Assembly: GCA_031276435.1 (NCBI GenBank)
Contig: JAISNB010000011.1
Span: 1 to 34,573 of the forward strand
DNA: 34,573 nt
Direction of reading: 5' to 3'
Origin: Burkholderiaceae bacterium
Lineage (GTDB): Bacteria; Pseudomonadota; Gammaproteobacteria; Burkholderiales; Burkholderiaceae_C
A program made the position numbers and the translations under genes. The notes under the pieces are model-generated. The model made no database searches and was not told the DNA's origin. It worked only from the letters and a program-made list of their open reading frames with translations. Below are positions 1-34,573 of the stretch, piece after piece (the stretch's first letter is position 1; the number at the start of each line of letters is the position of its first letter).

Positions 1-2
1 CT

Positions 3-185
3 TGCGCGCGCAGAAGAGCAAGGCAAGCGGTTGCGCAAATGGATGCGGCGGCGGGCATTTTTCTTGTTCAGGGCCTGTTTGCCAAAGGCTCGCGGGCCGA
101 CAGGCAGGGGGACTGGAGCGCAATCATGCGCGCGACCCAGCCAGACACCCGAAAACCGTTGCAGCAAGCCCCGCAGCCAGGTTGA
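3..185 (+). CDS. Possible C-terminal end of an unidentified protein (partial at window start)
   Basis: The third plus frame is open from the window edge to a TGA at 183-185. It gives about 60 residues, including a helix-like stretch AQMDAAAGIFLVQGLFAKGS and a polar tail. The start lies outside the window. I do not recognise a family, and third-position GC is lower than in the confident genes, so it may be non-coding. It is listed because the composition is more protein-like than the two other plus frames, which run through the same bases without recognisable sequence. Confidence 0.25.
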   Translation, partial: CARRRARQAVAQMDAAAGIFLVQGLFAKGSRADRQGDWSAIMRATQPDTRKPLQQAPQPG

Positions 186-211
186 CAATTGCAGGCGCCG
201 GTGGGCATGAT
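182..211 (+). promoter_or_regulatory. Candidate sigma-70 promoter of the methyltransferase gene
   Basis: A perfect -35 box TTGACA (182-187) is followed after 18 bases by CATGAT (206-211), a 4/6 match to the -10 consensus. Transcription would start near 218, leaving a leader of about 50 nt before the ATG at 269. The -35 overlaps the stop of the possible upstream gene end. Confidence 0.45.
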
Positions 212-268
212 TGGGCAGGAGACATACACACGGGTTTGCTTGTCAAGCCCATAACAGGGAGTTTTCTT

Positions 269-1093
269 ATGCGAACCGAAGCGCCCAGACTATCGGCCAT
301 TCCCTCTACGTTGCGCATTCCGCTGACGGCGCGCGCCATGGGCGGCAGGCTGTTTCCGCGGTTGGCCGTTGACGATCGGTTTGCTGCCGATGCGCTGGCT
401 TATCTGGGAGACGACGGGCAGCAATGGCTGCGCGATTGGGCCAGTGTCTATGGTTCGCTGCGGCGCATTCATTATTTTCGCGATCAGGCGCGCGCTTTTC
501 TGGCTCGCGCCCCCGCCGCCTGCGTGGTCAGTCTGGGATGCGGGCTGAGCGACTATCTGCAATGGCTGGACAACGGCCAGATGCGCATGATCGATGCCGA
601 TTTGCCCGAGGTGATGGCGATCCGGCGCAAGATCATGCCGCCGCAAAACGCGCGCCACACACTGGCCGATCTGGACTTGAACGACGCGCACTGGTGGGAC
701 ACGCTGGGCCTGCCCGCCACGCGCGAGGCCGCGCCCGTGTGCCTGATGAGCGAAGGTGTTTTCATGTACTTGCAGCCCGCCGTGGTGCAAGCCGTGCTGG
801 GCACCATTGGCGAGCGCGCTCCGGTGGGGTCAGCGCTTATTGTGGACGCCATGTGCTGGCTGACGGTTGGCAATGCCAGGTACCACACTTCGGTCAGGCA
901 CACCGATGCCGAGTTTCACTGGGGACTGCGGCAACTGGCCGATCTCGTCGGCTGCCATCGGCGCTTTGTTTTGCGCGCCCGCCATTCGGTGATGGATGGC
1001 TACAGCCCGTTTTACGCCATGGCGTCTTCCGCATTCAGCCTTGCCGCGGGGATAGAGCCTTACGCCATTTACATGCTGGAAGTCAAGGCTTGA
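269..1093 (+). CDS. Class I SAM-dependent methyltransferase, PPM1/LCMT-like
   Basis: Predicted 274-aa cytoplasmic methyltransferase. The frame is open upstream, but the ATG at 269 is chosen because AGGGAG (256-261) sits 7 nt before it and the upstream residues look non-coding. Motif I of the Rossmann fold is VVSLGCGLSDYLQWL. It is followed by an acidic residue pair in MIDADLPEV that would contact SAM. A later SEGVFMYL segment is typical of the leucine carboxyl methyltransferase/Tcmp (polyketide O-methyltransferase-like) family. The substrate cannot be told from sequence: members methylate carboxylates or small-molecule hydroxyls. It appears to be a single-gene unit and converges on the accessory segment that follows. 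Family confidence is good, function uncertain. Confidence 0.8.
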   Translation: MRTEAPRLSAIPSTLRIPLTARAMGGRLFPRLAVDDRFAADALAYLGDDGQQWLRDWASVYGSLRRIHYFRDQARAFLARAPAACVVSLGCGLSDYLQWLDNGQMRMIDADLPEVMAIRRKIMPPQNARHTLADLDLNDAHWWDTLGLPATREAAPVCLMSEGVFMYLQPAVVQAVLGTIGERAPVGSALIVDAMCWLTVGNARYHTSVRHTDAEFHWGLRQLADLVGCHRRFVLRARHSVMDGYSPFYAMASSAFSLAAGIEPYAIYMLEVKA

Positions 1094-1129
1094 TGGGGCG
1101 GCGGCGGCGCCTTCGCCAGCGTCGGCCAG

Positions 1130-1342
1130 TCAAGCAGCCGCTTTTTCGACGCCCACCTCGATCCACTGCCACTTCTTGAACTGCTGATCCTGTTCAATCA
1201 TCCGGAACGGCACCGGGTACAAGCGGCGCATCACGCCATCCTTGTTGATGCCCGCCACGCAGGATGTTTCGACATGCTTGGCGCTGGGCGAAGGATAGGT
1301 CTTCGCCAGAATCAGGATGCGTTCGCGTCGAACCAGCGCCAT
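1130..1342 (-). pseudogene. Truncated conserved protein of unknown function (N-terminal 70 residues)
   Basis: The ATG at 1342 has a good ribosome site: GGGAGAGG lies 6 nt upstream. The product begins MALVRRERILILAKTYPSPS and continues through a segment ending FKKWQWIEVGVEKAAA, then stops at TGA 1130-1132, 36 bases from the end of the convergent methyltransferase gene. From memory it matches the N-terminus of an uncharacterised conserved family with several times this length; this was not checked by search. The final Ala run and the abrupt stop next to a core gene suggest that a deletion or insertion junction cut off the rest. Its first 31 bases overlap the end of the broken gene upstream, as in a tightly packed operon. 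A short functional protein is possible but less likely. Confidence 0.6.
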
Positions 1343-1576
1343 TGCTTGCCTCTCCCGTAGTCTGATGCCACTGGCGTCCTTTCAGACGTCAATGGGTAAT
1401 GTTTCCAGTTGTTAAAACGATCAGCAGTCCGTGGTGTTCCCAATGGACTTGGCACACACGGTGCCGATGCACTTCCCTGTCCGTCCAGACGCACTCGCGC
1501 GGCAGTCCGGCACGATGTAGAAGCACTCCCTGAAGGCCTACTCAATGCTGTATTTGTGGTTTTCAGTGCGGGCCAT
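1312..1576 (-). pseudogene. Decayed DUF262-like gene (GmrSD/ParB-like nuclease family), fragments in three frames
   Basis: The ATG at 1576, with AGGAA 10 nt upstream, encodes MARTENHKYSIE and then TAG (1538-1540). Reading through gives AFRECFYIVPD. After five bases where six are needed for the usual Tyr-Gln, the next frame gives RECVWTDREVH (1499-1467). Together these match the DUF262 N-terminal signature (I/V)VP-x-YQR-x-YVW with a stop, a 1-nt deletion and Tyr to Cys changes. The first frame then gives IGTVCAKSIGNTTDC (1468-1424), like the next DUF262 strand, but the expected DGQQRLTT core is absent. A third frame, from DRFNNWKHYPLT at 1422 to a stop at 1312, is a protein-like C-terminal end that overlaps the next gene. 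DUF262 proteins are usually several hundred residues long, so most of this gene has been lost. Whether the C-terminal piece belongs to the same gene is inference. Confidence 0.65.
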
Positions 1577-1617
1577 GCTGGTGTCGTTCCTGTTTCGTTC
1601 TGCGTCGGGCTGCAACC

Positions 1618-2940
1618 TCAGTTGAGATGCTCGTTGAAAACCGCGAACTGCGCGGGATTGAACGCCGGGTCAAGCTCCACCGCTCTGGCACGCAGGAGCC
1701 GGTGATCGTCACGGGCACGCCTACGCTCCCATGTCTCCCTGTTGCCTTGAATTCCCTCGATGAGATCGATGCAATCGTCGATGGCATACCGGCCAAGCGC
1801 AGGCCGGATCACCTCTGCAAACCGCTGATCGGCAGTGTCATAGTTTCTGCTGGCAACGTAGTATTTGTTCGCCAGCCGGATCACCGCCTTGTCCCATTCC
1901 GGCGAATCGGACAGTTCCCCAAGAGACTCCCATGTTTCCCAATCAATCTGTGGGTAGGTTGTGCCAGTGATCCATTCACCCAACAGTGCAGCATGTTTTT
2001 CGCGTGAGCCGGAAAGGAACCAAGCCAAGCAGTGGGCCGATGGCTCTTGCTCGGCAGTTTGTCGGATCGATACCGTGGCGTGATCGGCCAACAAGCCGTA
2101 GATATGCGCCGAGCGCGACAGGAAGCGAATCAGGCACACAATGGGCGAGCCGCCCGTGGCTATCGTGCTGAAGTAGTCCTTGTCGGCCTCGATCTGCGCT
2201 TGGAACTGCGCCGGGTTGCGGTCATACAGCAAGCTCAATGCGCTGTAGTTGATGGCGCGGTTCTTCTCGTTCCGCTCATCTGCCAGCCGGAACACGAATT
2301 TCCACAGGGCTTTGAAGACGGCTTTCTCAACCTCTGGATTGAAGCGCTTGAAATACTTGCTCTCCAAGTACTCTTTCAGTTTCTTGCGGTCAATCGTGCC
2401 GGATGCCTGCATCAGGATGTTGGACGCCTGCTCAAGGTCTTCGGTCAGATCGTCTGCGATCTTCCTGGACAAGATTGGAGCCTTTGTGAGCAGGCCGTCA
2501 AGCGCGTTGCGGATGAGGGCGCGAACCGTGTCACGGTTCGGGCGATGCAATTGGAAATTGGCATTGACCACCGGATGCGCCGCAAGATGGCGCTGCTGTT
2601 GCAGGTACAGCAGATTCCCCCGCTCGGTGGTGTCCAGCAACTGGGTCTGCTCTGCCACCAACTCAACCAGCTTCGATTCCCATTCCGACGACCGTTCATT
2701 GGCCTGTTGCTGTTTTTTAACCTTGTCCAGAATGGATTTGGCCTTGGCATCGCCATAGAGATCGACGAGATGCTGGAGCTTGAACAGCAGGTCGCAGACC
2801 ACGACCGACCACAGCATCACAACCGCAGACCGATAGTTGCCCACCACGTAGCAACTCAATACCTCGGAGAAGTATTCCTTGCTGCGCGCATCGAAGATTT
2901 GCGTTGCGCGTTGCTCGATGGAGTATTCGTCCAGCATCAT
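1618..2940 (-). CDS. HEPN-motif protein of unknown family, candidate defence ribonuclease
   Basis: An intact 440-aa cytoplasmic protein with no signal peptide or clear membrane segment. The N-terminal ~150 residues look all-helical. They contain a hydrophobic helix (AVVMLWSVVVCDLLFKL) and then R-H-L-A-A-H at residues 117-122, which fits the HEPN catalytic motif R-(N/H/D)-x3-H. HEPN domains are metal-independent RNases common in toxin-antitoxin, abortive-infection and CRISPR effectors. Residues 150-440 are helical with no motif I recognise. The double ATG at 2940/2937 overlaps the TGA of a short upstream frame (ATGA), and GGGAGG is 1-4 nt away. GC is visibly lower than in flanking genes, which suggests acquisition. 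The downstream neighbours are broken DUF262-like and truncated genes, so this is the surviving member of a small operon. The specific family is unknown. Confidence 0.75.
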   Translation of the reverse strand: MMLDEYSIEQRATQIFDARSKEYFSEVLSCYVVGNYRSAVVMLWSVVVCDLLFKLQHLVDLYGDAKAKSILDKVKKQQQANERSSEWESKLVELVAEQTQLLDTTERGNLLYLQQQRHLAAHPVVNANFQLHRPNRDTVRALIRNALDGLLTKAPILSRKIADDLTEDLEQASNILMQASGTIDRKKLKEYLESKYFKRFNPEVEKAVFKALWKFVFRLADERNEKNRAINYSALSLLYDRNPAQFQAQIEADKDYFSTIATGGSPIVCLIRFLSRSAHIYGLLADHATVSIRQTAEQEPSAHCLAWFLSGSREKHAALLGEWITGTTYPQIDWETWESLGELSDSPEWDKAVIRLANKYYVASRNYDTADQRFAEVIRPALGRYAIDDCIDLIEGIQGNRETWERRRARDDHRLLRARAVELDPAFNPAQFAVFNEHLN

Positions 2941-3017
2941 GCCTCCCGACCGATGATTTCAACGTAACCAATCAGTTCTGTCACCGCCATCGCTGCTCCT
3001 TTGTACTTCATCTGCAT
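2937..3017 (-). CDS. Short ORF coupled to the HEPN gene (gene tail or leader peptide)
   Basis: An ATG at 3017 opens 26 codons ending in GYVEIIGREA and TGA at 2937-2939. An internal ATG at 2990 gives 17 codons and has a strong Shine-Dalgarno sequence, AGGAG, 6 nt before it. The stop overlaps the first ATG of the 440-aa gene (ATGA), the usual arrangement for translational coupling. It lies immediately behind the typA stop. Two readings are possible: the last codons of a truncated first gene of the accessory operon, or a genuine small leader peptide that feeds ribosomes into the HEPN gene. I do not recognise the sequence. Confidence 0.4.
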   Translation of the reverse strand: MQMKYKGAAMAVTELIGYVEIIGREA

Positions 3018-3048
3018 TTGCCCGCTTGCCCCGTTTTGCCAGCCGCCC

Positions 3049-4868
<1,820 letters not shown>

Positions 4869-4872
<4 letters not shown>

Positions 4873-5888
4873 GGGTGTGTGCCGCGCCCGGGCGCGGAAA
4901 GCGGGGAAATGAAAGGAGATGGCGTCGGCGGCGTCACGGCAGGCGACGCAACCGAAAGGGTTTGCTCGATTTCCAGGGGCGAGAGCAGCCGGTCGGCAAT
5001 CAGCTCGCCTGCCTGGATGTGCGCCACGCCCAGCAGGGCGTGCGGGCGTTCGCCGAAGACGGCCACGCGCTGCGCGTCGGCCCAGGAGCCGCGGCGGCGC
5101 ATGCCGGCCAGAAAGCGCCCGGCTTCTTCGCCAGCCAGCGTGACGTGGCTGTGATCGGGCAGCAGGCATTCAATGGGCAGCAGCCGTTGCAGCCGCCCGG
5201 CTTCGGTCAGCGTTTGCAAGGCTTCGAGGGTGATGCATTGCGCTTCTGAAAACGGCCCGCTTGCCAGCCGCCGCAGCCGCGCAAGGTGGCCGCCGGTGCC
5301 CAGGGCGCGAGCAATGTCTTCGCCCAGCGTGCGGATGTAAACGCCCTTGCTGCAACGCACATGCAGATCGATTGTGTCGGGGCCGCCTGACCCCGGGGTC
5401 AGGCGCAGTTCATGGATTTCAACGCCACGCGGCGCGCGCTCGATGCTTTGGCCCGCGCGCGCGTATTCGTACAGCGCCTTGCCGTCTTTCTTGAGCGCGC
5501 TGTGCATGGGTGGCACTTGTTCAATGCGGCCCAGAAACTGCTGGCGCACGCGCTCCAGTTGCGCGGCGTTCAGCTCTGGCACTGCCGGGCGCGCCAGCAC
5601 TTGGCCTTCGGCATCGCCCGTGCTGGTGACCACGCCCAGTTGCACGGTGGCGGCATAGGTCTTGTCGGCGTCCAGATGCCCCTGGCTGAATTTGGTGGCC
5701 GCGCCAAAACACAGGGGCAGCACGCCGCTGGCCAGCGGATCGAGCGTGCCGGTGTGGCCCGCCTTTTCAGCGCGCAGCAGCCATTTGGCTTTTTGCAAAG
5801 CCTGGTTGCTCGATAGGCCAAGGGGCTTGTCCAGCAGCAGCACCCCGTGCACGGGGCGCCGCTGCACCCGCGCATGAGGAGCAGCCAT
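4869..5888 (-). CDS. truB: tRNA pseudouridine-55 synthase TruB
   Basis: Converts U55 of the tRNA T-loop to pseudouridine. The 339-aa product has the family motif GHTGTLDPLASGVL with catalytic Asp50, a KGVYIRTLGEDI segment, and a C-terminal PUA-like domain (LAGEEAGRFLAG onward). ATG 5888 is chosen because MAAPHARVQRRPVHG leads straight into the conserved GVLLLDKP, and it lies 5 nt after the rbfA stop. The last ~25 residues form a Ser/Pro-rich tail not needed for the fold. Its TGA overlaps the typA ATG. Clustering with infB and rbfA is the standard proteobacterial arrangement. Confidence 0.95.
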
Positions 5889-5893
5889 CAGCG

Positions 5894-6271
5894 TCAGTCC
5901 CCGTCTTTGGAGCGCGAGGCCACGGCCTTGGCGATCAGCGCGTTCATGTCGGCGGCGCGCTCGGTGGTGCGGTCGAACACGAAGTGCAGTGTGGGCACGG
6001 TGTGGATGTGCAAACGTTTGAACAGGCCGTTGCGCAAAAAACCCGCCGCGGCGTTGAGCGCCTCGGTGGTCTCCTGGGCATCGCCCGCAAGCAGGCTGAA
6101 GAACACCTTGGCGTGCGCGTAGTCGGGCGTGACTTCCACGGCGTTGAGCGTGACCATGCCCACGCGCGGGTCCTTGACCTCGCGCGCGATCAGCTCGGCC
6201 AGATCGCGCTGGATCTGGTCGGCCACGCGGTAGCCGCGGTTTGGGCTGGACGATGGTTTGCGGGCTGCCAT
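5894..6271 (-). CDS. rbfA: 30S ribosome-binding factor RbfA
   Basis: A 125-aa KH-like protein needed for late 30S maturation, 16S rRNA 5' end processing and cold adaptation. Family features are [14 protein letters not shown], the strand [21 protein letters not shown] and [13 protein letters not shown] near the C-terminus. The ATG at 6271 ([14 protein letters not shown]) is preferred to the upstream in-frame ATG at 6322, which would add a non-conserved Ala/Pro segment. It sits between infB and truB in the operon, after a GC-rich hairpin in the intergenic space. Confidence 0.93.
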
Positions 6272-6305
6272 GAGAGTTGCCGATGGTGGCGCTGCTGCTG
6301 GTGGT

Positions 6306-6333
6306 GCGCGCCCCGCATGCATTGCGGGCGCGC
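6306..6333 (-). repeat. GC-rich inverted repeat between infB and rbfA
   Basis: Arms GCGCGCCCCGCA (6306-6317) and TGCGGGCGCGC (6323-6333) pair over 11 bp with one bulged C and a 5-nt loop. No T-run follows on either strand, so it is not a classical terminator. It could be an mRNA processing or stabilising stem inside the operon. Confidence 0.35.
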
Positions 6334-6342
6334 GCGCCGTCG

Positions 6343-9330
6343 TCAGAGCGTGCGGGCGATTTCCTTGATTTCAAAGAGTTCGAGCTGGTCGCCTTCCCGG
6401 ATGTCGTTGTAGCCCTTGAGCTTGATGCCGCACTCGAAGCCTTCCTTGACTTCGCGCACATCGTCTTTCATGCGCTTGAGCGACTCAAGCTCGCCGGTGT
6501 AGATCACCACGTTGTCGCGCAGCAGGCGGAAGTGCGCGTCGCGCCGCACCAGGCCATGCGTGACCATGCAGCCGGCAACAACGCCAATCTTGGAAGCGGT
6601 GAACACGGTGCGGATTTCCGCCGTGCCGATGACTTCCTCGCGCTGCTCGGGCGAGAGCATGCCCGCCATGGCGGCCTTGAGGTCGTCCACCGCGTCGTAA
6701 ATGATGTTGTAGTAGCGAATCTCGATGCCGTTGGCTTCGGCCAGCTTGCGCGCGCCCGCCTCGGCGCGCGTGTTGAAGCCAATAATCAGCGCCTTGGAAG
6801 CGACGGCCAGATTGACATCGCTCTCGCTGATGCCGCCCACAGCCGCGTACACCACTTGCACCTTGACCTCGCTGGTCGAGAGCTTTTGCAGCGATCCGGT
6901 CAGCGCCTCTTGCGAGCCTTGCACGTCGGCCTTGACGATGATGGGCAGCGTCTTGACCTCGCCCGCCGTCATGTCGGAGAACATGTTCTCCAGCTTGGCC
7001 GCCTGCTGCTTGGCCAGCTTGGTGTTGCGGAACTTGCCCGCGCGGTAGGTGGCGATTTCGCGGGCGCGGCGCTCGTCGCTGAGCACCATGAATTCGTCGC
7101 CCGCCTGCGGCACCTCGCTCAAACCCTGGATTTCAACCGGGATGGACGGGCCAGCCAGCGCCACCTGTTTGCCGTTTTCGTCGAGCATGGCGCGCACGCG
7201 GCCAAAGGTTTGCCCGGCCAGCACCACGTCGCCCGTCTTGAGCGTGCCCGACTGCACCAGCACGGTGGTCACTGGGCCGCGCCCCTTGTCGAGCCGCGCT
7301 TCAATGATCAGGCCCTTGGCCGCGGCCTGCACCGGCGCTTTCAGCTCCAGCACCTCGGCTTGCAGCAGCACTTTTTCAAGCAGTTCGTCAATGCCCTGCC
7401 CGGTCTTGGCGGAAACGGGCACAAAGAGCGCTTCGCCGCCGAATTCCTCAGGCACGACCTCTTCGGCCACAAGCTCGTTGCGCACGCGGTCGATGTTGGC
7501 GTCGGGCTTGTCGATCTTGTTGATGGCCACCACGATGGGCACGCCAGCGGCCTTGGCGTGTTTGATGGCTTCCCGGGTCTGGGGCATCACGCCGTCGTCG
7601 GCGGCCACCACCAGAATCACGATGTCGGTGGCCTGCGCGCCGCGCGCGCGCATGGCGGTAAAGGCCTCGTGGCCCGGCGTGTCCAGGAAAGACACCACGC
7701 CGCGCGGCGTTTCCACGTGGTAGGCGCCAATGTGCTGCGTGATGCCGCCCGCCTCGCCCGCGGCCACTTTGGCGCGGCGGATGTAGTCCAGCAGCGAGGT
7801 CTTGCCGTGGTCGACATGGCCCATCACGGTGACCACCGGCGCGCGCGGCAGCAATTCAGCCGATTGCGCCTGCACCTCTTCCTCGGTAAAGGCTTCGGGA
7901 TCGTCCAGCGTGGCAACCACGGCCTTGTGGCCCAGCTCTTCGACCACGATCATGGCGGTGTCCTGATCGAGCGGCTGGTTGATGGTGACCATTTGCCCGA
8001 ACTTCATCAACTGCTTGATGACTTCAGAGGCCTTGATCGCCATCTTGTGCGCCAACTCGGCCACGGTGATGGTCTCTGGCACGTGCACTTCGATGACGCG
8101 GTGTTCAACCGGCGCCGCCGCTGGTGCTGGCGCTGGCGCGGCATCGCGCGCGCCCCGGCGGTTGCGCTGCCCGCCGCCGCGCCAGTTGTTGCGGCCCGCG
8201 CCGCCGCCGTCGCTGCGGTTGGGCAGGCTTTTTTTCTGGGCCGGATCGCCCGCCCAACTGGAAGACAGCTTGGCCGATTTGACCTCTTTGGCCGCGCCCG
8301 CCGCTGCGCTGGCGGCTGGTTTGCGCGCCGCTGGCGCTCCGCCCTTGGCGTCCTTGCCCGCCGCTGCGCCCTTGGCCGCGCCCGACGGCCTTTTGGCTAC
8401 GAGCACCTTGCGCGGCTTGCTGAGCATGTCGCGGATGGCCTCGGCCTCGGCCAGCGCCTTGCGGCGGCGCTCTTCCATTTCGCTGGATCGCTCGGCCTCG
8501 TCGCTGGCGGCAGGGGCGGTGGTGGTGGCAGCAGCGGCTGGCTCTGCCACCTTGCTGGCCCTGGGTTTGGCGCTGGTGGCCGCTGCGGCGGCAGCGGTTT
8601 GCCCGGCTGGCGCTGTTGGCTCGGGCTTTGCTGGCCTGGGGCGCGCGTCTTTGTCTTTGTCTTTGGATGCCGCCGCCTGCTTTTTCGCCGTGGCTTTGGC
8701 GGCGGAAGCGGCTGCGGTGGCCGTGGCTGCGGCTGGTTCAGCCGCAGTCACTTGCGGCACTTCGGCGGCAGCAGGCGGCCTGGACTTGCCGGATTTGGAC
8801 TTTGGCTTGGCCTCGCTCTCGCCCCCGGTTTTTTGCGCGGCCTTGTTTTTCCGGTCTTCTTCCTGACGGCGAATCAGTTCGGCCTGGCGACGCGCTTCTT
8901 CCTCGCGGCGCGCGCGCTCGGCCTCGTCGATGACAACTGGCTGCTGCTGCTGCGCGGCTGGCGCGGCAGCGGCTGGCGGCTGCGCCTGGGCAGATGGCTC
9001 GGGCGCGGCGGTGGTGGCAGCGGCTTCGCCATCGCGTTTGACGAAGGTGCGCTTTTTGCGCACTTCCACCTGAATGGTGCGCGCCTTGCCGGTGGCGTCG
9101 GCCTGCTTGATTTCGCTGGTGGACTTGCGCATCAGCGTGATCTTCTTGCGCGCGCTTTCTTGCGCGCCGTGGCTGGACTTGAGGTGGCTGAGCAATTGCT
9201 GTTTGTCGGCTTCTGTCAGTGCGTCGCTGGCGGCCTTTTTCTTGACGCCAGCGGCCTGCAACTGCTCCAGCAGCACATTCGTGGGTTTGTTGAGTTCATT
9301 GGCGAACTCTGCGACAGTGGTATTTGACAT
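6343..9330 (-). CDS. infB: Translation initiation factor IF-2
   Basis: A 995-aa GTPase that places fMet-tRNA on the 30S subunit and promotes subunit joining. It starts with the IF2_N domain ([15 protein letters not shown] to about residue 55). A very long Ala/Lys/Arg/Pro-rich charged linker follows, with a second IF2_N-like segment [20 protein letters not shown]. The G domain has GHVDHGKT at 504-511, then DTPGHEAF and NKIDKPDA. Beta-barrel domains II-IV complete the protein. Length is at the long end for the family because of the linker. It follows nusA after 24 nt and precedes rbfA. Confidence 0.97.
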
Positions 9331-9354
9331 ATCTTGTGCGAGTCTCCATGACCA

Positions 9355-10842
9355 TTACTCGGAATCATCGGTGAACCAGTGTTCACGCGCCTTGAGGATG
9401 AGCGCGCTGGCCTCTTCCTGTGCCTGGCCCGTGATCTCGGTCAGTTCATCAACCGCCAGATCGGCCAGGTCATCGCGGGTTTTCACGCCAGCATCGGCCA
9501 GTTTTTCTATCAGTTCCGTGGTCAGTCCCTCAAGGCTGACCAGATCCTGCGAGACGGCACTGACTTTTTCCTCGCGCGCGATTTCCATGGTCAGCAATGC
9601 GTCCTTGGCGCGGGCGCGCAACTCGTTGACGGTTTCCTCGTCGAAGCCCTCGATGTCGAGCATCTCGTGCAAGGGCACGTAGGCCACTTCTTCAAGGTTG
9701 GTGAAGCCTTCGTTGATGAGGATGTCGGCAATCTCCTGATCCACATCGAGTTTTTCCATGAACAACTGGCGCACCGAGGTGGTTTCCTGCTCCTGTTTCT
9801 GGGCCGACTCCTCGGCGTCCATGATGTTGATCTTCCAGCCGGTCAGATCAGAGGCCAGGCGCACGTTCTGCCCGCCACGGCCAATGGCGATGGCCAGGTT
9901 TTCCTCGTCCACCACCACGTCCATGACGTGTTTTTCCTCGTCCACCACAATGGATTGCACATTCGCCGGGGCCAGCGCGCCAATGACAAACTGCGCCGGG
10001 TCTTCCGACCACAGCACGATGTCCACGCGCTCGCCAGCCAGTTCGTTGGTCACGGCGTTGACGCGCGTGCCGCGCACGCCCACACAGGTGCCGATGGGGT
10101 CGACCCGCTTGTCGTGCGAGACCACCGCGATCTTGGCGCGCGACCCGGGATCGCGCGCGCAGGATTTGATCTCCAGCAGCCCCTGCTCGATCTCTGGCAC
10201 CTCCTGGCGGAACAGCTCCACCATGAACTCGGGCGCCGAGCGCGACAGCAAAATGGGCGCGCCGCGCAAGGTCAGATCCACTTCCATGATCATGGCGCGC
10301 ACGCGGTCACCGCTGCGCAGGTTTTCCTTGGGAATCATCTCGCTGCGCTTGAGCCGGCCTTCCACGCGGCCCGCCTCCACAATGACGTCGCCCTTGTCCA
10401 TGCGCTTGACCGTGCCGCTGAAAATCTTCTCGCCCCGGCTCATGAAGTCGTTGAGCAGCATCTCGCGCTCGGCGTCGCGGATTTTTTGCAGGATCACCTG
10501 CTTGGCCGCCATCGCGCCAATGCGCCCGATGGGCACCGACTCCACCGGCTCCTCGATGTATTCATCCACCTCGATGTCGGGAATTTGCTCGCGCGCCTCG
10601 AACAGCAGGATCTCCTGATCGGGCAATTGCAGCCCCGCCTCGTCAGGCACCACGCGCCAGCGGCGAAACGTTTCGTACTCGCCCGTATCGCGGTCGACGG
10701 CCATGCGGATGTCCACATCGCCCGCGTACAGCTTCTTGGTCGCCTGCGCCAAAGCCGCTTCCACAGCGCCAATCACCACATCGCGCTCGACATTCTTGTC
10801 GCGCGAGATGGCGTCCACCAGCATCAACAATTCTCGATTCAT
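9355..10842 (-). CDS. nusA: Transcription termination/antitermination factor NusA
   Basis: A 495-aa RNA polymerase-binding factor controlling pausing, intrinsic termination and rrn antitermination. Domains in order: N-terminal RNAP-binding domain ([17 protein letters not shown] onward), S1 domain (from [19 protein letters not shown]), KH1/KH2 (including [14 protein letters not shown] and [13 protein letters not shown]), then two C-terminal acidic repeats ([16 protein letters not shown] and [14 protein letters not shown]). ATG 10842 fits the conserved N-terminus; an in-frame GTG at 10854 would add four residues. It lies 52 nt after rimP. As NusA itself acts on hairpins, the terminator-like structure in the operon leader could give feedback control (inference). 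Confidence 0.96.
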
Positions 10843-10894
10843 CTTTTTTACCACTTCCGTGTATCTCTTGCGCCCTGTCCTCCGGGCGCGGCTT

Positions 10895-11563
10895 TCAGCC
10901 CTTTTGCAAAGTCGCCGCGTCGCGGCGGCCCTTGAAATTCACAACAGGCGCCAGCCGCGCCTCTTTCAACTCGTCCAACTCAAAATCCATGGCGTACTCG
11001 GGCGGCGGCGCGCGCCTGGCGCTCACCCGCTGCCCCGGCTTGACCCTGGGCGCGTCCTGCCAGACGATGCGCCAGCGGCTTGGCTGCTCGCTGCGGCGCA
11101 GCACGCCCCGGAATTTCTTGCGATTGGCCGCCACCTGCTGCTGCGGCGCGCCCGCCGCCACAGCCTGCGCGCTGGCGCCGCTGCCAACAGGGTCCTTGAG
11201 CGTGATGTCAATCACCTCGCCCAGAAAGCGTTCAAAATCCAGCGCGTGCCGCAAAGGCCGGTCAATGCCGGGCGAAGAAACCTCAAGCCGCCGGTAATCG
11301 ACGTTTTGCACTTCCAGCACGTACTGAAGCTGGCGCGTCACGCGCTCGCAATCGTCCACCGTGATGGCCATCGCCTCGGATTGCGGCGCGGCGGCGGCGG
11401 CGTCAGCGTCAGCCGCATCGGACGCGGGCGACCAGGGCCAGTCCACCGTCACGCGCAGCAGACCGCCAGCGGATCGTTCAACATCCACCAGATCGAGGCC
11501 GAGACCGCGCACGGTATCGCCAATCACCTGTTGCAAACTTGTTGCGCCAGCCAATGTCGCCAC
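10895..11563 (-). CDS. rimP: Ribosome maturation factor RimP
   Basis: A 222-aa cytoplasmic protein required for 30S maturation and first gene of the operon. The conserved core is [46 protein letters not shown] and a C-terminal Sm-like strand set ([19 protein letters not shown]). It is longer than the usual 150-190 residues because of two Ala-rich inserts: one in the N-terminal domain and one ([14 protein letters not shown]) before NRKKFRGVL. No ATG is available. The GTG at 11563 has GAGGGA only 2 nt away; a TTG three codons later would have better spacing, so the exact start is uncertain. Confidence 0.93.
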
Positions 11564-11590
11564 ATTCCCTCAGAAGTCAGCCCAAAACCC

Positions 11591-11623
11591 AAAAAAAATG
11601 GGCGGTTGGATACCCGCCCATTT
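11591..11623 (-). terminator. Terminator-like hairpin in the rimP operon leader (candidate attenuator)
   Basis: Read on the minus strand, a perfect 10-bp stem AAATGGGCGG/CCGCCCATTT (arms 11614-11623 and 11596-11605, 8-nt loop) is followed by eight T residues (11598-11591). No minus-strand gene lies just upstream, since trhP is on the plus strand. The hairpin would therefore form at the very 5' end of the rimP-nusA-infB transcript, about 30 nt before the rimP start. Confidence 0.7.
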
Positions 11624-11639
11624 GGTCGTGAACCGTGCG

Positions 11640-11668
11640 ATTTTAGCACGCCAGCATGTCCTTGTCAC
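11640..11668 (-). promoter_or_regulatory. Sigma-70 promoter of the rimP-nusA-infB operon
   Basis: GTGACA (11668-11663, 5/6 match to TTGACA) and TAAAAT (11645-11640, 5/6 match to TATAAT) are separated by exactly 17 bases, with a TG one base before the -10 (extended -10). The predicted start is near 11633, so the hairpin at 11591-11623 begins about 10 nt into the RNA. The promoter lies in the intergenic space divergent to trhP. Confidence 0.7.
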
Positions 11669-11723
11669 CCGCTTTGCGGCGCGCGTTGCCGCAAAGCCGC
11701 CGCAATAGCCAGCCGCCGTTTGG

Positions 11724-11729
11724 GACAAT
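11724..11729 (+). promoter_or_regulatory. GACAAT -10-like box for leaderless trhP mRNA
   Basis: GACAAT is followed by exactly 7 bases and then the trhP ATG (11737), which would place transcription start at or next to the A of ATG. The same spacing precedes trmJ and orn. No clear -35 is seen. Confidence 0.45.
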
Positions 11730-11736
11730 TGGCCGC

Positions 11737-13182
11737 ATGAGTTTCAAAGCCCCTGAATTGCTGCTGCCCGCAGGCAGCCTGGAGAAAATGCGCGCGGCTT
11801 TTGATTTTGGCGCCGACGCGGTTTACGCCGGGCAGCCGCGCTACAGCCTGCGCGCGCGCAACAACGAATTCCGCCTGGAGCAGATTGCCGCTGGCATTGC
11901 CGAGGCGCACGCGCGCGGCAAGCGGTTTTTTGTGACCAGCAACCTGATTGCCCACAACGACAAGGTGCGCACCTGTCTGCGCGATCTGGCGCCTGTGGTG
12001 GCGCTGGGGCCTGACGCGCTCATCATGGCCGATGCAGGACTGATCATGCAGGTGCGCGAGCAATGGCCGCATGTGCCGGTGCACCTATCGGTGCAGGCCA
12101 ACACCACCAACTGGGCTGCGGTCAAGTTCTGGCAGCGCGCGGGGCTGAGCCGCATCATTCTCTCGCGCGAGCTGAGCCTGGCCGAAGTGGCGCAAATCCG
12201 CCAGGAATGCCCGGACATCGAGTTGGAAGTGTTTGTGCACGGCGCGCTGTGCATCGCCTATTCGGGCCGCTGCCTGCTCAGCGGCTACTTCAACCGGCGC
12301 GATTCCAACCAGGGCACTTGCACCAACGCCTGCCGCTGGAATTACAAGACGCAATGCGCCAGCGCAGACCCCAACACCGGCGATGCCCTGGCCCGATTCG
12401 CCGCCGCTCAAGATGCCGCTTGCGCCGCCGGGCCGGGCGAGGGCGCGCGGCAAAATCCGGCGGCCTGCGGCGACGGCCAGCGCCACCGGGCCGCTGATGC
12501 GGTGTACCTGATCGAGGAAGAAGGCCGTCCGGGCCAGTGGATGCCCATCATGGAAGACGAGCACGGCACCTACATCATGAACAGCCGCGATTTGCGCGCC
12601 GTGGAACTGGTGGAAAAACTGGTGCACATTGGCGTGGATTCGCTCAAGATCGAAGGGCGCACCAAAAGCCTGTACTACGTGGCGCGTACCGCGCAAACGT
12701 ACCGCCGCGCCATCGACGACGCCGTGGCGGGGCGGCCATTTGACCCCGCGCTCATCACCGAACTGGAAGGGCTGGCCAATCGCGGCTATACATCGGGCTT
12801 TCTGGAACGCCGTCCGGCGCAGGATTACCAGAACTACGAAACCGGCCACTCCGTGGCGCAGCGCAGCCAGTTTGTGGGCCAGGTGCGCGCCGTGCAAGAG
12901 GGCGGCTGGGCTGAAGTGGAAACCAAAAACCGCTTTGCCGTGGGCGATACGCTGGAAATCATTCACCCCGGCGGCAACCGCACCATCACGCTGGGGGCCA
13001 TGAAAGACGCTGCCGGTCAGGCCATTGAGGTGGCCCTGGGCAACCCCATGCGCGTGTGGATTGCGCTGGGTGGCGGCCCTGCCGATGGCGCGCTGATTGC
13101 GCGGCTGCTGCCGCCACCTGCGCGGCCAGCACAAGACAAGGCCGATTCGCATCCGCCGTTGCCGCGCCCGCAAGGCGTTTGA
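11737..13182 (+). CDS. trhP: U32-family tRNA hydroxylation protein TrhP (YegQ)
   Basis: A 481-aa protein of the peptidase U32 family. TrhP uses prephenate in forming 5-hydroxyuridine at the tRNA wobble position; U32 members of this kind carry an iron-sulfur cluster. The N-terminal TIM-barrel-like part runs PELLLPAGSLEKMRAAFDFGADAVY. The cysteine-rich signature has CIAYSGRC and, after the NRRDSNQGTC segment, TNAC. YIMNSRDL and VDSLKIEGRTKSLYYV follow. It is oddly long: roughly 45 Ala/Gly-rich residues (about SADPNTGDALARFAAAQDA to RHRAADAV) interrupt the region after CRWNYK. The start is ATG 11737; no Shine-Dalgarno is present, and a GACAAT box suggests a leaderless message. A pure protease role is unlikely. 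Confidence 0.88.
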   Translation: MSFKAPELLLPAGSLEKMRAAFDFGADAVYAGQPRYSLRARNNEFRLEQIAAGIAEAHARGKRFFVTSNLIAHNDKVRTCLRDLAPVVALGPDALIMADAGLIMQVREQWPHVPVHLSVQANTTNWAAVKFWQRAGLSRIILSRELSLAEVAQIRQECPDIELEVFVHGALCIAYSGRCLLSGYFNRRDSNQGTCTNACRWNYKTQCASADPNTGDALARFAAAQDAACAAGPGEGARQNPAACGDGQRHRAADAVYLIEEEGRPGQWMPIMEDEHGTYIMNSRDLRAVELVEKLVHIGVDSLKIEGRTKSLYYVARTAQTYRRAIDDAVAGRPFDPALITELEGLANRGYTSGFLERRPAQDYQNYETGHSVAQRSQFVGQVRAVQEGGWAEVETKNRFAVGDTLEIIHPGGNRTITLGAMKDAAGQAIEVALGNPMRVWIALGGGPADGALIARLLPPPARPAQDKADSHPPLPRPQGV

Positions 13183-13202
13183 CCGCGCAGCGCGGCAAAA
13201 GC

Positions 13203-13238
13203 AAAAAAGCGCGCCACCCTACCATAAAGGCACGCGCG
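13203..13238 (-). terminator. Intrinsic terminator of the DUF2059 gene
   Basis: On the minus strand, GCGCG(T)GCC pairs with GGTGGCGCGC as a 9-bp stem with wobble pairs and one bulge, followed by TTTTTT. It lies 21 bases past the DUF2059 stop, between convergent genes. Confidence 0.6.
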
Positions 13239-13259
13239 TTCTGGGACGTTACGCGGCGG

Positions 13260-13784
13260 TCACTCGTTTTTGCCCAGGTTTTTGCGCAGGCTTTCGCGCA
13301 TCGCCGCCTGCATCTGCTGGATGAGGCTTGGTATGCGTTGCTGCGTCACATCCACGCTTTTTGCCATCAACGCGGGCATTTTGCTGGTCGTGGACTGGCC
13401 GACCGGGCTTTCGTAGAAGGCGATCAAGCCGTCCACCTCTTCTTGCGTGAGCACCTCGCGGTAGACCTTGAAAAGGTCTGGCTTGAGCGCGTCCCACGAA
13501 AACTCTTTCTGGACGATCTCGCTGTATTGTTTGAGGAAGTCATTGGTAACGGCATCGATTTGGGATTTTTTATCCTCGCTCAAGTTCGCTTCTTCCAGCA
13601 TCTGCGCCATCATGTTTTTCAGCATGGGTTCAATTTGCACAATCATGTCCTTCATCAGCTTTTCGGTCTGGGTAACGGCCAGCAGGCGCTCCAGCGATGC
13701 GTCGCTGGGCGGTGCGGCATGGGCCATCATGGGACAGGCGATCAGGCCGAGCAGCAGCAGGCAGGTAGAGGCAATCTTCTTCAT
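13260..13784 (-). CDS. Secreted DUF2059 protein
   Basis: A 174-aa exported protein. The first ~23 residues are a signal peptide (MKKIASTCLLLLGLIAC... ending AHA before APPSDASLERLL). It contains both a signal-peptidase-I-like AHA-A site and a possible lipobox L-I-A-C at Cys17, so a lipoprotein is possible. The mature part is a helical DUF2059 domain, with paired segments around IVQIEPMLKNMM and LTQEEVDGLIAFYESPVGQS; the latter is characteristic. ATG 13784 is chosen because of the signal peptide and GGAGA 6 nt upstream. The family is periplasmic with unknown function. It is a single gene with its own terminator. Confidence 0.85.
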   Translation of the reverse strand: MKKIASTCLLLLGLIACPMMAHAAPPSDASLERLLAVTQTEKLMKDMIVQIEPMLKNMMAQMLEEANLSEDKKSQIDAVTNDFLKQYSEIVQKEFSWDALKPDLFKVYREVLTQEEVDGLIAFYESPVGQSTTSKMPALMAKSVDVTQQRIPSLIQQMQAAMRESLRKNLGKNE

Positions 13785-14023
13785 GCAAATTCTCCGTGTG
13801 TTGGGTTGGATGGTTGGGGCGCTTTCAGCACGCATGCCGCAACGCCTTGCGGCAGTGTAACCGCGCCCGTTCGGGCGGCAGCCTGCCAGGCCAGCCGGGC
13901 ATGTGCATATTTCCATTTTGTCGAAGCGCGGACGCGCAACCGGCCTATCATTGGCCGCACTGCCAGACGGGCGCTGTGTCGACACGGGGCGCTGTCTGCA
14001 TCATCAACACACAGGAGAAATGC

Positions 14024-14830
14024 ATGAAACTGTCCAGGAAATTTGTCCAAGCGACCCTGATGGCGCTGGCCCTGTCGGGCGCCAGCGGCACGTGGGCGCA
14101 AAACTTGAGCGTGCTGAAGGTGGCGGCCACGGCTGTGCCGCACGCGGAAATCCTCAATTTCGTCAAACCCAAGCTCAAGGCCGAAGGCGTTGATTTGCAG
14201 GTGGTGGAGTTTTCCGACTACGTGCAGCCCAACCTGGCGGTGGCCGACAAGCAGCTTGATGCCAACTTCTTCCAGCACAAGCCGTATCTGGACAGCTTCG
14301 TCAAGGAGCGCAAGGTCGATCTGGTGCTGGTGCCCAATGGCGGCATTCACATCGAACCTTTTGGCGCTTATTCCAAAAAGATCAAGCGGCTGGACGATCT
14401 GAAATCCGGCTCGCGCGTGGCCATTCCCAACGATCCCACCAACGGTGGCCGCGCCTTGTTGCTGCTGCAGGCGCACGGCGCGATCAAGCTGAAGAAAGAC
14501 GCAGGCCTGGAAGCGACGGTCAAGGACATTGTGGAAAACCCCAAGAAGCTCAAGTTTTCCGAGCTGGAAGCGCCGCAATTGCCGCGCGCTCTGGACGATG
14601 TGGATGTGGCGCTGATCAACACCAATTACGCCCTGCAAGCTGGCCTGAACCCCACCAAGGACGCGCTGGTGATCGAAGGCAAGGATTCGCCCTACGTGAA
14701 TGTGCTGGCGGCGCGCTCGGACAACGCGGCTTCCGATGCCGTGACCAAGCTGGCCCAGGCACTGCGCACGCCCGAGGTCAAGGACTTCCTGTCGCAAAAG
14801 TACAAGGGGGCCGTCGTTCCGGCGTTTTGA
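14024..14830 (+). CDS. metQ: MetQ/NlpA-family methionine-binding protein
   Basis: A 268-aa periplasmic substrate-binding protein of the NlpA family, which delivers D/L-methionine to the MetNI ABC transporter. The signal peptide is MKLSRKF...GTWAQ, with cleavage expected before NLSVLK. There is no lipobox cysteine, unlike E. coli MetQ. Family motifs are VAATAVPHAEIL, DANFFQHKPYLDSF, the VAIPNDPTNGGRALLLLQ hinge and INTNYALQAGL. ATG 14024 has AGGAGA 5 nt before it. No metN or metI lies nearby, so it is an orphan here. It is followed by a strong terminator. The ligand is inferred from the family and could be another amino acid. Confidence 0.85.
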   Translation: MKLSRKFVQATLMALALSGASGTWAQNLSVLKVAATAVPHAEILNFVKPKLKAEGVDLQVVEFSDYVQPNLAVADKQLDANFFQHKPYLDSFVKERKVDLVLVPNGGIHIEPFGAYSKKIKRLDDLKSGSRVAIPNDPTNGGRALLLLQAHGAIKLKKDAGLEATVKDIVENPKKLKFSELEAPQLPRALDDVDVALINTNYALQAGLNPTKDALVIEGKDSPYVNVLAARSDNAASDAVTKLAQALRTPEVKDFLSQKYKGAVVPAF

Positions 14831-14902
14831 TGGCGCGGCGCGCCGCTCCGCGCGCAGCTTGCGCTTGTTGCAGGCCAGCGGCGGCGGCAGCGGACGCAAA
14901 AG

Positions 14903-14941
14903 AAAACGGACTACAGTTTTTGTGGCTGTAGTCCGTTTTTT
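14903..14941 (+). terminator. Strong, probably bidirectional terminator between metQ and tRNA-Pro
   Basis: A perfect 14-bp stem AAAACGGACTACAG/CTGTAGTCCGTTTT (14903-14916, 14926-14939) with a 9-nt loop is followed by a T-run on the plus strand. On the minus strand the arm ends in TTTT, so it can also end transcripts coming through tRNA-Pro. Confidence 0.9.
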
Positions 14942-14943
14942 GT

Positions 14944-15020
14944 TGGTCGGCGTGGCGGGATTCGAACTCGCGACCCCTTGCACCCCATGCAAGTGCGCTA
15001 CCAGGCTGCGCTACACGCCG
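14944..15020 (-). tRNA. proL: tRNA-Pro, anticodon GGG
   Basis: A 77-nt cloverleaf with acceptor CGGCGTG/CACGCCG, discriminator A and an encoded CCA. The anticodon stem CTTGC/GCAAG encloses the loop ATGGGGT, giving GGG at positions 34-36, which reads CCC and CCU. The T-arm contains GTTCGAATCCC. It lies 12 nt after the merR stop on the same strand and has its own TATAAT box inside that stop region. Confidence 0.97.
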
Positions 15021-15031
15021 GAAAGCTGGCG

Positions 15032-15037
15032 ATTATA
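15032..15037 (-). promoter_or_regulatory. Consensus -10 box for tRNA-Pro
   Basis: A perfect TATAAT, rare in such GC-rich DNA, spans the merR TAA stop codon and ends 11 nt before the tRNA 5' end, giving a 4-5 nt leader. No good -35 is visible at 16-18 bases. Confidence 0.55.
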
Positions 15038-15515
15038 GCGCGCCACGGCCCCGGCTGGTCGTTACCTGAAAGCTGAGCAGCTCGCGGATTTCGCGCAATT
15101 CGCGCGCCAGGCTGTCCCATTTCAAAAGCCTGTTGCTGCCGCCTTGCGCGGCGGCAGTGGCGGCTTTGTTGGCATCGACTGCGGGTGGTTTTGCTGGCGC
15201 TGGCGGCGCGCCAGCCAGCGGCGCTTCTTGCGGTTGGTCAGCGTCTTTGTCTTGCTGCTGCGCCATCTCTTGCAATTGCTGGCGCGCGCCGCTGATGGTA
15301 AAGCCCTGGTCGTACAACAGTTCGCGGATGCGGCGGATCATCAAGACCTCGTGGTGCTGGTAATACCTGCGGTTGCCGCGGCGCTTCATGGGACGCAACT
15401 GGGTGAATTCTTGCTCCCAATAGCGCAGCACGTGCGGTTTGACGCCACACAACTCGCCCACCTCACCGATGGTGAAGTAGCGTTTGGCGGGTATGGCGGG
15501 CAAAGTGTTTCCCAT
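15033..15515 (-). CDS. MerR-family regulator downstream of ihfA
   Basis: A 160-aa DNA-binding protein. The winged helix-turn-helix is YFTIGEVGELCGVKPHVLRYWEQEF, followed by the wing LRPMKRRGNRRYY, all in the first ~60 residues. An Ala/Pro-rich linker leads to a short helical tail (SLARELREIRELL) likely to dimerise. It lacks the metal-binding cysteines of MerR or CueR, as is usual for this conserved ihfA-linked subfamily; its effector is unknown. ATG 15515 (MGNTLPAIPAKRYF) is preferred over an upstream in-frame start because it matches the typical subfamily N-terminus. It is separated from ihfA by 191 nt with no gene in between. Confidence 0.85.
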   Translation of the reverse strand: MGNTLPAIPAKRYFTIGEVGELCGVKPHVLRYWEQEFTQLRPMKRRGNRRYYQHHEVLMIRRIRELLYDQGFTISGARQQLQEMAQQQDKDADQPQEAPLAGAPPAPAKPPAVDANKAATAAAQGGSNRLLKWDSLARELREIRELLSFQVTTSRGRGAL

Positions 15516-15706
15516 GCAGATCAACGTCTTACGCGCGAAAGATGCTAGGTTACCGCAAGTTTTGGCGCCGCGCCACTGCATGGGCGCGCGCCGGTCGCTT
15601 CAGCGCAACCATCGCCGCTTCCGGGACTTGTTCGATGCTTTTTGCGCTTGTGACAAGGCGCGCTTTGCAGGCGCTGGCCGAGCGGGCGGGTGGGGCGGGC
15701 ATCCGA

Positions 15707-16030
15707 TCAGCGCGCGCTGCCCTGGATTTGGTCTTTGAGTTTCTGGCTGGCGTGGAAGGTGACCACGCGCCGCTCGGCAATGGGGATCATCTCGCCCGTG
15801 CGCGGGTTGCGCCCCGGGCGCAGCGCCTTGAGGCGAATCTGGAAGTTGCCAAATCCGGCGATCTTGACGTCTTCGCCCGCGATCAGGCGCTGGCTGATGA
15901 GGTCGAAGAACGCGTCAATCATGTCTTTGGATTCACGCTTGTTCAGCCCGATCTGCTCGAACAGCAGGTCGGCCAGTTGCGCCTTGGTCAAGGCGGGTGT
16001 TTCAAGGCTGTCAACGGATAGCTCGAACAT
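15707..16030 (-). CDS. ihfA: Integration host factor subunit alpha
   Basis: A 107-aa HU/IHF-family DNA-bending protein that pairs with IHF-beta and assists promoters (notably sigma-54 systems such as glnA), replication and recombination. It shows ALTKAQLADLLFEQIGLNK, the dimer helix MIDAFFDLISQRL, the strand VKIAGFGNFQIR and the DNA-inserting arm GRNPRTGEMIPI with its intercalating proline. ATG 16030 has AAGGAGC 7 nt upstream. It follows pheT by 37 nt, the standard pheST-ihfA arrangement. Confidence 0.96.
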   Translation of the reverse strand: MFELSVDSLETPALTKAQLADLLFEQIGLNKRESKDMIDAFFDLISQRLIAGEDVKIAGFGNFQIRLKALRPGRNPRTGEMIPIAERRVVTFHASQKLKDQIQGSAR

Positions 16031-16067
16031 TTTTCTGCTCCTTCCAGATGCGTGGCCGCGGCGCCGT

Positions 16068-18509
16068 TCAGGCCCGCAGGCGCGCGCCCAATTGTTGCTG
16101 CAATGCCTGCAAGACGGCCTGCACGGCGGCATCGACTTGCTCGTCGGTGAGGTTGCCGCCAGCGTACTGGAACACCAGGCGCACGGCCAGGCTTTTTTCG
16201 CCAGCGGCCATGCTGGCGGCGGCTTCGGCGCCGGGGCTGGGCCGCCACACGTCGAACAAGAGCGCTGCGCCGCGCAGCAGCAGCGCGGTTTCTGCGCTGT
16301 GGATGGCCTGCATCAGTTGCGCGTGCGTGATCTGCTCGCGCACCACCACGGCCAAATCGCGCTCCACCAACTGGTGGCGCGATACGGGTTGCGCCTGGGG
16401 CAGCGGGCGCGCCAGCACGGCATCAAGCGCCAGCTCGAACAGCAGCGGCGTTTGCGGCAGTTCCCACTTCTGGCGCCAGCGCGGGTGCAACTCGCCCACG
16501 TGGCCGATGACTGCGCCATCTGCCAGCACGCGCGCCGCGCGGCCCGGGTGCAGCGCCGGATGCTGGCACGGCTCAAAGGCAATCTGGCGCGCGGCCAGCA
16601 GGGTTTGCACATCGCCCTTGATGTCAAAAAAATCGGCGCTCGCTTGTTTGCCGGTCCAGAACTGGCGCGCGGGCGCTCCGTAGAGCGCACCAGCCACGTG
16701 CATGGGCTGGCGCACGCCGCGCACGCTGGCCTCATTTTCTGTGGCGCTGGCATCGCGCAGAAATACGCGCCCGATTTCAAACACGCGCACACGCTCGGCA
16801 CGGCGGTCCACGTTGTGTTTGACCACGTTGAGCAGCGAGGCCATGAGGCTGCTGCGCATGACGTTCATCTGGCTGGCAATGGGATTGAGCAGGCGGATGG
16901 GTTGCGCGTTGCCCGCCAGGTCGCGCTCCCAGTTTTCGTCCACGAAACTGAAGTTGATGGTTTCCAGATAGCCCAGATCGGCCAAGACGCGGCGCACGGC
17001 AAACGGGCTGCGCCGGGTTTCGGGGCACACCCGCGGCGCGATCGCAGCCAGCGGCGCCACGTCGGGCAGTTGCTGGTAGCCCGTCAGGCGCGCGATTTCT
17101 TCTATCAGGTCTTCCTCGATGCGCAAATCAAAGCGGTAGGACGGCGGCGTGACCGTGATGGCTGCGTCGCCTTTTTCTTGCTGCGCGAAGCCCAGGCGCT
17201 GGAACACCTGCGCACATTGCTGCTGGCTGACGGGCATGCCGATGACTTTGGCCGCGCGCGCCACGCGCAGCGTGATGGGCGCCGGTTGGGGCATGTTGGG
17301 TTGCGCGTCGTCCACGGGGCCGAAGCGGGTTTGCGCGGTGCCGCAGATTTGGGCAATGAGTTGCGAAATGCGCTCGATGTGCGCGACGGTCAGCGCGGGG
17401 TCTACGCCGCGCTCGAAGCGGTGCCCGGCGTCGGTGGCGAAGTTCAAGCGTCGCGAGCGTCCGGCCACGGCCTCGGGCCACCAGAAAGCGGCTTCGACGT
17501 AGACGTTTTGCGTGGCATCGGATACGGCAGTGGCGTCGCCGCCCATGATTCCGGCCAGCGATTCGACAGCCTGATCGTCGGCAATCACGCCCACGGTTTC
17601 GTCCAGCGTGACCGTGTTGCCGTTGAGCAGCTTGAGCTGCTCGCCCGCGCGCGCCCAGCGCACGGCAAGTGCGCCATGAATCTTGTCCAGATCGAAGATG
17701 TGCGTCGGGCGACCGTATTCGAACATCACGTAGTTGGAGATGTCCACCAGCGCGCCCACGCTGCGCTGGCCGCAGCGCGCCAGGCGCCGCGCCATCCACG
17801 CTGGCGTGGCGGCGCGGGTGTTGACGCCGCGCACCACGCGGCCAGAAAAGCGACCGCACAAATCAGGGGCCTGCACCTTGACGGGCAGCACTTCATCCGT
17901 GGTGGCGGGCACGGCGGCAATGGGCGGTGTGTTCAGGCTTGCGCCCGTGATGGCCGACAGCTCGCGCGCGACGCCATACACGCTGAGCACATGGCCCAGA
18001 TTGGGCGTGAGCTTGAGCGTAAACACCACGTCGTCCAGATCGAGCACCTGCCGGACATCAGCGCCCACGGGCGCGTCTGCTGGCAACTCCAGCAGGCCCG
18101 CGTGCTCGTCCGAGAGCCTGAGTTCGCGCGCCGAGCACAGCATGCCCTGGCTTTCCACGCCGCGCAGTTTGCCCAGCCTGATTTTGACCGGCTTGCCGTC
18201 GTCGCCCGGCGGCAGTTCAGCGCCCACCAGCGCGCACGGCACTTTGATGCCCGCGCGCGCGTTGGGCGCGCCGCACACCACGCCCAGCAGCGCGCCTTGC
18301 CCCACATCGACCTGGCACACGCGCAGGCGATCGGCGTTGGGGTGTTGCGCGGCCTCTTTGATTTCGCCCACCACGACATGCGCAAAAGCAGGCGCGACTG
18401 GGCGCAACGCTTCCACCTCGAAACCGGCCATGGTCAGGGCGTCGGCCAGTTCGGCGGTGTTCAGGGGCGGGTTGCAGAATTCGCGCAACCAGGATTCAGG
18501 AAATTGCAT
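16068..18509 (-). CDS. pheT: Phenylalanyl-tRNA synthetase beta subunit
   Basis: An 813-aa subunit of the alpha2-beta2 enzyme that charges tRNA-Phe. It shows the N-terminal B1 segment (MQFPESWLREFCNPPL), a tRNA-binding EMAP-like domain (FAHVVVGEIKEA through LGKLRGVESQGMLCSARELRL), the B3/B4 editing module, the B5 domain, the catalytic-like core and a C-terminal ferredoxin-like anticodon-binding domain (SRHQLVERDLAVVV). Length is normal. It starts 44 nt after pheS and is co-directional with ihfA. Confidence 0.96.
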   Translation of the reverse strand: MQFPESWLREFCNPPLNTAELADALTMAGFEVEALRPVAPAFAHVVVGEIKEAAQHPNADRLRVCQVDVGQGALLGVVCGAPNARAGIKVPCALVGAELPPGDDGKPVKIRLGKLRGVESQGMLCSARELRLSDEHAGLLELPADAPVGADVRQVLDLDDVVFTLKLTPNLGHVLSVYGVARELSAITGASLNTPPIAAVPATTDEVLPVKVQAPDLCGRFSGRVVRGVNTRAATPAWMARRLARCGQRSVGALVDISNYVMFEYGRPTHIFDLDKIHGALAVRWARAGEQLKLLNGNTVTLDETVGVIADDQAVESLAGIMGGDATAVSDATQNVYVEAAFWWPEAVAGRSRRLNFATDAGHRFERGVDPALTVAHIERISQLIAQICGTAQTRFGPVDDAQPNMPQPAPITLRVARAAKVIGMPVSQQQCAQVFQRLGFAQQEKGDAAITVTPPSYRFDLRIEEDLIEEIARLTGYQQLPDVAPLAAIAPRVCPETRRSPFAVRRVLADLGYLETINFSFVDENWERDLAGNAQPIRLLNPIASQMNVMRSSLMASLLNVVKHNVDRRAERVRVFEIGRVFLRDASATENEASVRGVRQPMHVAGALYGAPARQFWTGKQASADFFDIKGDVQTLLAARQIAFEPCQHPALHPGRAARVLADGAVIGHVGELHPRWRQKWELPQTPLLFELALDAVLARPLPQAQPVSRHQLVERDLAVVVREQITHAQLMQAIHSAETALLLRGAALLFDVWRPSPGAEAAASMAAGEKSLAVRLVFQYAGGNLTDEQVDAAVQAVLQALQQQLGARLRA

Positions 18510-18553
18510 AGTGACTCGGATTCATCCACTCTTGTGGCGGGCGCGCCGCCGCT

Positions 18554-19627
18554 TCAGGCAAACTGGCTGAGAAAACGCACGTCGCCTTCAAAAAACAGGC
18601 GCAAATCGCTGATGCCATAGCGCAGCATGGCCAGCCGGTCGATGCCCGAACCAAAGGCAAAGCCAATGAAACGCTCGGGATCCAGCCCCATGTTGCGCAC
18701 CACCTGCGGGTGCACCTGCCCGGAGCCTGACACCTCCAGCCACTTGCCCGCCAGCGGGCCACTTTGAAACTGGATGTCGATCTCCGCACTGGGTTCGGTA
18801 AACGGGAAATAACTGGGGCGAAAGCGCAAGATGAGGTCATCCGTCTCGAAAAACGCCTTGCAAAAACCAAGGTACGTGGCTTTCAAATCCTTGAAGCTCA
18901 CGTTTTCGCCAAGCCACAGTCCTTCGACCTGGTGGAACATGGGCGAGTGCGTGGCGTCGTTGTCAACGCGGTAGGTGCGCCCGGGCGCGATGACGCGGAT
19001 TTCGCTGACCTCGCCGCGCGCCAGCGCCGCCGCGTGTCGCCGGGCATGCGCCGTGGCGTAGCGAATTTGCATGGGACTGGTGTGCGTGCGCAGGCAGTAA
19101 GGCAGGCCGTTTTCGTCTTCCAGATCGACATAGAACGTATCCTGCATGGAGCGCGCCGGGTGGTTGGGCGGGTTGTTCAGCGCCGTGAAGTTGAACCAGT
19201 CGCTCTCGATTTCAGGGCCGTCGGCCACGTCAAAGCCCATGCTGGCAAAGACTTGCTCGACGCGCTCCCACGCCAGGGCAATGGGGTGCAGGCCACCGGC
19301 GTCGCGCTGGCGGCCCGGCAGCGTCACATCCAGCGCCTCGGCCCGCAACTGGCGCTCCAGATCGGCGTCCTGCAAAGCCTGGCGGCGCGCGGCCAGGGCG
19401 GCCTCGATCGCCTGCTTGGCCGTGTTGATGGCCGCGCCCCGGACTTTTTTTTCTTCGACCGGCAACTGCGCCAGGCCTTTCATCAAATCGGTCAACTGCC
19501 CGGACTTGCCCAGATAGCGCGCCTTGGCGTTTTCCAGATCGGCGGGCGTCGCGGCCCCGGCAAATTCAGATGCGGCGCGGGCCACCAGTTGATCGAGTTG
19601 ATCGGAAACCGAAGCTGAAGCATTCAT
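18554..19627 (-). CDS. pheS: Phenylalanyl-tRNA synthetase alpha subunit
   Basis: A 357-aa catalytic subunit. It has an N-terminal coiled coil ([15 protein letters not shown] onward) and the class II core with [29 protein letters not shown] (motif 2 region), FHQVEGLWL and motif 3 [18 protein letters not shown] 19627 is preferred to an in-frame GTG at 19642, as it fits the family N-terminus and has GGTGGTG about 9 nt upstream. A terminator-like hairpin lies between rplT and this start. Confidence 0.95.
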
Positions 19628-19650
19628 TGCAAAAAACACCACCAGAAATC

Positions 19651-19692
19651 AAAAGAAAAAGGGATTGACGCCTTCGCGGCATCAACCCCCTT
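19651..19692 (-). terminator. Terminator-like hairpin between rplT and pheS (candidate attenuator)
   Basis: On the minus strand a 15-bp stem (arms 19678-19692 and 19658-19672, three or four G-U pairs, 5-nt loop) is followed by a T-rich tract (TTTTTCTTTT). It can end the infC-rpmI-rplT transcript or, like the pheST attenuator of E. coli, regulate read-through. I found no Phe-rich leader peptide with a start codon ahead of it. Confidence 0.65.
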
Positions 19693-19762
19693 GCGCAGCC
19701 CGCGCCTGTTGTCATCTGGAGAAACAGAGTGTCCGGCGCAGCGCGCGCGCAAGCGTGAAAAA

Positions 19763-20128
19763 TCAAGCGGCGGCGGTCAGTTTGGCCTTGGCTTGTTCCA
19801 CGATGCTGGCAAAGGCCGCCTTGTCGTGCACGGCAATGTCGGCCAGAACCTTGCGATCCAGCCCCACACCGGCCTTGGTCATCCCGTTGATGAACTGGCT
19901 GTAGGTGATGCCGCATTCACGCGCGGCGGCGTTGATGCGGGCAATCCACAGACGGCGGAATACGCGCTTTTTGGCGCGGCGGTCGCGGTAGGCATACTGG
20001 CCTGCCTTCATGACGGCTTGCTTGGCAACGCGATAGACGTTGCCGCGGCGGCCGCGGAAGCCTTTGGCCAGAGCCAGAACTTTTTTGTGACGAGCGCGGG
20101 CGGTAACGCCACGTTTGACGCGAGGCAT
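19763..20128 (-). CDS. rplT: 50S ribosomal protein L20
   Basis: A 121-aa basic protein that binds 23S rRNA early in 50S assembly. It has the conserved start [18 protein letters not shown], the long N-terminal helix and the globular tail [18 protein letters not shown] 20128 has AAGGAG 8 nt upstream. In E. coli L20 represses its own operon by binding RNA between infC and rpmI; the leader at 20360-20557 is the matching place here. Confidence 0.98.
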
Positions 20129-20155
20129 ATGGTTTTCTCCTTGTCCGTCAGTTGA

Positions 20156-20359
20156 TCAAAGACCCGCAAAGGGCAGCATCTGCGCTATGTGACCCAGATT
20201 GGTCTCATGCACATTGACCGCGCCCCGCAAGTGGCGTTTGTTCTTGGTGGTCTTCTTGGTCAGGATGTGACGCTTGAAGGCTTGACCGCGCTTGACGGTG
20301 CCACCGGGACGGACGCGAAAACGCTTTTTCGCGCTGCTCTTGGTTTTCATTTTGGGCAT
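20156..20359 (-). CDS. rpmI: 50S ribosomal protein L35
   Basis: A 67-aa basic protein of the large subunit, with the conserved [16 protein letters not shown] start and [12 protein letters not shown] segment. ATG 20359 follows AAGGAG with 7 nt spacing. It lies 27 nt ahead of rplT. Confidence 0.97.
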
Positions 20360-20557
20360 TCACATGCTCCTTGGTTTGCATTGTGCTCGTGAGGCGTCTG
20401 CAAACCGGTTTGCAGCCTTGATGGCCCCGAGCCACTTTTGTGGGCAACCTTCCAGTTGCCCGGTTTGCCCGGCTGACCGCCCCGCAAGAAGAGGAGTCGT
20501 CAACCTGGCAAATTCTGGCCCGCTCCAAAAAGAGCGGGCGCGCGGCATATTCTTGCC
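20360..20557 (-). promoter_or_regulatory. Structured rpmI-rplT leader, candidate L20 autoregulation site
   Basis: This 198-nt infC-rpmI spacer contains a perfect 18-bp palindrome, CTGCAAACCGGTTTGCAG (20398-20415). It also has two hairpins: GGGCAAC/GTTGCCC (20442-20461) and GCCCGCTC/GAGCGGGC (20518-20539). On the RNA strand GCAAACC occurs three times, once abutting the rpmI Shine-Dalgarno (20373-20380), while the partner GGTTTGC occurs once, in the palindrome. The palindrome could therefore pair with itself or with the ribosome-binding region. Confidence 0.5.
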
Positions 20558-21199
20558 TTAACTTTCAGCCGATTCCGCTGGCGTTGCCGCTGCCGCCAGG
20601 GGCGTTGCCGCAGCCTGCTTGCCGCCAGAGGCGGCGGCGCTACCGCCACCGCCTTTTTTGCGCGCGGGCGCCAGCATCATGATCATCTGCTTGCCTTCGA
20701 GCTTGGGAAACTGCTCGACCTGGATGATGTCGGCCAGGTCATCGCGGATGCGGCTGAGCAAATCAAGCCCCAACTCCTGGTGCGTGATCTCGCGACCGCG
20801 AAAACGCAGCGTGACCTTGACCTTGTCGCCATCGGCCAGGAAGCGGCGGATGTTGCGCATCTTGATCTGGTAGTCGCCCTCGTCCGTGCCGGGGCGGAAC
20901 TTGACTTCCTTGATCTCGATGACAACCTGCTTGGCCTTGGCCTCGGCGGCCTTCTTCTGCTCCTGATACTTGAACTTTCCATAGTCCATCAGGCGGCAGA
21001 CCGGCGGGCTGGCCATGGCGGCGATTTCCACCAGATCAATGTCCAGATCGCCCGCCATGCGCAGGGCTTCCTGGATGGCAACGATGCCCATCGGCTCGTT
21101 GTCCGGCCCGTTGAGGCGCACCTCTGGCGCGGTGATTTCACGGTTCAGGCGATGGGCGCGCTCTTCACGTTGGCGGCGGTCACGAAAATTGGTAGCGAT
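20558..21199 (-). CDS. infC: Translation initiation factor IF-3 (ATC start)
   Basis: A 213-aa factor that keeps 30S subunits free and checks the start codon. The conserved frame runs back past the first AUG/GUG to an ATC at 21199 ([20 protein letters not shown]), matching the known beta-proteobacterial N-terminus. AAGGA lies upstream. A non-AUG start is typical of infC and allows IF-3 to repress its own synthesis by rejecting the codon. Core motifs are [33 protein letters not shown] and [12 protein letters not shown]. The C-terminus carries an unusual Gly/Ala-rich tail of about 30 residues. A caller requiring AUG/GUG would start it at 21121 and lose 26 residues. Confidence 0.95.
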
Positions 21200-21296
21200 G
21201 GCTCAAATCCTTTCATTCACAAAAAAACACTGCAAAAACAACGCCTTCTGCCCTGACCAAACCAGCGCAGGCAAAAAACCGGGTCCATGAAGGCCA

Positions 21297-23213
21297 TCAG
21301 GCTTTGGACACAATGTCCTGCCCCAGGCGCTCGGCAAACGCCTCAAGCGGCATGACGCCAAGATCCTGTCCGCCCCGCGCGCGCACGGCAACGGCACCAA
21401 CTTGCTTTTCCTTGTCGCCAGCGACAAGGATATAAGGCAGCTTTTGCAACGAATGCTCGCGTATTTTATACGTGATCTTCTCGTTTCGCAGGTCGGTTTC
21501 GGCCCTGAAGCCCCGCTGGCGCAGCATTTTGGCCACGCTTTGCGCATAGTCGGCCTGCGCGTCGGTGATTGTGGCGACCACCACCTGAACCGGCGCCAGC
21601 CAGACGGGCATGGCCCCCGCGTGCTGCTCGATCAGGATGCCGATGAAGCGCTCAAGACTGCCCACGATGGCCCGGTGCAGCATGACGGGGCGGTGGCGCG
21701 CACCATCTTCGCCCACATATTCGGCGTCCAGCCGCTCGGGCAAATTGGGGTCGACCTGGATCGTGCCGCATTGCCACTGGCGGCCCAGCGCGTCTTTGAG
21801 CGTGTATTCGATTTTGGGGCCGTAGAACGCGCCCTCGCCGGGCAAGTACTCGAACGCGCAACCCGACGCGCGCAACCCCGCGGCCAGCGCGGCTTCGGCT
21901 TTGTCCCAACTGGCGTCGGTGCCGATGCGTTTTTCGGGCCGCGTCGACAGCTTGTAGAGTATGTCGGTAAAGCCAAAGTCCTTGTAGACCTTTTGCAGCA
22001 AGGTCGTGAAGGCCGTGACTTCGGACTGGATCATCTCTTCGGTACAGAAGATGTGGCCGTCGTCCTGCGTGAAACCGCGCACCCGCATGATGCCGTGCAG
22101 CCCGCCCGATGGCTCGTTGCGGTGGCAGGCGCCAAATTCGCCGTAGCGCAGCGGCAGATCGCGATAGCTCCTGACACCCTGCTTGAAGATCAGGATGTGG
22201 CCCGGACAGTTCATGGGCTTGAGCGCGTAGTCGCGCTTTTCCGACTCGGTGGTGAACATGTTCTCGCGGTACTTGTCCCAGTGGCCGGTTTTTTCCCACA
22301 GGCTTTTGTCCAGAATCTGCGGGCCTCTGACCTCCAGATAACCGTTGTCGCGGTACACGCCGCGCATGTACTGCTCCACCTGCTGCCAGATGCACCAGCC
22401 CTTGGGGTGCCAGAACACGGTCCCGGGCGAATGCTCGTCAATGTGGAACAAATCCAGCTCGCGCCCCAGCTTGCGGTGATCGCGCTTTTCGGCCTCTTCC
22501 AGCATCGTCAGGTATTGCCTGAGATCGTCCTTGCTGGCCCAGGCCGTACCGTAGATGCGCTGGAGCATCTCGTTGCGGTGATCGCCCCGCCAGTAAGCGC
22601 CCGCCACCTTCATCAGCTTGAAGAACCTGAGCTTGCCCGTGCTGGGCACGTGCGGGCCGCGGCACAGGTCTTCAAACGCGCCCTCGCGGTACAGGGACAC
22701 ATCCTCATTGGTCGGAATGCTGGCGATGATCTCGGCCTTGTAGTGCTCGCCCAGTCCCTTGAAGTACGCCACCGCCTCGTCGCGCGGCAACACGCGGCGC
22801 ACCACCGGCTCGTCCCTGGCGGCCAACTCGGTCATCTTCTTCTCGATGGCGGCCAGATTTTCCGGCGTAAACGGGCGCTTGTAGCTGAAGTCATAGTAAA
22901 AGCCGTTTTCGATCACCGGCCCAATGGTGACCTGCGCATCCGGAAACAGCTCTTTGACCGCGTAGGCCAGCAAGTGCGCGGTGGAATGGCGGATCATCTC
23001 CAGCCCCTCGGCATCCCTGGCCGTCACAATGGCAAGGCTGGCGTCGTGATCGACGATAAAACCCGTGTCCACCAGCTTGCCGTCCACCTTGCCGCCCAGC
23101 GCCGCCTTGGCCAGGCCTGCGCCAATGCTGGCGGCCACTTCGGCCACCGAAACCGGGCCGGGAAACTGCCGCCTGGAGCCATCAGGCAGCGTGAGAGTGA
23201 TTGCGTTGCTCAT
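21297..23213 (-). CDS. thrS: Threonyl-tRNA synthetase
   Basis: A 638-aa class II synthetase charging tRNA-Thr. It has an N-terminal TGS domain ([15 protein letters not shown] onward) and an editing domain with HSTAH. These are followed by [10 protein letters not shown], a zinc-binding catalytic core with [11 protein letters not shown] and [20 protein letters not shown] (motif 2), motif 3 in [16 protein letters not shown], and the anticodon domain from [15 protein letters not shown] 23213 is chosen over an in-frame ATG at 23225, which would have no spacing from its only possible ribosome site. The leader contains a terminator-like hairpin. Confidence 0.96.
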
Positions 23214-23230
23214 TTTTGAAAACATCCTGC

Positions 23231-23265
23231 ACGAAAAACAAAAAGCGCGGGATCCGCCGCGCTTT
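23231..23265 (-). terminator. Terminator-like hairpin just upstream of thrS
   Basis: On the minus strand AAAGCGCGG/CCGCGCTTT (arms 23257-23265 and 23242-23250, 6-nt loop) forms a 9-bp stem followed by TTTTTGTTTTT. It ends only about 18 nt before the thrS ATG, so it either ends upstream transcription from cysE or acts as an attenuator. Confidence 0.65.
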
Positions 23266-23571
23266 CATGTGGGTTGCCTGACTGTGATTGTTCCTGACCG
23301 CTGCAATGCTTCTGCATGGCGCCCGCTGCAAAAGGCGCGCGGGCCGGCACCTTTTGCCAATCAGCAAAAAAACGGTGGAGTCCAAGTTCGCGGTGTCATA
23401 ACCGGGGTGCCTTTCTCGCTCTTATCCAGAAACGGGTTCGCTTGGCGCGGCAGCCACTCACGGCAGCCGCATCCTTCACCCAAAAGCTCTAAGTCAAGCT
23501 GTTGATTTTACAGCGCCTCTGGCGCGATGCGGCGCGCGGCAGCGCACGGCGGGGCACGCAGCGCCCCTGGC
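23266..23571 (-). promoter_or_regulatory. thrS leader region (no gene of normal size)
   Basis: The 346-nt cysE-thrS spacer has no convincing full-length gene or tRNA. It holds a -10-like TAAAAT (23505-23510) without a clear -35, which would give a leader near 285 nt. A perfect 8-bp long-range stem GCAAAAGG/CCTTTTGC (23328-23335, 23350-23357) and the thrS-proximal terminator hairpin are also present. A 12-codon Thr-containing ORF lies at 23361-23399. Confidence 0.4.
23361..23399 (-). CDS. Putative leader peptide MTPRTWTPPFFC of thrS
   Basis: ATG 23399 opens a 12-residue ORF with three threonine codons, ending at TGA 23361-23363. AAAGG lies about 10 nt upstream. It precedes an 8-bp stem and, about 100 nt further on, the terminator hairpin before thrS. 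The position resembles amino-acid attenuation leaders, but three Thr codons in 12 could be chance. Confidence 0.25.
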   Translation of the reverse strand: MTPRTWTPPFFC

Positions 23572-24348
23572 TTATTTGCCGATCAGGTTGGTCAGCCGCT
23601 CGGCCTCAAAGGTTTCTTGCAGTGCGGCCTCGCCCGGTACGCAGCCCGGGGCCTTGGCTTGCGCGGAAAGCTGCTCGATAGCCAGCCACAGCAGTGCCAC
23701 CTGGTGCTCGTGGCTGGCGGCGTTGTCGATCAGCCCGCGCAGTGCAAGGCTCACCGGATCGTCGCTTTGTGTGACGCCGTAGGCCGAAAAGTCCATTTGT
23801 CCCGCCACTTCTTCGCGCTGCGTTTCGTCCTCGGCCTGAATGACGCGCGCCGGGTTGCCTATGGCGGTTGCGCCTGCTGGCACTGGCTTGGTGACCACCG
23901 CACCCGATCCGATTTTTGCGCCATCGCCCACCACAAAGCCGCCCAGCACCTGCGCGTTGGCGCCCACGATGACGCCTTTGCCAAGCGTGGGATGGCGCTT
24001 GGTGCCTTTGAGCAGCGATGTGCCACCCAGAGTCACGCCCTGATAGATGGTGCAGTCGTCGCCAATTTCAGCCGTTTCGCCAATGACCACGCCCATGCCG
24101 TGGTCGATGAATACGCGGCGGCCAATGACCGCGCCGGGGTGAATTTCGATGCCCGTGAGCCAGCGGCCCCAGTGCGATATCCAGCGCGCCAGCCAGGTCC
24201 AGCCCGCTTTCCACAGCGGGTGCGCAATGCGGTGCAGCGCCAGTGCGTGAAAGCCGGGATAGGAAAAGATGACATCCCAACGGCTGCGCGCGGCCGGGTC
24301 GCGCTCAAGAATGGACTGGATGTAGGAGTTGGTGCGACGAATCCACAT
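23572..24348 (-). CDS. cysE: Serine O-acetyltransferase CysE
   Basis: A 258-aa enzyme transferring acetyl from acetyl-CoA to L-serine, the first step of cysteine synthesis. The N-terminal helical part includes [19 protein letters not shown]. The left-handed beta-helix of hexapeptide repeats includes [25 protein letters not shown] with catalytic His-Asp residues, [11 protein letters not shown] and [23 protein letters not shown]. The C-terminal ~80 residues are not hexapeptide and are variable. ATG 24348 lies 10 nt after the trmJ stop without a Shine-Dalgarno; re-initiation from trmJ is likely. Confidence 0.93.
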
Positions 24349-24358
24349 GGCCGAGAGT

Positions 24359-25228
24359 CTAGCGTTTCGGGCCGTCGCCCCGCGCCATCGCCGCGGTGGA
24401 TGCAGTTTCCAGCATGGTTTTTGCGATGCCGCGCAGGATGTGCACTTCTTCGCTCCGCAGATCGGCTCGGTTGAAAAGCCGCGCCAGCCGGGGCATCAGT
24501 TTTTTGGGCGCGGACGGATCCAGAAAACCAATGGCCGTGAGCGCCTGCTCCCAATGCGCCAGCATGCCTGCCAGTTGGGCGGCGTCGGCCAGCGCGGGCC
24601 GCCGCGCGGCGGCAGTCGCCAGGTTTTCAGTGGCTGGCGCGGCAAATCCGCCAAGCGCCATGCGCCATTCGTAGGCCAGAAGCTGCACCGCCGCCGCCAG
24701 GTTGAGCGAGCCAAAGTCAGGGTTGGCGGCAATGGACAGCGCCACGTGGCAACGATAGACGTCTTCGTTTTTCATGCCGAAGCGTTCGCAGCCAAACAGC
24801 AGTGCCACGCCTTGCGGGGCTGGCTCTGTTGCAGGGGTGGCCGATGCGCCATCTTGCGCGTTGTCGTCGTCGTCGGCAGCGGCGGCGTTCGCGCGCGGCG
24901 CGCGGCCCAGCAGCGCGTCAAAATGCGCGCGCGGATTGCGCGTGGGTGGGCCAAAGTCGCGCGGCGTCATGACCGTGGCGCACAGGTGCGTCATGCCATG
25001 CAGCGCGCCGTCCAGCGTGGCCACCACGCGGGCCTTTTGCAGCACATCGACAGCGCCACTGGCGCGCTGCACGGTCTCTGCGCGCGCCAGCACATTGCCC
25101 CAGCGCGGTGCAACCAGCACCAGATCGTCAAAGCCCATGACTTTCATCGCGCGCGCGGCAGCACCCACGTTGCCTGCGTGGCTGGGTTCGATCAAAATGA
25201 AGCGGGTGCGAACGGTGTCCTGGCGCAT
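24359..25228 (-). CDS. trmJ: tRNA (Cm32/Um32) methyltransferase TrmJ
   Basis: A 289-aa SPOUT (TrmH group 1) 2'-O-methyltransferase for position 32 of tRNAs. Knot motifs are [37 protein letters not shown] and [17 protein letters not shown]. An acidic, Ala-rich insert ([19 protein letters not shown]) interrupts the fold before [11 protein letters not shown] 25228 is chosen; a TTG at 25252 is possible. There is no Shine-Dalgarno, but a GACAAT box 7 nt upstream suggests a leaderless message. It lies 50 nt after ntrC on the same strand. Confidence 0.9.
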
Positions 25229-25235
25229 GGCTGTT

Positions 25236-25241
25236 ATTGTC
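25236..25241 (-). promoter_or_regulatory. GACAAT -10-like box for leaderless trmJ mRNA
   Basis: GACAAT is followed by exactly seven bases and ATG 25228, as at trhP and orn. No clear -35 is seen; the box lies in the short ntrC-trmJ spacer. Confidence 0.4.
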
Positions 25242-25278
25242 GCCGTCGTCAAACAAAAATCGTGTCGTGGCCAGCCTT

Positions 25279-26883
25279 TTACAGCCCCAGTTCCTGGATT
25301 TTGCGCGTGATGGTGTTGCGGCCAATGCCGAGTTTTTGCGCCGCTTCGATGCGGCGGCCCCGGGTGTTGTGCAGCGCGGCCTGGATCAGGCTGGCTTCGG
25401 CCTTGCCGACCAGCGTGTCCCAGACCCTGGTTTCGCCAAGCGCCAGCAGGCGTGCGGCTTCGGCTTGCAACGCGCCTTCCCAGTTGGCGACCTCGGGGCC
25501 TTCGCTCACGCCCACTGTCGGGGCGCTGCCCGTGCCGGGTGTGGCTCCGATTGCGGTTGCCGTCGCCGCTGGCGGCAGCGCAACCGCTGGCGCGGTGGTA
25601 TCGGCGTGATCGGCCAGCGCGGGCGCAGCCGCGCGCGTGTCGGCAGCGGGCAATGACGCGGCGGCGATGGCGGCGGCAGGTGGCGGCGGCGCATCGGGTG
25701 CGACGGTGGTGGCGCTGCTGCCGGATGGGGCGTCCAGCACTTCGGGCGGCAGGTCTTTGACTTCCACGACTTGTGCGGGCGCCATGACGGTGAGCCAGTG
25801 GCAGATGTTTTCCAGTTGTCGCACGTTGCCGGGAAAGGCAAAGCGTTTGAGGCGCTGGAGCGCCGCTTCTGAGAGGCGCTTGGATTCGACGCCCAGTTGC
25901 CGGGCGCTTTGCTGCAAGAAATGGCGCGCGAGCTGGGGGATGTCGTCGCCGCGCTCGCGCAGGGGTGGCAGGCGCAGGCGGATGACGTTCAGGCGATGGA
26001 ACAGATCTTCGCGGAATACGCCTTCCTTGACGCGCTGTTCAAGGTTCTGGTGCGTGGCGGCGATGACGCGCACGTTGGCCTTGACGGCGCTGTGTCCGCC
26101 CACGCGGTAGAAGCTGCCGTCGGAGAGTACGCGCAGCAGGCGCGTTTGCAGATCGAAGGGCATGTCGCCGATTTCGTCCAGAAAGAGCGTGCCGCCGTTG
26201 GCTTGCTCAAAGCGGCCACAGCGCATGGTTTGCGCGCCGGTGAAGGCGCCGCGCTCGTGGCCGAACAGTTCGGATTCGAGCAGGTCTTTCGGGATGGCCG
26301 CCGTGTTGATGGCGACAAACGGTCCGCCCGCGCGGGGCGAGTGTTTGTGCAGCGCGCGCGCCACCAGTTCTTTGCCGCTGCCCGATTCGCCGGTGATGAG
26401 CACCGTGACGTTGCTTTGCGCAAGGCGGCCAATGGCGCGGAATACGTCTTGCATGGCGGGCGCCTGGCCGAGCATTTCGGGCGCGGCGGCGGTGCGCTCT
26501 TCGGCCACTTCTTCGCGCTGGCTTTCTTCTACGGCGCGGCGAATCAGCTCGACGGCCTTGGGCACGTCAAACGGTTTTGCCAGGTATTCAAAGGCCCCGC
26601 CCTGAAACGCGGAGACGGCGCTGTCCAGATCAGAAAACGCCGTCATGATGATGACGGGCAGGTTGGGCAGCCGCTGCTTGACTTTTGCCAGCAAGTCCAG
26701 TCCCGAGCCGCCGGGCATGCGGATGTCGCTGACCAGCACCTGTGGCACGGCGTTTTCGGCCAGTGCGGCCAGCACTTCGCGCGGGTTGCTGAAGCTGCGC
26801 GTGGGCAGGTCTTCGCGCGACATGGCTTTTTCCAGCACGAAGCGGATGGACTGATCATCGTCAACGATCCAGATGGGCTTCAT
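25279..26883 (-). CDS. glnG: Nitrogen regulator NtrC (GlnG)
   Basis: A 534-aa response regulator and sigma-54 activator. The receiver has the acidic cluster VDDD (8-10) and phospho-acceptor Asp53 in VSDIRMPG. The AAA+ domain has GESGSGKE (Walker A), GAFTGA (sigma-54 contact) and GTLFLDEIGDM (Walker B). The C-terminal Fis-like HTH contains TRGRRIEAAQKLGIGRNT. Residues about 384-463 form an Ala/Pro-rich linker, which makes the protein about 65 residues longer than the E. coli form. ATG 26883 has AAGGAG 9 nt upstream. It lies 51 nt after ntrB and probably acts on glnA upstream. Confidence 0.96.
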   Translation of the reverse strand: MKPIWIVDDDQSIRFVLEKAMSREDLPTRSFSNPREVLAALAENAVPQVLVSDIRMPGGSGLDLLAKVKQRLPNLPVIIMTAFSDLDSAVSAFQGGAFEYLAKPFDVPKAVELIRRAVEESQREEVAEERTAAAPEMLGQAPAMQDVFRAIGRLAQSNVTVLITGESGSGKELVARALHKHSPRAGGPFVAINTAAIPKDLLESELFGHERGAFTGAQTMRCGRFEQANGGTLFLDEIGDMPFDLQTRLLRVLSDGSFYRVGGHSAVKANVRVIAATHQNLEQRVKEGVFREDLFHRLNVIRLRLPPLRERGDDIPQLARHFLQQSARQLGVESKRLSEAALQRLKRFAFPGNVRQLENICHWLTVMAPAQVVEVKDLPPEVLDAPSGSSATTVAPDAPPPPAAAIAAASLPAADTRAAAPALADHADTTAPAVALPPAATATAIGATPGTGSAPTVGVSEGPEVANWEGALQAEAARLLALGETRVWDTLVGKAEASLIQAALHNTRGRRIEAAQKLGIGRNTITRKIQELGL

Positions 26884-26934
26884 GCAAACGGACTCCTTGG
26901 GTTGTGCGTGTGTGCGAGGGACAGACAGGGGCTT

Positions 26935-28056
26935 TCAGGGCAGCGGAATCAGGATTTTGAAATCCGTGTGGCCTGGCTGGCTATCCAATTCGATCAGGCC
27001 GTGGTGCTGCTGCACGTAGGTTTGCGCCAGGGTCAGTCCAAGGCCGGTGCCGCCATCGCGGCAGGAGACCAGCGGGTTGAAGACGCGGTCCTTGATCGAT
27101 TCGGGCACGCCAGGCCCATTGTCGATGACATGCAATTCCAGTGCCAGCCGATAGCGTTGCCGGGCAAAGGTGATTTGGCGCGCCACGCGCGTGCGCAAGA
27201 TGATTCTGGCGTCGCCGCGCTCGCGCCGCATGACCAGCGCATGCGCGGCGTTGTGGGCAATGTTGAGCACAGCTTGGATCAGGCGCTCTTCGTCCCCCCT
27301 GAATTCGGGGATGGAGGTGTCATAGTCGCGCACCACTTCCAGCCCGTGCGCAAACTCCGCCAGAATGAGCGAGCGCACCCGCTCGCAGACGTGGTGGATG
27401 TTGACGTCGCCCACCACGGGCACGTAGCGGTGCGGCGCCAGCAGCCGGTCCACCAGCGCCTGCAAGCGGTCGGATTCGTGAATGATGACCTGGGTGTATT
27501 CGTGCAGCTCGGGGCTGTCGATTTCCATTTGCAAAAGCTGCGCCGCGCCGCGAATGCCGCCAAGCGGGTTCTTGATTTCGTGCGCGAGGTTGTGGAACAG
27601 CTCCTTGTTGGCCCTGGTTTGCGTGGCCAGCCGTTCTTCGCGTTCCTGGCGCGCCTGCTGCTCCAGCGGCAGCAGTTCCACAATCAGCTCGCCGGGCCGG
27701 TCGGTTTGCGTCACGATCACGTGCATGGACAGCGATTCGCCGCTGCTGGGGCGCCTCAGTTGCGCGTCAAAGCGCAAGGTGGCGAAGCGGTTTTCGCGCA
27801 CGCCATCGAGCGCGCCACGCAGCGTGGCGGCATCGGCAAACCAGTTGAGCAGCGAGGTGCCTTCGATGCTGCGCCACGACAGCCCTGTCGCGTCTTCCAG
27901 CGCGGCATTGGCAAACAGCACGATGCCCTGGTGATCCACCACGGCCAGCAGTGTGGCCAGCAAATCGAAGGCCTGAAAACGCGCCAGATGCGGGCGGCGG
28001 GGTGTCACCATGGGTGAGGGGTCGGTGGTTTTGCGCTGCGGCAGCGCATGCGACAC
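26935..28056 (-). CDS. glnL: Nitrogen sensor kinase NtrB (GlnL)
   Basis: A 373-aa cytoplasmic histidine kinase/phosphatase that controls NtrC and is itself controlled by PII. A PAS domain (from FDLLATLLAVVDHQGIVLFA) precedes the H-box HNLAHEIKNPLGGIRGA with His159. The N-box is in AVLNIAHNAAHALV and the G-boxes in VIDNGPGVPES and GGTGLGLTLAQ. The start is uncertain: GTG 28056 gives the longest product and ATG 28011 is an alternative; neither has a strong ribosome site. No membrane segment is seen. It lies 37 nt after the small secreted protein gene. Confidence 0.93.
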   Translation of the reverse strand: MSHALPQRKTTDPSPMVTPRRPHLARFQAFDLLATLLAVVDHQGIVLFANAALEDATGLSWRSIEGTSLLNWFADAATLRGALDGVRENRFATLRFDAQLRRPSSGESLSMHVIVTQTDRPGELIVELLPLEQQARQEREERLATQTRANKELFHNLAHEIKNPLGGIRGAAQLLQMEIDSPELHEYTQVIIHESDRLQALVDRLLAPHRYVPVVGDVNIHHVCERVRSLILAEFAHGLEVVRDYDTSIPEFRGDEERLIQAVLNIAHNAAHALVMRRERGDARIILRTRVARQITFARQRYRLALELHVIDNGPGVPESIKDRVFNPLVSCRDGGTGLGLTLAQTYVQQHHGLIELDSQPGHTDFKILIPLP

Positions 28057-28093
28057 CCGTGCCGCAGCCGGGGCGGCAGTGGCGGCGGCCTTG

Positions 28094-28579
28094 TCAGCGA
28101 TTGAAACGCTCCAGTTCGCGTTTGAGGCCCTCGATGTCGGCCGCGTTGCGGTCGATGTCGGCTTTCATGCCAGCTACGCGGTCGAGGTACCTCTGGTAGT
28201 TCTTGGTCTCAAGGGGCATTCTGTTGGGATTGCCATCCTGGTATTCGGCCAGCAACTCGCGCTGGCGCGCCTCGGCGCGGCGCAACTCCTGCTCCAAAAT
28301 GGCCTTGGCGTCGGCGTCGCGCGCGCGCTGCTCGGGCGAGCTGGCCTGCGGCGCGGTGACCACGCGGTTGGGGTTGACCGACGGCGGCAGGGTGCCGCGC
28401 ACCACCGTGACGTTGCCGCCTTCGACCCGTTTGCATCCGGCGCCCTTGGGCGGGCGGTTGGTGTATTCGTTGCCGCAGCGGTAGATGTCGTCTTGCGCGA
28501 ACGACGGAAAGGCAGCCAGCGCGCCAGCGGCGGCGGTGGCAAGGTAAATCAGCAAAGTGGCAGTGGGGCGCATATCCAT
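28094..28579 (-). CDS. Secreted coiled-coil protein between glnA and ntrB (DUF4124-like)
   Basis: A 161-aa exported protein of unknown function. A signal peptide (MDMRPTATLLIYLATAAAGALA up to about SFAQ) precedes a short DUF4124-like segment DDIYRCGNEYTNRPPKGAGC, whose two cysteines may form a disulfide. The C-terminal half is a predicted coiled coil (AILEQELRRAEARQRELLAE and ADIDRNAADIEGLKRELERF). GGGAG lies 3 nt before ATG 28579 and 9 nt before a second ATG at 28573, so the latter may be used. It is inserted between glnA and ntrB and probably shares the ntrBC transcript. Confidence 0.75.
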   Translation of the reverse strand: MDMRPTATLLIYLATAAAGALAAFPSFAQDDIYRCGNEYTNRPPKGAGCKRVEGGNVTVVRGTLPPSVNPNRVVTAPQASSPEQRARDADAKAILEQELRRAEARQRELLAEYQDGNPNRMPLETKNYQRYLDRVAGMKADIDRNAADIEGLKRELERFNR

Positions 28580-28722
28580 ATTCTCCCGGTACACCGATAC
28601 CTGTAACAACGCCTCAGGCGGGGCAGGCGTCCAAAGGAATCGGCAAGAAAAGCCTGCGCGTTCACAAAAATGGCGAACTTTTTTCGCAAGCCAGTCTGTA
28701 TTGTGACGCACCCGGGTTCACA

Positions 28723-28757
28723 AGAAAAAGGAAAAAGGCGGCAGGTGCCGCCCTTTT
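28723..28757 (-). terminator. Intrinsic terminator of glnA
   Basis: On the minus strand the 11-bp stem AAAAGGGCGGC/GCCGCCTTTTT (arms 28747-28757 and 28732-28742, 4-nt loop, one G-U) is followed by CCTTTTTC. It lies about 55 nt after the glnA stop and separates glnA from the ntrBC unit. Confidence 0.85.
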
Positions 28758-28810
28758 CCCGTGCGCAGTGTGAACGAATTACAACAGGCGGCCTGTGCTT
28801 TTGCGTCCGT

Positions 28811-30226
28811 TTACAGCGAGTAGTACATGTCGTATTCGACCGGGTTGACGTTGACGCGCACGCGGTTGACTTCGGCCTGCTTGAGTTCGATGTAGGCGTC
28901 GAGCATGGAGTCGGTGAACACGCCGCCCTTGGTCAGGAAGGCGCGGTCCTTGTCCAGCTCTTCGAGCGCCTGGTCGAGGCTGTGGCACACGGTGGGCACC
29001 AGTTTGTCCTCTTCGGGCGGCAGGTGGTACAAATCCTTGGTGGCGGCTTCGCCCGGATGGATTTTGTTTTCCACGCCGTCCAGACCGGCCATCAGCAGCG
29101 CCGAAAAGCACAGGTACGGGTTGGCCATGGGGTCGGGAAAGCGCGCTTCGATGCGGCGCGCCTTGTCGCCGGAGACGTGCGGGATGCGGATCGAGGCCGA
29201 GCGGTTGCGGCTGGAATAGGCCAGCTTCACCGGCGCTTCAAAGTGCGGCACCAGGCGCTTGTAGCTGTTGGTGCTCGGGTTGGTGATGGCGTTGAGCGCG
29301 CGCGCGTGCTTGATGATGCCGCCAATGTAGTGCAGCGCAAAGTCCGACAAGCCCGCGTAGCCCTTGCCAGCGAACAGGTTCTTGCCATCTTTCCACACGG
29401 ACTGGTGCACGTGCATGCCGCTGCCGTTGTCGCCGTGGTAGGGCTTGGGCATGAAGGTGGCGGTCTTGCCGTAGGAGTCGGCCACGTTCCAGACCACGTA
29501 TTTCAGGCGTTGCGTCCAGTCGGCGCGCTCGACCAGCGTGGAGAATTTGGTGCCGATTTCCATTTGTCCGGCGCCCGCCACTTCGTGGTGGAACACTTCC
29601 ACCGGGATGCCCATGGCTTCCAGGATGAGCACCATCTCGGCGCGCATGTCGTGCGTGCTGTCCACGGGCGGAACCGGAAAATAGCCGCCCTTGATGGCCG
29701 GGCGATGGCCGCGGTTGCCGCCTTCGAGCTTGGCGCCAGAACTCCAGGGCGCTTCGTATTCGTCGATCTGGAAAAAGCTGTGGCCCGGATCGGTGCTCCA
29801 GCGCACGCCGTCGAAAACGAAGAATTCAGGCTCGGGGCCAAAGTAGGCCGCATCGCCCAGGCCAGAGGCCTTCAGGTACGCCTCGGCGCGCTTGGACAGC
29901 GAGCGCGGATCGCGGTCGTAGGCTTTGCCGTCGCCCGGCTCCAGCACGTCGCAGGTCAGCACCAGCGTGGATTCTTCAAAAAAGGGATCGATGACAGCCG
30001 AGCCTGGCTCGGGCATGAGCAGCATGTCAGAGGCTTCAATGCCCTTCCAGCCAGCCACCGAGGAGCCGTCAAAGGCATGCCCGTCGCTGAATTTGTCTTC
30101 GTTGAAGGCAGAGATGGGCACCGTGACGTGCTGTTCTTTGCCCCGGGTGTCGGTGAAGCGGAAATCGACGAACTTGCATTCGTTTTCCTTCACCATCTTC
30201 ATGACGTCTGCGACGTTCTTGGCCAT
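28811..30226 (-). CDS. glnA: Type I glutamine synthetase GlnA
   Basis: A 471-aa subunit of the dodecamer that makes glutamine from glutamate, ammonia and ATP. It shows the beta-grasp N-terminus ([19 protein letters not shown] latch), FFGS-type active-site segments ([12 protein letters not shown]), the ATP site [18 protein letters not shown], the Arg-rich [11 protein letters not shown] and the adenylylation loop [10 protein letters not shown] with Tyr400, so it is a GS-I-beta regulated by adenylylation. ATG 30226 follows GGAGA with 6 nt spacing. A sigma-54 promoter and NtrC-type sites lie upstream. Confidence 0.97.
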
Positions 30227-30275
30227 CAGGCTCTCCTAGTCAGTGGTTGGGTTGTGAAAAAAGTGCTGTCGGGCC

Positions 30276-30291
30276 AGCAGGTTCCATGCCA
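30276..30291 (-). promoter_or_regulatory. Sigma-54 promoter of glnA
   Basis: TGGCATGGAACCTGCT matches the -24/-12 consensus TGGCAC-N5-TTGCW with the invariant GG and GC exactly 10 bases apart; the two mismatches are at weaker positions. Transcription would start about 12 nt downstream, giving a leader near 40 nt before ATG 30226. Confidence 0.75.
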
Positions 30292-30488
30292 GCCAGGCGG
30301 GCCATGGATCGAAGCGCCGCGCGGGCGTTGGCCGCGCGCGCAAGGTGTATTGTCGCCGCTTTGCCCTGCCTGCCGGACGCGACAAGGCGGCGCGTGGATG
30401 CAAGCCCCGCGTCCGCAAACGCGGCAACGCATTGGCGGCGCGCCCAAGGGCTGCAAAGGCCGCCAGTGCGCAAAGCGGTGCGTAATAC

Positions 30489-30503
30489 GCACCAAATTGG
30501 TGT
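30489..30503 (-). promoter_or_regulatory. NtrC binding site 1 (glnA enhancer)
   Basis: GCACCAAATTGGTGT is a near-perfect dyad, GCAC-N7-GTGT, matching the NtrC site GCACC-N5-GGTGC. It lies about 200 bp upstream of the sigma-54 promoter, a typical looping distance. An interleaved GGTGCGTAATACGCACC dyad overlaps its left side. Confidence 0.65.
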
Positions 30504-30510
30504 ATTTTTA

Positions 30511-31416
30511 TCATCGCACCAATTCAGGGCCATATTTCAGATCAAATGCCGCCAGGCGCGCGCGCAGATCGGCATAGGCCGCGGCCACGGCTTGCACCGG
30601 CCCCTTGACGCCCAGGTCGATGTGCGGGCCGAATTCTGGATGATCCACGCTCGGCAGGCTGAACACCTTGATTTGCGGGTGCGCGGCTTCCAGCGCCTGC
30701 ATCACCGGGGTCAGTGTCGCCTCTGTCGCGCCCAGCAAGATGACGGATTTTTCTTGCCATGCACCGCGCTGGAACCAGGGGTGGTAGAAGGTGTCGAGCG
30801 CCCAGGCCATCATGGGCCAGGCCATGACCGGAAAGCCCGGCACAAAGAAAACGCAGCCGCCAGCGGCGGCGGCGCGCAGCGCCCCGGATGCTGCTGCCGC
30901 GGGCGCGTCGCCGTCTGGCCCCGGCGGCAGCGCGGCCTGGAGCGCAGCGCCAGAGGGCACGCAGTAAAAGCCGGGAATTTTGTTGAACGGGTTGGGAATG
31001 ATGCCCGCGCCTTGCGGCAGCAGGCCCATGTTCAGCCGGTGCACGTTGTCTGGCCGCGCGGCGTCGAAACGCTCGCCCCGCGCGCGCGCCATGTCCCGCA
31101 TGCGCTCTTCAATCAAAGCCCTGGCCTGCGGATGCAATTGCAGTGGCCGCCCCAGCGCGGCGGCGGCGCACTGGCGCGTGTGGTCATCGGGCGTGGCGCC
31201 AATGCCGCCGCTGCTGACCACGGCGGCGCCACTGGCGAACGCGCGCCGCAGCACTTGCGTGATGCGCGCCGGATCGTCGCCCACGTATTCGGCCCACGCC
31301 AGGCGCAAGCCGCGCTCGCCCAGCAGTTCGATCCATTTGGGCAAATGCTGGTCGCGCCGCCTGCCCGAGAGGACTTCGTCGCCGATCACAATCAATGCAA
31401 AGTCTGGGGGGGTCAT
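30511..31416 (-). CDS. CinA/MoCF-domain molybdopterin-binding-like protein
   Basis: A 301-aa protein with the MoCF_biosynth fold found in the N-terminus of CinA (competence/damage-inducible protein A). It starts FALIVIGDEVLSGRR, with SSGGIGATPDDHT as the cofactor-binding-like loop and VFFVPGFPVMAW late in the domain. No C-terminal CinA deamidase domain is present, and the last ~90 residues resemble the short, uncharacterised proteobacterial group. An Ala-rich insert lies near DGDAPAAAASGALRAAAAGG. ATG 31416 is preferred over a GTG at 31428. It is co-directional with orn, 47 nt upstream. The biochemical role is uncertain: pyrophosphatase-like or molybdopterin-related. Confidence 0.8.
   Translation of the reverse strand: MTPPDFALIVIGDEVLSGRRRDQHLPKWIELLGERGLRLAWAEYVGDDPARITQVLRRAFASGAAVVSSGGIGATPDDHTRQCAAAALGRPLQLHPQARALIEERMRDMARARGERFDAARPDNVHRLNMGLLPQGAGIIPNPFNKIPGFYCVPSGAALQAALPPGPDGDAPAAAASGALRAAAAGGCVFFVPGFPVMAWPMMAWALDTFYHPWFQRGAWQEKSVILLGATEATLTPVMQALEAAHPQIKVFSLPSVDHPEFGPHIDLGVKGPVQAVAAAYADLRARLAAFDLKYGPELVR
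30516..30530 (-). promoter_or_regulatory. NtrC binding site 2 (weaker, overlaps the end of the CinA-like gene)
   Basis: GCACCAATTCAGGGC (GCAC-N7-GGGC) keeps one half-site exactly and the other at 3/4. Its centre is 27 bp from site 1, which would allow paired dimers to cooperate. Confidence 0.4.
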
Positions 31417-31463
31417 GAACACACGCACGCGCTTTCAGGCAAAGGGATAAGCCGCGCGCACCG

Positions 31464-32060
31464 TCAATCCGTCAGCCGGATGAAACAGGCGCGGTAGTGC
31501 AGCAACTCGTCGATGGATTCGTGCACGTCAGCCAGTGCGGTGTGCGCCTGCTGCTTCTTGAAGGCTTCGACCACTTGCGGACGCCAGCGGCGCGCCAGCT
31601 CCTTGAGGCTGCTCACGTCGATGTTGCGGTAGTGGAAAAACCCTTCCAGGCGCGGCATGTAGCGGGCCAGGAAACGCCGGTCCTGCCCGATGGTGTTGCC
31701 GCACATGGGCGAGGCGCCCTTGCTCACGTAGCGCGCAATGAAATCGATGAGCTGCGCCTCGGCAGCGGCTTCGCCCAGGGTCGAGGCGCGCACCTTCTCG
31801 GTCAGGCCGCTGCGGCCATGCGTGCCCCGGTTCCAGGCGTCCATTGCGGCCAGTTGTTCGTCGCTTTGGTGCAGCACCAGCACCGGCCCTTCCACGCGCA
31901 CGGAAAGATCGGCACTGGTGACAACCACGGCAATTTCCATGAGCCGCTCGGTCTCGGGATCCAGGCCGGTCATCTCGCAGTCGAGCCAGACCAGATTCAA
32001 ATCGTTTTTCGTCAGTGTCGCCGCCGCCGCGCGCGGCGCATTTGCTGTGGGTTCGGTCAT
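31464..32060 (-). CDS. orn: Oligoribonuclease Orn
   Basis: A 198-aa DEDDh 3'-5' exonuclease that degrades di- to short oligoribonucleotides, including pGpG from c-di-GMP. Exo I is [14 protein letters not shown] (Asp27, Glu29), Exo II lies around [19 protein letters not shown], and Exo III is [21 protein letters not shown] 32060 is chosen although ATG 32069 is in frame nine bases upstream: a GACAAT box sits 7 nt before 32060 and no Shine-Dalgarno is visible, so the message may be leaderless. About 14 Ala/Pro-rich residues precede the domain. It is divergent from the M48 protease. Confidence 0.93.
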
Positions 32061-32067
32061 GGCCGCC

Positions 32068-32073
32068 ATTGTC
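32068..32073 (-). promoter_or_regulatory. GACAAT -10-like box for leaderless orn mRNA
   Basis: GACAAT, then seven bases, then ATG 32060, identical in layout to trhP and trmJ. No convincing -35 lies at 16-18 bases. Confidence 0.4.
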
Positions 32074-32181
32074 GCCGACGCGCCCGCGCCGCGCGGCATA
32101 TGGCGCAAGTACACTTGGCACCCTTGGTTTTTGCGCGCTGCCGTCCAATTAGCGCTCGCCCGCATCAGGGGGAACCCACGC

Positions 32182-33483
32182 TTGACCGATTATTCATTGC
32201 TGCCCCCCGCCACGCTCACCAGTCTGGTTTTTGCCGTGGCGCTGCTGCTCAATGTGGCCACCAAATACTGGCTGGACGCGCGCCAGATTCGCGCCGTGGC
32301 CCGCCACCGCGCCGCCGTGCCCGCCGAGTTTGCCGCCACCATCACGCTGCAAGCGCACCAGCGCGCCGCCGATTACACCGTCGCCAAACTGCGCCTGGGC
32401 ATGCTTGATCTGGCGCTGTCGGTGGCCGTGCTGCTGGGCTGGACTTTGCTGGGGGGGCTGGACTGGCTCAACGCCCGGCTGCTCGACGCGTTCGGCCCCG
32501 GCCACGCCCTGGCACAACCGCTGGCGCTGCTGGTGGCCTTCGCGCTCATCAATGCACTGATCGATCTGCCGCTGACGCTCTACCAGACCTTTGTCATCGA
32601 AGAGGGCTTTGGCTTCAACAAAATGACGCTCAAACTCTGGCTGCTCGACTTGCTCAAATCCACGCTGCTGGGCGCGGCCATCGGCATCCCGCTGGCGCTG
32701 CTGGTGCTGTGGCTGATGCAAGTTACCGGCCCCTGGTGGTGGCTGTGGACATGGGCCGCGTGGATGGGTTTCAGCCTGCTGATGATGGTGATCTACCCCA
32801 TGTTCATCGCGCCCTTGTTCAACCGCTTCGAGCCGCTGGCCGACGAGGCGCTCAAAACCCGCGTCACCCGCCTCATGGCCCGCTGCGGCTTTGCCGCCAA
32901 GGGCTTGTTCGTCATGGACGGCAGCCGCCGCAGCGCGCACGCCAACGCCTACTTCACCGGCTTTGGCGCGGCCCGGCGCGTGGTGTTCTTCGACACGCTG
33001 CTCGCCCAGCTAACCCCCGCCGAAGTCGAGGCCGTGCTGGCGCACGAGCTGGGCCACTTCAGGCATCGCCACATCGCCAAGCGCATCGCCAGCCTCATGC
33101 TCATGAGCCTGGCTGGCCTGGCCCTGCTTGGCTGGCTCATGCAGCAAAGCTGGTTTTTCGCGGGCCTGGGCGTCACGCCCAACCTGCCGCCCCAATACGG
33201 CGGCATCGCGCCCAACCACGCGCTGGCGCTGATTTTGTTCATGCTGGTCGTGCCCGTATTCGGCTTTTTCATCTCGCCCTGGATGGCGCGGATTTCGCGC
33301 AAACACGAGTTCGAGGCCGACGCCTACGCCACCAGCCAGACCAGTGCGCAAGAGTTGGCCAGCGCACTCATCAAGCTGTATCAAGACAACGCCAGCACAC
33401 TCACGCCCGACGCGGCCTACGCGCGCTTTTACTACTCGCACCCGCCCGCCAGCCAGCGCATCGCGCGCATCCTGCAAACCTGA
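32182..33483 (+). CDS. M48 family membrane zinc protease (Ste24-like)
   Basis: A 433-aa integral membrane metalloprotease of the M48A/Ste24 group. An N-terminal membrane helix ([18 protein letters not shown]) and several further hydrophobic segments precede the zinc site HELGH (His288, His292) in the cytosol-facing domain. A further ligand Glu is in [10 protein letters not shown]. The frame is open far upstream, but the TTG at 32182 is chosen: GGGGGAA lies about 8 nt before it and the conserved sequence begins just after. Bacterial members help clear membrane or prenylated-like substrates; the target here is unknown. It is followed 19 nt later by rsgA. Confidence 0.9.
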
Positions 33484-33502
33484 GAGAAAGCCACCGCACC
33501 GC

Positions 33503-34510
33503 GTGCGCAAAACCGCTGCCCGCCCCACCGCAAAAGCAGACACCGCCGCCGCCTTGCAAGAGGCGCTGGTGGTCGCCACCCATGGCAGGCATTGCCTGGT
33601 GGAAACCGCCTCTGGAGCGCGCCTGCTGTGCCACCCGCGCGGCAAAAAACTGAACGTGGTCGTGGGCGACCGCGTGCACTGGCAGCCCAGCGGCGACGAA
33701 GGCAGCATCATCCAGACCCTGCCGCGCCGCAACCTGCTGTACCGGCAGGACGCGCTGCGCACCAAAAGCTTTGCCGCCAATCTGGATCAGGCGCTGCTGC
33801 TGCTGGCCGCCGAGCCGGAATTTTCAGAGCGCCAGCTCGCGCGCGCGCTGATCGCCTGCGAAGTGGCGCGCATCACCGCGCTGATCGCCCTCAACAAAGC
33901 CGATCTGGCTGCCCCCTTTGCCCGCGCGTGGGCGCGCCTTGCGCCCTACCGCGCCATGGGCTACAGCGTATTGCCGCTGTGCATCCGCCCCCAAACCGCG
34001 GCCTGCGCCAGCGGTGCAACGGCCGCCGCCACAGCAGCAACAGACGGATTGGCCTTGCTGGAGCAGCAACTGGCCGGGCGCAGCACACTGGTACTCGGCC
34101 CCTCGGGCGCGGGCAAAAGCAGCCTCATCAACCGGCTCGTACCCGGCGCGGCGGCGCAAACAGGCACACTCAGCCAGGCGCTTGCCAGCGGCAAACACAC
34201 CACCACGCACACCCGCTGGTTCTGGCTGGACCAGGCGCGCGCCGCCGCGCTCATCGACTCGCCCGGCTTTCAGGAATTTGGCCTGCACCACATCGGGCGC
34301 GCGCAACTGGCTGGCTGCATGCCCGACATTGGCCCACACACAACCCAATGCCGCTTCTACAACTGCACGCACCTGCACGAACCGGGCTGCGGCGTGCGCG
34401 ACGCCGTGGTCGAAGACGCGGACTTTCAAACGCGACTGGCCGCTGGCGCAAACCCCATCAGCGCATCGCGCTACAAAATCTACAGCGAACTGTTTGCCCA
34501 GTTGCGCTAG
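33503..34510 (+). CDS. rsgA: Small ribosomal subunit biogenesis GTPase RsgA
   Basis: A 335-aa circularly permuted GTPase that checks late 30S assembly. An OB-fold (ALVVATHGRHCLVETASGAR) is followed by the G motifs in permuted order: NKAD (G4), GPSGAGKSS (G1) and DSPGFQEFG (G3). A C-terminal zinc knuckle has CRFYNCTHLHEPGC with three Cys and one His ligands. An Ala-rich insert (ASGATAAATAATDG) lies before G1. GTG 33503 is the chosen start; it follows the protease stop by 19 nt, with only a weak GAGAAAG upstream, so coupling is likely. Confidence 0.94.
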   Translation: MRKTAARPTAKADTAAALQEALVVATHGRHCLVETASGARLLCHPRGKKLNVVVGDRVHWQPSGDEGSIIQTLPRRNLLYRQDALRTKSFAANLDQALLLLAAEPEFSERQLARALIACEVARITALIALNKADLAAPFARAWARLAPYRAMGYSVLPLCIRPQTAACASGATAAATAATDGLALLEQQLAGRSTLVLGPSGAGKSSLINRLVPGAAAQTGTLSQALASGKHTTTHTRWFWLDQARAAALIDSPGFQEFGLHHIGRAQLAGCMPDIGPHTTQCRFYNCTHLHEPGCGVRDAVVEDADFQTRLAAGANPISASRYKIYSELFAQLR

Positions 34511-34573
34511 CTGTCGCGCCGCACACAGGAGCGGCAGTGGATTGCCGCGCTGCCAGCGGTGCGCTCCCGCATC

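Follow-up and report, generated by a model that had tools for sequence, protein, structure and literature searches.

A putative threonine-responsive transcription attenuator upstream of thrS in a family of Burkholderiales

The threonyl-tRNA synthetase gene thrS of a Burkholderiales family is very probably controlled by a ribosome-mediated transcription attenuator of the trp/his type that senses charged tRNA-Thr, as judged from a comparison of thrS leaders that started from a single stretch of DNA of 34,573 nt (hereafter the window; contig JAISNB010000011.1 of the Burkholderiaceae bacterium assembly GCA_031276435.1). Because a Thr-rich ORF and a terminator are conserved ahead of thrS across most of the family, Thr shortage is probably sensed by a stalled ribosome. 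A preliminary description of the window had proposed such an attenuator from a Thr-containing mini-ORF before thrS and a terminator hairpin with a U-rich tail. Both are indeed present on the minus strand, at 23399-23361 (3 Thr in 12 codons) and 23266-23233, and its reading is supported at the family level, where the Thr codons and an antiterminator pairing are both conserved among related thrS leaders; the window copy itself is without the canonical 1:2 pairing, and our model predicts no correct switch for it.

Results

The features of the window leader are compiled in Table 1. The leader ORF reads ATG ACA CCG CGA ACT TGG ACT CCA CCG TTT TTT TGC TGA. The terminator consists of a 10-pair stem, GAAAGCGCGG-CGGATC-CCGCGCTTTT, followed by a TTGTTTTTC-type U-tract, and its end is separated by 15 nt from the first ATG of thrS (23225) and by 27 nt from an alternative ATG (23213), the latter start being more similar to those of the relatives.

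Table 1. Elements of the thrS leader in the window and the evidence on which they are based
Feature	Position	Strand	Basis
cysE-like gene	end at 23572	-	upstream border of the thrS leader spacer
-10-like element TAAAAT (TGTAAAAT), putative leader promoter	23505..23510	-	TANAAT conservation in relatives
Shine-Dalgarno region GAGAAAGG of leader ORF	23410..23417	-	near-invariant in 23-sequence alignment
GGCACC, 5' arm of 6-bp long-range stem enclosing leader ORF start	23406..23411	-	folding; role inferred
Leader ORF MTPRTWTPPFFC, Thr codons 2, 5 and 7	23361..23399	-	MTPRT start conserved; in-frame-only Thr enrichment
18-nt near-invariant motif GGTTATGACACCGCGAAC, spans start codon	23386..23403	-	identical in 44/50 leader-bearing genera
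Region 1 (CGCGAAC)	23386..23392	-	pairs with region 2 in relatives; window copy without good partner
8-bp hairpin GCAAAAGG/CCTTTTGC, region 2 in loop, copy-specific	23357-23350/23335-23328 (span 23328..23357)	-	sequence
GGTGCC, 3' arm of GGCACC long-range stem, overlaps region 2	23346..23351	-	folding
Region 2 (GCCGGCCCGCGCG), antiterminator 5' arm	23336..23348	-	predicted duplex with region 3 of -15.3 kcal/mol
Region 3, terminator 5' arm GAAAGCGCGG	23257..23266	-	sequence, conservation, pairing
Region 4, terminator 3' arm CCGCGCTTTT and U-tract	23233..23250	-	terminator kept in 50/50 leader-bearing genera
thrS, threonyl-tRNA synthetase	21297..23225	-	ORF; relatives 70-88% identical; start 23225 or 23213

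Taken alone, a 12-codon ORF with three Thr codons is weak evidence. The ORF nevertheless stands beyond chance, because its start is near-identical in 50 of 58 genera and occurs nearly always at one site per genome. For this comparison the DNA upstream of thrS was collected from one genome per genus in the GTDB family of the window; a leader ORF starting with MTPRT was found in 50 of the 58 genera, 44 of which share GGTTATGACACCGCGAAC without any difference over 18 nt, and an intrinsic terminator lies between leader ORF and thrS in all 50. The peptide consists of MTPRT and a variable tail, in which Thr codons stand at position 6 in 70% of the leaders and at position 7 in 54%; some genera have just two Thr codons (e.g. 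MTPRTRPEGFFKL). After codon 5, Thr codons make up 24.9% of in-frame codons (116/466) versus 1.4% (6/416) and 3.1% (13/416) out of frame. When family genomes were scanned with a sequence model built on the 46 nt of the start region, 123 of 151 had a match, nearly always at a single site, and the motif is likewise unique in the genome of the window.

Outside the family, strong matches to this model were restricted to two other families in an order-wide scan of 150 genomes, with weaker matches elsewhere, one of which sits just before thrS. A pattern search in 185 genomes of the class, allowing up to three mismatches, gave about as many control as real matches outside the family; the exact motif is thus not spread more widely. 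Other families of the order carry different Thr-containing leader ORFs before thrS, followed by a terminator (MTPRTTTWLWENR, MTPRTTTTICERR, MTPLTCTGHN, MTLRTCTKH, MQRTSTKTITYLG, MLKTDTTTLMISG). Among the otherwise different thrS leader ORFs of these families, CGA AC[T/G] (Arg-Thr), often continued by TGC, recurs in five leaders. A separate observation is that in many of these other families the thrS leader is immediately preceded by a tRNA-Val gene (17 leaders), which suggests that tRNA-Val and thrS were co-transcribed in an ancestor.

Conservation around the leader start extends beyond the peptide. The Shine-Dalgarno sequence GAGAAAGG and the ATG are near-invariant among relatives, and codons 2 to 4 (ACA CCG CGA) as well as the upstream GGTT vary little even at synonymous and non-coding positions. 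Such constraint might reflect arrest by the nascent MTPRT peptide, or a factor bound by the invariant RNA, with the Thr codons being secondary. We consider this distinctly unlikely, since Thr enrichment continues past codon 5, where the sequence is otherwise free, since other families have other peptides that still include Thr codons, and since a duty in pairing accounts for the constraint on CGCGAAC. It is also unlikely that the near-fixed 18 nt, besides pairing with region 2, act as a second sensor that complements Thr-codon attenuation, for instance by binding a factor or by causing a ribosome pause that depends on the peptide or its codons.

The attenuator would require alternative pairings. 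Almost every terminator 5' arm reads NCGCGG, the leader ORF nearly always contains CCGCGAAC, and the spacer holds an element (GUUCGCGC, GUCCGCGC, GGCCGCGG or CGCCGCGU) able to pair with either the leader ORF (1:2) or the terminator 5' arm (2:3). Compared with shuffled spacers, duplex energies have z values of -7 for 1:2 and -12 for 2:3 (in standard deviations of the mean), and in a swap test each region 2 paired better with the region 3 of its own leader than with that of another genus (p = 0.0006), with a weaker result for 1:2 (p = 0.04); the samples contain related genera, so all these significance values are inflated and the p values optimistic. A change of the arm from GCGCGG to ACGCGG is matched by a change of region 2 to CCGCGU in two leaders. 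Comparison of the leaders thus documents the leader ORF, the in-frame Thr enrichment, the terminator and, as predicted structures, mutually exclusive 1:2 and 2:3 pairings. Direct pairing of CCGCG in the ORF with the terminator arm was considered as the sole switch and dropped, as starvation would then turn thrS off.

We modelled folding for transcripts that end with the terminator 5' arm and scored the probability of the antiterminator pairing with or without a ribosome. This probability rose from 0.56 without a ribosome to 0.89 with a ribosome at Thr-5, a gain of 0.33 compared with 0.07 +/- 0.04 for a shuffled-spacer control. With the ribosome placed at the stop codon it stayed at 0.76, which indicates that ribosome release and 1:2 pairing would be needed for termination. 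A second modelling scheme with 85 leaders gave 0.53 for the free RNA, 0.73 with the ribosome at Thr-5 and 0.49 with the ribosome at the stop codon. The modelled polarity is that required for induction on Thr shortage.

The window copy is a diverged member of this group. It retains the leader ORF, three Thr codons and the 2:3 and 3:4 pairings, with Thr-6 replaced by Trp. Its 2:3 duplex (-15.3 kcal/mol) is just about 1 sd beyond its own shuffles, no canonical 1:2 pairing was found, and in the folding model its antiterminator probability is 0.76 when free and 0.48 when stalled, i.e. of the wrong sign. The GGCACC/GGTGCC stem around the ORF start, which overlaps region 2, may substitute for 1:2 in this copy. 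That the window copy works in the standard way is therefore claimed with less confidence than the attenuator at the family level. The 8-bp stem GCAAAAGG/CCTTTTGC of the preliminary description does exist, but it is confined to the window copy and differs from the conserved pairing, and it was rejected as antiterminator for this lack of conservation.

Of 49 leaders (one per genus), 41 have a TANAAT element at a distance of 15 to 130 nt before the ATG of the leader ORF, against 1.6 expected after shuffling; it mostly lies near -50 from the leader start, and at -111 in the window. A consensus -35/-10 pair was not found in the window. This position argues for transcription of the leader ORF from its own promoter, and it speaks against a promoter downstream of 23361, which the preliminary description had named as a finding that would refute its reading.

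The other refuting condition named there was a hairpin conserved without the peptide. Such a hairpin occurs in 19 of 120 leaders, as scattered losses; the peptide is present in 91 of 120. By the motif criterion 29 of the 120 leaders are without the ORF, 19 of these retaining the hairpin, and at least 18 state changes are placed on a thrS tree of the 120 sequences that has many weak forks. At least one leader scored as ORF-less has a variant ORF (MAVRTRF...), so that the loss count is an upper estimate. In several Limnohabitans-like lineages the hairpin follows right after the -10-like element; orphan hairpins without leader ORF were noted in nine leaders and others, some about 10 to 35 nt from that element. 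Hairpin-only leaders thus represent local loss from a conserved state, and these natural losses provide material for studying how attenuation control is dismantled.

The same peptide-less leaders, in which a CGCGG..CCGCG hairpin alone is left, might be taken to mean that the hairpin simply terminates transcription of the gene upstream (in the window, the cysE-like gene) and that the mini-ORF is there by chance, and in some leaders the upstream gene does end nearby. However, leader and hairpin are retained behind different upstream genes, from which they are separated by the promoter-like element, and the in-frame Thr enrichment and conserved ORF refute this explanation at the family level; overall we regard it as highly improbable.

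Two further features of the minus strand of the window may be mentioned. A 15-pair terminator-like hairpin with a T-rich tail lies between rplT and pheS (19692-19658); no Phe-rich ORF was seen before it in this spacer. In the infC region (21121) there is an apparent start upstream of the listed GTG, the N-terminus of IF3 being missing from that ORF, which would fit a non-ATG start like that seen elsewhere among bacteria.

Discussion

The mechanism we propose would operate as follows. A ribosome would begin translating the leader ORF as RNA polymerase moves ahead. With enough Thr-tRNA the ribosome would finish and leave, region 1 (CGCGAAC) would pair with region 2, and region 3 would be free to pair with region 4, so that transcription would stop before thrS. 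If Thr-tRNA is scarce, the ribosome would stall at Thr codon 5 (often also at codons 6 and 7) and cover region 1; region 2 could then pair with region 3, no terminator would form and thrS would be transcribed. Translation of the leader ORF, ribosome stalling on Thr limitation and the resulting change in read-through are all three inferred.

In E. coli, thrS is regulated by a tRNA-like operator in the leader RNA that is bound by ThrRS and acts on translation. As the gene is the same, and the leader start lies within 18 near-invariant nt that could serve as a binding site, translational autorepression by ThrRS could be envisaged here as well. Yet what is conserved is a Thr ORF and a terminator, and in the window the short distance from terminator to thrS start (15 to 27 nt) leaves no room beside the thrS ribosome-binding site for the tRNA-like domains of an operator of the E. 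coli type. This explanation is therefore very unlikely, and the earlier suggestion that these bacteria use a solution different from that of E. coli is supported. In Firmicutes, thrS is often under T-box control, which makes a T-box or another known riboswitch worth considering; neither at the gathering score nor at a relaxed E-value, however, did Rfam report any RNA family, T-box included, in the leader of the window or of nine relatives, and such an element is almost certainly not involved.

Our findings suggest that thrS is controlled through transcription attenuation in much of the Burkholderiales, and not through the textbook operator of E. coli. With attenuation in this order, a single gene would have at least three RNA solutions: operator, T-box and leader-peptide attenuator. 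The element is compact and conserved but absent from Rfam, and it is missed by annotation pipelines. Full-text searches gave no description of this element in these bacteria, the closest results being the thrL leader of Streptomyces lividans and general surveys of attenuators; Lopatovskaya et al. 2010, which reportedly deals with attenuation of aminoacyl-tRNA operons, could already mention it. The type of mechanism is classical; it is for its use with thrS in these bacteria that the searches gave no earlier description.

Among the known systems, the E. coli operator resembles the leader described here in controlling thrS through leader RNA and differs in being a tRNA-like structure bound by ThrRS that acts at the translational level. 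The thrS T-box of Firmicutes likewise relies on transcription antitermination that senses tRNA-Thr charging, but it binds the tRNA directly. Closer similarity exists to the trp, his, thr, ilv, leu and pheST attenuators of proteobacteria, which also combine a short ORF containing regulatory codons with a terminator and exclusive 1:2, 2:3 and 3:4 pairings, and which share conserved segments with more than one pairing partner; tightly conserved segments obliged to pair with more than one partner have been described for proteobacterial attenuators (PMC1262725). In contrast to these amino-acid-operon and pheST attenuators, the leader analyzed here controls thrS, its ORF comprises about 12 to 16 codons, of which sometimes just two or three encode Thr, and the nucleotide sequence of its first five codons hardly varies. 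Among published cases, the nearest is Streptomyces lividans, in which a thrL leader peptide (MKRVRPFLETTPGFVPAR) is encoded upstream of thrS (PMC8079986). It is alike in having a Thr-containing leader peptide ahead of the same gene, and differs in its leaderless start, the lack of a clear U-tract terminator, an unrelated peptide sequence and its occurrence in Actinobacteria.
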